Notes under the pieces: generated by a model | Databases searched by the model: none | Told to the model about the DNA's origin: nothing | Seen by the model: the letters and a program-made list of their open reading frames with translations, nothing else | Shown: in pieces, positions 1 through 64,000 of the stretch | How the letters are laid out: each line of letters starts with the position of its first letter | Position numbering within the stretch: the first letter of the stretch is position 1 | Position numbers and translations under genes: made by a program | Assembly (NCBI GenBank): GCA_947630235.1 | Contig: CANRGN010000009.1 | Location: 1 to 64,000 of the forward strand | DNA from: an uncultured Clostridia bacterium | Lineage (GTDB): Bacteria; Bacillota; Clostridia; TANB77; CAG-508 | Reading direction: 5' to 3' | DNA length: 64,000 bases

Positions 1-1556
1 TTTTCGAATTTTATTTTGATTATATTTTTTGAAGAACTAAAAGAAAATTAGAAAAGATTTTTTATCATTAAATTTTTATAAATAAAAAAAAATAAGAAAA
101 TTAGATTTTTATTTTTAAAGAATGAAATAAAAATTAAATTAAATTTAATTAATAAGAAGAATTTAAGTATATAGTTAGAAAAAATTTTATAGTAGAAGTA
201 TTAAAAAAGTTTTATAAAAGAAGAAAAAATATATATTAAATTTTTAATCTTTAAAATGTGAATAAATAACAAGATAGAAGATTTTGAATTTTCAAATTTT
301 ATATTATCATTAACAATTTTTTAGAGAAAAAATAATATAAGTAGAAGCTTTTTGTTTTGAAAAGGAGAATATGGTAGAGAAATTTTACTCCCAAAAAAAT
401 TATAATTTAAAATTTTATATTATATTATTTTAGAGAAAAAAATTATTTTGATTTGAAAAAATATAATAAGAGCAGATTTAAAATTTAAAGAATAAAATAA
501 AACTTCAAATTAATAGAAATTGAATTATTATAATTTTATTAGAAGAAAATAGTAGAAAAATGCTAGATAAAAAATTTTTATAAAGAAAGTAAATTATAAA
601 AAATTAGTTTTATGATTTTAAAATTGTGAATAAAATTATAAATAAAATAGTAAGAAAAAATATTTAAAATTTTCGAATTGTATATTGATCGGATTTTTTG
701 AAAAAAGGAAAGATAGGATAGAGAAAAAATTTTAGTGATTTAATTTTTTCAAATTATTTTATAGTTTAAAGTTTTATAATATATTATTTTAGAGAAAAAA
801 ATAATAAAAGTAAAAGCATTTTGGTTTGTTAAAAACTAAAAATGAAGAAAAAGTAGATTTTTGAATTTTAGAAAAAGGAAATTTTATATAAAAAATAGGA
901 AGAAAAAATATAATTTTTTCTTGGGAAATAAATATAAAAAAATACGAAAAAATGTTTTGATAAAAGATTGCTTTTTTGAAAAAATATTTGTTATTTTTTC
1001 TAAAATAAATTGTAAAAAAATAAGTAAAAAATGGTAAGAAACAATAAAAAGTTTTCTAAAAATATTATTGTTCTGTTAAAAAAAATTAAATGATAATATT
1101 CGATTTTATAAAATTTGAAAATCAGTTTTTTTATTAAACAGTTTTTTTAAATTTGGTTTAATAGAATTTAAAAAAATAGTTTTGGAGTATGGAAGTCAAA
1201 GATTATATAAAAAAATGTAGAGATTTTTGATAAATTGCAAGAATAAATATTGAATTATTATCATTTTTTTTTGCTTCAGAAAGTATAATTTTATATAAAT
1301 TTGGATGTACATCTTTAATTTCTATTTTTTGTATATTTTAATTTTTATTATAGAAAATTTTTAGTTTTAATTTAATAGTAAACATAAAATAGGTGATATG
1401 ATTATTCATATAAAAGAATATTTTAATTAATATTATATAAAGAAAATAATAAAAATATAGAATTGTTTTTGAAAAATTTTTTAGATGATGTTTAATGTTA
1501 AATAATTAAACTTTTAATTTCTAATTGTGAAAGAATATAAGAAATTATATTTAAAA
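1..1556. repeat. AT-rich tandem repeat, unit 1
   Basis: First of three nearly identical units of about 1557 bp, each beginning at a TTTTCGAATT motif. The stretch is almost pure A/T, with stop codons in every frame and no gene that holds across units. Each unit contains a second, diverged start motif (here at 670), so it has a two-part substructure of about 670 plus 890 bp. The window begins exactly at this motif, so more units may lie upstream. I see no function in it. Confidence 0.9.
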
Positions 1557-3114
1557 TTTTCGAATTTCATTTTGATTATATTTTTTGAAGAACTAAAAGA
1601 AAATTAGAAAAGATTTTTTATCATTAAATTTTTATAAATTAAAAAAAAATAAGGAAATTAGATTTTTATTTTTAAAGAATGAAATAAAAATTAAATTTTA
1701 TTTAATTAATAATAAGAATTTAAGTATATAGTTAGAAAAAATTTTATAGTAGAAGTATTAAAAAAAGTTTTATAAAAGAAGAAAAAATATATATTAAATT
1801 TTTAATCTTTAAATTGTGAATAAATAACAAGATAGAATATATTGAATTTTCAAATTTTATATAATCATTAACAATTTTTTAGAGAAAAAATAATATAAGT
1901 AAAAGCATTTTGTTTTGAAAAGGAGAATATGGTAGAGAAATTTTTCCTCCCAAAAAATTATAATTTAAAATTTTATATTATATTATTTTAGAGAAAAAAA
2001 TTATTTTGATTTAAAAAAATATAATAAGAGGAGATTTAAAATTTAAAGAATAAAATAAAATTTCAAATTAATAGAAATTAAATTATTATAATTTAATTAG
2101 AAGAAAATAGTAGAAAAATGCTAGATAAAAAATTTTTATAAAGAAAGTAAATTATAAAAAATTAGTTTTATGATTTTAAAATTGTGAATAAAATTATAAA
2201 TAAAATAGTAAGAAAAAATATTTAAAATTTTCGAATTGTATATTGATCGGATTTTTTGAAAAAAGGAAAGATAGGATAGAGAAAAAATTTTAGTGATTTA
2301 ATTTTTTCAAATTATTTTATAGTTTAAAGTTTTATAATATATTATTTTAGAGAAAAAAATAATAAAAGTAAAAGCATTTTGGTTTGTTAAAAACTAAAAA
2401 TGAAGAAAAAGTAGATTTTTGAATTTTAGAAAAAGGAAATTTTATATAAAAAATAGGAAGAAAAAATATAATTTTTTCTTGGGAAATAAATATAAAAAAA
2501 TACGAAAAAATGTTTTGATAAAAGATTGCTTTTTTGAAAAAATATTTGTTATTTTTTCTAAAATAAATTGTAAAAAAATAAGTAAAAAATGGTAAGAAAC
2601 AATAAAAAGTTTTCTAAAAATATTATTGTTCTGTTAAAAAAAATTAAATGATAATATTCGATTTTATAAAATTTGAAAATCAGTTTTTTTATTAAACAGT
2701 TTTTTTAAATTTGGTTTAATAGAATTTAAAAAAATAGTTTTGGAGTATGGAAGTCAAAGATTATATAAAAAAATGTAGAGATTTTTGATAAATTGCAAGA
2801 ATAAATATTGAATTATTATCATTTTTTTTTGCTTCAGAAAGTATAATTTTATATAAATTTGGATGTACATCTTTAATTTCTATTTTTTGTATATTTTAAT
2901 TTTTATTATAGAAAATTTTTAGTTTTAATTTAATAGTAAACATAAAATAGGTGATATGATTATTCATATAAAAGAATATTTTAATTAATATTATATAAAG
3001 AAAATAATAAAAATATAGAATTGTTTTTGAAAAATTTTTTAGATGATGTTTAATGTTAAATAATTAAACTTTTAATTTCTAATTGTGAAAGAATATAAGA
3101 AATTATATTTAAAA
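1557..3114. repeat. AT-rich tandem repeat, unit 2
   Basis: Second unit, matching unit 1 over its whole length with scattered single-base changes and indels in homopolymers. The internal motif is at 2228, 1558 bp after its counterpart at 670. Indels shift any short reading frame relative to the other units, which argues against coding. Confidence 0.9.
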
Positions 3115-4667
3115 TTTTCGAATTTCATTTTGATTATATTTTTTGAAGAACTAAAAGAAAATTAGAAAAGATTTTTTATCATTAAATTTTTATAAATTAA
3201 AAAAAAATAAGGAAATTAGATTTTTATTTTTAAAGAATGAAATAAAAATTAAATTTTATTTAATTAATAATAAGAATTTAAGTATATAGTTAGAAAAAAT
3301 TTTATAGTAGAAGTATTAAAAAAGTTTTATAAAAGAAGAAAAATATATATTAAATTTTTAATCTTTAAAATGTGAATAAATAACAAGATAGAAGATTTTG
3401 AATTTTCAAATTTTATATTATCATTAACAATTTTTTAGAGAAAAAATAATATAAGTAGAAGCTTTTTGTTTTGAAAAGGAGAATATGGTAGAGAAATTTT
3501 ACTCCCAAAAAAATTATAATTTAAAATTTTATATTATATTATTTTAGAGAAAAAAATTATTTTGATTTGAAAAAATATAATAAGAGCAGATTTAAAATTT
3601 AAAGAATAAAATAAAACTTCAAATTAATAGAAATTGAATTATTATAATTTTATTAGAAGAAAATAGTAGAAAAATGCTAGATAAAAAATTTTTATAAAGA
3701 AAGTAAATTATAAAAAATTAGTTTTATGATTTTAAAATTGTGAATAAAATTATAAATAAAATAGTAAGAAAAAATATTTAAAATTTTCGAATCGTATATT
3801 GATCGGATTTTTTGAAAAAAGGGAAGATAGGATAGAGAAAAAATTTTAGCGATTTAATTTTTTCAAATTATTTTTTAGTTTAAAATTATATAATATATTA
3901 TTTTAGAGAAAAAAATAATAAAAATAAAAGCACTTTGGGGGGTAAAAAAACAAAAATAATGAAAATGTAGATTTTTGAATTTTTAAAAAAGAAAATTTAA
4001 TATAAAAAATAGGAAGAAAAAATATAATTTTTTCTTGGGAAATAAATATAATAAAATACGAAAAAATGTTTTGATAAAAGATTGCTTTTTTGAAAAAATA
4101 TTTGTTATTTTTCTAAAATAAATTGTAAAAAGATAAGTAAAAAATGGTAAGAAACAATAAAAAGTTTTCAAAAAATATTATTGTTCTGTTAAAAAAATTT
4201 AAATGATAATATTCGATTTTATAAAATTTGAAAATCAGTTTTTTTATTAAACAGTTTTTTTAAATTTGGTTTAATAGAATTTAAAAAAATAGTTTTGGAG
4301 TATGGAAGTCAAAGATTATATAAAAAAATGTAGAGATTTTTGATAAATTGCAAGAATAAATATTGAATTATTATCATTTTTTTGCTTTAGAAAGTATAAT
4401 TTTATATAAATTTGGATGTACATTTTTTATTTCTATTTTTTGTATATTTTAATTTTTATTATAAAAAATTTTTATTTTTAATTTAATAGTGAACATAAAA
4501 TAGCCGTTATAATTATTCATACAAAAGTATATGTTAATTTATATTAAAAAAATAAAATATAAATATATAAAAATATAAATCAGTTTTTGAAAAGTTTTAA
4601 AATTTGCGATATATATTAAATAATAAAATATTAAATCTCTAAATTAAGAATAAATAATATTTATAAA
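3115..4667. repeat. AT-rich tandem repeat, unit 3 (3' end diverged)
   Basis: Third unit, close to units 1 and 2 until about 4490 and then increasingly diverged. The internal motif is at 3784. A 62-codon minus-strand reading frame at 3983-4171 exists only because a T-run is one base shorter here than in units 1 and 2, so I do not call it a gene. Confidence 0.85.
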
Positions 4668-4861
4668 TTTCGAATTGTATTTAGATTGAATTTTGGAAAA
4701 AGGGAATATAAAGTAGAAATGTTTTTATCAATTTTTTTCAAATTAAAATTAAAATTCAATTTTAAATTTTATATTATTTTATAAAAATCATAACTACCAT
4801 TTAACTGGAGTTTTGATCTTTTCATAGAAGACTTTTTTCTAACATTTTTAGGCTAGCTAAA

Positions 4862-5034
4862 TACCTTTTGAATTTATTTTATTTTTAAAAGATATGGCTG
4901 CAGTGTGACCATATCTTTTTCAATCTTTTGTATATTTAATTTCTTAAGTATTTCTGTACCATATAAAAATTCAAATGCTTCATATTGTTTTTTTTAGTTT
5001 AAAGATTTTCTTGGTTTTATCATATTTAGAAGCT
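4862..5034 (-). pseudogene. scrap of a transposase C-terminus (IS30-like?)
   Basis: Reading the minus strand gives KPRKSLN, an in-frame stop, then KKQYEAFEFLYGTEILKKLN. This resembles the PRKxLxxKTPxE end of integrase-core (DDE) transposases such as IS30. No start, catalytic residues or terminal repeats remain. The base composition is less extreme than in the surrounding repeat. The family assignment is a guess from one short motif. Confidence 0.3.
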
Positions 5035-5047
5035 TTTTAGAGCCACG

Positions 5048-5072
5048 TATATAACATGTGGCTTTAAATACA
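5048..5072. other. short hairpin beside the transposase scrap
   Basis: The inverted repeat GCCAC / GTGGC sits just outside the transposase-like scrap, with its loop spanning a short AT stretch. It may be the remains of an insertion-sequence terminator or end. No further support is visible. Confidence 0.3.
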
Positions 5073-5982
5073 AAAAAGTAGAAGCATTTTACTTTAAAAA
5101 AATATAATAAGAGAGAGAATTTTAAAAATTTAAATAATAAAATAAAACTTCAATTTAATAATTAATAGGCTTCTAATTATTATAATATAATAAAAAAGTT
5201 TAGTAGAAAAAAGCAGGAAAAAGATTTTATAAAGGAAGTAAAATATAAAAAAATTAATTTTTTGATTTCAAAATTGTGAATAAAAATATAAATAAATAGT
5301 AAGAAAAAATATTTAAAATTTTCGAATTGTATATTGATCGTTTTTTTTGAAAAAAGGAAAGATCGGATATAGAAAATTTTTTAGCAATTTAATTTTTTCA
5401 AATTATTTTTTAGTTTAAAATTTTATAATATATTATTTTAGAGAAAAAAATAATAAAAGTAAAAGCATTTTGCTTTGTTAAAAAACAAAAATAATGAAAA
5501 AGTAGATTTTTTAGTTTTTGAATAAGAGAATTTAATATAAAAAATAGGAAGAAAAAATATAATTTTTTCTTGGGAAATAAATATAATAAAATGCGAAAAA
5601 ATGTTTTTATAAAAACTTGCTTTTTTGAAAAAATATTTGCTTTTTTTCTAAAATAAATTGTAAAAAAATAAGTAAAAAATGGTAAGAAACAATAAAAATT
5701 TTTCAAAAAATATTATTGTTCTGTTAAAAAAATTTAAATGATAATATTCGATTTTATAAAATTTGAAAATAATCTTTTTATAAATCTATTTTTTTAAAAT
5801 TTGGTTTAATAGAATTAAAAAAAATAGTTTTGAAGTATAGAATACAAAGATTATAAAAAAAATTAAATTGATTTTGATAAATTGCAAGAATAAATATAAA
5901 ATTTTGAAAGTTTTTTGTAGTTGCAAAATTTTGAATTTACGAATATAATTCAATAAAGATTTGAAATTTTTGTGGTGATGTT

Positions 5983-7035
5983 ATGGGTAATAAAATTGAT
6001 GAAAAAAATGAGATTTCTAGCAATATTATTTCTGAAAATATAGATAATACCAAAAATGAAATTAAAAAACTCACTAGAAAAACAAAAGATAAAAAAATAA
6101 AAAGGTTAAATGAAGAATATGATAAAGCTATAGATAAAGCAGATAAAATAAAAGATGAAATTATAGAACGTTTAGAAAAAAATGCAAGAAAAGCTGAAAA
6201 AAAATCTATAACAATATGTGGCGTTAAAATATGGGAAATAATGTCGTATTTAGTTATTTATAGTTTTCTGGGTTTTTGCTTAGAAACAGTTTATGGATTA
6301 TTAACGAAAGGTGTTATTGAAAGTAGACAAAGTTTTTTATATGGCCCTTTTTGTGGAATTTATGGATTAGGCGCTACTATAATGATATTACTTCTTCAAT
6401 ATTTTAAAAAAAATAATTATACTTTATTTTTGGGTGGTTATATAATTGGTTCAGTTATAGAATACTTCGTTAGTTTATTTGGCGAAATGATTCTGAATGT
6501 TAAGTGGTGGGATTATTCAAATCAACCTTTTAATATAAATGGAAGAGTATGTTTATTTTATTCAATTGCATGGGGAATAATTGCTATTTATTTAATTGGC
6601 CATTTTAATCCAATAGTAGATAATTTGATATATAAATTTAAGAAGAAATTGCCAAAGTATTTGTTGCCGGTTGTTTTCGATATTTTTACATTTTTACTTT
6701 TAGTTGATTGTATTATTTCTGGAATAGCTGTAAATGTTTTTTATTGTAGATTAGTATATGAAAATGATTTAAACATAAAAAATGCTCAAGTATACAAACA
6801 AGAATATGAGGACATATTAAGTAATGATTTTTGGAGAGATTTTACATTAAAACACTTTTCTAATGAAAAAATGTTAAAAACATATCCTAACTTAAAATTT
6901 GAAGATATAGATGGAAATATTATTTTTGCAAAAGACTATTTAAAAGATATAAAACCATATTATTTAAAATTATTTACTCCAAAAAATGATTCTAATAAAT
7001 TAGTAAAAGTTGAAGATGTAAATTATGAAGAATGA
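5983..7035 (+). CDS. CmpB-type (PF06541) multi-pass membrane protein
   Basis: This 350-residue protein has a charged, Lys/Glu-rich, probably coiled N-terminal region (about residues 1-75) followed by a hydrophobic block of several membrane segments (about 85-260). The block begins WEIMSYLVIYSFLGF and contains YGPFCGIYGLGA and VKWWDYSNQPFNINGRVCL. These are hallmarks of the family annotated as putative ABC transporter permease (CmpB, formerly DUF1113). No ATPase or binding protein lies nearby, so transport activity is unproven and the substrate unknown. The C-terminal 90 residues are soluble and not recognised. The ATG at 5983 is preceded by a weak GGTGATG. It is a single-gene unit converging on the next gene across a shared terminator. 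Confidence 0.8.
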   Translation: MGNKIDEKNEISSNIISENIDNTKNEIKKLTRKTKDKKIKRLNEEYDKAIDKADKIKDEIIERLEKNARKAEKKSITICGVKIWEIMSYLVIYSFLGFCLETVYGLLTKGVIESRQSFLYGPFCGIYGLGATIMILLLQYFKKNNYTLFLGGYIIGSVIEYFVSLFGEMILNVKWWDYSNQPFNINGRVCLFYSIAWGIIAIYLIGHFNPIVDNLIYKFKKKLPKYLLPVVFDIFTFLLLVDCIISGIAVNVFYCRLVYENDLNIKNAQVYKQEYEDILSNDFWRDFTLKHFSNEKMLKTYPNLKFEDIDGNIIFAKDYLKDIKPYYLKLFTPKNDSNKLVKVEDVNYEE

Positions 7036-7038
7036 ACT

Positions 7039-7070
7039 AGAAAACCAGAGGGATGGACCTCTGGTTTTCT
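7039..7070. terminator. bidirectional terminator between convergent genes
   Basis: A 13-bp perfect stem, AGAAAACCAGAGG, with a 6-nt loop. The A-run on one side and T-run on the other make it usable from both strands. It lies between the stop at 7035 (+) and the stop at 7093 (-). Confidence 0.85.
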
Positions 7071-7092
7071 GGTTCATGATTTTGTTTTTTTA

Positions 7093-10000
7093 TTATTTTT
7101 GTTTAGCTTTTGCTTTCTTGATTTTGTTTTTTCGAATTTTTTTATTTTCAGCGTTTGTAGCTTTTTTAGATTTTTTACTTTGATTTAAATTATCTTTAGC
7201 TACAGTTAGCATAAGTTTTAATCTATTTGTTTGATTTGTTTCGCTAGCACCTGGATCGTAATCTATTGGAGAAATGTTAGCATAAGGATATTTTGATCTA
7301 ATTGATTTTATAACACCTTTTCCAACAACATGATTAGGAAGGCAAGCAAATGGCTGAACACAAACAATATTTGGGATTCCATGTTCAATATATTCAATCA
7401 TTTCTGCTGTTAGGAACCAACCTTCTCCTGTTTGATTTCCAATTGATAGTATATCTTTAACTTTATCTTCAAGCTCCATTATATCACAAACAGGAAGATA
7501 ACCTTTTTTGGATTTTTCTAAAGCTTTTTTCATAGGTTTTTCTAAAATTTCTAATAATTTTATTACAATCTTAAAAATTTTCGAAGTCGTTTTATTAGTA
7601 TTTAATAATTCATTAAATGTAATTTTGTGGGTACAAATAAATTTTAAGAATCCCATAAAATCTGGAAGAACAACTTCAGCTCCATCTGCTTCAAGTTTTT
7701 GAGCTACATAATTATTTCCAAATGGATGATATTTTATAAGAACTTCACCAACTATACCAACTTTAGGTTTTTTAATATTTGTGTTTAGTTTTATTTTTTC
7801 AAAATCATCAACTATATCAAACATACTTTTTTTGAAATCTTTATAGTTTCCTTTTGCTACAATATCTTTTGATTTTTCCATCCATTTATTAAATAATTCT
7901 TCAGATTCACCTTTATTTACTTCATAAGGTCTGTTTTTATAAAGCATTTTTTGAAGTAAATCTCCATAAATTACACATTTTAATAATCTATCAACCATTT
8001 TAGGAGTAATTTTAAATCCTGAAGCTTTTTCCATACCTACTATATTAAAAGAAACTATTGGAATATTTGGATATCCAGCATCCTTTAAAGCTTTTCTAAT
8101 AAATCCTATATAATTTGTAGCTCTACAACCACCGCCAGTTTGTGACATTATTAAAGCAGTTTTATTCAAATCATATTTTCCAGATTGAAGAGCTTCTATC
8201 ATTTGACCAGTAGTTAAAATTGCAGGATAACAAGCATCATTATTTACATATCTTAAACCAACTTCAACAGTATGAGGTGTACATTCTCTTAATAAATGTA
8301 AATTATATCCTAGTGATTTTAATGCTGGTTCTAATAAATCAAAATGTATTGGTGCCATTTGTGGTGATAAAATAGTATATCCTTCTTCACGCATTTCTTT
8401 TGTAAAAGGTATTTTTTTAATATCGTAATCGCCAGAAGAGGAATCTTCTTTGGCTTTTTGCTTTGTAGCAATTCTCTTATTCATGCTAGCAAGTAAAGAA
8501 CGGATACGTATGCGAATAGCTCCTAAATTATTTATTTCATCTATTTTTATAAGAGTATACATGTTATTATAGCTTTTTAAAATTTCTTCAACTTGATCTG
8601 TAGTAACTGCATCAACACCACAACCAAAAGAATTTAGTTGAACTAATTCTAATTTATCATTTTTTCCAACGAAATCAGCTGTAGCATAAAGCCTTGAATG
8701 AAACATCCATTGATCAACAACCCTTAATGGTCGTTTTGGCTCTGTTTTATCAGATAAACTATCTTCAGATAACACACATAATCCCAAACTAGTAATTAAT
8801 GTATCTATACCATGATTTATTTCTGGATCCACATGATATGGTCTACCACTAAGTACAATTCCTCTTAAATCATTTTTTTCTATATAATCTAATACTTCTT
8901 CTCCTTTTTTATGAACATCTTCTCTAAAATGTTGATATTCTGCTTCTGCAGATTTTGCAGCTTCATTTAATTCTTTTTTAGTAAATTTATATTGTTTGAA
9001 ACATTCTAATTCATAAACTTTTTTTACTAAATTTTTAATATCATCTATTGGTAAAAATGGGTTTAAATAATTTATATCAGGACTTTTTAATTCTTCAATA
9101 TTATTTTTTATAACTTCAGAATATGATATTACTATTGGACAATTATAGTGATTATCGCTACCTTCAAATTCTTTACGAGAATATGGTACACATGGATAGA
9201 ATATAGTTTTTATTCCTTTTTCTAATAAACTCATTATATGTCCATGAGCAAGTTTTGCTGGATAACAAACAGATTCTGAAGGCATTGATTCAATACCTTT
9301 TTCATAAGTTTTCCTTGTACTGCTTTCTGATATAATAACTCTAAATCCAAGCTTTGTTAGAAAAGTAAACCAAAATGGATAATCTTCATACATATTTAAA
9401 ACTCTTGGTATACCTATAGTTCCCCTTTTTGCTTGCTCCTCAGGTAGAGGAGTATAATTGAATAATCTTTGATATTTATATTTATATAGATTAGGAAGGT
9501 TATTATTATTTATATTTTCACCGCTACCTTTTTCACATCTATTACCAGATATAAATTTTTTTCCGTTACCAAATTTATTAACAGTTAATTGACAATTGTT
9601 TTCACATTTTCCACATCTAACATGAGTTACTTTGATATCTAGATTATCTAGTTCGTTATTTTTTAGAATAGTTGAATAATAATCCATATCCATATTGCTA
9701 TTATATTGCTCTCTTGCAAGTATAGCAACACCATAAGCTCCCATAAGTCCAGCAATATCTGGTCTAATAACATTTTTTCCAACAATAAGCTCAAAACTTC
9801 TTAGTACAGCATCATTGTAAAAAGTTCCACCTTGTACTACTATATTATCTCCAAGTGTAGATGTATCTCTTACTTTCATAACTTTTTGAATTGCATTTTT
9901 TATAACTGAATAAGAAAGCCCACTAGATATATCGCCAACAGAAAAGCCTTCTTTTTGAGCTTGTTTTATTTTAGAATTCATAAAAACTGTACATCTAGAA

Positions 10001-11442
10001 CCTAAATCAACAGGAGTTTTTGCTTTTATAGCTTCTGCAACAAAATCTTCTATTTTTAAACCTAAACTTTTTGCAAATGTTTCAATAAAAGAGCCACAAC
10101 CTGAAGAACAAGCTTCATTTAGCATAATATTATCAATATTATCATCTTTTAATTTTATGTATTTCATATCTTGACCGCCAATGTCAATAATACTAGTAAC
10201 ATTAGGTAAAAATTCTTTTGCAGAAGTATAATGAGCTATAGTTTCTATTTCATTTAAATCTATATTTAATGCTGTTTGAATAAGCTTTTCACCATATCCT
10301 GTAACGCCACTAAAACGAAGTCTAGCTTCTTTTGGTAAAACTTTATATAATTCTTTAAGCATAGAAATAACACTTTTTAAAGGATTTCCACCATTGCTTC
10401 CATATAAAGAATATAATAATGCTCCATCTCTATCTATTAAAACAAGTTTTGTAGTAGTAGATCCTGCATCTATTCCTAAAAAACAATCGCCTTTAAAGGT
10501 TTTTAAATCTTTTCTTTGAACTTTATTTTTTTCATGACGAGCTTTAAATTCTTTATATTCTTTTTCAGATTCAAATAATGCTGGAAGAGGCTTGCTTTCA
10601 GTATATTTTGCATTTTTAAAGTGTGAAAGTTTTTCTTTTAAATCATTTGCAGTAATAATTTTTGAATTAGTTGATTCTAAAGCAGCTCCACTAGCAACTA
10701 ATAAATGAGCATTTTCAGGTATAATTATTTCTTTCTTTTTTAGATTTAATGTTTCTATAAATCTTTGACGAAGTTCAGGAAGATAGCTTAAAGGACCTCC
10801 TAAAAAAGCTACATTTCCTTTTATAGGTCTACCACAAGCAAGCCCACTAATAGTTTGGTTTACAACAGCTTGAAAAATAGAAGCAGAAATATCTTCTTTA
10901 GCTGCTCCTTCATTAAGTAATGGTTGTATATCAGTTTTTGCAAAAACACCACAACGAGAAGCTATTGGATAAATTGTTTTATGATTTTTTGCATATTCAT
11001 TTAATCCAGCAGTATCTGTGTCAAGAAGTGAAGCCATTTGATCTAAAAATGCTCCTGTTCCACCAGCACAAGTTCCGTTCATTCTTTGCTCAATAAATTT
11101 ATCAAAATAAATTATTTTTGCATCTTCACCACCGAGCTCAATAACGACATCTGTTTTTGGAATATATTTTTCAACAGCTTTTTTACAAGCTACAACTTCT
11201 TGAATAAATGGAATATCTAATAATTTTGATATTTCTAAAGCTCCAGAACCAGTTAAATTCATTGTAAATGAACTATTTGGATAATCTTTTATAAGTTTTG
11301 TAAGTACATCGTAAATAGTATTTTTTGTATCTGAAAAATGACGAGTATAATTATTGTATATAGATTTTAATTTATCGTTCATTACAACTATTTTTACAGT
11401 TGTTGATCCAACATCTAAACCAACATGTAATAAGTTACTCAT
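7093..11442 (-). CDS. two-domain acyl-CoA dehydratase activase-related protein
   Basis: The protein has 1449 residues. There are two ASKHA/BcrAD-BadFG ATPase domains: residues about 4-255 (VGLDVGSTTVK, GTCAGGTGAFLDQM) and about 317-570 (GIDAGSTTTKLV, ACSSGCGSFIETF). Each carries the Cys that in 2-hydroxyacyl-CoA dehydratase activators helps bind the dimer's [4Fe-4S] cluster. A Cys cluster (RCGKCENNC) follows near 607, then a DUF2229 region (GIPRVLNMYEDYPFW, about 674) and HgdB-like halves (SGRPYHVDPEINHG, about 864; GGGCRATNYIGF, about 1104). The tail is Lys-rich. Such large fusions are widespread in anaerobic Firmicutes but their substrate is not established. I place the start at 11442 because AAAGGAG lies just upstream. 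A farther ATG at 11460 would place that site inside the gene. Confidence 0.85.
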   Translation of the reverse strand: MSNLLHVGLDVGSTTVKIVVMNDKLKSIYNNYTRHFSDTKNTIYDVLTKLIKDYPNSSFTMNLTGSGALEISKLLDIPFIQEVVACKKAVEKYIPKTDVVIELGGEDAKIIYFDKFIEQRMNGTCAGGTGAFLDQMASLLDTDTAGLNEYAKNHKTIYPIASRCGVFAKTDIQPLLNEGAAKEDISASIFQAVVNQTISGLACGRPIKGNVAFLGGPLSYLPELRQRFIETLNLKKKEIIIPENAHLLVASGAALESTNSKIITANDLKEKLSHFKNAKYTESKPLPALFESEKEYKEFKARHEKNKVQRKDLKTFKGDCFLGIDAGSTTTKLVLIDRDGALLYSLYGSNGGNPLKSVISMLKELYKVLPKEARLRFSGVTGYGEKLIQTALNIDLNEIETIAHYTSAKEFLPNVTSIIDIGGQDMKYIKLKDDNIDNIMLNEACSSGCGSFIETFAKSLGLKIEDFVAEAIKAKTPVDLGSRCTVFMNSKIKQAQKEGFSVGDISSGLSYSVIKNAIQKVMKVRDTSTLGDNIVVQGGTFYNDAVLRSFELIVGKNVIRPDIAGLMGAYGVAILAREQYNSNMDMDYYSTILKNNELDNLDIKVTHVRCGKCENNCQLTVNKFGNGKKFISGNRCEKGSGENINNNNLPNLYKYKYQRLFNYTPLPEEQAKRGTIGIPRVLNMYEDYPFWFTFLTKLGFRVIISESSTRKTYEKGIESMPSESVCYPAKLAHGHIMSLLEKGIKTIFYPCVPYSRKEFEGSDNHYNCPIVISYSEVIKNNIEELKSPDINYLNPFLPIDDIKNLVKKVYELECFKQYKFTKKELNEAAKSAEAEYQHFREDVHKKGEEVLDYIEKNDLRGIVLSGRPYHVDPEINHGIDTLITSLGLCVLSEDSLSDKTEPKRPLRVVDQWMFHSRLYATADFVGKNDKLELVQLNSFGCGVDAVTTDQVEEILKSYNNMYTLIKIDEINNLGAIRIRIRSLLASMNKRIATKQKAKEDSSSGDYDIKKIPFTKEMREEGYTILSPQMAPIHFDLLEPALKSLGYNLHLLRECTPHTVEVGLRYVNNDACYPAILTTGQMIEALQSGKYDLNKTALIMSQTGGGCRATNYIGFIRKALKDAGYPNIPIVSFNIVGMEKASGFKITPKMVDRLLKCVIYGDLLQKMLYKNRPYEVNKGESEELFNKWMEKSKDIVAKGNYKDFKKSMFDIVDDFEKIKLNTNIKKPKVGIVGEVLIKYHPFGNNYVAQKLEADGAEVVLPDFMGFLKFICTHKITFNELLNTNKTTSKIFKIVIKLLEILEKPMKKALEKSKKGYLPVCDIMELEDKVKDILSIGNQTGEGWFLTAEMIEYIEHGIPNIVCVQPFACLPNHVVGKGVIKSIRSKYPYANISPIDYDPGASETNQTNRLKLMLTVAKDNLNQSKKSKKATNAENKKIRKNKIKKAKAKQK

Positions 11443-11486
11443 ATTAAAATCTCCTTTCAAAGTAAAAAGATTTTTTTTCTTTATAT

Positions 11487-11515
11487 ATAATACATTGCAA
11501 AATTCGATTTGTCAA
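11487..11515 (-). promoter_or_regulatory. sigma-A-type promoter of the activase-like gene
   Basis: On the minus strand TTGACA, a 17-bp spacer and TATTAT lie about 45 bp upstream of the ATG at 11442. Confidence 0.75.
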
Positions 11516-11732
11516 TTGATAAAACTGCTAAAATTAGTGAAATATAAGGAAAAAATGATTTTTTTTCCATTTAAGATAAATATATTTAAAAAATTTTTAA
11601 TTAGTACAAATTGTTTCATATAAAGTATTATGTAAATTATTAAAAATTTCAAAATATCATAATTAAATAATCATAAAAACAAATAAAATGAATAGCTTGT
11701 AAAAAGAGAAAAAAAAAGAAAGGATTATTATT

Positions 11733-12284
11733 ATGAAGAGAATAATGATTTTAGTTGTAATTATGATTACTATGATTGCTATTTTTACATATTTAGTTGT
11801 AGTAAATAGCGAGCCAGCTCCTAAAGAATTAGTGCCAGAAGCAGAAATTCAAGATAAGGATCTTAGAAATACAATAATAACTTTGTATTTTGAAAATTCA
11901 GAGAATGGAGAAGTTCAAACAGAGGCAAGACTTATTGATTCAAAAGACTTGTTAAATGATCCATATTCTTATTTGGTTAATTTATTAATAGAAGGACCTA
12001 AAAATGCTGGATTAAGAAAAAATATACCAGAAGGTACAAAATTAAATAGTTCTACTTTAATAGGAGAATGTTTGACTTTAGATTTTTCAAAAGAATTTAT
12101 TGATAATGCCAAAGGAGATGCTTTGCAAAAAAGTAATATAATTTATTCAATAATAAATACAGTAACAGAATTAAAAGAAGTTTCTAGAGTTAAAATTTTA
12201 GTTGATGGAGAAGAAAGCAATGGATTTGAAGATGTGGGGATTGGGTTTAAAGATGAATTTGTTAGGAAAAATATAAACACATAG
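11733..12284 (+). CDS. GerM (GerMN) domain sporulation/germination protein
   Basis: A 183-residue protein with an N-terminal membrane anchor or uncleaved signal (about residues 3-24) and an extracytoplasmic GerMN domain. Supporting motifs are DPYSYLVNLLIEGPKNAGL, IPEGTKLNSSTL and LTLDFSKEFIDN. In Bacillus, GerM acts in engulfment and spore germination at the septum/outer-forespore-membrane interface; here one GerMN domain is present rather than two. It has a good AAGAAAGGA Shine-Dalgarno site and stands alone. The region downstream is occupied by two large hairpin elements. Confidence 0.85.
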   Translation: MKRIMILVVIMITMIAIFTYLVVVNSEPAPKELVPEAEIQDKDLRNTIITLYFENSENGEVQTEARLIDSKDLLNDPYSYLVNLLIEGPKNAGLRKNIPEGTKLNSSTLIGECLTLDFSKEFIDNAKGDALQKSNIIYSIINTVTELKEVSRVKILVDGEESNGFEDVGIGFKDEFVRKNINT

Positions 12285-12296
12285 CTTTTTATATGA

Positions 12297-12378
12297 TTAG
12301 ATGTAAAAGTAATTTTGCAGAAGAAATGGAACGTAACAGAAAAGTAGAAGGAGTTATAGTATATCATATAAAAGTTTA
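12297..12378 (+). pseudogene. possible C-terminal remnant of a short gene
   Basis: An ATG-started frame reads MIRCKSNFAEEMERNRKVEG and ends in VYHIKV and TAA exactly at the inner end of the left hairpin arm. The composition looks coding-like, but there is no Shine-Dalgarno site and nothing recognisable. The right arm of hairpin element 1 is a perfect inverted copy of its last 45 bp. It could be chance. Confidence 0.25.
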
Positions 12379-12545
12379 ACTCGTTCAAGGGATACATTTA
12401 AGAGTTTCTAAAACGTCACGCGGAGCCCTCTTTCTGTTATAAACGAACATCCCTCCGCAATCCATGTTAAGAAACTCTAAAATGTACCCTTTCAATTCAT
12501 TAAACTTTTATATGATATACTATAACTCCTTCTACTTTTCTGTTA
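12334..12545. ncRNA. large hairpin element 1 (45-bp perfect stem, conserved core)
   Basis: The left arm (12334-12378) and right arm (12501-12545) are perfect reverse complements over 45 bp. Inside is an internal loop (CTCGTTCA against TTCAATTC), then an 11-bp stem with one bulge (AGGG + TACATTT), then AGAGTTTCT / AGAAACTCT closing a GC-richer core of about 60 bp (12410-12469). The same architecture recurs in inverted orientation in element 2 with different stem sequences but the same loop and core. It may be a structured RNA, an invertible DNA segment or a mobile hairpin. The type assigned is provisional. Confidence 0.55.
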
Positions 12546-12610
12546 CTACTCTATAAAAATAATTTCATTTTTATTTCTGTTATTACTCTATAAAAACAAT
12601 TTATTTTTAC
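12546..12610. repeat. short direct repeat between the two hairpins
   Basis: CTGTTACTACTCTATAAAAA and CTGTTATTACTCTATAAAAA (from 12540 and 12576) are near-identical copies bridging the two hairpin elements. Function unknown. Confidence 0.6.
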
Positions 12611-12616
12611 AACAGA

Positions 12617-12828
12617 ATAATTTAAGAGGAGAAGGTGATATTGTATCTATTTGAAAAATCAGCGAATTGAAAGAGAATATTCTAGAGTTTCTTAACATGG
12701 AGTGCGGAGGGATGTTCGTTTATAACAGAAAGAGGGCTTCGCCGTGACGTTTAGAAACTCTTGAATATTGCTCTTGAACGAGATGATTTTTCAAATAGAT
12801 ACAATATCACCTTCTCCTCTTAAATTAT
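12617..12828. ncRNA. large hairpin element 2 (core inverted relative to element 1)
   Basis: The arms at 12617-12661 and 12784-12828 are perfect reverse complements over 45 bp and differ in sequence from the arms of element 1. The core, read on the minus strand, matches element 1 nearly base for base (AACGAACATCCCTCCGCA, CCCTCTTTCTGTTAT). The inner 11-bp stem is AGAG + AATATTC against AGGG + TACATTT in element 1, so pairing is kept while sequence changes. The bulge and the CTCGTTCA / TTCAATTC loop are conserved. Confidence 0.55.
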
Positions 12829-12879
12829 GGACTTATGTCTTTTTCAAATTTCTTTTTATAAAAAAATTCTTACAAACTA

Positions 12880-12906
12880 CAGAAAGTACAGAAAGTACAG
12901 AAAGTT
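12880..12906. repeat. three tandem copies of a 9-mer
   Basis: ACAGAAAGT is repeated three times in direct tandem just upstream of the trmN6 promoter. It is a possible slippage site or binding site; nothing more can be said. Confidence 0.7.
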
Positions 12907-12908
12907 TC

Positions 12909-12937
12909 TTGATATAGAATATTATTTATTATATAAT
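12909..12937 (+). promoter_or_regulatory. sigma-A-type promoter of trmN6
   Basis: TTGATA, a 17-bp spacer and TATAAT, about 30 bp upstream of the ATG at 12970. Confidence 0.7.
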
Positions 12938-12969
12938 ATATAACAATATTTTATGTAAAGGAAATATTT

Positions 12970-13707
12970 ATGGAGCTAAAAAATAATGAAAGAATTGATG
13001 ATTTAGAATATGAGAATTTAAAAATAATTCAAAATAAAGAGGGATTTTGTTTTGGCATAGATTCTATATTATTATCAGATTTTGCCAAAAATATAAAACC
13101 AAAATCAAAAGTTGTAGATATAGGTACTGGTACAGGGATAATTTCTATTTTGCTTTCAAAAAAAACTAATGCTCAAAAGATTTTTGGAGTAGAAATTCAA
13201 GAAGAGGTTGCAGATATGGCAAAAAGAAGTGTTAAACTAAATAATCTTGAAGATAAAATAGAAATTATAAATGATGATATTAAAAATATAAATAAATATT
13301 TACCTAATAATTCTATAGATGTAATAGTTACAAATCCTCCATATAAAAAATTGGATTCAGGAATAAAAAATGAAAATCAAAAATTATTAATTTCAAGACA
13401 TGAAATTGCTTGTAATTTGCAAAATATAGCAGAAATTAGTCGAAAATTGTTAAAAGATAAAGGAGAAATTTTCCTTGTGCATAAGTCAGAAAGACTTGTG
13501 GATATCTTAACTACTTTTAGACAAGAAAAATTAGAAGTAAAACTTATACGTTTTGTTCAATCTACTCAAAATAGTAGTCCAAACTTGGTTTTAATAAAAG
13601 CTGTGAAAAATGGTGGAGAATTTTTAAAGATTGAAAAGCCATTAATTATTTATAAAGAAAATGGTAAGTATAGTGATGAGATTTTAGAAATATATAATAA
13701 GAATTAG
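12970..13707 (+). CDS. trmN6: tRNA1(Val) (adenine(37)-N6)-methyltransferase
   Basis: A 245-residue Rossmann-fold SAM-dependent methyltransferase. The SAM-binding motif VVDIGTGTGIISI is near residue 44 and the adenine-N6 catalytic motif NPPYKK near 121. The opening GFCFGIDSILLSDF is typical of the TrmN6/YfiC-YabB group, which methylates A37 of tRNA-Val in E. coli. The target tRNA is inferred from family membership. TAAAGGAAAT precedes the start. rsmI follows 67 bp downstream in the same direction, the usual Firmicutes pairing. Confidence 0.88.
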   Translation: MELKNNERIDDLEYENLKIIQNKEGFCFGIDSILLSDFAKNIKPKSKVVDIGTGTGIISILLSKKTNAQKIFGVEIQEEVADMAKRSVKLNNLEDKIEIINDDIKNINKYLPNNSIDVIVTNPPYKKLDSGIKNENQKLLISRHEIACNLQNIAEISRKLLKDKGEIFLVHKSERLVDILTTFRQEKLEVKLIRFVQSTQNSSPNLVLIKAVKNGGEFLKIEKPLIIYKENGKYSDEILEIYNKN

Positions 13708-13774
13708 TTTATAAAGAGTTTTTATTTTTAATGAAAGGAGTTTATAATTAAATTTTTTAATTATATAAAAAGAA

Positions 13775-14611
13775 ATGGAAAAAGGTAATTTATATTTAGT
13801 TGCAACACCAATAGGAAATTTAGAAGATATAACTTTTAGAGCAATAAATGTTTTAAAAGAAGTAGATTTAATTGCTGCAGAAGATACTAGACATACATTG
13901 AAGCTTTTAAATCATTTTGAAATATCTAAGCCTTTAATTAGTTATTATAAACAAATTGAAAAATCTAAAAGTGATGTTTTAATTCCTAAATTATTAAGTG
14001 GTAAAAATATCGCAATAGTTTCAGATGCTGGAGCACCAGGAATTTCGGATCCAGGAGAAGAAATAGTTAAAAATGCAATTAAAAATGGGATTAGAGTAAT
14101 ACCAATACCTGGAGCTTGTGCTTTTGTAAATGCTTTAATTGCATCTGGATTAGATACAAAAGAATTTTGTTTTATTGGATTTCTATCAGCTCAAAAAAAA
14201 GAGAAAAAGGACAAGCTTGAAGAATTAAAATATGAAACAAAAACTCTTATTTTTTATGAAGCTCCACATAAATTATTAGGAACTTTATCCACAATTTGTG
14301 AAATATTTGGGGATAGAGAAGTGGTTCTTGCAAGAGAGCTTACAAAAATTCATGAGGAATTTATTAGAGGAAAAATAAGCGAAGTATTAGAAAAGTTGCA
14401 AGAGCCTAAAGGAGAATTTGTTTTATTAGTTAAGGGAAATGATATATCAAAACAAGATTTAAATATAGAGAATTTAAATAAGATGTCATTAGAAGAACAT
14501 TATAAATATTATGAAGAAAAAAGTTTAGAAAAAAAGGAAATAATAAAGCAAATTGCTAAAGATAGAAAGATTAATAAAAACGAGGTATATAAGAAATTTT
14601 TAAATAATTAA
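13775..14611 (+). CDS. rsmI: 16S rRNA (cytidine(1402)-2'-O)-methyltransferase
   Basis: A 278-residue tetrapyrrole-methylase-fold protein. The N-terminal signature LYLVATPIGNLEDITFRA, the AAEDTRHTLKLL motif, VSDAGAPGISDPG and PIPGACAFVNALIASGL are diagnostic of RsmI, which 2'-O-methylates C1402 in the decoding centre of 16S rRNA. The length is normal. It is probably cotranscribed with trmN6. The ATG at 13775 has only a poor purine stretch before it, while a GAAAGGAG lies about 35 bp farther upstream. Confidence 0.92.
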   Translation: MEKGNLYLVATPIGNLEDITFRAINVLKEVDLIAAEDTRHTLKLLNHFEISKPLISYYKQIEKSKSDVLIPKLLSGKNIAIVSDAGAPGISDPGEEIVKNAIKNGIRVIPIPGACAFVNALIASGLDTKEFCFIGFLSAQKKEKKDKLEELKYETKTLIFYEAPHKLLGTLSTICEIFGDREVVLARELTKIHEEFIRGKISEVLEKLQEPKGEFVLLVKGNDISKQDLNIENLNKMSLEEHYKYYEEKSLEKKEIIKQIAKDRKINKNEVYKKFLNN

Positions 14612-14623
14612 ATTATATTTTAA

Positions 14624-14720
14624 TGAGAGTTTTGCACATAATTTTTGTAAAAACTGGCACACGAACAATTTAACGTGTGCTTTTTATTATTTTAAAATAT
14701 CTACTATTATTGTTCTATTA
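14624..14720. repeat. dispersed intergenic repeat, copy A
   Basis: Copy of a family also present at about 18074, 33984 and 38619. The shared core is TTGCACATAATTTTTGTAAA, then GAACAATTTAACGTG, and near the end ATTGTTCT. GAACAAT and ATTGTTC are complementary, so each copy can fold. This copy is shorter than the others by an internal deletion. Confidence 0.75.
14657..14688 (+). terminator. rsmI terminator inside repeat copy A
   Basis: The GCACAC / GTGTGC stem has the repeat's conserved loop and is followed by TTTTTATT. Here the dispersed repeat doubles as an intrinsic terminator. Confidence 0.7.
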
Positions 14721-14757
14721 TATAAAATTCATCATATTTATTTAACGAGGTACGAAA

Positions 14758-15339
14758 ATGTTAAATAAAATTTGGTGTTTTTTTATTTTAATTGCAATTA
14801 TTTTTTCTTTTTTTAGTGGTAATTATATGGAGGTTAATAATAGTATTTTTACTTCTATAGATACTACTAAAAATTTGATATTAACTCTATTTTTTAATAT
14901 ATGTTTTTGGAGTGGAATTATAAATATAATTAAAAATACTACCTTAATAAATAAGATAGAAAAATTATTAAAACCTTTTCTAAAACTAATATTTCAAAAA
15001 ATAGATGAAAAAAGTGAAGTATTTGAAGATATTTCTATGAATGTTGTTTCAAATTTATTAGGCTTAGGTAATGCATCAACACCAGCTGGATTAAAAGCTA
15101 TGGAAAAGTTACAAGAAAAAAATTCTAATAAAAATAAGTTATCTAATGAAATGTTATTATTCATTTTAATGAATACAGCATCAATTCAACTTATTCCGAC
15201 TAATATTATTGGAATAAGAATGGGGCTGGGTTCTAAAGATCCAACATGTATTATTTTTGGAGTGTGGATTTCAAGTATTATTACTTTTTTGTTTATTATT
15301 TTATTTACAAAATTTTATATAAGGTGTTTTAGAAAATGA
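14758..15339 (+). CDS. spmA: spore maturation protein A
   Basis: A 193-residue multi-pass membrane protein of the nucleoside-recognition (Gate) family. Identifying stretches are LGLGNASTPAGLKAMEKLQ and LFILMNTASIQLIPTNIIGI. SpmA and SpmB act together in spore core dehydration and heat resistance in Bacillus and Clostridium. The start ATG is preceded by AACGAGG. The gene overlaps spmB by 4 bp (ATGA), indicating translational coupling. Confidence 0.92.
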   Translation: MLNKIWCFFILIAIIFSFFSGNYMEVNNSIFTSIDTTKNLILTLFFNICFWSGIINIIKNTTLINKIEKLLKPFLKLIFQKIDEKSEVFEDISMNVVSNLLGLGNASTPAGLKAMEKLQEKNSNKNKLSNEMLLFILMNTASIQLIPTNIIGIRMGLGSKDPTCIIFGVWISSIITFLFIILFTKFYIRCFRK

Positions 15340-15872
15340 AATTTATTATTTTTTTAAGTCAAACAGCTATTTTAATTTTTTTAGTTATAGTTGTGATTTT
15401 TGGATTAAAAGAAAGAAAAAATTTATTTGAGTTATTTATAAAAGGTTGTTATGATGGAGTAAAAGTAGTTTGGGATTTGTTTCCAACATTACTAGCTTTA
15501 GTAGTTTCAGTTGGAATGCTTAGTAGCTCGGGTGTTGTTCAAGTAATTGGAAATATTCTATCACCATTTTTTAATCTATTAAAGATCCCTTCAGAAATTA
15601 TTCCTATGGTTTTATTAAGACCAATATCTGGTAGTACTACAACAGCAATTGCAACTGATATTATGAAAAATTATGGAGTAGATACAAAAATAGGTTTAAT
15701 TGCTTCAATAATTATGGGAGCAACAGAAACTACGATTTATGTTGTTGCTTTGTATACATCTAAAATAAAAATAAAAAATGTGAAAGAAGTTTTATTAATA
15801 GGATTATTAGCTGATTTTATTGGAATTTCTTTATCTGTTTTTATTAGTAATTTTATTGATATAAAAATTTAA
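15336..15872 (+). CDS. spmB: spore maturation protein B
   Basis: A 178-residue membrane protein, partner of SpmA. The conserved motifs are GCYDGVKVVWDLFPTLLALV, the LLRPISGSTTTA loop and IMGATETTIYVVALY. Translation is likely coupled to spmA through the overlapping ATGA. The length is normal for SpmB. A strong terminator follows within 80 bp, closing the two-gene operon. Confidence 0.92.
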   Translation: MKFIIFLSQTAILIFLVIVVIFGLKERKNLFELFIKGCYDGVKVVWDLFPTLLALVVSVGMLSSSGVVQVIGNILSPFFNLLKIPSEIIPMVLLRPISGSTTTAIATDIMKNYGVDTKIGLIASIIMGATETTIYVVALYTSKIKIKNVKEVLLIGLLADFIGISLSVFISNFIDIKI

Positions 15873-15907
15873 TAAAAAATTAATATATAGATTTTGTTTA
15901 TATGAAA

Positions 15908-15948
15908 ATAGTAAAAGCGTAAAATTTGGAAGGCTTTTGCTATTTTTT
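15908..15948 (+). terminator. spmAB terminator
   Basis: Stem ATAGTAAAAGC / GCTTTTGCTAT followed by TTTTT. Confidence 0.85.
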
Positions 15949-15955
15949 ATGCTAT

Positions 15956-15984
15956 TTGACAGATTTTTTTTAAATTCTTAAAAT
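15956..15984 (+). promoter_or_regulatory. sigma-A-type promoter of the TasA-like operon
   Basis: TTGACA, a 17-bp spacer and TAAAAT, 48 bp upstream of the ATG at 16032. GAAGAGGTGCTGA supplies the ribosome site. Confidence 0.7.
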
Positions 15985-16031
15985 AAAATATAATAGATAA
16001 TATGAGTATTTACTGGAAGAGGTGCTGAATA

Positions 16032-16709
16032 ATGAACAAAAAAATAATAGTAATAGTAATTTTAGTAGTTTTCATATTGGCAATAATGGAGGTAGGTATT
16101 ATTTATGCATATTATATTCATAAGGATAAGGCCAAAAATAATTTTAAAATGGGTGGAATTAGTGTAACAATTGATGAACCTAATTATACAAATAATCAAA
16201 TTATGAAGCCAAATACTGAAATAAAAAAAGATCCTACTTTTACAAATAATGGAGAGACATCTGTTTATATAAGAGCTCAAGTATATGTTCCTATGCTTAA
16301 ATTAAACTATATTAAGCTAGGTGAAATAGTTGAAAAGCCATCTGAAGAAATTGAACTTTTTACTTATAAAATAAATCCAAATTGGGTTTTAGTAGAAGAT
16401 GATGATTTTAATGGCATATATGAAGATAATAATCATAATAAATATAAAGTTTACACTTATAAATTTGTTGATTCTGTTACAGGAGAAGAAAAAGTAATAG
16501 AAAAAGGAGAATCAATAGATACACCATTATTCAATTCAATTAAAGTAATAAATTATATGGATACAGATAAAAAGATTGATGTAGATTTAGATGTATATGC
16601 ACTTGCAACTCAAACAGAAGGTGGAACTTCTGATGAATTATGGGAATTTTTTAAAAACCAAAATGGAAGAAGTTTTGTGAGGAAATTAGATGATGAAATT
16701 AAAGAATAG
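16032..16709 (+). CDS. TasA/CalY-like secreted protein 1
   Basis: A 225-residue secreted protein. It has an N-terminal hydrophobic signal (about residues 4-25) ending near IIYAYYIHKDKAKNNFKMGG, followed by VTIDEP and KKDPTFTNNGETSVYIRAQVY. That order (signal, short strand, 'K-P-x-x-N-G-x-x-x-x-Y-V/I-R' strand) is the camelysin/TasA beta-sandwich pattern of biofilm-matrix fibre subunits cleaved by SipW. The canonical AYxTDT after the signal is degenerate here (AYYIHK). It is the first gene of the operon and overlaps the next by 20 bp. The exact role (fibre subunit or accessory) is inferred. Confidence 0.7.
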   Translation: MNKKIIVIVILVVFILAIMEVGIIYAYYIHKDKAKNNFKMGGISVTIDEPNYTNNQIMKPNTEIKKDPTFTNNGETSVYIRAQVYVPMLKLNYIKLGEIVEKPSEEIELFTYKINPNWVLVEDDDFNGIYEDNNHNKYKVYTYKFVDSVTGEEKVIEKGESIDTPLFNSIKVINYMDTDKKIDVDLDVYALATQTEGGTSDELWEFFKNQNGRSFVRKLDDEIKE

Positions 16710-17268
16710 AAAAAGAATTATTATTATTTTTATAGTTATAATTATAATTTTTATATTAGGAGCAGTAGGCGTTTATGCTTATTTTACTGCTACAGCACAC
16801 AGAAGTAATCAAATAAGTTTAGGTTACAATACAGTAGAAATTGAAGAAGAATATATTCCACCTGTAAAAATGGAGCCTGGGATTGAATTTGTTAAGAAGC
16901 CTAGAGTAGTAAATACAGGTAATGTAGATTGTTATGTAAGGGTAAAAGTTTTGGTTTCTGATAGTAGAGTAGAAGATTGGTTAGAGATTAATTATAATAA
17001 AACAGATTTTTATTATAATAAAGAAGATAAATTCTATTATTATAATAAAGTATTAAAAACTAATGAAAAAACTCCATATTTATTTGAAAAAGTTAAGATT
17101 TTGCCAGAAAATAAGGAAGAAGAAAAATTTATAGATGAAAGAGTTTTAGAAGGTTTTGATATTTATGTATATGCGGAATCTGTTCAAACTATAGATTCTA
17201 TTGAAAATGATAATTCAAAAAGTTTTAATCAAAAAAGAGATGAGATTTGGAATTATTTTAAAAAATAA
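16690..17268 (+). CDS. TasA/CalY-like secreted protein 2
   Basis: A 192-residue protein with a strongly hydrophobic N-terminal segment (about residues 8-28) ending in GVYAYFTATAHRSNQISLGY, a clear SipW-type signal junction. It is followed by VEIEEEY and KPRVVNTGNVDCYVRVKVLV, the camelysin/TasA sandwich strands. The start codon may be either of two adjacent ATGs (16690 or 16693); GTGAGGA sits 8-10 nt ahead. It overlaps the upstream gene, so the two are translationally coupled. Confidence 0.75.
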   Translation: MMKLKNRKRIIIIFIVIIIIFILGAVGVYAYFTATAHRSNQISLGYNTVEIEEEYIPPVKMEPGIEFVKKPRVVNTGNVDCYVRVKVLVSDSRVEDWLEINYNKTDFYYNKEDKFYYYNKVLKTNEKTPYLFEKVKILPENKEEEKFIDERVLEGFDIYVYAESVQTIDSIENDNSKSFNQKRDEIWNYFKK

Positions 17269-17292
17269 TATTTTGAATATTAGGAGGGAAAA

Positions 17293-18006
17293 ATGGAAAA
17301 TAGATCAAAAAAGAAAATAAAAAGCGTCAAAACTATTATCTGTACTGCTTCTTTGGTAGGTGTTTTAGCAATAAGTGGAGTAATGGCATATTTAACAGAT
17401 ACAAAACAAAAGTCAAATAATTTTGTAATAGGTAAAGTACAAATAGAATTACAAGAACCAAGTTGGAATCCTACAAAAGATACTGATTCAGATGGGGAAT
17501 ATGATATGGTAGAAGATGTTTTACCTAATGTTGCAATTCCTAAGGATCCACAAATAGAAAATACTGGAAATAATAGTGCTTATGTGTATTTAAAAGTAAT
17601 TACTCCAATTGAATTTGTAGTAACTGTTGATGACAATGGTAATATATTAAATGATGGAGAAAAAGTAGCTACAGAATTATTTACTTATGAAATTACAGGT
17701 GAAGACTGGGAAGAAATTGTATCAGAAAAAGTAAAAAGTGTTGATGAAAAAACTGGTAAAGAAACACAGACAAGAGTTTTTTCATATAAGAAAGAACTTG
17801 AAAAAGGACAAACTACGAGTAAATTATTTAAAGAAGTAAAACCAGCTAATGTTGTTGAGAATCAAATAGAATTAAATCAATATACAATAGAAATAGAAGC
17901 ATATGCTATTCAAACGAAAGGATTACCAGAAGATTCAACAAGAGCAGATGCATATCAAATATTTAAAAATCAAAATAAAGATATTTCAACATCAGTTGGA
18001 TCATAA
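17293..18006 (+). CDS. TasA/CalY-like secreted protein 3 with SipW-type signal
   Basis: A 237-residue protein. The signal region ends in AISGVMAYLTDTKQKSNNF, the best match in the window to the SipW-dependent signal motif. The mature part has VQIELQEPSWNPTKDTDSDG, KDPQIENTGNNSAYVYLKV and a C-terminal TIEIEAYAIQT strand. The DTDSDGEYD stretch could bind a metal. TAGGAGGG is a strong ribosome site. It is probably a matrix or fibre component exported through the SipW peptidase encoded at 27630. Confidence 0.82.
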   Translation: MENRSKKKIKSVKTIICTASLVGVLAISGVMAYLTDTKQKSNNFVIGKVQIELQEPSWNPTKDTDSDGEYDMVEDVLPNVAIPKDPQIENTGNNSAYVYLKVITPIEFVVTVDDNGNILNDGEKVATELFTYEITGEDWEEIVSEKVKSVDEKTGKETQTRVFSYKKELEKGQTTSKLFKEVKPANVVENQIELNQYTIEIEAYAIQTKGLPEDSTRADAYQIFKNQNKDISTSVGS

Positions 18007-18023
18007 AGAAAGTTATTTTGAAG

Positions 18024-18073
18024 AATAAAAAATGCCAAAGAATTTGTAATTTTTTCTTTGGTATTTTTTATTT
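18024..18073 (+). terminator. terminator after the TasA-like trio
   Basis: Long stem AATAAAAAATGCCAAAGAA pairing with TTCTTTGGTATTTTTTATT, ending in a T-rich run. Confidence 0.85.
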
Positions 18074-18217
18074 AGTAGGAATGTTCTTAAGTAGATAGGC
18101 TTAAGTAAAAGTATTGCACACAATTTTTGTCAAAATTGGCGCGCGAACAATTTAACGTGGACTTTGCAATTTATTTTAATAGTCTGACATAAGAAAATGT
18201 CCACTATTGTTCTATGT
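18074..18217. repeat. dispersed intergenic repeat, copy B
   Basis: Best-preserved copy of the family. It starts AGTAGGAATGTTCTT and contains TTGCACACAATTTTTGTC and GCGCGAACAATTTAACGTGG. It can fold by GAACAAT...GTGGAC against GTCCACTATTGTTC, two paired blocks separated by a loop. It fills the gap between the TasA-like trio and the giant adhesin gene. The rest of that gap (18218-18441) is AT-rich leader with only a weak possible promoter (TTGACT at 18377). Confidence 0.8.
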
Positions 18218-18441
18218 TTTATAGGAGAAACAAATTTTTAGTGAAAATCTCATATAGTGGTAATCATTTAGTAATATTTAATTTAATCTGCTAATATAAA
18301 AATTTAATATAAAAGTAATATAGAATATTATGCGAAAGTCCGTAAAAATAAAGGAAAATATAGTAAAAAAGCTTTATTGACTTTTATTTAATAAAATATA
18401 AAAATAAAAAAGAAGGTTTAGTTTTATGGAGGGAGTTAAGT

Positions 18442-21400
18442 ATGTGGCAAAAGAAAGAGCTATTAAAAAGAGTAGTTACCATATTATTAATCATTATAAT
18501 GTGTTTAGAGTCAACGTTTTCTTATGCTACTATTAGTTCAAGTATAAAAACAGAATCACAAAATGTAAATAATGATGTTTTGGTAGAAGATTCAAATACT
18601 ATTCCTATGAATAATATTTTTGATGAATTAGAACTTGATGATGAAAATAAAAGTAGCGATAAAGAGTCTCAAAATATAATTGACCAGGAATTAACTGTGC
18701 CTAACGATTCGGAAGAAAATAATCCTCAAAATAATCAGTCTGTGGGTGTTGATAATTCTCAAGAAAAGATTGATGAAAATTCTGATAATGAAAATCAAAA
18801 TGAAATTCCTAATAATCCAGAGACTATAGATAATGCCAAAGTTGAAGAAGACTCATTAAATGATGAACAAAATATTGTGGCAGAATCAGAAGAAACAAAA
18901 GAGAATTTTGAGATTCCTGCATTAGAAGCATCTACTGAATTAGAAAAAGATTCAATAGCATTTGAGATTTCTGAAAATCAAGATGTTAGTACTCCGTTTA
19001 AAGCAATGATGCAATCTGCTACATCTCCGTTAGATGATTCAGGTTTTCAAATTGCACTTAGATTTCCTAGTTCAAGTACGTCAACATATTCTTGGAATGC
19101 TCAAAAAAATGAGGATGCTACTATAAAATTAGCTTTTTATTATCAAAATCAAAAAGATTCAAAAGGGTATGAGCCTAATCAATTAGTAGTTACAATTCCA
19201 GGAATAGGAGCGTTAAATAGAAATTCGGCTTTAAAAGCTGTAGATATAGCAGCAGATACATATACTAGTAGTACTAAAAAAAGAGATTGGTCATATAAAT
19301 ATGATTCTAGTACAGACACATATACATTTTATAATAATAAGAAAATTGAACCAGGGGAATTGTTTAATGGTTCTTTTGAAATAATATGGCAATTTAATTC
19401 AAGAAATTGTGTTAATGGATACACAAAAGAAATTCAAGCAACATTGTTTGATGGAAAAAATACAATATTATCTAAACCATTAAATTTAGAATTTACTTCT
19501 GAAAAAGATACATTTAGTATACAAAAAACAGCAAAATCTATAGTAAGTGCTGATGGTTTAGGTAATTTTGTTCCTGAGGGAAAAACAGCAAAAGATTATG
19601 CATGGATTTCATATAGCTTTACATATAATGTAAACACAGTAAATTCTAGAGGCTTAAAAGATAGATATATGATAGATACTTTTCCAAAAGACTGTATAGT
19701 TGTTTCTGATAATAAAATCACTAATTCTGATGGAACAATAAGTTATAAAGTGCAAGAATCTTCGGTTTATATTGATCCGGATAATCCAAATAATAGTAGA
19801 AGAGTTGAATCTGTACTTGTTGGATATCCAGAAGAAAATGTAGGCAGTAAAATAAAAAATACAGTTAAACTATATGGAACATATTTTGAAGAAAATGAAG
19901 TATCAGAATTAGCAAGTAGTTCGATAGATGTAGATTTAATCAAGATAGAAGAGGGAACTTTTGGAGTAGTACCAGGAAAATATATGTCGCCTGATTATAT
20001 TTATAATGATTCTATTCCAGATATAATATCGTTTTCTGCAAATCTTTATGCAACATCAAAAGCTAAAGGTGAGGAAGAATATACTTTAGTGATAGCAGAT
20101 GATTTATTGGAAATTTATACAGATCAATATTATACATTAACAGATGATCAATATTGTTTTAATAATGTTACAATACCAGGAATGGAATCATTTTATAATG
20201 CTAATGGATATAAAATAACAGATGGAGATTATAATGTAAAAGTATTTGCATTGGAAAAAGGAAAAGTTAAGTCTAGAAATTTGAGTGAATATGAACAGTG
20301 CTATACAGGAAAATGGGCAAAATATTCTACGCCAGTAGAGTTACCAGATGAAACAGTTGCAATTAGAGTAGAAATTAGTGGATTGAAAGAAAGTATAAAT
20401 AATTTTTATGTATCAACAAGTGGAGAGATTTATTTAGAAGAATCTGGATATGAGAATCCTAGTTTTATAAAAAATTATGATTATACAGACATTTTAGTAA
20501 AAGATCCAGAATCGGAATCAGAAATGAAATCTATATTGCCAGAACTTACAGAAAAGAATTCCTCAGATGAAAGAATATATAATAGAGATATTGAGATTTA
20601 TGGAAAATTAGTTTATAGATCAAGTGATACAATTCAGTTTAAGGATAGGACTATACAACCAGTTACAAGATATTATAATTCAAAAGTAGAAATGGAAAAT
20701 TTTGAGATGGATGAAAGTCTAGAGAATTTTGAAACTCTTGTAACTCATAGTATTTCAGTAGAAAATGATGACTTAAAAGAATTAAAAAATATAGAAATAC
20801 ATGGCGTTTGTGAAAGCAAAGAATTAAAACAAATCTTAGATAATTTTGAATTAGTTTATTCTAATTTAAAATTTAAAAAAGAATTACCTGCAGAAACAGA
20901 TTTAAAAGATTATTTAATGGAAAGATTAGATATAGAACAACGTAATATTGGAGATACAATTGAATTAGATGATACTACTTCAACTGTAACAAAGTCTGAA
21001 ATTATAATGAAATTTGATTTTTCAAATAATCCTATTATAGCTAATAATTTTACTCTAGGCTTTAAAGTAAAAGTAAAATTAAGTTATGATGATTATTATA
21101 TTTCTAGAAATCCAGTTTATTCAACATCAACATATGGTTATGTAAATGAAGGTGGAATAGTTCCAAGAAATAGTGCAAATCATGATAGTAAGTTAATGTC
21201 GCATAATAGTACTAGAAAAAGTATTTTATTAGCTTTAGCATCACATCAACAGATGATAAAAAGTGTAAAAACAGAGTATACTACAGATTTTATTCAAGAA
21301 AATGCTGTTCAGTCAATGAATAGTCAATATACATATAGATTAAAATTAAGAAATGGTTATAATACTCTTATGAATACAGAAATTGTTGATTTTTTAGAAC

Positions 21401-24400
21401 AATCAGAAGTGATTGATGAATTTGGTGAAAAAAAGAAATCTGAATGGTCTGGTATTTTTCAATCAGTAGATACAAGTAATATTGCAAATCAAAATTTACC
21501 AGTAACAGTGTATTATTCTACCAGTTTAGCTCCAATTGAAACCGACTGGGTTCAATTAGAAAAGCAAGAAAATAATATTTGGACTACTGAAAATAAAAAT
21601 GTTAAAGCAATTAAAGTTGATATAAACGGAGATATTCTAGAAAATGCAATTATATATGCAGATATAAATATGCTATCTCCTAATGATGATTCATTAGAAG
21701 ATAAAAAAACATATAATCAATATTCTATAAGCTGTGATTCTATAGACTTATATACAGGAGTTTTAACTAAATATATGGAGGATTTACCAAGTAATACAAC
21801 TGGTGTAAAATTGGTAAAAAGAGAATATAATTTAGAAATATTAAAAACAGATGAAATAACACATAGTAAATTAGTAGGTGCTTTTTTTGGTTTATATCTT
21901 GGAGAAGAAAGAATAAGAGGAAATATAACAGATATTTTAGGAAAAACAACTTTGAGAGGTATAAAAGCAGGTACATATACATTAAAAGAAGATATTGTTC
22001 CAGTAGGATATAAAAAATTAGAAGACATGACATTAGAAATAGGAGATTTAAAATATAGTTTAAAAATAGGGGAAAAAATTATATCAGAAGGAGATGTTGA
22101 TGTAACAGGTGGTACACCAACTGTAAAATTAAATATTGTAAATGAAAGAGCAAAAAGAAAAATAAAAATCTTAAAATTAGATGAATATAATACTCCTATA
22201 GATAATGAGCCAATTCCATTAGCAAATGTAGAGTTTCAACTTATAAATGAATCTGATGAAGTAATTCAAACAAAGCAAACAAATGAATCTGGAGAAATTA
22301 CATTTGATGAAGTAGATTGGGGACAGTTTTATAGATTAAAAGAAACTCCAATTCAAGGATATGAACCTTTAGAGAAAAGTATATATCTAAATAAATCTAG
22401 TGATGAGTATAGTATAACACTAAAAAATATAAGGAAAAAAGGTACAGCAGTTCTTATAAAAAAAGATGAAGTAGATGAAACTAGAATAGAAGGTGCTGAA
22501 TATGCTGTATATGCTAGAAATCCAATATATAATACTGAAGGAGAAATAAAATATAATTCAGGTGATTTAGTTGAAAAAGCTGTAACAAATGAAAATGGTG
22601 AAGCTATTTTTGAAGGCTTAGATTGGGGAGAATACTATATTAAAGAAACTCAAACTGTTTATGGATATGAATTATCTGAAAAAGAATATAATTTTTATGT
22701 TGGTTTAGATAATGTTGAAGAAAGAATTGAATTAACAGAAAAAGAAGTTAGAAGTAAAGCTAAGTTACAAGTTATAAAAGTTGATGAAAATGGTAGATTT
22801 TTACAAAATGTAGAATTTGGGCTTTATGATGAAGATGGTTATGCAGTTAGGAAAAATGTAAAAAGAATAAATGAAAAATTAGATTTAAAATTTAATAGCG
22901 TTGGAGAATATGGTTGGATACAGAATGAAGATGGCGTTTGGCAGAGTGATATTAAAGAGCTACATGGAAAAACAGCTGTTATGGAATCTAATGAATTTGA
23001 GATAGAAGAAACAGGAAATTTGGTAATTGATTGGAGTGTATCTTCAGAATCTGTATTGTTTGATTATTTATATTATACTATAACAAATACAGAAACTAAT
23101 GAAATAATTGATGGACAAAGTAAAAAGATTGGTGGAACAAGTTATGGAACACAATATAATTCTTTAAATTTTGTACAAGAGTGGGAAGAACTAGTTCCAG
23201 GTAAATATAAGTTGAATTTTTATTATAAGAAAGACGGAAGTAGAAATAGTGGATTAGATGCAGGATTTGTAAAAGGTATAAGTTTTTCTAAAACAGAACT
23301 TGGAGAAGTAAATAAAGGTATAACAGATGAAAATGGAGTGCTAAGATTAGATGATATTGATTGGGGAACTTATTATATTCAAGAAATAAAATCAGTTACA
23401 GGATATGAAAAAATTGATACTAAATTTAAATTTGTAGTAGATAGAGAAACTTTTGCTAATAATAATGATACAGTAATGAGAATAATCAATGAAGATACTG
23501 GTGAGGAAACCTCTGTAATAACAAATAGTAGAAAAAAAGGAAAAGTAACTCTAACGAAATATGCATATGATGCAGAAGGAAATGAAACAGATAAAGTATT
23601 ACCAGGTGCTGTATATGAATTGTATTTAGCTGATGGAACATTATTAGGAGAATATACAACAAATGAAAACGGAAAGATTGAAGTAGACAAATTAGAATGG
23701 AATAGTTACTATTTTCAGGAAAAAGAAGCTCCAAAAGGATATGCTGTTTCTGATAAAAGAATAGCTTTTGTAGTGAATATAAAGAATGCTGATTTTGAAG
23801 TAGAATTAAAGGCTTATGATAAGGTAGAGGCAGGAGAAATAATAATAAATAAAGTGATAAATAAAGATAGTATTTTTTCTGCACATGGAAATTCAAGTTT
23901 TATATTTAAAGTTTTAGGAAAAAGTGGTGAAGAAGAAAAAGTAACTTTATATAGAACAATTACTTTTTCAGAATCAGATATAAAAAATGCAGATAAAGAT
24001 GGTAATATAAAGAAAACAATAAAAATTGCAGATGTAGATTCATATAAATATGAAATTACAGAAGAAGAAAACTATCGTTATGAGCAAACTAATATAATTC
24101 TTGGAGAAAATGCTAGAGTAGAAAATAATATAGGAGTAATTGATTTAAGTGGTTTGGAAAGTAAAAAAGGTGAGATTACTTTTGAAAATACAAAACAAAG
24201 TAATAATTTATTAACCGATAATAAATTATTAACCAATTCTACTCAAAGTCAATATTATTTAATTGGAATTAGTGCAACAACTAAAAAGGAAAGTTATGAA
24301 ATTCAAAAAGATGTTTTAACAGCAAAAGATTTTGATTATGTTTTATATTATTCTGGAGGTCAAGAATTTTCAGTAGAATTAAGTGAAGGAATAACCATAA

Positions 24401-27400
24401 ATGGAAAAGATTCTTATAAAGAAGAATTAGAGGGAGATTATATTGTAAGCATAACTTATACAGTAAATGGAAAAAAATATGATACTTATGCTACTGTAAA
24501 TTGGAAAACACCAAGTGATTACTATTTAACTGTTCCAAATGATGATGGTGCAATTACTATAATAGGTGTAAATTCTAATTATACTTCACCTGAAATTTTG
24601 TATATTCCTAGAGTGTATAATGAATTACCTGTAACTCGATTAGGAAATGGAAAATTATTATCTAATATAGGTAACGTAAAAACTGTTCAGGTAGAAAAAG
24701 GAATAGAGACTATAGGAGCGAGTGCATTTAGTAATTGTGATAATATAATAAATGTTGATTTACCAAAATCATTAAAATCATTAGGAAGTAATGCATTTTA
24801 TGATTGTGATAAATTAGGAAGTATTAATTTAAGCAAAACAGAATTAGAAAAAATAGAATATCGTACATTTTATAGTTGTGGAGCATTGAAAAAAGTAGAT
24901 TTTCCAAATACATTAACATATATTGGAACAGAAGCATTTTACGATTGCGATGGTATAAGTTCTATTGATTTGAGTCAAACTCATCTAGATAATATAGATA
25001 CACAAGCTTTTTATACTTGTGGTAGTTTAACTACAGTTACATTACCTAATGGAATAATAACTAATATTGGTAATTCAGCTTTTTATGATTGTGTAGCTCT
25101 AAAGACTATAAATTTAACTGATAGTTTAACTAATATAGGAACTTCAGCATTTTATAATTGTAAAAGTTTAATGGCAGTAAATTTAACGGAAACGTTAACT
25201 AGTATAGGAACATTGGCATTTTATAATTGTGATGGTTTAACAAGTATAGATTGGCCACAAAGTGTAAGTGTGATACCAGAATCTATATTCAAAGAATGTA
25301 ATAATTTGAAAACAGTTAATATACCAGAAACAGTGACAAATATAAATAATTCAGCATTTTATAATTGTACAAGTTTAACTACAATAAATTTATCAGAAAA
25401 TATAACTAATATAGGAACATATGCATTTTATAATTGTGATGGCTTAACAAGTATAGAGTGGCCAAGAAGTGTAAGTGTGATACAAGATTCTACATTTAGA
25501 GAATGTAGTAATTTGAAAACAGTTAATATACCTGAAACAGTAACTAGCATAGGAACATCAGCATTTTATAATTGTGATGAGTTAACAAGTGTATATTTGC
25601 CAGCAAATATAAATGTAATACAAAATTATACGTTTTATGATTGTAATAAATTAATTACTGTTGATATACCAGACAGTATAACGAGTATAGGAGAAAAAGC
25701 TTTTTATAATGACTATAATATTAAAGGAATAAATTGGGCAAAATCATTAGTAAGTATAGGAGCTTATGCATTTTATAATTGTGATGGTTTAACAAGTATA
25801 GAATTACCAGAAGGAGTAACTACTATAGGAAATTACGCATTTCAAAGTTGTTCAAAAGTAACTAATATAGATTTACCATCTACAATAACCAGTATAGGTA
25901 CAGGAGCTTTTTATGGATGTTTATATCTAGAGAAAATGAATTGGCCAGATGGAGTAACTGAAATATTAAGTTCAGCATTTTATGATTGTTCAAGGTTAAC
26001 TTCTATTGAGATACCAGAAACTGTAACTAGTATAGGAGCATCAGCATTTTATGGTTGTACAAGTTTAATTAATATAAATTTACCAAAATCATTAAAAAGT
26101 ATAGGAAGTTCAGCATTTTATAATTGTAAAAATTTATCTAAAATTACATGGCCATCATCAGTAGTAAGTATTGCAGATAATACTTTCTATAATTGTAGTA
26201 GTTTAATAACTTTTGATGTGCCAGCAACTGTTACAAGTATTTCTAATACAGCTTTTAATGGTTGTAGCAGTATGGAAAGTATAAAAGTTGAAGAAGATAA
26301 TACAAAATATAGTAGTACTGAAGATGGAGTTCTTTATGATAAAGAGCAAACTAAAATAATAAGATATCCTCAAGGAAAAAAAGATGTGAAATCATATACA
26401 ATATTAAATACAGCAAAATCAATTGATAATTATGCATTTTATGGATGTAATATACTAGAAAAGATTGACTGGGCAGAGGATATAACTAATATAGGAACAT
26501 ATGCATTTTATAATTGTACTAATTTAAATAGTATTATTTTACCAGAGACAATAACTAATATAGGAATATATGCTTTTTATAATTGTAGTTCAATAACAGA
26601 GGTAACTTGGCCTTCGAGTGTGGCAACTATAGGAGATTATACTTTTTATGGATGTAGTCAATTAACAGTGATAGAATTACCACAAGGTATAGAAAAATTA
26701 GGAACGTATGTATTTTATAATTGTGACAATTTAATCAATATAAATCTACCAGAAACTATAACCAGTATAGGCTCATATGCATTTAGCTCTTGTAATAATT
26801 TGATAGAAATAGAATGGCCTTCAAAGGTAACAAGTATAAGTGGAGATGTTTTTTATAATTGTACAAGTTTAGAAAGAATACAATTACCAGAAACTTTAAC
26901 AAGTATAGGAACAGAGGCATTTAGAAGTTGTTCAAGTATGCAAAGTATATATATTCCATCAACAGTAAAAACTATAGGTTCATATGCCTTTTATGGTTGT
27001 AGTAAGTTGGAAAGTATAGATTTAAGCAATACACTAATAACATCAATACCAGATAGGACTTTTTATAATTGTACAGCTTTAACAAATATAACTTTACCAT
27101 CTACAGTGACAAGCATAGGATCATATGCATTTTACTCTTGTAAAGGATTACAAAATATAGATTTTAGTCAAATAAAGATAACATCGATAGGCTATAATGC
27201 ATTTCAATATTGTACAAATTTAAAAAATATACAATTACCAGAAACATTATCTACTTTAAGAGAAGATGCTTTTAATGGATGTACTAATTTGGAAAATATA
27301 GACTTAAGTAAAACTAAAATAACTAAGATATATTATAATACTTTCTATAATTGTACTAATCTTTTAAGCATAGATATATCTTCAAAAATAACAACCATAG

Positions 27401-27534
27401 AAAGCAAAGCCTTCTATAATTGTAATAAATTAAAAACAATAAATTATTATGGAACAATGGAGCAGTTTAATAATATTTCAGTAAATTCAACAGAAAATAC
27501 AGCATTTAAAAATGCAAATGTTCAATGTAAATAA
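18442..27534 (+). CDS. giant SpaA/BspA leucine-rich-repeat surface adhesin
   Basis: A 3030-residue secreted protein. The signal peptide (about 1-30) is followed by an Asp/Glu/Asn-rich low-complexity linker (about 35-180) and beta-rich stalk regions. At least five SpaA/Cna-B-like prealbumin domains follow at about 1132, 1236, 1333, 1440 (interrupted by a beta-sandwich insertion) and 1696, recognisable by xVxKxD...GAxFxLY...G.Y.L.E...P.GY. From about 2083 to the end there are roughly 40 BspA-type repeats of about 23 residues (IGTSAFYNCDGLTSI, LPETVTSIG). SpaA domains usually carry self-made isopeptide bonds, and BspA repeats in other species bind host or bacterial partners. No LPxTG, TM or dockerin is seen at the C-terminus, so retention at the surface is unexplained. 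GGAGGGAG precedes the ATG. Confidence 0.9.
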   Translation: MWQKKELLKRVVTILLIIIMCLESTFSYATISSSIKTESQNVNNDVLVEDSNTIPMNNIFDELELDDENKSSDKESQNIIDQELTVPNDSEENNPQNNQSVGVDNSQEKIDENSDNENQNEIPNNPETIDNAKVEEDSLNDEQNIVAESEETKENFEIPALEASTELEKDSIAFEISENQDVSTPFKAMMQSATSPLDDSGFQIALRFPSSSTSTYSWNAQKNEDATIKLAFYYQNQKDSKGYEPNQLVVTIPGIGALNRNSALKAVDIAADTYTSSTKKRDWSYKYDSSTDTYTFYNNKKIEPGELFNGSFEIIWQFNSRNCVNGYTKEIQATLFDGKNTILSKPLNLEFTSEKDTFSIQKTAKSIVSADGLGNFVPEGKTAKDYAWISYSFTYNVNTVNSRGLKDRYMIDTFPKDCIVVSDNKITNSDGTISYKVQESSVYIDPDNPNNSRRVESVLVGYPEENVGSKIKNTVKLYGTYFEENEVSELASSSIDVDLIKIEEGTFGVVPGKYMSPDYIYNDSIPDIISFSANLYATSKAKGEEEYTLVIADDLLEIYTDQYYTLTDDQYCFNNVTIPGMESFYNANGYKITDGDYNVKVFALEKGKVKSRNLSEYEQCYTGKWAKYSTPVELPDETVAIRVEISGLKESINNFYVSTSGEIYLEESGYENPSFIKNYDYTDILVKDPESESEMKSILPELTEKNSSDERIYNRDIEIYGKLVYRSSDTIQFKDRTIQPVTRYYNSKVEMENFEMDESLENFETLVTHSISVENDDLKELKNIEIHGVCESKELKQILDNFELVYSNLKFKKELPAETDLKDYLMERLDIEQRNIGDTIELDDTTSTVTKSEIIMKFDFSNNPIIANNFTLGFKVKVKLSYDDYYISRNPVYSTSTYGYVNEGGIVPRNSANHDSKLMSHNSTRKSILLALASHQQMIKSVKTEYTTDFIQENAVQSMNSQYTYRLKLRNGYNTLMNTEIVDFLEQSEVIDEFGEKKKSEWSGIFQSVDTSNIANQNLPVTVYYSTSLAPIETDWVQLEKQENNIWTTENKNVKAIKVDINGDILENAIIYADINMLSPNDDSLEDKKTYNQYSISCDSIDLYTGVLTKYMEDLPSNTTGVKLVKREYNLEILKTDEITHSKLVGAFFGLYLGEERIRGNITDILGKTTLRGIKAGTYTLKEDIVPVGYKKLEDMTLEIGDLKYSLKIGEKIISEGDVDVTGGTPTVKLNIVNERAKRKIKILKLDEYNTPIDNEPIPLANVEFQLINESDEVIQTKQTNESGEITFDEVDWGQFYRLKETPIQGYEPLEKSIYLNKSSDEYSITLKNIRKKGTAVLIKKDEVDETRIEGAEYAVYARNPIYNTEGEIKYNSGDLVEKAVTNENGEAIFEGLDWGEYYIKETQTVYGYELSEKEYNFYVGLDNVEERIELTEKEVRSKAKLQVIKVDENGRFLQNVEFGLYDEDGYAVRKNVKRINEKLDLKFNSVGEYGWIQNEDGVWQSDIKELHGKTAVMESNEFEIEETGNLVIDWSVSSESVLFDYLYYTITNTETNEIIDGQSKKIGGTSYGTQYNSLNFVQEWEELVPGKYKLNFYYKKDGSRNSGLDAGFVKGISFSKTELGEVNKGITDENGVLRLDDIDWGTYYIQEIKSVTGYEKIDTKFKFVVDRETFANNNDTVMRIINEDTGEETSVITNSRKKGKVTLTKYAYDAEGNETDKVLPGAVYELYLADGTLLGEYTTNENGKIEVDKLEWNSYYFQEKEAPKGYAVSDKRIAFVVNIKNADFEVELKAYDKVEAGEIIINKVINKDSIFSAHGNSSFIFKVLGKSGEEEKVTLYRTITFSESDIKNADKDGNIKKTIKIADVDSYKYEITEEENYRYEQTNIILGENARVENNIGVIDLSGLESKKGEITFENTKQSNNLLTDNKLLTNSTQSQYYLIGISATTKKESYEIQKDVLTAKDFDYVLYYSGGQEFSVELSEGITINGKDSYKEELEGDYIVSITYTVNGKKYDTYATVNWKTPSDYYLTVPNDDGAITIIGVNSNYTSPEILYIPRVYNELPVTRLGNGKLLSNIGNVKTVQVEKGIETIGASAFSNCDNIINVDLPKSLKSLGSNAFYDCDKLGSINLSKTELEKIEYRTFYSCGALKKVDFPNTLTYIGTEAFYDCDGISSIDLSQTHLDNIDTQAFYTCGSLTTVTLPNGIITNIGNSAFYDCVALKTINLTDSLTNIGTSAFYNCKSLMAVNLTETLTSIGTLAFYNCDGLTSIDWPQSVSVIPESIFKECNNLKTVNIPETVTNINNSAFYNCTSLTTINLSENITNIGTYAFYNCDGLTSIEWPRSVSVIQDSTFRECSNLKTVNIPETVTSIGTSAFYNCDELTSVYLPANINVIQNYTFYDCNKLITVDIPDSITSIGEKAFYNDYNIKGINWAKSLVSIGAYAFYNCDGLTSIELPEGVTTIGNYAFQSCSKVTNIDLPSTITSIGTGAFYGCLYLEKMNWPDGVTEILSSAFYDCSRLTSIEIPETVTSIGASAFYGCTSLININLPKSLKSIGSSAFYNCKNLSKITWPSSVVSIADNTFYNCSSLITFDVPATVTSISNTAFNGCSSMESIKVEEDNTKYSSTEDGVLYDKEQTKIIRYPQGKKDVKSYTILNTAKSIDNYAFYGCNILEKIDWAEDITNIGTYAFYNCTNLNSIILPETITNIGIYAFYNCSSITEVTWPSSVATIGDYTFYGCSQLTVIELPQGIEKLGTYVFYNCDNLININLPETITSIGSYAFSSCNNLIEIEWPSKVTSISGDVFYNCTSLERIQLPETLTSIGTEAFRSCSSMQSIYIPSTVKTIGSYAFYGCSKLESIDLSNTLITSIPDRTFYNCTALTNITLPSTVTSIGSYAFYSCKGLQNIDFSQIKITSIGYNAFQYCTNLKNIQLPETLSTLREDAFNGCTNLENIDLSKTKITKIYYNTFYNCTNLLSIDISSKITTIESKAFYNCNKLKTINYYGTMEQFNNISVNSTENTAFKNANVQCK

Positions 27535-27557
27535 AAGAATAAAAAATTTCCAAAAAA

Positions 27558-27592
27558 TCTCAAGGCAAAATAATAATGATTTTGCCTTGAGA
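27558..27592 (+). terminator. strong hairpin between adhesin and sipW
   Basis: Perfect stem TCTCAAGGCAAAAT / ATTTTGCCTTGAGA. What follows is AAAATAAAAAAATTTT rather than a T-run, so it may act as partial terminator, RNA stabiliser or processing site rather than a full stop. Confidence 0.6.
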
Positions 27593-27629
27593 AAATAAAA
27601 AAATTTTCATAAAAATAAAGGAGTTCTTA

Positions 27630-28136
27630 ATGAAAAAAGCACTAAATAAAGTAATGAGTGTAATTCAAACAATACTAATTATTATAGGTATATTTGTAAT
27701 CATATTATTTTTAATTCCAACAATATTGAAAATTAAACCATTTATAGTTGAATCCGGTTCAATGGAAAAAGCAGTAAAAACAGGAGCTATTGCTTATAAT
27801 AATTCATATGCAAAACCAGAAAATGTAAAAGTAGGAGATATAATTGTTTTTAAGTTGAATGAAACATATGTTACTCACAGAGTAATAAAAATAAATGAAG
27901 ACAATACTTTCACTACAAAAGGTGATGCAAATGAAACAGAAGATTTAGCTCCAGTTAGATATGAGGATTTTAAAGGAAAATTATTGTTTTCAATTCCATA
28001 TTTAGGGTATGTAATAGAAAGTTTTAAAACTAAATTAGGCATTTTTGTAATATTGTCGATAACAGGAATTAACATAGTATATTTTATTTTTTCAAGTGAT
28101 GAAGAAAATGAAGAAGAAAAAAATATTAAAAAGTAA
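27630..28136 (+). CDS. sipW: SipW-type signal peptidase I
   Basis: A 168-residue membrane protease. TM1 spans about residues 13-33. The catalytic Ser is in VESGSMEKA (about 42), a His in VTHRVI (about 81) and an Asp in TTKGDANET (about 97); this is the Ser/His/Asp pattern of the ER-type (SipW) peptidases rather than the Ser/Lys pair of bacterial LepB. A second TM lies near the C-terminus (about 133-155), then an acidic/basic tail. SipW releases TasA and camelysin-type proteins; genes for four such substrates flank it here, so it is very likely their dedicated peptidase. AAAGGAG precedes the start. Confidence 0.9.
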   Translation: MKKALNKVMSVIQTILIIIGIFVIILFLIPTILKIKPFIVESGSMEKAVKTGAIAYNNSYAKPENVKVGDIIVFKLNETYVTHRVIKINEDNTFTTKGDANETEDLAPVRYEDFKGKLLFSIPYLGYVIESFKTKLGIFVILSITGINIVYFIFSSDEENEEEKNIKK

Positions 28137-28163
28137 TATTAGATTTTCGAGGAGGGGAGCTTT

Positions 28164-28922
28164 ATGAAGAAAATATCAAAAATAATTTTAGAAGGAGCAT
28201 GTACACTAGCGGTAATAGGCGTTGCAGGTATTATAGCATATTTTTCAGATACTGTAAAAGTAACGAATTACACTACGCTTGGAATTGTAGATATTGATTT
28301 AAGCGAGTATATGATAGATGATAAAGGGAACAAAGTAGCTTGGGAAGATAAAGTAGATGTTGTACCTGGTGAAAAAATTAGTAAAATCCCAGAAATCAAA
28401 GCAGTTAAAGGTTCTGCTGATTGTTACATAAGAGCCAAAGTTGAATTATTTTGTCAAGACGAAAATCTTCAAAAAAGTTCAGAAATGTTAACATTAGATA
28501 ACTTAAATGTTAATGAAAAAGAGTGGTATTATTGTAAAAATGATGGATATTTTTATTATACCAAAATATTAACTGATGAATCAGAACCTATACAGCTTTT
28601 TTCACAAGTAGAAATTCCATCTAGCTTAAATAATACATGGTCATTACAACAATTACAAATAGATGTTACTGTTGATGCAATTCAAAGTAAGAATTTTGAA
28701 CCTAATTTTGAAGAAAATTCAGAAGAACCATGGCCAGACATTACAGAAGATGATATAGAAGAATGCATATATCCTGAACATATTAAATATGAAAATGAAT
28801 TAAATAATAAAAATGAAGATGAAATTTCAGAAGGTGATACATTAGAAAGTAAAACACAAGAAGGAGAAAAAAATGAGCAATTAAATGCAAAAGATTCTGA
28901 ATCCACTAATGAAGATGCTTAA
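28164..28922 (+). CDS. TasA/CalY-like secreted protein 4 with SipW-type signal
   Basis: A 252-residue protein. The signal ends in VAGIIAYFSDTVKVTNYTTL (SipW motif AYFSDT), followed by VDIDLSEYM and IPEIKAVKGSADCYIRAKV, the camelysin-type strands. The C-terminal 70 residues are highly acidic and Glu/Asn-rich, unlike the three relatives at 16-18 kb. It starts 28 bp after sipW with a strong GAGGAGGGGAG site and is almost certainly in the same transcript. Confidence 0.8.
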   Translation: MKKISKIILEGACTLAVIGVAGIIAYFSDTVKVTNYTTLGIVDIDLSEYMIDDKGNKVAWEDKVDVVPGEKISKIPEIKAVKGSADCYIRAKVELFCQDENLQKSSEMLTLDNLNVNEKEWYYCKNDGYFYYTKILTDESEPIQLFSQVEIPSSLNNTWSLQQLQIDVTVDAIQSKNFEPNFEENSEEPWPDITEDDIEECIYPEHIKYENELNNKNEDEISEGDTLESKTQEGEKNEQLNAKDSESTNEDA

Positions 28923-28983
28923 TAAGAAAAGTAAATTTAGAGATAATTTTAATTGATATGATTCAAGTATAGGAGGATTATTC

Positions 28984-29775
28984 ATGCTAAAAAAAATATT
29001 AAAAATTATGTTAATTATTTTGGTTGTAATAATTTTTAATGAAGTTAACGTTCAGGCTAATAGTATAGAATATAGGGGTGAAGCAGAAGGTTTAATAGCT
29101 ATGCCAAATGATTTTTTTCTTAATTTAGGAGAGCTAATGCCAGGTGATGTAAAAAAAGATTTTGCATATATAAAAAATACAACTAATGATGAGGTAGAAG
29201 TGTATTTTAAAACAGAGCCGTTAAATAGAGATGAATATTATGATGATATAGATTTTTCTTTATTAGAAAAAATATCTTTAAAAATAAGTTTAAAAAAAGA
29301 TTCAAAATCAAAAGAAAAAGTATTGTATGAAGGAAATTTAGGAGCAGACTTAATGAATGAATATGTTTCTTTAGGTAAGTATACCAAAGGATATAATGGA
29401 GAATTTTTATTTCAAATAGAAGTTCCAAAAAAATTAAAAAATAGTTATACCTTATCTACAGCCAAAGTAAAATGGGTATTTTTTGTAGAAAAGAAGGGTG
29501 ATAAAAAAAATAGTAATCAATTAGAAAATGATAATAAAGAAAATAGTAATCAACTAGAAAAGGACAATAAAGAAAATAATAATCAATTAGAAATGAATAA
29601 TAAAGAAAATAATGATCAACTAGAAATGAATAATAAACAAAATCAAATTATAGAAAATGTAATTAATGCTATAAAAACTGGCGATTCAATATATTATGCT
29701 GTTGGAATATTTGTAATATCAATTTTATTAATTCTTATTATTAAAAAGAAATCAAAAAGTGGAGTTAAAAAATAA
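28984..29775 (+). CDS. wall-anchored partner protein with IKTGD sorting-like end
   Basis: A 263-residue protein with a signal peptide (about 1-26). A beta-sandwich-like region (about 30-170) has FLNLGELMPGDVKKDFAYIK, reminiscent of accessory proteins that cap or anchor surface fibres. Then come four imperfect 11-residue repeats of the type NNNQLEMNNKE (about 180-220), and IKTGDSIYYAV, a TM and KKKSKSGVKK at the C-terminus. The ending is organised like a sortase signal, but the LPxTG motif is replaced by AIKTGD. I do not recognise a named family. Its place after sipW and a TasA-like gene suggests it anchors the matrix fibre (compare TapA), which is inference. Confidence 0.65.
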   Translation: MLKKILKIMLIILVVIIFNEVNVQANSIEYRGEAEGLIAMPNDFFLNLGELMPGDVKKDFAYIKNTTNDEVEVYFKTEPLNRDEYYDDIDFSLLEKISLKISLKKDSKSKEKVLYEGNLGADLMNEYVSLGKYTKGYNGEFLFQIEVPKKLKNSYTLSTAKVKWVFFVEKKGDKKNSNQLENDNKENSNQLEKDNKENNNQLEMNNKENNDQLEMNNKQNQIIENVINAIKTGDSIYYAVGIFVISILLILIIKKKSKSGVKK

Positions 29776-29806
29776 AATGTGCTTAAAAAATTTTTAAATT
29801 TACATA

Positions 29807-29835
29807 TTGACAAATGAAATTTGGGGTATTATAAT
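29807..29835 (+). promoter_or_regulatory. consensus sigma-A promoter upstream of the Rpn gene
   Basis: TTGACA, a 17-bp spacer and TATAAT, a perfect consensus. An intrinsic terminator begins about 20 bp downstream. Confidence 0.85.
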
Positions 29836-29854
29836 ACAATCAATTTCATGAGGG

Positions 29855-29896
29855 GCAAAATATAATTATTTTATAATAATTGTATTTTGCTTTTTT
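29855..29896 (+). terminator. leader terminator / attenuator before the Rpn gene
   Basis: Stem GCAAAATATAATTATT / AATAATTGTATTTTGC followed by TTTTTTCTTTTTT. It terminates the upstream surface operon and also any transcript from the promoter at 29807-29835, so it can hold the next gene off. Confidence 0.8.
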
Positions 29897-29972
29897 CTTT
29901 TTTACTTTTATTTTTCTTATGTAGAATTTCTCTACAAAATTCAAAAAAAATATATAAAAGGAGAGTGATTAT

Positions 29973-30857
29973 ATGGTCAAAAGTTCAAAAGAAATACCAA
30001 AATATATGTATCCACAAAATGACTTTATTTTTAAGAGGTTATTTGGATATGAAGGAAATGAAGATATTACAAAAGATTTAGTAAGTAACATAATAGGAAA
30101 AAAAATAAAGAGTTTGGAATTTAAGAATCCATATTTGTTAAGAGAAAATATTGATGATAAGGAGGAAACGTTAGATATAAAAGCTATTCTTGATGATGAT
30201 ATATTATGTGATATAGAAATACAAGTAGCAAATAAGCATGATGATGATAAAAGAATAATGGATTATTGGGCAAAAATGTATAGGCAGTCAATTGGAAAAT
30301 CTGAAAATTATGAAGAAATGAAAAGAACAATAGTAATATATATAACAGCATTTGATTTAGATTTTTTGAAAAATGTAGAGAAATATAAAACCAAATGGAG
30401 TGTTCGAGAAGAAAATCTAAAAATCAAATTGACAGATGTATTTGAAATTGATATAATCGAGCTATCAAAAGCTAAAAGGCAACTAAGAGAAGGAAAGTTT
30501 AATGAAATAAGTAATCTAAAAAACTGGATAAAGTTTTTGATAAATCCATTGGAATTGGAGGAATCAAACGTGGAAGATTTAAGTGAAGAAATACAAAAAG
30601 CATATGAAAGATGGCATGATATAAATTTAACAGAAGAAGAAAGAGATGCAGCAGAAAGAAGATGTAAAGATTTAGCTTCAATTGAAAGTGCAAAAGAATA
30701 TGAGCATGAATTAGGAATAAAAGAAGGTAAAAAAGAACGTGAAATAGAAATTGCTAAAGAAATGTTGAAAAACAATGAAGATATAGAAAAAATTAAATTA
30801 TATACAGGATTAAAAATAGAAGATATACAAAATTTAAAAAAATCATTAGGCATTTAA
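29973..30857 (+). CDS. Rpn/PD-(D/E)XK nuclease family transposase-like protein 1
   Basis: A 294-residue protein of the Rpn (PF12784, 'PD-(D/E)XK nuclease family transposase') group. The start region MYPQNDFIFKRLFG is diagnostic. ETLDIKAIL...CDIEIQVANK provides the Asp and Glu-x-Gln nuclease core, followed by MDYWAKMYRQSIGKSENYEE. The C-terminal third is helical and charged. Rpn proteins promote recA-independent recombination in E. coli and are DNA endonucleases; many Firmicutes carry several copies without transposon ends. No inverted repeats flank this one. GGAGAGTG precedes the ATG. A homologue lies at 58020. Confidence 0.85.
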   Translation: MVKSSKEIPKYMYPQNDFIFKRLFGYEGNEDITKDLVSNIIGKKIKSLEFKNPYLLRENIDDKEETLDIKAILDDDILCDIEIQVANKHDDDKRIMDYWAKMYRQSIGKSENYEEMKRTIVIYITAFDLDFLKNVEKYKTKWSVREENLKIKLTDVFEIDIIELSKAKRQLREGKFNEISNLKNWIKFLINPLELEESNVEDLSEEIQKAYERWHDINLTEEERDAAERRCKDLASIESAKEYEHELGIKEGKKEREIEIAKEMLKNNEDIEKIKLYTGLKIEDIQNLKKSLGI

Positions 30858-30960
30858 ATGAAATATTTCTTTTTATTCTTATTATTTTTTGTTTTTTTTA
30901 AAATTATTTTAACTCGATATTTTTATAAAAAATTAAATAGAAAAATTGAATTAGATAAAT

Positions 30961-30988
30961 AAAAAACACGAAATCAATTCCGCGTTTT
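30961..30988 (-). terminator. terminator of the yycJ-like gene
   Basis: On the minus strand, AAAACGCG and CGTGTTTTTT pair across a 10-nt loop directly at the stop codon. The 30858-30960 gap is otherwise AT-rich and without signal. Confidence 0.6.
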
Positions 30989-31779
30989 TAACATATTTCA
31001 ACTAATTTTGAATGTTTATCTCTACTAGCTACAGAAATTTTTAATTCATCTGTATCAATATTATCATTATGTAACTGCTCAATAACTGTTTGATAAGCAA
31101 TTTCAGGCATATTGCTTTCTTTACTTAAATGGCCAAGTAAAACTTGTTTTAAATTATATTTTGTTAAATATCCAATTGTTTTTCCAGCAATTTCATTTGG
31201 CAGATGACCTTTTGGTCCAGATATTCTTTGTTTTAATATGTAAGGGTATTTAGAGTATTGTAAAAGTTCTGGTTCATAATTAGATTCTAGTAAAATAAAT
31301 TTACTTTCTTTCATATTATTCAAAAGTTCATCATTCATATGGCCTAAATCTGTTGCAATTGTAATTTTGTTTGAATTATTATAGATATTAAACCCACAGG
31401 GATTTGCAGCATCATGTGGAATACTAAATGCATTTATGCATAAATCTCCTATTTTAAATTCTTTACCAATTGTAAATATTTTTTGATTTTTAATATCTAT
31501 TTTTTCTTTTTGTTTTGGCATTGCTTCTAATGTTTCATAATTTGCAAAAACAGGAATATCATATTTTTTTGAAATCATTCCTAAGCTTTGTACATGATCT
31601 AAATGTTCGTGAGTTACTAAAATAGCATCAATTTTTTCTATAGATGTATCTAAATCTTCTAAAGCTTGAAAAATTTTTTTACCACTTACACCACAATCAA
31701 TTAAAATTTTTGTTTTATCTGTTTCAACAAATAATGAATTCCCAGAGCTACCACTATATAAACTGCAAAAATTAAACAT
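30988..31779 (-). CDS. YycJ/WalJ-like metallo-beta-lactamase-fold hydrolase
   Basis: A 263-residue single-domain MBL-fold protein. SGSSGNSLFVETDKTKILID opens the fold. The metal-binding motif THEHLDHVQSL is near residue 55, with further ligands in ATDLGHMND and LLGHLSKES. The family (YycJ/WalJ, PF12706) includes putative exonucleases linked to DNA replication/repair and cell-wall homeostasis. It lacks the walRK neighbours usual in Bacillus. It is followed by murA, spoIIR in the same direction but separated by terminators. Confidence 0.85.
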   Translation of the reverse strand: MFNFCSLYSGSSGNSLFVETDKTKILIDCGVSGKKIFQALEDLDTSIEKIDAILVTHEHLDHVQSLGMISKKYDIPVFANYETLEAMPKQKEKIDIKNQKIFTIGKEFKIGDLCINAFSIPHDAANPCGFNIYNNSNKITIATDLGHMNDELLNNMKESKFILLESNYEPELLQYSKYPYILKQRISGPKGHLPNEIAGKTIGYLTKYNLKQVLLGHLSKESNMPEIAYQTVIEQLHNDNIDTDELKISVASRDKHSKLVEIC

Positions 31780-31826
31780 ATATATATTCCTTTCTTTTGT
31801 GTTTATCTGAGTTTAATATAACATAT

Positions 31827-31881
31827 AAAAAGTTGCTTTTATAATGAAAGTACTTAAAAATAAATCATAATAAAAGCAACT
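31827..31881 (-). terminator. murA terminator
   Basis: On the minus strand, AGTTGCTTTTAT pairs with ATAAAAGCAACT and is followed by TTTTT. Confidence 0.75.
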
Positions 31882-31890
31882 AAATTATAT

Positions 31891-33156
31891 TTATTCTTCT
31901 TCTTGAACTCTTTCAATTTTTGCACCTAATTTTCTAAATTTTTCTTCTATGTTCTCATATCCTCTATCAATATGTTTTAGGTTGTATATCTCAGTAGTTC
32001 CATTTGCTGCTATTCCAGCAATTATTAAAGCAGCACCTGCTCTTAAGTCTGTAGCGGAAACAGGAGCTCCATATAATTCGTCAACTCCTTCAAATACTGC
32101 TGTTTTACCTTGAGCAGTAATATTAGCACCCATTTTTCTAAGTTCATCTGTATATTGGAATCTAGATTCCCAAATACTTTCGTTTATTATACTTGTTCCC
32201 TTAGATAGAGATAAAACGACACCTATTTGTGGTTGTAAATCTGTTGGAAATCCAGGATAAGGAAGAGTTTTTATATTAGCTTTTTTTGTTCTTTTATCGC
32301 ACCAAACTCTTAAATGATCTCCGTTTGCATCTATTTTTCCACCAATTTCAGTTATTTTTGCAGCAACACACTCTAAATGTTTAGTTATACAATTCTTAAT
32401 AATGATGTCACCTTTTGATGCAACTGCAGCTAACATAAAAGTTCCAGCTTCTATTTGATCAGGTACTACAGAATATTCTGCATTTCCTTTTAGTTCTTTT
32501 ACGCCTTTAACTTTAATAACATCAGTTCCAGCTCCACGAATATCAGCTCCCATAGTGTTTAAAAAGTTTGCAACATCAACTATATGGGGTTCTTTTGCGG
32601 CACTTTCAATAACAGTAGTTCCTTCTGCTAAAACACTAGCAAGCATAATATTAATAGTTGCTCCTACAGATACAACATCCATATATATTGTAGTTCCATT
32701 AAGAACATTAGCTTTAGCTGTAATATTTCCTTGAGAAACTTCAACTTCAGCACCTAATGCTTCAAAACCTTTTATATGTTGATCTATAGGTCTAGCACCT
32801 AAGTTACATCCGCCTGGAATACCTACTTGAGCTTCTTTGCATCTACCAAGTAATGCACCTATTAAATAATAAGAAGCTCTGAATTTTCTAGTAACTTCTA
32901 ATGGAGCAACTGATGATGTAATATTAGTATTATCTATAACAACTTTATGATCAGTTATCCAATCAACTTTTGAACCTAAATCTTTTAATATATCACAATA
33001 TAATTTAACATCACTAATATTAGGTAAATTATCAATAGTACAAACACCATTAATTAGCAGTGTTGCTGGGATAATAGCAACAGCTGCGTTTTTTGCACCA
33101 CTAATAATTACTTCGCCTTTTAAAGGAGTTTTTCCAGTAATGACTAATTTTTCCAA
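31891..33156 (-). CDS. murA: UDP-N-acetylglucosamine 1-carboxyvinyltransferase
   Basis: First committed step of peptidoglycan synthesis: enolpyruvyl transfer from PEP to UDP-GlcNAc in the cytoplasm. It has 421 residues. The opening [20 protein letters not shown] supplies the early Lys/Asn of the active site. The catalytic Cys is in [16 protein letters not shown] (about residue 114, equivalent to E. coli Cys115, the fosfomycin target). [10 protein letters not shown] and [12 protein letters not shown] complete the signature. I place the start at a TTG at 33156 because GGGGGAA lies 6-7 nt upstream and the family starts M-E-K-L/I. A GTG at 33171 would add five residues. Confidence 0.93.
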
Positions 33157-33292
33157 AATATATTCCCCCACATCTATTTCTATTTGTTTTTACACAAGAA
33201 ATAAAGGCTATTTCACCTTTACAGTAGCACTATATCATAAATAGGTTAGATTTACAATATATTTATGAAAAAATTTTATAAACAATAGTAAT

Positions 33293-33901
33293 TTATTGCT
33301 TATTTAATAATTCTATTATTTTAAATTTAAATTTTATTTTATTATTAGAATCTGTTATTAATTTGTATTCCTCGTCATTTAGATTATTTTCTAAGTCTTC
33401 TAAATCTTCTTCATCAACTATTCCAGAAGATATGTCAACAAAACAAAGTGGAGGAAATAAGCTACACCACCAGTTTTGACCTTTTGCTTCTCCTATTTCT
33501 ATTTTTATTCCATCATAGTAACCTGCTGGAAGAGATATATTTCCATAGTATTTAGTAGGAAAATAAAAATTACCAATGTTAATTTTTACAGAATAATTAT
33601 AACCATTCTCTTTAATTGTATTTTCAGCTATTTTATAAAATTCATTTGTATTATTTTGTACGTAGTTAATAGCATCTTGTTTAGATTTAAAATTATGTTT
33701 ATTCATATATTCTATAATTTTATTTCGAACTTTTAATTTTAATTCTTGATCTTCATCAGAATCACTATTTGCTAAAATATGAAGTCTAAAAAAACTATTT
33801 GATAAGTCTGTAGAAACAGTAGAGGCATAATTATCAATAGTAAAAAAGAAAAAAACTACAAATAACATAATTAATAATAAAAAAGGTAAAAATTTTTTCA
33901 T
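33293..33901 (-). CDS. spoIIR: stage II sporulation protein R
   Basis: A 202-residue protein with an N-terminal signal/TM (about 3-22). SpoIIR is made in the forespore and secreted to trigger SpoIIGA processing of pro-sigma-E in the mother cell. Diagnostic stretches are FFRLHILANSDSDEDQELKL, VRNKIIEYM and GQNWWCSLFPPLCFVDIS. The length fits the family. GGAAAGGA precedes the start. The 120-bp gap to murA contains a short AAAGG/CCTTT hairpin. Confidence 0.93.
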   Translation of the reverse strand: MKKFLPFLLLIMLFVVFFFFTIDNYASTVSTDLSNSFFRLHILANSDSDEDQELKLKVRNKIIEYMNKHNFKSKQDAINYVQNNTNEFYKIAENTIKENGYNYSVKINIGNFYFPTKYYGNISLPAGYYDGIKIEIGEAKGQNWWCSLFPPLCFVDISSGIVDEEDLEDLENNLNDEEYKLITDSNNKIKFKFKIIELLNKQ

Positions 33902-33983
33902 AAGACAATCCTTTCCAAAAAAGTTATTTTTAGTATTAGTAAAAAATCAAGAATTATTCATTTTTTGTAAATTTTGTTTATTC

Positions 33984-34120
33984 AGTAGGAAAGTTCTTTG
34001 TAACTGAGCTTGAATAAAAGCATTGCATATAATTTTTGTTAAAATTGGCGTATGAACAATTTAATGTAGACTTTGCAATAGATTTTTACAATTTGGCAAG
34101 AAATATCCATTATTGTTGTT
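33984..34120. repeat. dispersed intergenic repeat, copy C
   Basis: Aligns along its length with copy B (AGTAGGAAAGTTCTT start, TTGCATATAATTTTTGTT core, GAACAATTTAA, ATTATTGTT end). The long-range stem is partly eroded. It lies between the divergent spoIIR and the gene at 34329. Confidence 0.75.
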
Positions 34121-34268
34121 TTGAAAATTTTACATAGATTTTACATATATATTTCAAAAATATTATAAAAATGTAAACTAATTTTTACTGAGCAAAAAAA
34201 TTAAACTTTTATTTTCACTAATATAAATGTTTGTAGGTGTTTTGTCGATATTTGGCATACGAATTAAA

Positions 34269-34297
34269 TTGACCAGGATATTGGTAAATGTTAAAAT
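34269..34297 (+). promoter_or_regulatory. promoter of the gene at 34329
   Basis: TTGACC, a 17-bp spacer and TAAAAT. Its position rules out the ATG at 34227 as the start, since that would lie upstream of the promoter. Confidence 0.65.
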
Positions 34298-34328
34298 ATT
34301 TTTGGAAATTCACTTAGGAGGAGAGTAT

Positions 34329-34778
34329 ATGTATAGTTCATCTGAGAAAATTTGCAGTTTTTATGCGAGTGGTTTACATCTTACAACAATACTAATGCAA
34401 TACATATATGAAAAAACAAAAGAAGGAAGAAAAATATCAAATATTTTAGAAATAGATTTATTAAATGAAGCAGAATCGATTTTAGATTTATTTAATTGTA
34501 AACAAGCACTAAAATCTGATATAAAAAATATAGGTTGGAATAAAGCAAATAATGATAGTATAAAAAAATTAACAGAGGCATATAATGAAGATATAATTAT
34601 AATTGCAGGTAGTCAAAAATTTGTTGAAAATGTAAAGGAAAAATTGCCTAATACTAAGACTATTATAGATTGTTATGAACTTTTAGAAAATGCAGATGAT
34701 GCGATCGATGTATTAAACAATCATGATTATATATTAATGACAGATGGTATTAAGAAAATAAATGAAGTATTTAAATAA
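34329..34778 (+). CDS. small cytoplasmic protein of unknown function
   Basis: 149 residues, not recognised. There is no signal or membrane segment. The N-terminal half is helical (SSEKICSFYASGLHLTTILM). The C-terminal half alternates strands and helices (EDIIIIAGSQKFVENVKEKL, TIIDCYELLE, YILMTDGIKKINEVFK) in an alpha/beta pattern. The chosen ATG follows TTAGGAGGAGAG; a longer reading from 34227 would start before the promoter. It may have a conserved Clostridia role near sporulation genes, but nothing in the sequence says what. Confidence 0.6.
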   Translation: MYSSSEKICSFYASGLHLTTILMQYIYEKTKEGRKISNILEIDLLNEAESILDLFNCKQALKSDIKNIGWNKANNDSIKKLTEAYNEDIIIIAGSQKFVENVKEKLPNTKTIIDCYELLENADDAIDVLNNHDYILMTDGIKKINEVFK

Positions 34779-34811
34779 TAATAAAAATATGCTACTTTTA
34801 AAAAATATTAA

Positions 34812-34839
34812 TTGACTTCAAAAAATAAAATGATATAAT
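34812..34839 (+). promoter_or_regulatory. promoter of the UDP-sugar pyrophosphorylase/PGM fusion
   Basis: TTGACT, a 16-bp spacer and TATAAT, about 77 bp ahead of the start codon at 34916. Confidence 0.7.
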
Positions 34840-34915
34840 AATATAAATTTGGAGTTTATTTATATAAAACCTAGTGTTAGGTATTATTACATTTCAGAAG
34901 GGAGAGCTTTTAATA

Positions 34916-37888
34916 ATGGAAGACAAAAAAGTAGCAAATTTAAGAAAGAAGTTAAAAGATTTTGGTCAAGAACACTTATTATTATATTATGATAAAATGA
35001 GCGAGAACCAAAAAAAAGAATTATTAGATCAAATTGAAAATATTGATCTTGATTTAATGAAAGAATTGTACGAAAGTACTACAAAACCACTTGATTTAAC
35101 AAATATAATTGTTGAACCAATTGAACATGTTGATAAATCAAAAATGCCTTTTAAAGAAAAAATGGATTATGAAGAAAAAGGTATTGAAGCTATAAAAAAT
35201 AATAAATTTGCAGTAGTAACTATGGCTGGAGGTCAAGGTACAAGACTTGGACATAATGGACCTAAAGGAACTTTTGATTTAGGTTTAGAATCACATAAAT
35301 CTATTTTTGAAATTTTATGTGATACAATGAAAGATGCATGGAAAAAATATGACACAGTGGTTCCTTGGTACATAATGACTAGTAGAGAAAATAATGATGC
35401 AACAGTTAAATTCTTTGAAGACCATAATTATTTTGGATATCCAAAAAAATCTATAAAATTCTTCAAGCAAGGCGAACTTCCAATGATTGATACAGAAGGA
35501 AAAATTTTATTAGATGAAAATGGAATGGTAAAAGAAGCATCAAATGGTCATGGTGGAACTTTAGAGTCAATGGATAAATGCAAAATTATTGATGAAATGA
35601 AATCAGAAGGAATAGAATGGGTATTTATAAGTGGTGTAGATAATGTTTTAGCAAAATTAGTAGATCCTTTATTATTAGGAATGTCTATTGAAAATAATGT
35701 TATGGGAGCTGTTAAATCAGTTGAAAAAACAGATCCAAAAGAAAGAGTTGGAGTTTTCTGTAGAAAAAATAAAAAAATAGGTGTTGTAGAATATACCGAA
35801 ATTTCTGAAGAAATGGCTAATATGAGGGATAATTACGGATCATTAGTGTATGGAGATTTAAATGCAGTATTTCATTTATATAATATAAAAGCTCTAGAAA
35901 GAGTTTCTAATTTAAAACTTCCATATCATACAGCATTCAAAAAGGCTAAATACATAAATAAAGATGGAAAATTAGTTATTCCAGAAAAACCAAATGCATA
36001 TAAATTTGAAATGTTTATATTTGATTCTTTCGAAATGCTTGATGATGTATTAGTATTAAGAGTTAAAAGAGAAGAGGAATTTGCACCAGTAAAAAATGCA
36101 GAAGGATCTGATAGTCCTGAAACTGCTAGAAAATTATATAGAGATTATTTTGCAAAAGTTGAATACATGAGTAGATATAACGATTGGTGCACAAATTTAG
36201 TATTTGATGAAGAAACAAGAGAAGAATTATTAAGAATTTCAGGAAATGATGTAGAAATAAAAGATAGATTTTATAAAGATTTAGAATTTGGAACAGCTGG
36301 CATGAGAGGTGTTATGGGAAATGGTTCAAATAGAATGAACAAATATACTGTAACAAAAGCAACTCAAGGTTTAGCTAATTACATTTTAAGTCAAAGTGCA
36401 GAAGATAGAGGTGTAGTAATTGCTTATGATTCAAGAAATAAATCCGTAGAATTTAGTGAAGAAACAGCACTATGCCTAAATGCAAATGGAATTAAAACAT
36501 ATATATTTGACAGTTTAAGGCCTGTTCCAGAATTATCTTTTGCTGTAAGAGAATTAGGCTGTATAGCTGGAATTATGATAACAGCTAGCCACAATCCTCC
36601 AGAATATAACGGATATAAGGTTTATTGGGAGGATGGAGCACAAATAGTTTCTCCACATGATAAAAAGATAATTGAAGAAGTAAATAAAATAAAAAATTAT
36701 GCTAATGTAAAAAATATAAGTAAATCAGAAGCTTTAAATAAAAAATTATATAATGTAATTGGCTCTGCTATGGATAAATTGTATATGAACGAACTTAAAA
36801 AACAAGTTTTAAATCCAGAAGTTATTAAAGAAATGGCAAATGATTTAAAAATTGTTTATACACCATTACATGGAACAGGAAATATACCAGTTCAAAAAAT
36901 ATTAGATGAGTTAGGATTTAAAAATGTATTTGTAGTACCACAGCAAGAGTTACCAAATGGTAATTTCCCAACAGTAGAATATCCAAATCCAGAAGATAAA
37001 AATGCTTTTGTATTAGCTTTAGAATTAGCAAAGAAAGTTGATGCTGACATAGTTTTAGCAACAGATCCAGATGCTGATAGATTAGGGGTTTTTGCAAAAG
37101 ATTCAAAAACTGGAAATTATATGCCATATACAGGAAATATGTCTGGATTATTAATTGCAGAATATATATTATCTCAAAAGAAAGAGAAAGATATATTACC
37201 AAAAAATGGCGCTTTAATAACCACAATAGTGTCTTCTAATTTAGCTCAAGCTATATCAAAAGAATATAAAATAAAATTTATAGAGGTATTAACAGGATTT
37301 AAATATATAGGTGAACAAATTAGAAAGTTTGAATCAACAGGAAGTAATGAATATTTATTTGGATTTGAAGAAAGTTATGGATGTTTAGTTGGAACTCATG
37401 CTAGAGATAAAGATGCAATTGTAGCAGTAATGATGTTATGCGAAGCTGCGGCATATTACAAAAAACAAGGTTTGACTTTATGGGATCAAATGATAAATAT
37501 ATACAAAAAATATGGCTTTTATAAAGAAGATATAACAACAATAACTTTAAAAGGTGCTGATGGAGCTGAAAAAATAAAAGAAATAATGGAAAAAATAAGA
37601 AGAAATCCACCAAGGCAACTTGGAGAATATAAAGTTAACAAAGTTAGAGATTACAAATTAAATACAATTAAAGATTTAAAAACAGAAAAAGTAAAACCAA
37701 CAGGATTACCAGAATCTAATGTTATTTATTTTGAATTAGATAATGATGCATGGTGTTGCGTAAGACCATCAGGAACAGAACCAAAAGTTAAATTTTATAT
37801 GGGAGTAAAAGGAAAGAGTTTCGAAGATTCTGAAAAGAAAGTAGAACTTTTGAAAAAAGAAATATTAAATTTAGCTGATGTAAAATAA
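34916..37888 (+). CDS. fused UDP-sugar pyrophosphorylase / phosphoglucomutase
   Basis: 990 residues. Residues about 1-410 are a UDPGP-family nucleotidyltransferase (UTP loop MAGGQGTRLGHNGPKGTF near 102; GHGGTLES). Residues about 420-990 are an alpha-D-phosphohexomutase (FGTAGMRGVMGNGSNRMNKY; phosphoserine loop TASHNPPEYNGYK near 556; metal loop ATDPDADRLGVF near 715; FGFEESYG; phosphate-binding RPSGTEPKVKF near 951). Together they would convert hexose-6-phosphate to hexose-1-phosphate and then to a UDP-sugar in one polypeptide. Whether the sugar is glucose or N-acetylglucosamine cannot be settled by eye. I start at 34916, after AAGGGAGAG, rather than at the in-frame ATG 34874. Confidence 0.9.
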   Translation: MEDKKVANLRKKLKDFGQEHLLLYYDKMSENQKKELLDQIENIDLDLMKELYESTTKPLDLTNIIVEPIEHVDKSKMPFKEKMDYEEKGIEAIKNNKFAVVTMAGGQGTRLGHNGPKGTFDLGLESHKSIFEILCDTMKDAWKKYDTVVPWYIMTSRENNDATVKFFEDHNYFGYPKKSIKFFKQGELPMIDTEGKILLDENGMVKEASNGHGGTLESMDKCKIIDEMKSEGIEWVFISGVDNVLAKLVDPLLLGMSIENNVMGAVKSVEKTDPKERVGVFCRKNKKIGVVEYTEISEEMANMRDNYGSLVYGDLNAVFHLYNIKALERVSNLKLPYHTAFKKAKYINKDGKLVIPEKPNAYKFEMFIFDSFEMLDDVLVLRVKREEEFAPVKNAEGSDSPETARKLYRDYFAKVEYMSRYNDWCTNLVFDEETREELLRISGNDVEIKDRFYKDLEFGTAGMRGVMGNGSNRMNKYTVTKATQGLANYILSQSAEDRGVVIAYDSRNKSVEFSEETALCLNANGIKTYIFDSLRPVPELSFAVRELGCIAGIMITASHNPPEYNGYKVYWEDGAQIVSPHDKKIIEEVNKIKNYANVKNISKSEALNKKLYNVIGSAMDKLYMNELKKQVLNPEVIKEMANDLKIVYTPLHGTGNIPVQKILDELGFKNVFVVPQQELPNGNFPTVEYPNPEDKNAFVLALELAKKVDADIVLATDPDADRLGVFAKDSKTGNYMPYTGNMSGLLIAEYILSQKKEKDILPKNGALITTIVSSNLAQAISKEYKIKFIEVLTGFKYIGEQIRKFESTGSNEYLFGFEESYGCLVGTHARDKDAIVAVMMLCEAAAYYKKQGLTLWDQMINIYKKYGFYKEDITTITLKGADGAEKIKEIMEKIRRNPPRQLGEYKVNKVRDYKLNTIKDLKTEKVKPTGLPESNVIYFELDNDAWCCVRPSGTEPKVKFYMGVKGKSFEDSEKKVELLKKEILNLADVK

Positions 37889-37900
37889 ATATGAATTAAA

Positions 37901-37942
37901 AAATCTAAAATTTTCATTTAATGAAAATTTTAGATTTTTTTT
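37901..37942 (+). terminator. terminator of the fusion gene
   Basis: Perfect 17-bp stem AAATCTAAAATTTTCAT with a 3-nt loop, then a T-run. Confidence 0.9.
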
Positions 37943-37943
37943 A

Positions 37944-38054
37944 CGTGGAACTTTTCGTTATAAATCAATTGTTGCTAATGAAATTTCTAAAAAGATTTTG
38001 GGTAAGTTTAGGTATGAAACTATAGTTTTTATATTTAAAAAGAGATTAAAATAA
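37944..38054 (+). pseudogene. possible C-terminal gene remnant
   Basis: A 36-codon frame without a start reads RGTFRYKSIVANEISKKILG and continues to a stop, and is followed by its own terminator-like hairpin. Composition looks protein-like, but the family is not recognised. It may be chance. Confidence 0.25.
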
Positions 38055-38065
38055 AAGGCACAAAA

Positions 38066-38110
38066 AATATCTTATTAGTTGAAATTTTTTGCAAATAAGG
38101 TATTTTTTTA
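38066..38110 (+). terminator. second terminator-like hairpin
   Basis: AAATATCTTATT pairs with AATAAGGTATTT and is followed by a T-run. No intact gene lies directly upstream; it may have served the remnant at 37944-38054. Confidence 0.6.
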
Positions 38111-38219
38111 TTAATTAAATAAGCAATTTAGTATTCAAAATTATTTTTCGTATTTTACAAAAATGTGATTTGTAAACTTAAAAAATTGTAGGAAAAAATA
38201 AAAAAATTTAAAAAAGGGG

Positions 38220-38248
38220 TTGACAAACGATAAAAAAAAGTGTATTAT
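38220..38248 (+). promoter_or_regulatory. promoter of tRNA cluster 1
   Basis: TTGACA, a 17-bp spacer and TATTAT, 40 bp before tRNA-Lys. Confidence 0.85.
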
Positions 38249-38288
38249 ATAGAAGCAGTTGATGATGAACTGCTTCAATATTTGAAAT

Positions 38289-38364
38289 GGGCTATTAGCT
38301 CAGATGGTAGAGCACTTGACTTTTAATCAAGTTGTCCCGCGTTCGAATCGCGGATAGCTCACCA
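38289..38364 (+). tRNA. tRNA-Lys(TTT)
   Basis: A 76-nt cloverleaf with anticodon TTT in ACTTTTAATC, T-loop GTTCGAATC and encoded CCA. First gene of cluster 1. Confidence 0.97.
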
Positions 38365-38365
38365 T

Positions 38366-38440
38366 GGCCCCTTGGTCAAGCGGTTAAGACATCGCCCTTT
38401 CACGGCGGAGACATGGGTTCGATTCCCGTAGGGGTCACCA
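38366..38440 (+). tRNA. tRNA-Glu(TTC)
   Basis: A 75-nt cloverleaf with anticodon TTC in CCTTTCACG, T-loop GTTCGATTC and encoded CCA. One nucleotide after tRNA-Lys. Confidence 0.97.
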
Positions 38441-38451
38441 GTTCAAATATT

Positions 38452-38527
<76 letters not shown>

Positions 38528-38553
38528 AAAATAAAGAGAAGAAATTCTCTTTG

Positions 38554-38592
38554 AAAAATGAGTAAAATTTTTTACTCATTTTTTTTTTTTCA
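38554..38592 (+). terminator. terminator of tRNA cluster 1
   Basis: AAAATGAGTAAAA / TTTTACTCATTTT stem followed by a long T-run. Confidence 0.9.
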
Positions 38593-38618
38593 AATCATAA
38601 AACTATGATGAAATTTCT

Positions 38619-38750
38619 AAGAGGCGTATTTGTAGCAAAAACAATAGTGTTGCACGTAATTTTTTGTTAAAATTAGAGTATCAACAGTTTAACGAAAACT
38701 TTGTAATATATTTTTAAATTTCAACATAATAAATTATCTACTATTACTCA
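38619..38750. repeat. dispersed intergenic repeat, copy D
   Basis: The most diverged copy: GTTGCACGTAATTTTTTGTT, CAACAGTTTAACG and CTACTATTACTC replace the usual motifs. It lies between the two tRNA clusters; the rest of that gap (to 38870) is featureless AT-rich DNA. Confidence 0.6.
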
Positions 38751-38870
38751 AAAATTAAAATTTTTTAATTTTTAAAAATTATTGTTGAATTGTAAAAGTA
38801 AAATATACTTTGTAAAACTAAAATAAGATGGGTTGAATAAAATTTTTTTCAATAGTTGAAGTAAAAAAAG

Positions 38871-38899
38871 TTGACAAATCAGTAAAAACATAGTAATAT
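38871..38899 (+). promoter_or_regulatory. promoter of tRNA cluster 2
   Basis: TTGACA, a 17-bp spacer and TAATAT. The following ATATTTGAAATGGGCTATT leader matches cluster 1, showing that the duplication extends into the leader. Confidence 0.75.
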
Positions 38900-38933
38900 A
38901 TATAAGCAGTGTGAAAACTGTAATATTTGAAAT

Positions 38934-39009
38934 GGGCTATTAGCTCAGATGGTAGAGCACTTGACTTTTAATCAAGTTGTCCCGCGTTCGAATCGCGGAT
39001 AGCTCACCA
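38934..39009 (+). tRNA. tRNA-Lys(TTT), second copy
   Basis: Identical over its full length to the tRNA-Lys at 38289. Confidence 0.97.
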
Positions 39010-39010
39010 T

Positions 39011-39085
39011 GGCCCCTTGGTCAAGCGGTTAAGACATCGCCCTTTCACGGCGGAGACATGGGTTCGATTCCCGTAGGGGTCACCA
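39011..39085 (+). tRNA. tRNA-Glu(TTC), second copy
   Basis: Identical over its full length to the tRNA-Glu at 38366. Confidence 0.97.
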
Positions 39086-39096
39086 AATCAAATATT

Positions 39097-39172
39097 GCCA
39101 CTTTAGCTTAGCTGGTACAGCAACTGACTTGTAATCAGTAGGGTGCTCGTTCAATTTGAGCAAGTGGCTACA
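39097..39172 (+). tRNA. degenerate tRNA-Thr(TGT), probable pseudogene
   Basis: It matches the intact tRNA-Thr but has a D-arm change (GCTTAGCTGGTACAGC, one stem mismatch), an altered T-arm (GCTCGTTCAATTTGAGC, still able to pair) and TACA instead of TCCA at the 3' end, so no CCA is encoded. The anticodon stem-loop is unchanged. It may still be transcribed and could be functional if CCA is added enzymatically. Confidence 0.7.
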
Positions 39173-39193
39173 GTTAAATTTTATTTTTAGAAG

Positions 39194-39219
39194 AGAATGA
39201 GTTTTTCATTCTTTTTTTC
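39194..39219 (+). terminator. terminator of tRNA cluster 2
   Basis: AGAATGA / TCATTCT stem with a T-loop, followed by a T-run. Confidence 0.85.
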
Positions 39220-39305
39220 ATTATTATAATTTAAAATCAAATAATTCTATACCATAATAAATGAAATTACAATTATGGAATCCCCAAGAAATTAGTTAAA
39301 TTTGT

Positions 39306-39470
39306 TAATTATGTATTTAAAAAGATATAAAAAAAATATATTTAAATTTTTTATAATAAAATGATTTTTTCCGTAATAAGTTATGTTAAATATGCTTGTA
39401 ATATACTATTTTAATATATTGCTAAAAATAATAAGTATATAGATAATTAAAATAATGATTATTTTATGAG
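39306..39470 (+). promoter_or_regulatory. shared upstream control element, copy 1
   Basis: About 150 bp matching the region upstream of the gene at 49866. Conserved blocks are TTTTTCCGTAATAA, TGTAATATACTATTTTA and AATAATAAGTATATAGATAAT. It lies ahead of the cohesin/dockerin gene. It probably contains the promoter and regulator site; no consensus -35/-10 pair is obvious, so an alternative sigma factor or activator is possible. Confidence 0.65.
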
Positions 39471-39492
39471 AATAAAGATAAAAAAGGAAAAT

Positions 39493-39519
39493 AAAAGGGC
39501 GATTTATAATCGCCTTTAT
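39493..39519 (+). terminator. leader hairpin before the cohesin gene
   Basis: AAAGGCGATT / AATCGCCTTT with a short loop, just downstream of the shared control element and 85 bp before the start codon. A weak T-run suggests an attenuator. Confidence 0.5.
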
Positions 39520-39603
39520 AAATATTTAAGGTATATAAGGAAATATATTAAAAATAATTATACAAGAAATTTTCGTAATAATTAAATAAAGTAGGAGGAG
39601 CTC

Positions 39604-39852
39604 ATGAAAAAGAAAGGGCTTATCATTTTAGATATAATAATAAGTATAGTAATACTGTTAGGAATATGTTTTAATGAAAAAATTAATACTGAAAAAGATA
39701 ATATTATTCAATCAAGATTTTTTTCAGAATATAAAGATTTGAATTTTGATTTTGTTGTTACACCAGATTATCAAAAGGTATTAGCAGGAAGTACACTAAC
39801 AATTAAAGTAGATTTACAAAATATAAAAATGGAAGAAAATCGGATTAAATAA
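39604..39852 (+). CDS. N-terminal piece of the cohesin/dockerin giant (frameshifted)
   Basis: 82 codons with a strong TAGGAGGAG site. A membrane/signal segment (about 5-23) is followed by VVTPDYQKVLAGSTLTIKVD, the first strands of a cohesin-like fold. The frame ends at TAA, but the next frame reads on without a gap from GGATTAAATAAT (39842) into NNVVGYLQYDEALFDEVLI, the rest of the domain. Removing one base, for example the C at 39841, restores a single gene through to 49684. It is either a real +1 frameshift mutation or a sequence error. By itself this piece would be non-functional. Confidence 0.75.
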   Translation: MKKKGLIILDIIISIVILLGICFNEKINTEKDNIIQSRFFSEYKDLNFDFVVTPDYQKVLAGSTLTIKVDLQNIKMEENRIK

Positions 39853-39982
39853 TGTTGTAGGTTATTTACAATATGACGAAGCTTTATTTGATGAAGTTTT
39901 AATTAAAGGGAATAATCAATGGTATTTTGAGCAAAATCAAGATAAAAATCATAAAAGATATGGTAAATTCGTAATATATACT

Positions 39983-42900
39983 ATGGAGCAGGGTATAACT
40001 GAAAATCAAAATATTTTAGAGCTAACATTAAAACTAAAAGATAACATAAAACCGCAAATAACAGAAGTTACCTTTACCAATCTAAGATCAAGTGAAGGAG
40101 AGGTGTCTGTAGATGAAGATGATAGAAAAGCTATAATTGAAATATATGAAGAGCCAGAAAATCCAGAACCATCTGAAGAACCAGACAACCCAAATACACC
40201 AGAAACCCCTGTAGATCCAGAGAACCCAAATACACCAGAAACACCTGTAGATCCAGAGAACCCAAATACATCAGAGACTCCAGAGACACCTGTAGAGCCA
40301 GAAAAACCAAATACACCAGAAATTCCAGAGACACCTGTAGATTCAGAAAAACCAAATACACCAGAAACACCAGAAACACCTTTAGAGCCAGAAAAACCAA
40401 ATATGCCAGAAACACCAGAAACACCTGTAGATCCAGAAAAACCAAATATGCAAGAAAATCCTGAAATACCTGCAGAGCTAGAAAAACCAGTAGAGCAAGA
40501 AAAAACAAATATGTCAGAAATTCCAGTAGTATTAGAAAATTCAAATACTCAAAAAGATCCAGAAATTTCAGCAGTAACTGAAAATTTAAATATGCCACAA
40601 GAGCCAGAAGAACCAAAATTTGATTCGATATTTTCAATAAAAACTGGAGATTCAATTTTATTTTTTTCTAAAATATTGGTAATATTTACAATTTTATTAA
40701 ATGTGTTTGTTGTTTTAAAGAATAAAGATTTTAGAGAAAATGAAGAATTAAATAATTGCTTAAAAGTAACTCGAAGAAAAAAATCTATAAAGAGTGGAAT
40801 AATATTTGTAATATCAGTTATAGTAATAGGATTAGTAATGCTAGGAGTTACGAGTTTTGCTCATAGTAGTGAAATAACAGATCTTATTGATAAATTAGAT
40901 TATAAGGAGCAATGGTTAAATAGTGAAAAATATTTAGTAACAGATGAAAGTATATCAAGAATAGCTCCTCTTACTGATATACAAGATATTACAGATAAAT
41001 TTAATAAAGAAATAGAAATATATGAAAAAAATTCAAATGAAAAAGTTATAGATGGACTAGTAAAGTCTGGTATGGTAATTTCAGACCAAGATAATGCATA
41101 TGATGTGAGCGTATTAGGAGATATAAATGGTGATGGTGAGTCAGACCATATAGATCTTACTAATACAATAAGAAATATTGTAGATTATGAAAAATACGAA
41201 TTTAATAATATAGAAAAATTGTCAGCAGACATGAATATTGACAAAGTAATAAATCAAGAAGATGTTAATATCTTTATAAAATATATTTTATATGAAGAGC
41301 TAGACATACCAGAATTTAATCATGTTAAAGAGCCTAAAATAGAAGTTGTTGGTGGAACATTTTTTGACAAAATTGATGCATATGAAGATACAATACAAGT
41401 AAAAATAACAGAGCAAGATGAAAATGTTACTAAAACAAAATATAAAATTGAAGGAACAGAAGATAAAAAATATACAGAAATTGAAAGTGGAAAAATAATA
41501 GAGCTACCAAATAATGGAGTGTACAAAATTTCTGCATATAGTTATGGAGAATCAGGAAATAGATCAGAAATTCCATATGAAATTATGGTAAAAAGGAATC
41601 CTAATAATAAATATAAAATCATTATACGTACTGAAAAAGAAGATGGTACATATGAAGAAACTGTAGAAGAAAAAGAAGGTAGAATTGGAAATACAGTTAC
41701 AATAGATAATGAAATACCTGATGGATATGAAATAGATGAAGCTGAAAGTACATTAACAGGAGAAATATTAGAGGACGATATTCTCGAGCTAATAGTAACT
41801 TATGATAAAATTATAGATCCGTCAACTCCAATTACCAAACCAACAATTGAGCACACACCAACAGAATGGACAAACCAAGATGTAACTGTAACTATAATAT
41901 CACCAGAGCCAAAATATAGTATAGAATACAGAATAAATGAAGATAAAGATTGGAAGGAATATAAAGATAAGTTTACTATAAGTGAAAATTGTGAAATTCA
42001 TGCAAGATTAGTAAGAAAAACTAATAAAAGTGAAGAAGTAGATCATGATATCGATAATATAGATAAAATAAGTCCAAAATTTGAAAATAAAACAATAAGT
42101 GCAGTAAAAGAAGAAAAAAATGATCAATCAATAATAAAAATAGAAGCTACAGATAAGCTTTCAGGAATAGTGGAATATGGAATAATAAAAGAAGGATATG
42201 CTGAACCACAAAAATATACATGTGAAAGCACATTAGATACAAAGCTGACTTTTTCTGAAATATATGAAAATGGAACATACAAAATGTATCTAAAAGATTT
42301 AGCAGGAAACATAAGTGAAGATACAGTAGAAATCACAAATATAAAAGGATTTAATGTAGCAAAAATAGTTGAAGCGCCTGAAGGGTTTGAATATTTAATA
42401 GGAGAAGAATATGAAACTTTAGAATTAGCCTTAAAAGCATCAGATTCAGCAGCACAGATAGGAAATGTTAAAATAGAAATAATACATAATATATATAATG
42501 AGGCAAATACAATTCAAAGTGGAAGAGATTATACAATAAATTTAAATAGTTATTATGTAAAAAATCAAGAGGCAAAACCAACATTTACAGTTGATGGAGA
42601 TTTAAGAATAGTAGATAAAAATAAATTAAAAAAAGGAACTGTAGCAAGTCCGTTTGGAATAGGAATTTACATTTCAAAAGAAGGAGAGCTAACTTTAGGA
42701 GAAGATGATGAAGGAAGTCCTAGTATATTTTCTCCAATAGTAGAAGGACTAACATATGGTATACAAAAAGAAATAGATTATAATGCAGAAAAAGTTTATG
42801 ATGAATTAACAGAACAATATTATTTTCCAGAAGGAGTATTTAATTTCTATGATGGAAAAATAATAGGTGGAGAAGGGGCATTTTTAGCACAAAGAATAAA

Positions 42901-45900
42901 TGATACACCAACATTGTATGACCCAACAGTAATAACAAATGAAGAGACTAAAAAGGAAGAATCAACACTAGCTATAGTATCTGGAATAGAAGCTGTAATA
43001 GGTAAAAAGAGATATATGCTATTAGAAGATGCAATTGAAGATGCAAATAATGTAATAGGAGATTCAAATACTCAAGTAGAAATATCAATAGAAAAAGATT
43101 TAGCAAAAGATACAGAGCATAAGGTTGTTGTTGATAATACAAAAAATATAAAACTAGATTTAAATGGGCATACATTTACAACAACAGCAAATGATTATGT
43201 TTTAGAAAATTATGGTAAGCTTGAGATATATGATAGTAGTGCTTCAAATGTAGATTATTTATATAGTATAAAAGCATCAAGTGCTAATATTATAATAGGA
43301 AAATCAAGTGGAACAAATATAACTTATTCAAAAGATGTTAACTTTGAATTTACAATTGAAGAGGAAGAAAAATACGAGCTTTATATTGAAGGGGAATATA
43401 TGAATAGATTTTGCAATGTTTATTTAGATGAAGAAAACATATATAATCTTGTAAATCATTCTTCTACATCTGAAGCAACAATTCAACTTGATAAGTTAAG
43501 CCCGGGTAAACATAAAATTAGGTTATATTCAGGACAAAATTATGGACCAGACTATTATACTTTTTCTATAAGAACTAGTAAAAAAGGTGTTGGAATAATA
43601 ACAGGCTCAACTAACACAGCTATATTAAATGGTATATCTAGTGAAACAACACAAGAAGTAGATTTAACAAAATCAAATGTTGAAGGAGAATTGACAATAT
43701 CATCTGGAATATACGAATGTACAAAGCAAGGAACAAGTTCAGTTGATGGATACACTTCAGCTATACAAAATGAAGGTAAATTATATATAAATGGTGGAAG
43801 TATAAAAGCAACTAAAGATTATAGTGCAGGTATATATAATGGAAAAAGTAACACTTTAGCGTATGTAGAAATGAATGGAGGAAAAATAGATACATATTAT
43901 CATAGTGTTTTGAATAAAGGGCAGTCAAAAATAAAAGAAGGAAATTTATATTCGTCAAATTATGCTTGTGTATGGAGTGATGGAATTTTAAATGTTTTAG
44001 GAAATGATGTAAATATAAGTGGTTATACTGGTGTATCTACAAATAATAGTGGTAATACTATAATTGATGCAGGAACTATTTATGGAAAGAATTATGGATT
44101 ATATAATGATAGTGATAATAGTAAAATAACAATAAATGGAGGAAATGTTTCAGCAGGGTCATATGCAATATATAATTATAAGTTAGGAACAATTAATATT
44201 GAGAATGTTATTATTACATCAGCATCATATGGTGTTTTCAATAATGGTAAAGGAACTATAAAAATTAATAATATTGAGATTACATCAGTTAATTCTTCAG
44301 GGGTACCTAATGTATCTTATGGTTTAAATAATGAAAATGATGGTAAAATTATTTTCAATAATGGAAATATTTATGTCAAAAATTATTCTTTACGTAATTA
44401 TAAATCTGGTACAATAGAAATAAATGGAGGTAAATTAAAAACATATAGTGAAGATTATTCAACAGTTATAAATAGTAATAGTGGTAGTAGTTCTAAAGGA
44501 ATAATTGTGATGGCAGGAGGAACTATAACTGGACCATCAAATGCTATATATAATCAAAATAAAGGTAATGTTACAATAACAGGTGGAATTTTAGAAACAA
44601 CATCTGAAAATACAGCATTAGCAAATAGTGGTGATAAAGATTCTAAAATAACACTAGGTTTAAAAGATGATAACATAAGCACTGAATACCCAATAATAAA
44701 AAGCGCAGGTTCAAAAGCGGTAACAAATGAGCTTGGAACATTTAATTTCTACGATGGAAAGCTGATAGGAAAAGAAAATAGTGTAATATATGGTATGGTA
44801 ACAGAAATTCCAGAGCAAAGTGAACTAGTAAAAGAAATAAAAGAAGATGAATTACAATATGTAACTTTGGGAATACCAACATATTTTGTAGCAAAAATAT
44901 CTGAATCAGAAAATCCAGATGTAAGTATGTTAGATCAATCATACTACAAAAAAGAAAATGGATATTATCACTTCATAACTTTAGATTCAGCAATTAAAGC
45001 TTGTAGAAAAACAAATAAATCTACAATAGAATTAATTGATAGTCCTTGGGTGTATAGAGCTATAACAATAGATGAAAATCAAGAAATTACGATAAAATTT
45101 AATGAAAAAACTATGTATTTATTTAATCAACTAAATTTTGAAAATAAAGGAAACATTAATTTTATAAATGAAAATGTTCAGAATGTAAGTGAAGAAGAAA
45201 TAAAATATGGAAACATTAGTGCTAATGGTGGTTTATTATTAAAAAATAATGAAAATGCGCAAATGAGCTTAGATAATATTTCAATTAGTTACTTATCTTC
45301 AGTAGGAACAAGTAGTAATTTAAGAAAGTTAATTGAAAATTACGGAATACTTAATATAAAAAATAGTAAATATTATGCATATTCTAATAGTAAGTATATG
45401 TATGTATATGATATATATAATGAACAATCAGGAACATTGAATATAGATAATATAAATATTTCAGGAAATGGATATTATCCAATTGTAAATTTAGGAAAAG
45501 ATAAAATTGAAGGAGAAAATACAACATATTCAGCTGTTATAAAAAATAGTAACATTTCATATAATGGAAATGTATATGGAGTTTTAAATAATCAAGATGG
45601 AACTATGATAATAGAAAATAGCACAATTAGCTCATATTATGAAAGTCATAACGATTCTTCAGGAAAGATGATAATTCGCAATTCAACTATATCTATAAGT
45701 AGTTATAGTTTAAAAAATGTTAGTACAGGATTTATTGAAATTGATAATTCGACTATTACTTGTCAAACATCTAATCAATCAAGTGGAAAAATACTAATAA
45801 AAGGTGAAAAATCAAATTTAAAAAGTATAAATAATAGTAAAGTAGATGGAACAGTTGAAATGCAAGCAGGAAAAGTAAACAATAATGGAACTGGAATAGA

Positions 45901-48900
45901 TAACTATGGAAAACTTATTATTTCTGGAGGGGAGGTTATTGGCCAATCAAATAATTCAACATATGGAATACAGAATCGTTCAAATGGAGTTGTAACAATA
46001 AAAGGAGAAGAAACAAAAATTACAGGAAGCGGATATGGAATTTATAATCAAGGAACTGTTACTGTAGAATCAGGTATTATAAAAGGAAATGGAAATTCAG
46101 GCATTTATAGTACAAATTTATTAACTTTAGGTATTAAAGATGGAGCTATAAATTATAATGTATTAGTTTATGGAAAAACAAATGGTGTATATAATACAGG
46201 AACATTTAATTTCTATGATGGAATTCTAGAAGGAAATGTAAAAGAATCAATAACCGGAAAAATACCATCAGAAACAGAAGAAGATTGTATACGCGTAATA
46301 CATAAAGGTGAATGTGAATTTGATGATAAAACAGAAAATAAATATAATGTTGGATCTGGAAGAGAAATATCTACACTTGAACAAGTAAATGTTGCATATG
46401 TAGAGTCTAATCAAAAAAACTATGGTTCACTAGAAAAAGCACTTGCAGATACACAAGAAACGGATACAATAAAAATAATTCACGATGTATCTATAAATGG
46501 TATAGTACCATCTTTAGAAATAGCTAATGGAAAGAATATTACTTTAGATTTAAATGGTTATAATATAGTAGCAGGAAATAATAAAACTATAGTAAACAAT
46601 GGAACATTAAAAATAACAGATAGCAAATCACATACTGATGAAGGAGGAAATTTAATTGAAGGAACATTTGTAAATGGTGGAAATATAATACTAGAAAATA
46701 ATGGAGAAGCAACTATAGAACATGGTTCATATGAATTAACAATAGGTGGAAGCAGTAGTGATTATTACAGTATATTTACAAATACAGGCTCATTAGAAAT
46801 AAGTACTAATGGAACATTTAAAACAAATGGAACCTATAGTAGAGTTTTATACAATACTACAGGAAGTGCAACTATAAAAAATGGTATATTAGAATCAATT
46901 CAAAATTATAGTTCTGCAATATGGAATGAGACAGGAACTGTAACAATTGAAGCTGGAACTATAAATGGAAATGAGCATTCTGTATTTAACACTGGAAATG
47001 GAAAAATCAATATAAATAATGGAACAATAAATAATAATGTATACAATAAATTAGATGGAACTATAGATATTTCTGGAGGTAATATTAATAATTATTTATA
47101 TAATGCTGGAACAGGAACAATAAATATATCTGGTGGAATAATAAACTATACTAATACAGATAGTGCTGTGCAAAATAATTCTAGTGGAACAATTAACATT
47201 ACAGGTGGAACAATAAAAGGAAGCAATACAGGAATAAAAAATAATTCTACAGGACAAGTTAATATTGATGGAACAAATTTGAGCGAGCAAAATAGAATAG
47301 AGATAATAGGTAAAAATAGAACTGATAGTGATTCTTATGGAATAAATAATGCATCAACAGGAATAATTAATATAAAAGGATATGTAAGTATTACTTCATC
47401 AACAGGAAGTAGTAGGAATGCAAATGGAATAAATAATGCATCAACAGGAACTATTAATATTGGTGATTCTGAAAATATTACAAACAATGTTAAAATAGAA
47501 TCAAGTAAATATGGATTATCTAATTATACAGGAAAACACGGAACGATAAATTATTATGGAGGAATTATTAAAGCCCCTACAGCAGTTAATGGATATATAG
47601 ATAAAATACCAGAAAAATATGATATAGTTAAAATAATAGATGATTTAAATAATCAAGTTTATCAAATAGGAAAAATGGAAGATGTTGTATCTGTTGGTGA
47701 AACAAAATATAATACATTAGAAGATGCTATTTCAAGTAATAATAGTGGAACAATAACTTTATTAAAAGATATAGTTATTGCAACATCAGAAATACAAACA
47801 ATTAGTGATGGAAAAAATCTTGATTTGGATTTAAATGGTCATTCAATTGAACTTCATATTTGGAACACATTTTTAACAAATTATGGAGGATTAAAAATAT
47901 TAGATAGCTCAGAATTAAAAGAAGGAAAAATATATGGTTTTGGTAAAACTACAATTAGAAATGAAGGCAATTTTGAAATGAAAGAAGGAGCCATAACAAT
48001 AGAACACAATTATGGTGATGAAATTATTTATAATACTGGAAATGGACAAGTCAAAGTATCTGGTGGAAAGTTGTGCACTATTTCACATATTGAAGCTAGC
48101 CTTGCATATATAATTTATAGTGACAATGCAAGTACAATAACAGTTACAGGAGGAACATTTGATTTTTATGGAATTCATTATTATACTTGGCAAAGTCAAT
48201 ATATATATGGAATTTATACAAAAAATCCAGGTACTGTTGTTGAAATAAGTGGAGGAATCTTTAATTCTGCGAAAAAAAGCTCTCGTGCTCAGTCTTATGA
48301 GAGTGCACCTTCAACATATTGTATATATATGTCAGAAGGTGGAACTGTAAATTTATCGGGGAATATGGTATCAAATAATAGTTATGGTGTTTATATGAAA
48401 AAATCAGGAGCAGTAAATATAGATGAGAATGTAAATCTTAATAATTCTTCTTATAGTATTTATGTAAATAATTCCGAGGTAAATATAAGCATAGATGGAG
48501 GAACAACTAAAAATATTCAAGGTACAAGTTCATCAACTGTAAGTTTAAAAGGAGGAAGTGTTATAGGAACAGTATCAAGTTGTGGTATGGTTGATGTATA
48601 TGAAGAAGTTAACTTTAATGTTTCAGGAACTGCAATATCAAGTTGTATAAATGTAAACATACATGAAGGGGCAACAGTTACAGCTACAGAAAAAGCAATT
48701 TATTCGTACAATAAAATGGAAGTTAATATAGAACGAGGAATAATTAATGGAGATGTAGAAATACGTAATGGAATATTGAATATGTCAAGTGGAAGTATAA
48801 CAGGAAAAAATTATGGTATTCGAATGGAAAATTCATCTCAATCAGTTACAACAAATATTACTGGAGGAACCATAACTGCTACAGCAGGACCAGGTATATT

Positions 48901-49684
48901 AATTGCTTCAGGAACACTTAATTTAGGAGAAAACGATGGTGGTTACCCAGATATAGAAGTACCATCTATAACAGGTAGTACATATGGAGTTAAGAACGAT
49001 GGAGGACAATTTAATTTTTATGATGGTATTTTAACAGGTAGTATATATGCAACAAGCGGAACAGTAACTAAAATCCCAGAAATGTTCAAAATAATATATT
49101 CAAATAATGGAACTGTAGCAGTTCTAGGAATCGAAGCAACGTTTGAACAAGTAGCAACTGTTAATAATGTATTCTACAATGATTTAGAAAGTGCAATAAA
49201 ATCAGCAGTTAATTTAGATGGTACAGTAAAGATATGCAAAGATATAACAACAGCAAGTGAAATTACAATACCAGAAGGAAAATCAGTTACAATAGATTTG
49301 AATGGATATTCAATTAATGGATATACAGAATCTAAAGCATTATTTACAAATAATGGAACATTGAAAATAGATGATTATACAAATGAAGGACAAAATCAAA
49401 GTACAATTAGAAATTATACAGGAATAGCTATTGAAAACAATGGAACATTAATAATAGGAACAGATAATGATAAAGTATATACAAATACGCCAAAGATAAT
49501 TGGTAAAACAACAGCAATTGATAATAATGGGCAACTAGAATTCTTCGATGGAGAAATAGGTATAACAGAAGAAGGAACTATAGTAACAGGGGATACAGAT
49601 ATATTAGTACCAAAAGGATATATAATATCAAAATCAAATAATAACTATATATTATTAGAAAATATTGAATCCCTAAGTAATTAG
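39983..49684 (+). CDS. giant cohesin-dockerin-beta-helix surface protein (main frame)
   Basis: 3233 codons from the first ATG in this frame, but the frame is open from about 39839, so the intact protein would be about 3359 residues starting at 39604. In order: the end of a cohesin-like domain; Pro/Glu repeats (NTPETPVDPENP, nt 40150-40610); SIKTGDSILFF plus TM (about residue 217-245); a second hydrophobic signal-like segment (about 266-300); a dockerin (LGDINGDGESDHIDL...ADMNIDKVINQEDV, about 376-442); an Ig/MucBP-like region; then about six modules to the end. Each module begins with a strand block containing a DLNGH or DLNGY motif, runs through parallel beta-helix repeats (INISGGTI, GTVTIEAG) and closes with FNFYDG. 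It is probably a cell-surface or cell-cell scaffold. No enzyme motif is seen. Confidence 0.8.
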   Translation: MEQGITENQNILELTLKLKDNIKPQITEVTFTNLRSSEGEVSVDEDDRKAIIEIYEEPENPEPSEEPDNPNTPETPVDPENPNTPETPVDPENPNTSETPETPVEPEKPNTPEIPETPVDSEKPNTPETPETPLEPEKPNMPETPETPVDPEKPNMQENPEIPAELEKPVEQEKTNMSEIPVVLENSNTQKDPEISAVTENLNMPQEPEEPKFDSIFSIKTGDSILFFSKILVIFTILLNVFVVLKNKDFRENEELNNCLKVTRRKKSIKSGIIFVISVIVIGLVMLGVTSFAHSSEITDLIDKLDYKEQWLNSEKYLVTDESISRIAPLTDIQDITDKFNKEIEIYEKNSNEKVIDGLVKSGMVISDQDNAYDVSVLGDINGDGESDHIDLTNTIRNIVDYEKYEFNNIEKLSADMNIDKVINQEDVNIFIKYILYEELDIPEFNHVKEPKIEVVGGTFFDKIDAYEDTIQVKITEQDENVTKTKYKIEGTEDKKYTEIESGKIIELPNNGVYKISAYSYGESGNRSEIPYEIMVKRNPNNKYKIIIRTEKEDGTYEETVEEKEGRIGNTVTIDNEIPDGYEIDEAESTLTGEILEDDILELIVTYDKIIDPSTPITKPTIEHTPTEWTNQDVTVTIISPEPKYSIEYRINEDKDWKEYKDKFTISENCEIHARLVRKTNKSEEVDHDIDNIDKISPKFENKTISAVKEEKNDQSIIKIEATDKLSGIVEYGIIKEGYAEPQKYTCESTLDTKLTFSEIYENGTYKMYLKDLAGNISEDTVEITNIKGFNVAKIVEAPEGFEYLIGEEYETLELALKASDSAAQIGNVKIEIIHNIYNEANTIQSGRDYTINLNSYYVKNQEAKPTFTVDGDLRIVDKNKLKKGTVASPFGIGIYISKEGELTLGEDDEGSPSIFSPIVEGLTYGIQKEIDYNAEKVYDELTEQYYFPEGVFNFYDGKIIGGEGAFLAQRINDTPTLYDPTVITNEETKKEESTLAIVSGIEAVIGKKRYMLLEDAIEDANNVIGDSNTQVEISIEKDLAKDTEHKVVVDNTKNIKLDLNGHTFTTTANDYVLENYGKLEIYDSSASNVDYLYSIKASSANIIIGKSSGTNITYSKDVNFEFTIEEEEKYELYIEGEYMNRFCNVYLDEENIYNLVNHSSTSEATIQLDKLSPGKHKIRLYSGQNYGPDYYTFSIRTSKKGVGIITGSTNTAILNGISSETTQEVDLTKSNVEGELTISSGIYECTKQGTSSVDGYTSAIQNEGKLYINGGSIKATKDYSAGIYNGKSNTLAYVEMNGGKIDTYYHSVLNKGQSKIKEGNLYSSNYACVWSDGILNVLGNDVNISGYTGVSTNNSGNTIIDAGTIYGKNYGLYNDSDNSKITINGGNVSAGSYAIYNYKLGTINIENVIITSASYGVFNNGKGTIKINNIEITSVNSSGVPNVSYGLNNENDGKIIFNNGNIYVKNYSLRNYKSGTIEINGGKLKTYSEDYSTVINSNSGSSSKGIIVMAGGTITGPSNAIYNQNKGNVTITGGILETTSENTALANSGDKDSKITLGLKDDNISTEYPIIKSAGSKAVTNELGTFNFYDGKLIGKENSVIYGMVTEIPEQSELVKEIKEDELQYVTLGIPTYFVAKISESENPDVSMLDQSYYKKENGYYHFITLDSAIKACRKTNKSTIELIDSPWVYRAITIDENQEITIKFNEKTMYLFNQLNFENKGNINFINENVQNVSEEEIKYGNISANGGLLLKNNENAQMSLDNISISYLSSVGTSSNLRKLIENYGILNIKNSKYYAYSNSKYMYVYDIYNEQSGTLNIDNINISGNGYYPIVNLGKDKIEGENTTYSAVIKNSNISYNGNVYGVLNNQDGTMIIENSTISSYYESHNDSSGKMIIRNSTISISSYSLKNVSTGFIEIDNSTITCQTSNQSSGKILIKGEKSNLKSINNSKVDGTVEMQAGKVNNNGTGIDNYGKLIISGGEVIGQSNNSTYGIQNRSNGVVTIKGEETKITGSGYGIYNQGTVTVESGIIKGNGNSGIYSTNLLTLGIKDGAINYNVLVYGKTNGVYNTGTFNFYDGILEGNVKESITGKIPSETEEDCIRVIHKGECEFDDKTENKYNVGSGREISTLEQVNVAYVESNQKNYGSLEKALADTQETDTIKIIHDVSINGIVPSLEIANGKNITLDLNGYNIVAGNNKTIVNNGTLKITDSKSHTDEGGNLIEGTFVNGGNIILENNGEATIEHGSYELTIGGSSSDYYSIFTNTGSLEISTNGTFKTNGTYSRVLYNTTGSATIKNGILESIQNYSSAIWNETGTVTIEAGTINGNEHSVFNTGNGKININNGTINNNVYNKLDGTIDISGGNINNYLYNAGTGTINISGGIINYTNTDSAVQNNSSGTINITGGTIKGSNTGIKNNSTGQVNIDGTNLSEQNRIEIIGKNRTDSDSYGINNASTGIINIKGYVSITSSTGSSRNANGINNASTGTINIGDSENITNNVKIESSKYGLSNYTGKHGTINYYGGIIKAPTAVNGYIDKIPEKYDIVKIIDDLNNQVYQIGKMEDVVSVGETKYNTLEDAISSNNSGTITLLKDIVIATSEIQTISDGKNLDLDLNGHSIELHIWNTFLTNYGGLKILDSSELKEGKIYGFGKTTIRNEGNFEMKEGAITIEHNYGDEIIYNTGNGQVKVSGGKLCTISHIEASLAYIIYSDNASTITVTGGTFDFYGIHYYTWQSQYIYGIYTKNPGTVVEISGGIFNSAKKSSRAQSYESAPSTYCIYMSEGGTVNLSGNMVSNNSYGVYMKKSGAVNIDENVNLNNSSYSIYVNNSEVNISIDGGTTKNIQGTSSSTVSLKGGSVIGTVSSCGMVDVYEEVNFNVSGTAISSCINVNIHEGATVTATEKAIYSYNKMEVNIERGIINGDVEIRNGILNMSSGSITGKNYGIRMENSSQSVTTNITGGTITATAGPGILIASGTLNLGENDGGYPDIEVPSITGSTYGVKNDGGQFNFYDGILTGSIYATSGTVTKIPEMFKIIYSNNGTVAVLGIEATFEQVATVNNVFYNDLESAIKSAVNLDGTVKICKDITTASEITIPEGKSVTIDLNGYSINGYTESKALFTNNGTLKIDDYTNEGQNQSTIRNYTGIAIENNGTLIIGTDNDKVYTNTPKIIGKTTAIDNNGQLEFFDGEIGITEEGTIVTGDTDILVPKGYIISKSNNNYILLENIESLSN

Positions 49685-49699
49685 CTAAAAATTTTAATT

Positions 49700-49853
49700 T
49701 TGTAATTAAAAAGATATTAAAAAAATATATTTAATCTTTATTTTTAAATACGATTTTTCCGTAATAAATTAAATAAAAATAGCTGTAATATACTATTTTA
49801 GCATATTGCTTTTAATAATAAGTATATAGATAATAAAATTAAATATTATTTTA
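49700..49853 (+). promoter_or_regulatory. shared upstream control element, copy 2
   Basis: The counterpart of 39306-39470, directly upstream of the gene at 49866. Blocks ATTTTTCCGTAATAA, TGTAATATACTATTTTAG and AATAATAAGTATATAGATAAT are conserved, with diverged spacers. It suggests the two surface transcription units are co-regulated. Confidence 0.65.
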
Positions 49854-49865
49854 AGGGAGGTAAAA

Positions 49866-51422
49866 ATGGAAAAAGGAAGAGCAAATCGAAAACATTCCAA
49901 GTTATTGGCTATAATAATGTTTTTGATTGTATTGATTATAGCAACAATTATTTGGCTGATTTATGATTATACGAAAATTGTAAATTATTCAGAAGTTGCT
50001 AAATCAAAATTATCAACGCTCATAGGAATTTCTGATAATAACACTTTAATTAAAGGCAAAGTAATTGCAAAATATGTAGACAAAGATGGTAACGAGCTTG
50101 CTCCTAGTGAAGAGGTTGAAGGAAAAGTTGGAGATGAATATCGATTAGAAAGAAAAGATATATATGGATATACAACTTTAGGAGAAGAGCCTGTTAATAA
50201 AACAGGAAATTTTGAAAAAGAAGCTGCAGAAGTAGTTTTTGTTTATAAAAGTGAAAAAGAAAATGTTGATATTCTTGAAGAGAATAATGTAATAACAGTT
50301 AAAATGAAAAACGCAAAACAACCTAAAGAGTATAATTTAAAAATTGTAACAGAAGATGAAAAAGGAAATTTAGTAAAAGGTGTTGATTATACAGTTACAC
50401 AATCTCCAGATAGAAATTTAAGAAGTGGAACTGTTAATGGAAAAAGTTTTGTTGTGGGAACTTTAACCATAAATGAAGAAGGAAAAAATATATATTCAAT
50501 TTTAGAAGATGCTGGAGCATATTATGAAACATTAGTAGATGGTTCAATAGATTTTTCGATTAATAAAACATGGAACGACAATAAAAAAGAATTTGAGATA
50601 ACATTAGATTGTGAAGAGAAATACGAAGGTGTAAGTTTTGAACTTAAAGAAAAAGAAATAATTGTAAAAATAGTAAATAAAAAATTGGAAATACCAGAAA
50701 TACCAAACGGACCAGATGAACCAGATACACCAGACGAGCCAGATGAGCCAAATACACCAGATGAACCAAATACACCGGATGAGCCAAATGTACCAGATGA
50801 ACCAAATACTCCAAATGAGCCAGAAGATTTAAAATTTTTTGATTTATCAATAACAAAATACATAAGCAATATAAAAATAGAAAATAGAAAAGGAACTACA
50901 GAAATAAAAAGAGGATATGAAGACAAAGACAAAATAGTAAAATTAGAAATAGCATCAAAAGAAATAGCAAAAACAACATTAACAATAAAATATAAAGTAT
51001 TAATCGAAAATAAAGGAAACGTTCCTGGATATGCAACCGAAATTTCAGATTACATTCCAAAAGACTTAAGATATATTGATGATGGAAATTGGGAATTAAA
51101 TGATAGAAAATTAAGATGTACAGTATTAAAAGATAAATTATTAAATCCAGGAGAAAAACAAGAATTAGAAGTAAGCTTTGAATGGATATTAGATGAAAGT
51201 TCATCAGGTTCGAGAAAAAATGAAGTTGAGATTACAGAATATAATAATGATTTAGGATTAAAAGATCTAACACCAGATAATGTAGGATCAGCAGAAATGG
51301 TAATTGCAATAAAAACAGGTAAAGAACAGATATCAATACTTGCAATTTTGACTACATTAGTAATAATAACAATAGTAGTTTATGCAGAAAAGAGAAGAGT
51401 TGAAAAAGAGGAGGTGAAATAG
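49866..51422 (+). CDS. MucBP / DUF11-like surface protein with IKTG sorting-like end
   Basis: 518 residues. An N-terminal membrane anchor or signal (about 14-34); a MucBP-like domain (VIAKYVDKDGNELAPSEEV, about 63-130); a beta domain; a Pro-rich linker (TPDEPNTPDEPN, about 278-320); a DUF11/conserved-repeat-like beta domain (VLIENKGNVPGYATEISDYI, about 345-468); then AIKTGKEQ, a TM and EKRRVEKEEVK. The C-terminal layout is like a sortase signal, but the motif is IKTGK rather than LPxTG. AAGGGAGG precedes the start. It is translationally coupled to the next gene (stop and start overlap in TAGTG). Confidence 0.75.
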   Translation: MEKGRANRKHSKLLAIIMFLIVLIIATIIWLIYDYTKIVNYSEVAKSKLSTLIGISDNNTLIKGKVIAKYVDKDGNELAPSEEVEGKVGDEYRLERKDIYGYTTLGEEPVNKTGNFEKEAAEVVFVYKSEKENVDILEENNVITVKMKNAKQPKEYNLKIVTEDEKGNLVKGVDYTVTQSPDRNLRSGTVNGKSFVVGTLTINEEGKNIYSILEDAGAYYETLVDGSIDFSINKTWNDNKKEFEITLDCEEKYEGVSFELKEKEIIVKIVNKKLEIPEIPNGPDEPDTPDEPDEPNTPDEPNTPDEPNVPDEPNTPNEPEDLKFFDLSITKYISNIKIENRKGTTEIKRGYEDKDKIVKLEIASKEIAKTTLTIKYKVLIENKGNVPGYATEISDYIPKDLRYIDDGNWELNDRKLRCTVLKDKLLNPGEKQELEVSFEWILDESSSGSRKNEVEITEYNNDLGLKDLTPDNVGSAEMVIAIKTGKEQISILAILTTLVIITIVVYAEKRRVEKEEVK

Positions 51423-54400
51423 TGAATTCTAAAATCAAAAAATTATTGTTTATCAAGATAATTTGTATTATTTGTTTAATATTACCTAATAATGTTAAAG
51501 CAGATGATGAAATTGATAAATCTAAAGTACCAGTAAATTATACTATAAAAATAGATAAAATAGATACTGATACACAAGAGTTATTGCAAGGAGCTGTTTT
51601 TGAATTAAAAGATATAAACGGAAATGTAATAAGAACAGCTACTACAGATAATACTGGAAAATTAACCTTTGATCAAATAACAACTCTAGGTGAAGGTACA
51701 GATATTTATTATATAGAAGAAAAACATACGCCATCAGGATATACATTAACTGAACAAGAATCTATAGAAGTAAATATTACAAAACTTATTGAAGAAAATG
51801 GTACATATAAATTAAATGTTGAATGTGAAACATTAAATTATTCTTTTGATATATCAAGATATAATTTTATTCCAGTTGCAACAGCAGAAGCATTACAAAA
51901 GATTGGAACAGATGAAGAAATAGAATATGAAGGTATAAAATATACTTATTCAGCGAATGCAAATTATAAATTAGTAGCAGATATAGATTTAGGTGAAATA
52001 AATTGGGAACCAATAAACAAAAAGATAACTGGTATATTTGATGGTGATGGACATTCAATAAAAAATTTAAAAATATTTCCTAAAAATAATGGACAATTTG
52101 AATATTCAGAAATAGGATTATTTAGATATTTTTCAGGAATAGTTCAGAATTTAAATTTAGAGAAAGTAAATATTGCTGTTACTAATATTGATTTAGATTC
52201 TAATACTAAAGAACCTAAAATTTCACTATCAAAAAAGATAGGTGTAGGTGGATTTGCAGGTTTCATGGAAAAAGGTATAATAAAAAATTGTAAAATAGAC
52301 GGAAATATAGTTTCTAACTATAACAATGTAGGTGGATTTGTAGGACATAGTGCAGAAAAAAATATAATAAAATTTCAAAATTGTACAAGTTCTATAAACT
52401 TAATTTCAGCAAAAAAAAATGGCATAGAAGTATATAATGCTGGAGGAATGATAGGATGTGCAATAGGTTCAGTAAGTTTTGAGGATTGTACTTTTGATGG
52501 ATCTATTACTGGGGATGGAAACAATATAGGTGGTTTAGCAGGATTTGTTGAATCTACAGGATATGATGAATATTCAGTAAAAGCTGGTTATTCAGAGAGT
52601 AATAATGTAATATCTTTAGTTATTGGAAATTCAAAAATTTCAGGAAAATATGATTTAGTGTTAGAAAATCAAGATATTAAAGATCTAGGTCTACTTTCTG
52701 GAGCAAAATATTCTGTATATGATGCATATTTAAAAGTTATTCCAGAATTTGAGAATATCGAAATAAAAGATGGAAAATTACATATAGCAACAGTAGATAT
52801 AAAAGAATTTGGTACAGATATATATTACATTAAAGAGATAGAATCAGCACCAGGGTATGCAAGAATGAAAAGCTACATAAAAGTAATGGTAAAAAGATAT
52901 TGGGATAGAGAAACCAATTCGTTTAAAGTAAGTGTTGATGTAGAAAGCATAGGAGATGACAAACTAGAAGATGAATCAAAAACAGGAAATACTTATGAAA
53001 AAGTTGATAGCTTAACAGGGCAAACATCAACAAATGTAGATTTTGAGAATGTTGGATGGAACAATGCTAAAGCTTTATTTGAAAATTGTATAAATAATGG
53101 AAATATTCAAGGAAATAGAGATATAGGTGGTTTGCTAGGTACATCATATTGTAAGGTAGAAATGAAAGATTGCAAAAACTATGCAGAAGTTAAAGCTCAA
53201 GGCTCTGGAAAAGCAGCGGGATTAATAGCAAAAATCGAAAAACAAACTGAAATGTTCTTAGTAAAAATAGAAAATTGTTATAATGAAGGAAATATAACAA
53301 GTAGTTCACCAGGATTAGATTGTGCTTCAGGTATTTTGGGTCAAGTAATTGCAGATATTGAAATAAATAATTGTATGAATAAAGGAGAAATAACATTATC
53401 TCATAATGGTGCAATATCTGGTATCTTGGCTGATTTTAATGGAAATGCGGAAATTTTTAATTGTGTAAATGAAGGAGATCTATTAATGGTATCAAGTGAT
53501 CCAAGTGGTGTTAATGGTGTTGTTGGTGGAATAATAGCAAAAAATCATGTTATGAATAATTCAAGTACTAACAAAACACAAAATAATTTACATATTGTTA
53601 ATTGTAAAAATACTGGAATAATTAAATCAGATACACATTGCGGTGGAATTATTGGTATGTCTGATGGAAATTTTGTAATAATAGAAAATTGTGAGAATAG
53701 TGATAATTATATAACTGGTTCAGCTAGTGATAGTGGTGGAATGATAGGATTTGCTAGTGTAAAAACTATTGAGATAACAAACTGTAAAACTAAAAACACA
53801 AATTTTTCACAAACTGTTGGTGGAAATAAAATTTATGGATTAACTGGTGGAATTATAGGCGATTTTACTAGACATAATGGTACTAATCTAGGAGATACAA
53901 TAGATAAATCATTAATCATATCAAAATGTGATGTAATAGGATGTATAATTGAATCAAAAAATAAAGAGACTGGAGGAATATTGGGAGGAGGAGATATAGG
54001 GAATAATTATAAAGATATTATAAAAATTAGTAATTGTAATGTTGAAGAATGTGAAATTAGAAATGTAGATATCACAAGGTCATATGGAGGAAGTGGAGGA
54101 ATAGTAGGTGCAACATATTATGCAGGAAGTATAGATATAAAAGATTGTAATGTTAAATCTTGTGATATATCAACATATATGGCTTCTGGATATCCAGGTA
54201 GTGATACAAATTGTGGCGGTGCTGTAGGAATTGCATATAACTCAAATAGTATAGATTTAGCAAATATTTTTGTTGAAGATTGTGATATATATAATAATGC
54301 ACCAAATGATGGGTGTGCAAATACTGCAGGAATTATTGCTGGATATGGAAATGGTTCATCAAATACTAATCCTATAAAAATAGATAATTGTGATGTAAAA

Positions 54401-57400
54401 AATAGTAATCTAACAGCATTTTCTGGAAATTTAGCTGGTACAATTGCAATGATTTATTATACAGAAGCAAAAATAACTAATTGTGATAATATAGGAAATA
54501 CTTTATATTCAACATCTATAACAAACTCTAATTCAAATACAGCTGGTATAGTAGCAATGACATTTAAAGATATAATTATAGAAAACTGTAATGTACAAGG
54601 TAATGAAGATAAAAAATCATCGATTTATGGTAGAGGAAGAAATGTAGCTGGTATACTTGGAGCTAATTTAAATAAAACTACAGTAAAAAATGTTAATGTT
54701 AGTAATATAAAAATAGAATCACAAAGTTCTGATTATGGTAATAATACTGGTGATACAGTGTCAGGTGTTATTGGATATAGTTCAAATACACCAATAATTG
54801 CTGATTGTATAGTAGATAATGCAGAAATTAAAGGAATGGTTGCTAATTCATCTGGTATAGTTGGATCTTCTACATCAGATAATAAAGATGCTTATTTTAA
54901 AAATATAACTATTAGTAATTCAAATATATCTAATGAAATGACTTATTTAAGAAATACAAGTAATTCTTCTACATCTGGAATTATGGGATATAACCCTAAT
55001 TCATCAAATGTAATGGAATATGAAAATTTAAAAGTAGAAAATTGTAATATTACAGGTTCAGGTGTAGTTACATCAGGAATGATTGCTGTAGGATATGGTG
55101 GAAATTTTGTAGGATGCGAAATAAAAGATACTACTATAAAGAAAAATCCAGGAAATTTATATAAAAGTTATCCTGCCACTTCATCAATAGCAGGAATGAT
55201 TTCTGCAAGTAATAATACAAAATTAAAATTTTCTGAATGTAAAATAGAAAATGTATCTATTAGTGGTGATTGTTATTCACAAGGAGGATTGGTTGGTGCA
55301 ACTGTAGGAATGGAAAAATTTGAAAATAATACTATAAATGGATTAACTATGGATTGTACATCTGAACTAAATACTAGTTCAAATGGTAGTATTGGTGGAA
55401 TGATAGGAGATTTAAATTCTAATGATACAATTTCATTTGATAATTGTTCAGTAAAAGATTTTACTGCTACTTCAGGAAGTAATCATATTGGTGGACTTAT
55501 AGGTACATCTTCAATGAAGATAAATTTTAACAATTGTAATACATATGATTTAGATTTAACGTTTACAAATACAGTAGGTGGTAGTAATAGATGTATAGGA
55601 GGGTTTATAGGAGTAGCATCAGAAAATATAGTTATAGAAAATTCTACATCAAGTAATTCTAAATTTAAAGCTTTAGAAGGAAGTAGGAGCTGTTCAGAAA
55701 TAGGATCTTTTATAGGAGCAGGAATAGGCTTAAGTGCTTGGAATAATAAAACTGATAAAGTTAATGTAAAATTAAATAAATGTACAATAGAAGAAAATAT
55801 TTTAGTAAATAAAACTTCAGGAGGAATGGCAGGAGGAGTTGTAGGATTTAACAATTCTAATCAAGAATCTAGCACGCGAAAAGAAAACTATGTAATAGTA
55901 GAAGGAGAAGATATAAATGTTTCTAATTGTAATATATCAGCAAAAGCAGGTGTTGGTGGGTTAATTGGTTATGGTGTTGAAAAATTAGATAATATAAATA
56001 TTGATGGATGTACAATTACAAATAATGCTAATAATTACAATGGAGCAGGAGGAATAATAGGATTTTCTTTATCAATTAATGACAATTCAATTAAAAATTC
56101 TCATGTAACCAATTCAACAATTACTTCTAATTCTTATGCAGGAGGAATAATAGGTTATACATCAGGAAAAATTGATAATTGTACTGTAACAAATACTCCA
56201 ATTACTTCTGATTCATCAAGTAATTGTGTTGGAGGAATAGCAGGATTTACTTATGATACAACCAGTTCTATAACAGGTTCAAATGTAACTGATTGTAATA
56301 TGTCATCAAAGCAGTATGCAGGAGGAATAGTAGGATTTTCAGAAGGAAAAATTCAAAATTGTAATGTAGAAGGTCATAAAAATTATATAAAATCTGATTC
56401 AAGTAATGGATCTGTTGGTGGAATAGTAGGACATAATAATTATGCAAGTGAACTTTCAGATTTAACTGTAACTGGTTATGAGATTTCAAATTTACAAAAT
56501 GGAAATTATAATCATGTAGGAGGAATAGTAGGATTTACTAGTGGAAATATAAATGATTGTAATGTATCAAATACATCTATTACTTCAAATTCTTCAGCTT
56601 GTTTAGGAGGAATAGTAGGTATGGATGTTTCTAGTTCAAGTAATTCAAATAGTTCAAGTAAAACTAGAACTATACAAAATTCTACTGTGTCAAATTGTGA
56701 GATAACTAATAACTTTGTAAATACAGATGGTAGTAGTGGTTATTATGTAGGTGGTATAGTAGGATTTACAGATGGAAACTTAAACAGTGATAAAGTTAGT
56801 GATGGTACAAAAATTTCTTTAGTTGGAGAAAATTCTGTAAATGCTATCGGTGGAATATTAGGAATGGAATCTAATTCAGCTGTAGAAATAAATGATTGCT
56901 CAGTAGATACAATAACAGTTAATGGAAAAAATGGATTTATAGGAGGAATAGTAGGAGAATCAAATAAAAAAATATATGATTGTGATGTAAGTAATTCAAC
57001 TATAAAATCTGAAGGAGAAAGCTCTAATGGATGTGGCGGTATAGTTGGATGTGGTTGCAATAGTACTTCAATAGGTGAATGTTCAATTAAAGATTCAACA
57101 GTAGAAGCTCATGATAAAGTAAATTCTGTATGTGGTGTAGGTGCCGAAACATCTGGTTGCACAGTAGAGCATGTAAAGGTTATAAAAGATGGAATCGAGG
57201 TTATCGAGCCACAAGAATCACAAGAGCCACAAGCAACATCACTTGAATTAGAACCACAAGATTCTCTTGAAATAATTGATGAAACTTTAAATTCAGAACC
57301 AATTCAAGAAACTGAAGAACTTGAAAAAGATGAGATTTTAAATCCAACATCAGAAGAAATACCAAATACAGATATTCAAGATTCAAAAGAAGAACTAGAA

Positions 57401-57709
57401 CAAAATAAAGATGAAATTTTAGAAACAGATGTTGATAAAGAAAATGAAGAAAATTCTCAATATGATAGTAACTTGAATTTAAATGACAATTTAAAAGATG
57501 AAGTTTTATATAATGATAATGAAACAGATAAAAAAGAAGAGGAAAGCAATTCTGAAGATGTGGTTGAACCTGAAACACCAGATATAAAAGAGCCAAACCA
57601 AAACGAAGAAAATGACTCACAAGTTGATGAAGAAAAAATTACAGAAAGTCAAGAGCCAGATTCAAAAACAACTTTACAACAAGATCAAATAGAAAATGAA
57701 AAAAATTAG
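51422..57709 (+). CDS. giant SpaA / GLUG-repeat surface protein
   Basis: 2095 codons, GTG start overlapping the previous stop, with GGAGGTG upstream. The signal peptide (about 1-27, LPNNVKADD) is followed by a SpaA-like domain (KIDKIDTDTQELLQGAVFEL, about 33-123) and a second SpaA-like part (about 406-493). From about 245 to 1910 run several dozen GLUG-type repeats (GGIVGFTSGNINDCNVSN), forming an elongated beta-solenoid. The tail (about 1915-2095) is acidic and Pro/Gln-rich, a possible spacer across the wall. The frame stops at 57709 in a run of seven A's, but the adjacent frame carries on with the same acidic composition to 57777, so the C-terminus looks clipped by a one-base slip. No anchor is visible in either frame. 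Confidence 0.85.
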   Translation: MNSKIKKLLFIKIICIICLILPNNVKADDEIDKSKVPVNYTIKIDKIDTDTQELLQGAVFELKDINGNVIRTATTDNTGKLTFDQITTLGEGTDIYYIEEKHTPSGYTLTEQESIEVNITKLIEENGTYKLNVECETLNYSFDISRYNFIPVATAEALQKIGTDEEIEYEGIKYTYSANANYKLVADIDLGEINWEPINKKITGIFDGDGHSIKNLKIFPKNNGQFEYSEIGLFRYFSGIVQNLNLEKVNIAVTNIDLDSNTKEPKISLSKKIGVGGFAGFMEKGIIKNCKIDGNIVSNYNNVGGFVGHSAEKNIIKFQNCTSSINLISAKKNGIEVYNAGGMIGCAIGSVSFEDCTFDGSITGDGNNIGGLAGFVESTGYDEYSVKAGYSESNNVISLVIGNSKISGKYDLVLENQDIKDLGLLSGAKYSVYDAYLKVIPEFENIEIKDGKLHIATVDIKEFGTDIYYIKEIESAPGYARMKSYIKVMVKRYWDRETNSFKVSVDVESIGDDKLEDESKTGNTYEKVDSLTGQTSTNVDFENVGWNNAKALFENCINNGNIQGNRDIGGLLGTSYCKVEMKDCKNYAEVKAQGSGKAAGLIAKIEKQTEMFLVKIENCYNEGNITSSSPGLDCASGILGQVIADIEINNCMNKGEITLSHNGAISGILADFNGNAEIFNCVNEGDLLMVSSDPSGVNGVVGGIIAKNHVMNNSSTNKTQNNLHIVNCKNTGIIKSDTHCGGIIGMSDGNFVIIENCENSDNYITGSASDSGGMIGFASVKTIEITNCKTKNTNFSQTVGGNKIYGLTGGIIGDFTRHNGTNLGDTIDKSLIISKCDVIGCIIESKNKETGGILGGGDIGNNYKDIIKISNCNVEECEIRNVDITRSYGGSGGIVGATYYAGSIDIKDCNVKSCDISTYMASGYPGSDTNCGGAVGIAYNSNSIDLANIFVEDCDIYNNAPNDGCANTAGIIAGYGNGSSNTNPIKIDNCDVKNSNLTAFSGNLAGTIAMIYYTEAKITNCDNIGNTLYSTSITNSNSNTAGIVAMTFKDIIIENCNVQGNEDKKSSIYGRGRNVAGILGANLNKTTVKNVNVSNIKIESQSSDYGNNTGDTVSGVIGYSSNTPIIADCIVDNAEIKGMVANSSGIVGSSTSDNKDAYFKNITISNSNISNEMTYLRNTSNSSTSGIMGYNPNSSNVMEYENLKVENCNITGSGVVTSGMIAVGYGGNFVGCEIKDTTIKKNPGNLYKSYPATSSIAGMISASNNTKLKFSECKIENVSISGDCYSQGGLVGATVGMEKFENNTINGLTMDCTSELNTSSNGSIGGMIGDLNSNDTISFDNCSVKDFTATSGSNHIGGLIGTSSMKINFNNCNTYDLDLTFTNTVGGSNRCIGGFIGVASENIVIENSTSSNSKFKALEGSRSCSEIGSFIGAGIGLSAWNNKTDKVNVKLNKCTIEENILVNKTSGGMAGGVVGFNNSNQESSTRKENYVIVEGEDINVSNCNISAKAGVGGLIGYGVEKLDNINIDGCTITNNANNYNGAGGIIGFSLSINDNSIKNSHVTNSTITSNSYAGGIIGYTSGKIDNCTVTNTPITSDSSSNCVGGIAGFTYDTTSSITGSNVTDCNMSSKQYAGGIVGFSEGKIQNCNVEGHKNYIKSDSSNGSVGGIVGHNNYASELSDLTVTGYEISNLQNGNYNHVGGIVGFTSGNINDCNVSNTSITSNSSACLGGIVGMDVSSSSNSNSSSKTRTIQNSTVSNCEITNNFVNTDGSSGYYVGGIVGFTDGNLNSDKVSDGTKISLVGENSVNAIGGILGMESNSAVEINDCSVDTITVNGKNGFIGGIVGESNKKIYDCDVSNSTIKSEGESSNGCGGIVGCGCNSTSIGECSIKDSTVEAHDKVNSVCGVGAETSGCTVEHVKVIKDGIEVIEPQESQEPQATSLELEPQDSLEIIDETLNSEPIQETEELEKDEILNPTSEEIPNTDIQDSKEELEQNKDEILETDVDKENEENSQYDSNLNLNDNLKDEVLYNDNETDKKEEESNSEDVVEPETPDIKEPNQNEENDSQVDEEKITESQEPDSKTTLQQDQIENEKN

Positions 57710-57777
57710 AATTTTCAGAGGAATTGCAAATGCCAAAAGAAAATTTAGAACAAGAAAAAGAGACATCTAGTGATTAA
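57706..57777 (+). pseudogene. out-of-frame C-terminal extension of the GLUG protein
   Basis: Reading TTA GAA TTT gives LEFSEELQMPKENLEQEKET and SSD, then TAA, matching the acidic, Glu-rich style of the tail upstream. Adding one A to the run at 57699-57705 joins it to the main frame. This is either homopolymer slippage or a sequencing error. Confidence 0.6.
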
Positions 57778-57784
57778 CACAAAA

Positions 57785-57818
57785 AAATTGGGCGAGTTAG
57801 AAATCGCCCAATTTTTTT
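57785..57818 (+). terminator. terminator of the second surface operon
   Basis: AAATTGGGCGA / TCGCCCAATTT stem with an 8-nt loop and a T-run. Confidence 0.92.
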
Positions 57819-57853
57819 AATTTTTTATCAGATATAAAAAATTAAACTATATA

Positions 57854-57882
57854 TTGATTTACTGTTGTAAAAATGCTATTAT
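57854..57882 (+). promoter_or_regulatory. promoter of the second Rpn gene
   Basis: TTGATT, a 17-bp spacer and TATTAT, with an overlapping TATAAT three bases on. It lies about 110 bp ahead of the AGGAGGTGG ribosome site. Confidence 0.6.
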
Positions 57883-57995
57883 AATAATAAATTTATTGTT
57901 TCTAAACAAAAATTTTTTTCAATAATTTTTAAATCAGGTTAAAATCTAACCAAAAAAATCATTTTTATAAAAAATATACTAGGAGGTGGATATTT

Positions 57996-58847
57996 ATAAG
58001 TAAAAAAATAAGTTCAGCGATGGTGCCAACAAATGATTATGTTTTTAAAAGAATATTTGGTCATATAGGAAATGAAAATATTACGATGGGATTATTAAAT
58101 GCTATATTGAATTTACCAATAGAAAAAATTAATTTAGATGAAAATAGAATATTAGAAAGAGATGTATTTTCAGATAAACTTGGAATTTTAGATATAAAAG
58201 CTACAATAAATAATAATATAGTGGTAAATATTGAAATGCAAGTAGTAAATTATTTTAATATATTTAAAAGATTAATGTTTTATTGGGGTAAAGCATATAA
58301 TAAAGAAATACAAAAAGGCGAAGAATATGATAATTTAAAAAAGACGATAGTAATTTTTATAGCAGATTTTGAAATAGATAACTTAGAATTAATTCCAAAA
58401 TATCATACAAAATGGCAAATACGAGAAGAGGATTTCCCAAAAATATTATTGACAGATGTATTTGAATTACATATAATTGAATTACCAAAATTAAATAAGT
58501 TAATAAAAAAAGGCAACAAATATGAAAATAAAAGTTTAGAATTATGGATAAAATTTTTATTAACTCCAGAAGAGATGGAGGTAAGGGAAATGGAAGATAA
58601 TAAAGCAATAAAAGAAGCCAAAGAAGTATTAGATGAAATAAGTCAAAATGAAAGAGAAGAATATTTAGCAGAATTAAGAGAGAAGCATATACTTGATTAT
58701 AATTCATCTCATAATGAAGGAATTAGAAAAGGAATTGAAGAAACTAAAAAAGAAACAGCTAAAAAAATGCTTGAGTTAAATTTAGATATTGAAACTATAA
58801 TGAAAGTTACAGAATTAACAAAAGAAGAAATAGAAAAATTAAGATAA
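57996..58847 (+). CDS. Rpn/PD-(D/E)XK nuclease family transposase-like protein 2
   Basis: From the ATG at 58020 it encodes 275 residues, but the Shine-Dalgarno AGGAGGTGG (57981-57989) points to an in-frame ATA at 57996, 8 nt away, giving a start SKKISSAMVPTNDYVFKRIF. This lines up with SSKEIPKYMYPQNDFIFKRL of the copy at 29973. I therefore think the original start was an ATG at 57996, now ATA. The core is ILDIKATINNNIVVNIEMQV (Asp, Glu-x-Gln) followed by MFYWGKAYNKEIQKGEEYDN. The C-terminus is helical. With AUA a poor initiator, expression may be low or use 58020. Confidence 0.75.
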   Translation: MSKKISSAMVPTNDYVFKRIFGHIGNENITMGLLNAILNLPIEKINLDENRILERDVFSDKLGILDIKATINNNIVVNIEMQVVNYFNIFKRLMFYWGKAYNKEIQKGEEYDNLKKTIVIFIADFEIDNLELIPKYHTKWQIREEDFPKILLTDVFELHIIELPKLNKLIKKGNKYENKSLELWIKFLLTPEEMEVREMEDNKAIKEAKEVLDEISQNEREEYLAELREKHILDYNSSHNEGIRKGIEETKKETAKKMLELNLDIETIMKVTELTKEEIEKLR

Positions 58848-58881
58848 TGTAAAAGTTTAGAAACATTAAATTAAAAAAATT

Positions 58882-58942
58882 TGGCAATTATTAATTGCCT
58901 TAGAATATTGAAAACCCTAGAGTTTTTTTCTAGGGTTTTTTA
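58882..58942 (+). terminator. two consecutive hairpins ending the Rpn unit
   Basis: GGCAATT / AATTGCC (58883-58899), then AAAACCCTAGA / TCTAGGGTTTT (from 58911) with a following T-run. The second is a strong intrinsic terminator. Confidence 0.85.
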
Positions 58943-59351
58943 TATTTTAAGAAAATATGTAAGTTATTGGAGAAAGTTATTGGTGGAGGTAGATGAAAAT
59001 GAAATGTAAATTTAATATAATGACTGGAAAAAAGCTTCCGTAATGGGGTGTGAGTTTTGAGGCTTTTGGGGGATTTACAAAAATATTGTGTTTTGTATAA
59101 TTTAATTAGTATGTAGAAATTTTTTTAAAGATTATAAAGTAAAAATAAAAATTTTTATAAATGTCAATATTTGGATGAGTAGAAATTAAAAAATAGGAAT
59201 TGGCAAAATTGGATATTTTTATTTTATCATTAACAAATAAATTTATTTATGGAAATTGAGGAAAAAGAAGTTAGAAAAAAAGATTTTTTGTTATGTTAGT
59301 AAATTATATAATTAGCATTTATGTAAATCATGAAAAAGGAAGCGAGAAATA
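58943..59351. other. intergenic stretch without recognised genes
   Basis: AT-rich DNA with a few GC-richer scraps around 59030-59070 (GCTTCCGTAATGGGGTGTGA). All frames are broken and I see no promoter or RNA structure that I can defend. Confidence 0.5.
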
Positions 59352-59523
59352 ATGGAGAGAAAAATGACTAGAACCATTGATATTACAGAGAGATTCCTTA
59401 AAAGCGGAAAAAATAATTTAAATAACTACTGGAAATTAGAAAATGAAAATAGAATAGATGGTTATGATTAGGCAAATGATTGTCTAGTCTATTTGGCATG
59501 TGAAAATATATTAAGAAATTAGA
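59352..59523 (+). pseudogene. short ORF with in-frame amber stop upstream of the DGR target
   Basis: From ATG 59352, 39 codons (MERKMTRTIDITERFLKSGK...) end at TAG 59469. The same frame continues with ANDCLVYLACENILRN to a second stop at 59521-59523. It looks like one 56-residue protein interrupted by a nonsense codon, but no family is recognised and the ribosome site is weak. Confidence 0.3.
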
Positions 59524-59558
59524 TTAAAATAAAATATTGATGAAAGGGAGGTTGTTTT

Positions 59559-60806
59559 ATGAACAATATGAATAGATCTCGAATTATTGTGGGAATAGGT
59601 TTTGTGTTAACAATAATGGCTATAGTATTTGTTGTGATTTTTAAAACCAGTTATTCATATTCAAGTGATGCAAATTATTTGGGAGAGTATGATAGTATTG
59701 CTTCTGATGATGATGGTGAGATAGAAGTAATGGAAAGTGATATTGCAAATGGTGATGAAGAAAGTGGAGAGGGTGAAGAAGAGAAAGAGAGTGATGTTTC
59801 AACTGAAGGATGGGATTTGACAAAAGTGAAGATTGAAACAGATTCTGAAGGAGTAAAAGTTCCAGTGCCAATTGGGTATGTTGCATCAAAAGCAACTAAT
59901 GAAAATACAGTGAAAACCGGATTTGTAATATATGAAGGAGAAGATGAGGTAACTGATGAAAATTCATGGGATGAATCAATAGAAAGAAATCAATGGGTAT
60001 GGGTACCAGTTTCAAATCCTGAAAGAATATATGAAACAGATTCTAGTGGAAGAAAAAAAGCAAAATTATATACATATTCTAATGAAAGCAGAAGTCCTTA
60101 TACCAATAGTAATTATGAACCAGCAGTAGTAAGTTATTATGATAAAGAATCTTCTTTTGCAATGTACAATTTGACAGGTATGACAAGAGATAGATTATAT
60201 CAAGAATTACAATCAGAATTTGATTCAACAATTGAATCAATAAAAAAATATGGTGGATTTTATATAGGTAGATATGAAACAGGAAATTTATCAAGTATAC
60301 CAGTAGTGCAAAGAATGAAGACAAATTTAACAAAACAAAATTGGTATACTTGGTATTCAAAAATGAAATATTTAGGAGCAAATGATAATGTAAAAGCGAA
60401 CATGATATGGGGATGTTTATGGGATGAGACATTACAGTGGTTAGTGGATTCTGAAAATAAAAGCTATTCAGATATATCTACTCATGATGGTTCAAAAGCC
60501 TGGGGAAATTATAAAGATTCAACATTTACTTATAAAAATACAAGTGGATCAGAAACAACAAAGTCTAGTAATAGTTCAATTATAATACCAGCTGGAAGTG
60601 CAGAATATACAAAAGCAAACAATATATATGATTTAGCAGGAAATGTTTATGAATGGACCTTAGAGGCCCACGGCGACAGCGGCCGCAGGTGTCGTGGGGG
60701 CTTTTACAACTATGACACGACCTACGCAAGCGACCACTACGACACCGATCCTAACAACACTTACAACGTTTTCCTAGGTGCTAGGGCGTACTTTTACATA
60801 AAATAG
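59559..60806 (+). CDS. DGR target: membrane-anchored FGE/C-type-lectin-fold protein
   Basis: 415 residues. An N-terminal TM anchor (about 9-31), an acidic Glu/Asp/Ser stalk (about 40-85), then the stretch KVPVPIGYVASKATNENTVK and a formylglycine-generating-enzyme-like (SUMF1/CLec) domain with GGFYIGRYETG, NIYDLAGNVYEWTLE and the closing LGARAYFYIK. The last 43 codons (60663-60792) switch abruptly to GC-rich codons and match the template repeat 200 bp downstream. That is the standard form of DGR variable proteins, in which exposed residues of the CLec fold are diversified for ligand binding. The anchor and stalk place the variable face outside the cell. AAAGGGAGG precedes the ATG. The ligand is unknown. 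Confidence 0.88.
   Translation: MNNMNRSRIIVGIGFVLTIMAIVFVVIFKTSYSYSSDANYLGEYDSIASDDDGEIEVMESDIANGDEESGEGEEEKESDVSTEGWDLTKVKIETDSEGVKVPVPIGYVASKATNENTVKTGFVIYEGEDEVTDENSWDESIERNQWVWVPVSNPERIYETDSSGRKKAKLYTYSNESRSPYTNSNYEPAVVSYYDKESSFAMYNLTGMTRDRLYQELQSEFDSTIESIKKYGGFYIGRYETGNLSSIPVVQRMKTNLTKQNWYTWYSKMKYLGANDNVKANMIWGCLWDETLQWLVDSENKSYSDISTHDGSKAWGNYKDSTFTYKNTSGSETTKSSNSSIIIPAGSAEYTKANNIYDLAGNVYEWTLEAHGDSGRRCRGGFYNYDTTYASDHYDTDPNNTYNVFLGARAYFYIK
60663..60792 (+). other. DGR variable region (VR)
   Basis: 130 bp at the 3' end of the target gene, in frame, aligned to the template at 60990-61116 with one 3-bp indel. It keeps GGCC, CGCAGG, ACGACC, GCAAGC and AGGGCGTACT. Of the template's 17 Asn codons 13 differ here (for example AAC to TAC, GAC, CAC, GGC), twelve of them by changes at A positions only. 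Several non-adenine differences also exist (TCT/GAC, GTG/GGG, ACC/GAC, CGC/CAC, AGT/ACT). Confidence 0.85.
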
Positions 60807-60989
60807 TAATTTTGACAAAAATTATTATTTTATTGTAGTACTGAATGCTGAAGGCGATAAATTAGGACGAGCTCGTAGTAGTTTTAGGGAAAAAAATAGT
60901 TTTTTAAAATTTTAAATAAATATTCAGAATTAAATATAACATATTAACTTTGAATTTATATTATAAAAATATAAATTAGGGATAATTCA
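60807..60989. other. spacer between VR and template repeat
   Basis: It holds a GC-richer block at about 60837-60892 that reads IVVLNAEGDKLGRARSSFRE in one frame without a start codon. Its meaning is unknown; it may be part of the DGR RNA leader or a gene remnant. No Avd-like helical-bundle gene is present. Confidence 0.4.
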
Positions 60990-61116
60990 AAGGCCAACGG
61001 CTCTAACAACCGCAGGTATCGTGTGGGCAATTACAACAATACCACGACCAACGCAAGCAACCGCAACAACAACAATCCTAACAACAGTAACAACAACGTG
61101 GGGTTCAGGGCGTACT
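60990..61116 (+). ncRNA. DGR template repeat (TR)
   Basis: A GC-richer island of 127 bp in AT-rich non-coding DNA. Read in the frame of the VR, 17 of its 42 codons are AAC or AAT (KANGSNNRRYRVGNYNNTTT...). Such Asn-codon stacking is the hallmark of DGR templates, whose adenines are copied with errors into cDNA. There is no start codon or upstream domain, so it is not the end of a second target gene. The frame runs on to a TAG at 61168-61170. Confidence 0.87.
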
Positions 61117-61260
61117 CTAATATTATCTCCGATTGTAGGTTTTACGGAATCTATACAGTAGAATATTAGATATTAAAGAGAGTTATTCCTTCCTAATTTA
61201 GGTAAAAATGAATCATTAGATTATATATAAGTAGGTTTCGAACATATATAATCTAAGCCC
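61117..61260 (+). ncRNA. structured spacer 3' of the template repeat
   Basis: It contains a 13-bp perfect hairpin TTAGATTATATAT (61216-61228) / ATATATAATCTAA (61244-61256), then GCCCGAAATGG. In the Bordetella phage DGR the segment just 3' of TR folds and is required for cDNA priming. This stretch has the right place and a clear stem, so I infer the same role. Confidence 0.55.
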
Positions 61261-61402
61261 GAAATGGTAAAAAATTGTTAAATTATAAATTACAAAATTA
61301 TTTTAAAAATATATAAATAAAATTTCAAAAAATCATATGCACAATTATAAATTGCACATTTAAATATAAAATACAGTAAAAATTTAAGAAAGGGAATATA
61401 TT

Positions 61403-61531
61403 ATGAAATTTACAAATGAAATAGAAAAATTGCAGAAAAAATATGCGGGAACTGTAATTTTAGTAAAAAATGGAATATTTTTTGTTGGAGTTGGAAAGGA
61501 TGCAATTATTTTAAATAGATTAAAAAGTTAA
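61403..61531 (+). pseudogene. truncated MutS-like DGR accessory protein
   Basis: 42 codons, AAGGGAATATATT upstream. KYAGTVILVKNGIFFVGVGK followed by DAIILNRL resembles the N-terminal MutS domain I-like motif of small MutS-like proteins reported beside DGR reverse transcriptases. The frame ends where such proteins normally continue, and no continuation is found in the other frames. I read it as the remnant of a DGR accessory gene. The assignment rests on one motif. Confidence 0.5.
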
Positions 61532-61560
61532 AAAAATTAAACTTTAAAAAGGAAAAAAGC

Positions 61561-61782
61561 TTGGAAATAGATAAATTTAAGTTCATTTATGGAAAAAATT
61601 TGACGCATAAAGCTGTTATAAAAATGAATGTTAAGTTGTGTGACAAAACAGTTATTGAATTTAAGACATTTGATGATATTGCTGATAAAATTTTAAGAAA
61701 TGAGTTTAAATTCGTGTATATTTGTGGACAAATTAAATCTGAAGGATATGTACAAATAAAAGAAATTGAGGAGGTGTACTAA
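61561..61782 (+). CDS. small protein of unknown function, coupled to the next gene
   Basis: 73 residues, TTG start after AAAAAGGAAAA. It alternates predicted strands and helices (HKAVIKMNVKLCDKTVIEFK, FDDIADKILRNEF, FVYICGQIKSEGYVQIKEIE), compatible with a small OB-fold-like or SSB-like beta protein, but no family is recognised. The stop overlaps the next ATG by one base (TAATG), and GAGGAGGTG inside its 3' end serves the next gene, so the two are translationally coupled. It may be a DGR-associated gene. Confidence 0.55.
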   Translation: MEIDKFKFIYGKNLTHKAVIKMNVKLCDKTVIEFKTFDDIADKILRNEFKFVYICGQIKSEGYVQIKEIEEVY

Positions 61783-64000
61783 TGAGAAAAGTTATAATTT
61801 CTATATTTATTTTGCTTGTAGTTTTGGTTAGTATAGTTTTGGGGAAATTGTTGATTACTCCTAATAATACTGGTTCTGAAGCTTTTTTAAGTAATGAGAT
61901 TAATCGATATAAGTCGTATAAAGAAGTTACTGATGAAGATGCAAAGATTAAAGATTGTGAATTTGTTACTTTTAATGCATTTTTTACAAGAGATCTTGAT
62001 GGAGATGGGTATGCTGAAAAGTATAATGGAACTTGTAATCGTTTAGATAAAACTGCTAATTTGTATTTTGATATTAATGTTTTAACAGATGGTCAACTAA
62101 AGGATGGAAAGATTAAGATTAATGGAAAAAACTTTATATTATCAACTACTTTAGTTAAAGATGAGGTTTTGGAACAAGATTATATTGGTAAAAATATTAC
62201 TGAATTTGATCTTAAGGATTTAAATAATGGTACTCAAAAATTATTTAGTGGAAAAATATCTGCAAATATTGGTAATAATATTGGAAATTATAGTGTAGAG
62301 GATAATACAGTTACTCTTACTGGAACTTGGGTTTCAAGTGAGAGTGGAGAAAAAAAGGATATAAACAAAACAATAAATTTAACAGTTGATTGGCATGGTA
62401 TTACTTCTACAGCTGTTTATAATAGTAGTAGCATTACAACAAGTCATAATATTGATGGAGTAATAGGAACTGATGATATTACACTTAGTTTTAATGTAGG
62501 GTATAGGGAAACTGCTGAAGAATTATTGATTCAAAAACAAGTTACAGAAGTTACTATACCATTGCTTAATGGATATGAACCTGATTCAGTAATTGTAACA
62601 ACTCAAAATTGTTCTTCAGAATATAATGATGAAACAGGAAAATTAACGATAACAAGACAAGCTTCTCTTGCTGATGATGAAAAAACTATTGTAGGCAGTG
62701 TTTCAAGAAGCAACATTTATTCAATACAAGTAAAATATCCTTTAGAAGCATATGAAGGAATAGAAGAAAATGAATCAATTAGCCTTGTAGTGCCAACTGT
62801 TGGATATTATTATGGATATAATAATACAAGTAAAGAGTTTGAGAATGTTAATCCTTATGTATCTAGCGCAAGTAAAACTTATACTCATATATGGAGAGAA
62901 ATTCCAGTTGCTGGACCTACTGAACCTGCTAGACCTGTTACTTATTCTCCAAGTTTTAATGTTTATGTAGGAAAGTATTCTTATAATATTGACACTAAGT
63001 CTTATCAATATGTAATTTCAAAAAAATTGCCTTTAAAAATATATAATAAAATTGGACAAGATGAGGAGGAAGTTGATGAATATGTAGTTGAGTGGAAAGC
63101 TTTTACTGGTAATACTACTGAGAATCAAAATGGTATTTATTTACAAGAAAATGGAGAAGATAAATTTTATGAGTCAGAAAATAATTCTACATCAATGAAA
63201 GAATATATAAATACAAGAGCTATTTATTTTTCTAGTTTAGATGGTCTTTTAGAAGAAAATGGATGGGTAAAATTATATGATGGTGAAAATGGAAATTTAA
63301 TAAAAACATTTACAAAAAGTGATTGGAATAAATATAATTCTAGTTCACCTTATGAGCTACCAACACCAGTAAAATCAATTAAAGTTGAAACTAGTGTTGC
63401 TAATGAAAATTCTTATTTATATGTTTATCAAATAAAAACTATAGATGATGAATTATTAACAGATAAGATTAAATATGAAGATTTTGAAAAATTTAATTAT
63501 ATTTATAGTTATTTAACAGGTGGTTTATTTACTGATAGAAATGCAGAAGAAAAAGTTCCTGATAGTGAGCTAGAAGAAAATATTCCTAATACAGATATTG
63601 AAGAAGGCGAAAACGTTCAACAAAGAACAAAAACGAAAACTGATAAAAACAATAAAGCTTATTATGAAGCACCGGTTTCTACTGCTACATTTTTTATAAA
63701 TCCTAATATTATATCAAATCAAGAAACCAAAAGAGTAGTTATGGAAATTACTACACAAGCAAATTATTTTAACGAAGAGAAGTGGAAAAATGGAGAATTT
63801 TTAATAGAGCTTCCTAAGGATATTTTAGCAGTAGATATTGAAAGTATAAAATCAAATAATGAACAGGTAAAAGTTTCTTCTTACGAAACTTATGAAGAAA
63901 ATGGAAAACAATATATAAAAGTATTTACTAGTAATGAAAAAGAGGATATTTATAAATTAACAATAAATGCAGATTTAACAGCAGATCCTAGAGAGCCTAC
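61782..64000 (+). CDS. large secreted surface protein, 5' part (runs off the window)
   Basis: Open from ATG 61782 to the end of the window, 739 codons, so the gene is incomplete. A signal or anchor (about residues 4-27, VIISIFILLVVLVSIVLGKL) is followed by a Ca-binding-like loop RDLDGDGYAEKYNG (about 71-84) and a series of beta-rich segments with Asn/Thr/Tyr-rich composition. There is an acidic linker near 590-625. No LPxTG, SpaA or LRR motif appears in the visible part. It has the style of the other giant adhesin-like proteins in this window. Confidence 0.75.
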   Translation, partial: MRKVIISIFILLVVLVSIVLGKLLITPNNTGSEAFLSNEINRYKSYKEVTDEDAKIKDCEFVTFNAFFTRDLDGDGYAEKYNGTCNRLDKTANLYFDINVLTDGQLKDGKIKINGKNFILSTTLVKDEVLEQDYIGKNITEFDLKDLNNGTQKLFSGKISANIGNNIGNYSVEDNTVTLTGTWVSSESGEKKDINKTINLTVDWHGITSTAVYNSSSITTSHNIDGVIGTDDITLSFNVGYRETAEELLIQKQVTEVTIPLLNGYEPDSVIVTTQNCSSEYNDETGKLTITRQASLADDEKTIVGSVSRSNIYSIQVKYPLEAYEGIEENESISLVVPTVGYYYGYNNTSKEFENVNPYVSSASKTYTHIWREIPVAGPTEPARPVTYSPSFNVYVGKYSYNIDTKSYQYVISKKLPLKIYNKIGQDEEEVDEYVVEWKAFTGNTTENQNGIYLQENGEDKFYESENNSTSMKEYINTRAIYFSSLDGLLEENGWVKLYDGENGNLIKTFTKSDWNKYNSSSPYELPTPVKSIKVETSVANENSYLYVYQIKTIDDELLTDKIKYEDFEKFNYIYSYLTGGLFTDRNAEEKVPDSELEENIPNTDIEEGENVQQRTKTKTDKNNKAYYEAPVSTATFFINPNIISNQETKRVVMEITTQANYFNEEKWKNGEFLIELPKDILAVDIESIKSNNEQVKVSSYETYEENGKQYIKVFTSNEKEDIYKLTINADLTADPREP

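Follow-up and report, generated by a model that had tools for sequence, protein, structure and literature searches.

Twin long hairpins in an uncultured gut Clostridia genome as probable members of a dispersed family with a conserved, invertible apical core

Our results lead us to favor, with somewhat better than even confidence, the reading that the twin hairpins found in the window (the whole 64,000-nucleotide stretch of DNA from an uncultured Clostridia bacterium that was analysed) represent two copies of a mobile, non-coding hairpin family that is specific to a lineage of uncultured gut Clostridia, in which the arms have been homogenised and the core has been flipped. The family has many intergenic copies in which an apical core is conserved and the arms diverge but remain complementary, and orthologous copies often differ in the direction of the core. 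Some orthologous sites have no copy, and at several sites the relatives carry another hairpin, either terminator-like or belonging to another core family. The hairpin family is real, widespread, and apparently undescribed; literature searches returned no earlier description of it.

The two hairpins occupy the gap between a gene with a Germane domain (11733-12284) and a methyltransferase gene of the small-domain type (12970-13707). Hairpin A spans 12333-12546 (214 bp, 47-bp perfect arms), and hairpin B spans 12617-12828 (212 bp, 45-bp perfect arms that differ in sequence from those of A). The original prediction, made from the sequence of this locus, had placed here two adjacent elements, each closed by perfect arms of its own sequence, and both were recovered; the dimensions that it gave for each, 212 bp with 45-bp arms, fit B and fall slightly short for A. 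The two cores (~120 bp each) are alike, their inner 75 bp being near-identical, and they lie in opposite orientations, with the apical motif GGGATGTTC..GAAAGAGG on the minus strand in A and on the plus strand in B (Table 1). The opposite orientation had been correctly anticipated, whereas the shared core had been put at about 60 bp and is nearer 75 bp. Also as described beforehand, the internal loop CTCGTTCA/TTTCAATTC of A has a counterpart in B, and the inner stem changes from AGGG-a-TACATTT to AGAG-c-AATATTC between A and B with both pairing and bulge maintained. Folded as single strands, A reaches -106.1 kcal/mol (z -20.5) and B reaches -97.8 kcal/mol (z -17.0), values equalled by 0 of 200 shuffles in either case. 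Elsewhere in the window, a 9-bp unit, ACAGAAAGT, occurs three times in tandem at 12874-12905, just downstream of hairpin B, and an ORF of 3030 aa at 18442-27534 contains repeats that resemble, by eye, surface-protein and leucine-rich repeats.

Table 1. Coordinates of the twin hairpins and of other hairpins and palindromes observed.
Feature	Position	Strand	Remarks
Left arm, hairpin A	12333..12379	.	47 bp, perfect inverted repeat with 12500-12546
Internal loop in core of hairpin A	CTCGTTCA 12380-12387; TTTCAATTC 12490-12498		
Conserved core, hairpin A	12380..12499	-	Inner stems and apical type II motif GGGATGTTC..GAAAGAGG (minus, 12427-12453)
Right arm, hairpin A	12500..12546	.	
Outer flank of A	12298..12332	.	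Diverged form of TAAAAG..TTTGAAAAAGACATGGAGCC, a flank repeated outside other A and B copies
AT-rich spacer separating A and B	12547..12616	.	Contains repeated flank motif TACTCTATAAAAA (12547-12559)
Left arm, hairpin B	12617..12661	.	45 bp, perfect inverted repeat with 12784-12828
Conserved core, hairpin B	12662..12783	+	Orientation opposite to A; apical type II motif on plus strand, 12709-12735
Right arm, hairpin B	12784..12828	.	
Outer flank of B	12829..12862	.	GGACTTATGTCTTTTTCAAATTTC.., same repeated flank as that of A, inverted
X1 copies	L230:1471-1653; L140:5857-6029; L131:3120-3285; L162:6335-6497		
X2 copies	L210:3449-3601; L159:1904-2053, 3845-3988, 5951-6095; L229:4966-5214; L377; L383; L384		
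TTGGGGACGG-like palindromes	L193:2666-2818; L207:5511-5618; L145:5720-5842; L220:5075-5181; L216:3372-3445; L223:2707-2844		

Within the window's own genome, a DNA search with a 561-bp query returned 56 matches, and a covariance model of the core (R1) identified 14 full cores on their own strand (E <= 9e-17), the remaining matches being the same cores read on the other strand and one weak match in contig C15. Because six contigs (C7, C18, C28, C70, C79, and C86) start or stop within or next to copies, the true copy number is probably higher than 14. These copies have at least four arm types (A, B, C, and D), and solo arms occur as well; the flank motif TACTCTATAAAAA of the spacer also adjoins copies of types A, C, and D elsewhere in the genome. 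The tail-to-tail twin arrangement recurs on C7 (B then A), and a second twin pair, with arms quite different from those of A and B, lies on C20. At one contig end (L033:642-848), a hairpin joins the left half of a type A element to the reversed right end of a type B element, as expected of a deletion between the AGAAACTCT words of a twin.

Beyond this genome, the family is visible only through covariance models and a pattern search. Rfam release 15 gave no matches up to E 1 for the window region and 17 related loci, blastn against phages and plasmids gave none, and the window's apical motif, scanned for as an exact string, turned up in neither viral contigs nor genome contigs. The statement that the elements belong to no recognised family thus holds for the searches made, which covered Rfam, phages, plasmids, and viral contigs. 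Within the genus, R1 matched related hairpins at E 0.01 in 13 of 53 genomes, some of the matches being chance; two of its matches, L104 and L123, look coding, carry no motif, and were taken as chance. The hairpins found by R1 revealed a second apical motif, GGCACCCTTCCA-hairpin-TGAACTCTTTCC, here called type I, the window's own being type II. Genome contigs carry the type I pattern in at least 114 stretches and viral contigs in none, and 80 sources among the matches listed are all uncultured Clostridia, Clostridium, or Clostridiales. A second model, R2, was built from 42 sequences. In the order, 100 of 238 genomes matched it, and 98 of these belong to the same bacterial family as the window; across the class, the count was 6 of 341, every one from that family again. 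The covariance-model search that the original prediction had proposed therefore shows that the core is by no means confined to this locus.

Fuller scoring of candidates in five genomes gave 28, 36, 26, 16, and 14 matches, a few of which are a single hairpin read on both strands. The exact type II pattern was present in 6 of 238 genomes (reversed control, 0), and four of the five newly examined type II matches sit within long hairpins. One of the type II copies (L389, at ~143213 of G080:C1) is closed by ~62 consecutive base pairs, an extreme perfect palindrome for a bacterial chromosome. Two further candidates were set aside: L392, whose fold is a plain hairpin, and a 31-bp match in G033, which sits in what by eye is a helicase gene and was taken as chance. 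The 94 copies flanked by genes on either side all avoid ORFs longer than 400 bp, and their orientation relative to the neighboring genes is mixed (35, 28, 19, and 12 in the four classes). Coding read-through of the left arms, suggested by eye from an in-frame 'VIVYH..PGINLRV', was rejected, as the frame breaks between copies.

The pattern of conservation within these elements is that of a constant apex on drifting arms. Over the 42 sequences, the asymmetric internal loops of the core are kept, with the strands GGAAAGAGTTCA / TGGAAGGGTGCC near-invariant, and 92.3% of the cells in the core stems are paired, with changes on both sides at 22 of the 26 core pairs. None of 500 shuffles came as high, and slid controls reached at most 58% pairing. 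Outside the core, the arms have no sequence common across the family, yet they are complementary over tens of bp, and 131 doubly compensated pairs across 28 element pairs show arms that are homogenised within a copy and different between copies. Adjacent doubly compensated pairs numbered 18, versus 6.6 expected if they were scattered, and 102 of 119 runs of doubly changed pairs consist of one position, a degree of clustering that is below the prediction of a pure template-switch origin. Since the asymmetric loops survive across genera, selection seems to act on the apical core.

Comparison of orthologous sites revealed inversions of this core. Among 31 orthologous pairs with both flanks clearly matched (34 'partial' pairs and one self-match, L233, were omitted), the core had the same orientation in 19 and was inverted in 12, and the inversions fall in 7 of 18 separate loci. 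Flank identity among the inverted pairs ranges from ~68 to 99.6%. In the closest cases, the core is flipped between flanks that are 99.6 and 98.1% identical (L163 versus L189) or 96.1 and 99.3% identical (L198 versus L347). An invertible element homogenised by recombination, one of the possibilities raised by the original prediction, is thereby well supported in relatives, where cores are flipped against matching flanks, some of them more than 96% identical on both sides. Confusion of k-mers during assembly is an unlikely source of these inversions, because the longest perfect arm run in the ten inverted pairs checked was only 11-35 bp.

The gain of copies was read from sites at only some of which insertion was told apart from deletion. 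In other species of the genus, the gap between the two genes that border the window's twin contained no family hairpin at L281, L285, L288, L300, L302, and L304. Three relatives, G167, G607, and G608, have many copies in common and others that are not. At 16 of 20 non-orthologous loci in this clade, the repeated unit is enclosed by an outer palindrome that scores no lower than the 99th percentile of 1291 random points; measured against 1021 gene ends, each scanned at 12 positions, 15 of 20 reach the 95th percentile or more. Some homology exists between the outer palindromes of separate loci, 29 of 171 pairs exceeding the 99% control, so that the outer arms of several loci are diverged relatives and not all are independent. 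We accordingly softened an initial reading of them as wholly independent target hairpins, as a group of loci have common diverged outer arms, and some outer palindromes may be old arms instead of target hairpins. The sites that lack a copy are varied. Where L360 is absent, the site has nothing but a hairpin of ~20 bp in G607 and a related one in G167, over the stop codon of the upstream gene; at the L326 site, G607 has an 8-bp palindrome and G608 an unrelated hairpin core, X2; and at the L349 site, both relatives have X2 hairpins. The empty L361 site has no palindrome in two relatives and a terminator-like hairpin in the more distant G235, and the relative of L365 has the same hairpin with its apex deleted. 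Target duplications are possible at L175 (TA) and L361 (AAAG), most empty sites being too diverged.

Other hairpins were also observed (Table 1). Family X1 has a core of ACTGCGTAAGCGACCAAACGA..GTGCGATTGGAGCAAC and locus-specific, near-perfect arms of 20-42 bp, and family X2 has the core TTAAGGTGGGGACCGACAAGTTTACAAACTG, locus-specific arms, and positions in relatives that are orthologous to those of type I copies. Long near-perfect palindromes with TTGGGGACGG-like words have stems that are unlike at every locus. Five type I hairpins (L230, L231, L152, L204, and L207) have outer arms in which the internal-loop motif of type II appears, oriented the other way, a picture that resembles one hairpin sitting inside the apex of another.

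Matched changes of this kind could reflect selection on an RNA, in which case halfway changes should favor G.U over A.C on the transcribed strand. Isolated mismatches were first counted on the GGAAAGAG strand of 93 type I hairpins, with 18 G.U versus 1 A.C in the inner stem and 29 versus 16 in the outer arms, which leaves room for RNA-level selection. With a stricter flank rule and 111 hairpins, the counts were 5 versus 2 in the inner stem and 26 versus 17 in the arms; pairwise comparison of the arms in 28 element pairs gave 96 versus 85 (p 0.46), and 18 orthologous pairs gave 26 versus 16. Five of the latter 18 had been aligned in the sense of the core despite inverted flanks; the low flank identities there are an artefact of that alignment, and the inverted flanks exposed core inversions. 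The clear RNA strand suggested by the first count was given up, as the stricter and pairwise counts did not support it in the arms. Taken together, the mismatch counts yield no firm RNA signal in the arms and a weak one in the inner stem. The compensatory variation that had originally been offered as strong evidence of a selected fold is therefore weaker than stated where RNA is concerned, because template switching also yields arm homogenisation and loop inversion; selection on the apical core itself seems real.

One alternative is that the elements encode one or more structured non-coding RNAs whose fold is selected, with core loops that bind a protein and long arms that protect or present those loops, read from the GGAAAGAGUUCA-hairpin-UGGAAGGGUGCC strand in type I or the GAGGGAUGUUC..GAAAGAGG strand in type II. 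The strong covariation of the core, its conserved asymmetric purine-rich internal loops, and the G.U lean of inner-stem mismatches in one count all accord with such an RNA, but its arms should then have an excess of G.U, which the pairwise comparison does not show, and its orientation is mixed relative to genes and flips between close relatives. Near the window copies, promoters resembling sigma-70 were at chance level (4 found versus 4.4 expected) and no terminator-like site was seen. Together with the lack of an Rfam match and the presence of many copies per genome, yet none found in many relatives, these observations make an RNA function an unlikely primary explanation.

It is somewhat harder still to regard the hairpins as classical MITEs, that is, as non-autonomous DNA transposons whose long arms are terminal inverted repeats recognised by a DDE transposase. 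That the window genome has dispersed copies bearing long inverted repeats, that the TATATAATAGGAAAC..GTTTCCTATTATATA sequences look by eye like common ends in one genome, and that copies are absent at some orthologous sites would all fit. Terminal inverted repeats are, however, shared within a subfamily and not between subfamilies, so that the ends differ and the apical core is conserved, the reverse of a MITE; no consistent target duplication can be read, and inspection of the ORFs next to the window genome's C20, C16, and C11 copies, and of those between the paired copies in L214, revealed no transposase. Nor do two other candidate mobilising enzymes significantly separate high-copy from no-match genomes: Y1 transposases (PF01797) were found in 15 of 20 versus 11 of 20 (p 0.32) and reverse transcriptases (PF00078), such as a retron or a related element would need, in 15 of 20 versus 12 of 20 (p 0.50), and neither has a match in the window genome. 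A dedicated phase-variation switch, in which a site-specific recombinase would flip each core and thereby control neighboring genes, might be suspected from the inversions at 7 of the 18 orthologous loci, but we consider it very improbable: crossover would have to take place in the arms, which have no family-wide sequence in common that could serve as a recombinase site, the genes next to the examined copies are varied and ordinary, and the window copies have no promoter beyond chance.

Returning to a mobile family of homogenised, flipping hairpins, a possible mechanism can be outlined. New copies would settle into the loops of hairpins already present at gene ends, which we infer and which is the least certain step. 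The settled palindrome could then be a hot spot for template switching, in which a polymerase that switches between the arms would copy one arm onto the other, a homogenisation seen as covariation, and the same switching would flip the loop. The asymmetric loops of the core may be retained because something recognises them, probably the enzyme that spreads them. A bolder extension, which we advance only as a speculation and think improbable, is that these elements represent a new class of genomic parasite inhabiting hairpin loops, whose compact apical cores (types I, II, X1, and X2) jump into the loops of terminators or other hairpins and take each other's place at shared sites; template switching during replication would spread and flip them, and its guides would be the asymmetric loops of the cores instead of transposase-recognised ends. 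If it is true that cores colonise hairpin loops without shared ends, this would be an unusual mode of repeat spread.

The family also bears on how covariation is interpreted, since compensatory changes are routinely taken to show that an RNA fold is functional. Its long stems, dozens in a genome, combine plentiful compensation with cores inverted between close relatives and with little or no RNA-strand bias in the arms, so that it can show how much covariation DNA-level processes generate alone. It could also mislead covariation-based RNA discovery in these genomes, and it offers a natural way to ask if a working RNA must lie behind every set of matched stem changes.

Among known systems, the hairpins most readily invite comparison with REP/REPIN and ERIC sequences and with the dispersed stem-loop repeats that form the bacterial stem-loop families of Cozzuto et al. 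2008 (PMC2267715), which are likewise short, intergenic, multicopy, palindromic, and non-coding, some being thought to be miniature mobile elements. Those families are known by sequence shared along the copy, whereas here the common part is the apical core alone and arm sequences vary. REPs are 20-40 bp long (PMC3733652) and linked to Y1 transposases; the present unit, of ~200 bp or more with a conserved core of 75-120 bp, does not conform to a 20-40 bp palindrome with a GTAG or CGTC head, and REP/REPIN need a REP-associated Y1 transposase (RAYT), which the window genome lacks. Quasipalindromes that undergo template switching, as treated in the relevant sections of PMC8604942 and PMC8794818 and also in part of PMC7202029, exhibit arm homogenisation, inversion of the loop (spacer) between inverted repeats, and compensatory changes through polymerase switching between arms. 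The hairpin family displays the same homogenisation within copies and loop inversion between arms (12 of 31), but the inversions in those sections concern loops of a few bases, whereas here cores of ~120 bp or more flip, and do so in a dispersed repeat family. Like MITEs and palindrome-targeting insertion sequences, exemplified by IS elements within REPs (PMC1525189), the hairpins are dispersed, non-autonomous, missing at some orthologous sites, and sited at palindromes. They differ from both in having no family-wide conserved ends, no clear target duplication, and no matching transposase found. Integron attC sites are also hairpins that keep certain unpaired bases constant and let their complementary arms vary freely, a likeness that extends to the present family, with the difference that its conserved parts lie at the apex rather than at the ends and that no cassette arrays were seen here. 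The hairpin family belongs, then, with the dispersed bacterial stem-loop repeats, among which it is unusual for its conservation at the apex and not at the ends, for arms that are free to drift in concert, and for a core that flips.

Follow-up and report, generated by a model that had tools for sequence, protein, structure and literature searches.

The window, by which the whole analysed stretch of 64,000 nucleotides is meant, contains near its downstream end a target gene, a non-coding repeat of the 3' end of this gene, the remains of further genes and a large surface-type gene. The features are listed below with the evidence for each.

59559-60806, + strand: target gene of 415 aa (ORF), with an N-terminal membrane anchor, an acidic stalk, a CLec/FGE-fold domain and the variable repeat at the C-terminus
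59580-59645, + strand: hydrophobic membrane anchor, residues ~8-29 (sequence; helix 2-32 in the model)
60663-60792, + strand: variable repeat (VR), ungapped core 60664-60767 (alignment)
60953-60977, + strand: 5' hairpin of the template RNA unit, AATTTATATT/AATATAAATT (minimum-energy fold)
60978-60988, + strand: leader strand, pairing with 61180-61190 across the template repeat (covariation; fold of the window's own sequence)
60990-61114, + strand: template repeat (TR) without an ORF of its own; read in the frame that matches the VR, it has 17 Asn codons
61115-61256, + strand: 3' domain, the Rfam RT-14 RNA (RF02921; own model R1; compensatory changes), made up of a stem-hairpin, the leader-pairing strand 61180-61190 and a terminal hairpin 61217-61256
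61403-61531, + strand: truncated MutS-domain-I-like gene, 42 of about 129 codons (match to a protein of the relative G061)
61517-61561, + strand: deletion junction (comparison with the relatives G061 and G073)
61561-61782, + strand: ORF of 73 aa, a remnant or homologue of the small ORF found after the reverse transcriptase (RT) in relatives (match to the G061 ORF)
61782-64000, + strand: large surface-type protein, running off the window (ORF)

Target gene and its two repeats

The original prediction described the target as a membrane-anchored protein with an acidic stalk and a fold of the CLec or formylglycine-generating-enzyme (FGE) type. The anchor and the stalk were found both in the ORF sequence and in the AF2 model of the 415 residues (pLDDT 72.5), where an acidic low-confidence stretch at residues ~40-85 stands beside a globular domain. 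The fold was upheld as well. In VIA-align, the variable proteins TaqVP (T. aquaticus) and TvpA (T. denticola) of diversity-generating retroelements (DGRs) ranked at the top with Z 11.4 each over ~200 residues, while FGE reached Z 9.9 and Mtd Z 8.6. Foldseek returned weak E-values only, and the fold was settled by VIA-align. The window target thus has the FGE-type CLec fold in common with TvpA and TaqVP, but at 14-19% identity, and it differs from both by its membrane anchor and acidic stalk. By sequence the protein stays outside the FGE-sulfatase family (PF03781), with 16.0 bits against a Pfam gathering score of 23.3. The membrane anchor suggests that the target is displayed outside the cell. 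The VR lies at the 3' end of this CLec-fold target, as is the case in DGRs. Outside the VR, comparison with a paralogue on another contig of the genome (C14) gave a dN/dS of 0.14/0.30, which indicates mild constraint only.

Several further observations concern the surroundings of the target. An open frame 3' of its stop codon (60835-60916; VVLNAEGDKLGRARSSF...) is similar to the tail at the C-terminus of the G061 target (KVALSPEGDAPERFQTS...) and, judged by this likeness, is probably the fossil of a longer C-terminus. Directly upstream of the target lies a PDDEXK_2-family transposase-like gene (58020-58847), and similar ORFs are found upstream of the targets of two other genomes (G073 and G078). 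Further upstream (51422-57709), a 2095-aa protein with SpaA and GLUG-motif domains is probably a large adhesin-like surface protein.

The VR had been claimed to match a non-coding region packed with Asn codons. This was borne out: positions 60664-60767 (VR) and 60991-61094 (TR) are 78% identical over 104 nt without a gap, and a genome-wide BLAST with the VR as query matched the TR at E 1e-17. The codon counts given in advance were exact, as 13 of the 17 Asn codons in the in-frame TR differ in the VR, 12 of them by A-only substitution. The expected adenine bias was likewise recovered when substitutions were counted by template base: in the 104-nt core, template A is altered at 16 of 42 sites and non-A at 7 of 62 (Fisher p = 0.0017). 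The A residues changed to G (8), T (6) and C (2).

The simple reading of the two repeats as template and product stands as far as this A-bias is concerned. It does not stand in other respects, as there are seven non-A mismatches, a length difference and no RT nearby. The seven non-A mismatches include an entire codon (TCT to GAC). Near their 3' ends, the two repeats differ in length by about one codon (NVFLGARAY in the VR, NNVGFRAY in the TR). At the two 3' ends, where the initiation sites IMH and IMH* would be expected, VR and TR have only AGGGCGTAC in common. Overall, 70% of the core mismatches face an A and 30% do not, which is under the share of 75% at A that is typical of DGRs (PMC8144416). 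TR and VR are not identical at their non-A sites and, with the difference in length, the TR in its present form therefore did not write the VR. No better donor was found, as none of the other TRs collected gave a better fit than the neighbouring TR. As sequences, the non-A mismatches would fit drift and a donor template absent from the assembly alike. They would also, together with the length difference, fit an ordinary repeat, such as a fragment of a gene duplication, unrelated to DGRs. This last explanation has next to no probability in view of the A-bias, the RT-14 RNA directly 3' of the TR, the remnants of DGR accessory genes at the locus and the occurrence of the same TR/RT-14 unit in relatives, where it stands beside DGR RTs with zero non-A mismatches between VR and TR. 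A match to the TR flank on contig C8 of the same genome (32 nt, 91%) is surrounded by unrelated sequence and probably arose by chance.

The template as a structured RNA

The TR is present as predicted, yet it does not stand alone as a repeat: it belongs to a structured RNA with an RT-14 domain. The 3' domain of the window scored 113.4 bits against RF02921 (gathering 48.1) over the full length of the model, which makes it a member of RT-14, and in our own RNA model its score adjoins those of the G061 copies. Within the stem of the domain (UCUAAUAU/AUAUUAGA) lies a hairpin that shows compensatory changes. Over the 150 nt that follow the TR, the DNA is non-coding and conserved: the window locus (contig C9) and a sister locus on contig C80 of the same genome are 82% identical here, while their target proteins share 44%. 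RT-14 is already catalogued in Rfam, and the 3' domain of every template unit scanned reaches its gathering score. What differs in the present units is that the domain is tied to a 5' TR and a leader strand outside the Rfam model, and that the units occur in arrays and also at positions far from any RT.

The leader strand pairs with the 3' domain across the TR. In 19 units, 92% of the cells of this helix are paired, compared to 79.9% in shuffles (0/500), and slid controls gave 31-57%; the leader strand was taken to be the conserved motif that borders the TR on its 5' side and was chosen partly by best pairing, which somewhat favours the cells-paired figure. The compensatory changes are the stronger evidence, with 33 double-change cells versus 10.1 in shuffles (0/500). 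The window's own sequence folds into the 5' hairpin, the leader helix, the stem-hairpin and the terminal hairpin (z -2.5). Pairing of the leader with the 3' domain would close the TR into a loop. A hairpin at the position of the 5' hairpin is also found in most G061 units, at C80 and in G073. In the last two (C80, L032; G073 C26, L186), perfect 14-bp hairpins adjoin the TR leader on its 5' side; they occupy the same position within the unit and are unrelated to each other in sequence (z about -9). Matches to a sigma-70 promoter or a terminator within the template unit were no more frequent than expected by chance.

The spacer that follows the TR of Bordetella recruits RT-Avd and serves to prime cDNA synthesis (PMC12875486). 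By analogy, the RT-14 domain may recruit RT-Avd and prime the cDNA here. In our reading, the template is a discrete structured RNA composed of a 5' hairpin, a leader, the TR as a closed loop and the RT-14 3' domain.

Loss of the enzyme block and the search for a reverse transcriptase

The gene order of relatives accounts for what follows the template unit. In G061, a genome of the same genus, the target is followed by six TR units, a MutS-domain-I-like gene, Avd, RT, an 82-aa ORF and a surface protein. The order in G073 (contig C26) is target, one TR, MutS-like gene, Avd, RT and small ORF. The MutS-like remnant of the window is 61% identical to the G061 protein over 38 aa (E 2e-15), and the full G061 protein matches MutS_I. 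The 73-aa ORF matches the 82-aa ORF of G061 from its residue 13 (59% over 70 aa, E 1e-32). The remaining codons of the MutS-like gene, Avd, RT and the start of the small ORF are missing at the junction; a search that covered the C9 locus found no Avd. The comparison with these relatives shows that RT, Avd and most of the MutS-like gene were removed from the window locus by an internal deletion. Paralogues of the large surface-type protein follow the other three target copies of the genome.

Neither near the TR nor elsewhere in the assembly (97.5% complete, 92 contigs) was an RT found with PF00078 or with a model built from the RTs of 16 relatives. Lacking an RT of its own, the locus cannot rewrite itself. 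The original prediction of a DGR cassette was thus not sustained: the RT block is deleted, the assembly holds no RT and the neighbouring TR is not the exact template of the VR. An RT may nevertheless have been missed in the genome, because the assembly is in 92 contigs and repeat-rich DGR loci break assemblies. The same fragmentation, and the sequence common to paralogous loci, would allow the RT block to be present in the real genome and to have been dropped when repeats were joined. Such an artefact is quite unlikely, since a truncated MutS-like ORF meets a truncated small ORF with no long repeat in sight, and the contig runs on normally into the surface-protein gene.

Besides the window copy, the genome holds three target paralogues, on C80, C14 and C57. 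C80 has its own TR and VR, which differ by 22 A mismatches versus one non-A mismatch and by a gap of one codon, and it has no RT. No TR was detected at the C14 and C57 copies. The near-fresh pair of VR and TR at C80 speaks for recent RT activity.

Template RNA units were found with our own RNA model in 9 of 53 genomes of the genus, and a pattern scan of GTDB genomes added eight more with a unit, labelled as uncultured Clostridia and Lachnospiraceae MAGs. A DGR RT is present in 15 of the 17 gut-Clostridia genomes with a unit, the exceptions being the window genome and G079. In 23 further genomes of the genus, the 16-RT model gave matches, of which some are weak. In G079 (C37, L191, 1988-2689), a deletion has fused the MutS-like gene in frame to the C-terminus of the RT; the catalytic part is gone and that genome has no other RT. 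The core pattern of RT-14 had 0 matches in viral contigs and the TR unit had 0 in phages and plasmids, and so there is no sign in these collections of a phage origin.

Multiple templates and the state of the window locus

DGRs are usually described as one template that feeds one or more targets beside the RT. Nine template units were counted in G061: six in tandem beside its only RT, and three that stand free among housekeeping genes, of which a pair on C3 is flanked by an nrdG-like and a prs-like gene and a single one on C13 precedes a thrS T-box, with target and RT absent from both of the latter places (template units L093 on C20, 9851-11864; L094, 10878-11411; L095, 7654-7813). G064 has five tandem units after its RT and G072 at least two in tandem, while G076 has one free-standing unit on C11 and its RT on C5. 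The VR of G061 differs from unit 4 by 8 A and 0 non-A mismatches and from the other eight units by 10-21 non-A mismatches. In G064, the VR differs from unit 3 by 4 A and 0 non-A mismatches and from the others by 8-11 non-A. Only one of many units matches exactly at non-A sites in each genome, so the current VR was written from a single member of a diverged group of templates. The apparent donors of both genomes sit in the RT-adjacent array and not among the free-standing units.

The templates vary among themselves as well, mostly at A-bearing columns. Among the units of G061 and G064, 79% and 76% of these columns vary in the TRs; in the 3' domains the shares are 44% and 41% (p 2e-4 and 3e-3). 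For non-A columns, the difference between TR and 3' domain is small (p 0.03 and 0.8). This pattern suggests that the TRs themselves received mutagenised copies, although selection on template codons could look the same.

From these observations, we are confident that the window contains a DGR derivative which lacks an RT and comes from a multi-template lineage; it is probably dormant unless an RT acts in trans. The A-bias, the DGR-type fold, the RT-14 RNA, the leader helix, the deletion remnants, the gene order of relatives, the assembly without an RT where 15 of 17 genomes with the unit have one, the several templates of relatives and the RT-less sister locus C80 support the derivation; against it, the seven non-A mismatches of the VR could also be drift. 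The VR at the C-terminal tip of the membrane-anchored CLec/FGE-fold target would once have been rewritten by mutagenic retrohoming. In this lineage, one target can be served by one of several alternative template units, as was shown in two relatives, and comparison with relatives shows that the window locus lost its MutS-like/Avd/RT block by internal deletion. Of the two states this allows, dormancy is somewhat the more probable and is supported by the lack of an RT in a 97.5%-complete assembly, the decay of sister loci and the parallel RT-less G079. Service in trans, by an RT missing from the assembly, is somewhat doubtful, though the near-fresh C80 pair, the intact RNA units and the free-standing templates of relatives support it.

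Whether the locus is a dead remnant, in which TR and VR drifted apart after the RT block was lost, is evenly poised. The deletion, the 30% of VR/TR mismatches off A, the RT loss in G079 and the leftovers after core loss described for T. denticola (PMC4891356) fit such a remnant. It has to reckon with an RNA unit and an ORF that are still intact, with an RT-14 domain that scores beside the G061 copies and with the nearly fresh C80 pair. Conversely, RT, Avd and perhaps templates in an unassembled repeat-rich locus might act in trans on the targets of C9 and C80 and rewrite both, the VR of C9 having come from another template. The C80 mismatches (22 A versus 1) without an RT in cis would agree with such an active non-autonomous cassette, as would the RNA units conserved at both loci, the templates remote from the RT in G061 and G076, and the eight of nine G061 templates that differ from their VR at 10-21 non-A sites, where the C9 TR differs at seven. 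It is a minority view that is opposed by the lack of an RT in the assembly and of a better donor among the TRs collected, by C14 and C57 without a detected TR and by the loss of the RT in G079 without a second one.

The RT-less derivative that we prefer resembles the Bordetella BPP-1 type of DGR (with Avd) in the A-biased TR/VR pair, the VR at the 3' end of a CLec-fold target, the structured RNA 3' of the TR and, in its relatives, Avd and RT. It differs in the deleted RT and Avd and in its non-A mismatches, and its relatives differ in their several templates, which are diverged and stand in tandem or on their own. Loci that are incomplete or served in trans are described for Thiohalocapsa PB-PSB1 and Treponema denticola, with trans activity inferred from non-A matches and with leftovers after core loss (PMC10907252, PMC4891356), and a survey reports some DGRs with more than one TR (PMC6642488). 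DGRs, trans-acting and remote targets, RT loss and multi-TR DGRs are already known from these three papers. In the passages found there, nothing corresponds to three features of the present lineage: diverged templates that fold individually and are arrayed in tandem, units placed apart from both target and RT, and the use of one template out of many for one VR. No description of these three features was found in open-licence literature.

The template appears here as a modular folded RNA that can multiply, be located apart from RT and target and persist after the RT is lost. Surveys whose pipelines begin with the RT are blind to such loci, and the RT-14 RNA offers a handle for finding them. Only tentatively can it be proposed that the DGR templates of this gut-Clostridia lineage are independent RNA genes, tandem and dispersed, which serve one target in trans, with the window locus as a non-autonomous member still rewritten by a remote RT. 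If this were true, a cell could exchange one template for another and so alter which residues stay fixed and which become random, much as if antigenic variation from silent cassettes were joined to DGR mutagenesis. Choosing among diverged TRs would add a second layer of variation above A-mutagenesis, and modular templates would be useful in the engineering of targeted mutagenesis.

Some minor observations were made in relatives. The 72%-complete G018 (L098-L102) has eight target-family matches and no detected RT-14 unit, and its target family has possibly expanded. In G073 (C26, L186, 7536-8565), the RT is frameshifted at the GNYTSQ motif and VR and TR differ by 17 A and 0 non-A mismatches; a second, intact RT lies on C36. 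The RTs of G003 (C70, L035), G005 (C15, L039) and G014 (C18, L040) have a common frame break near GVNFC that divides them into about 273 aa plus 84 aa, possibly a programmed frameshift or a recent loss. Despite this break, G003 and G014 yielded VR/TR pairs free of non-A mismatches.
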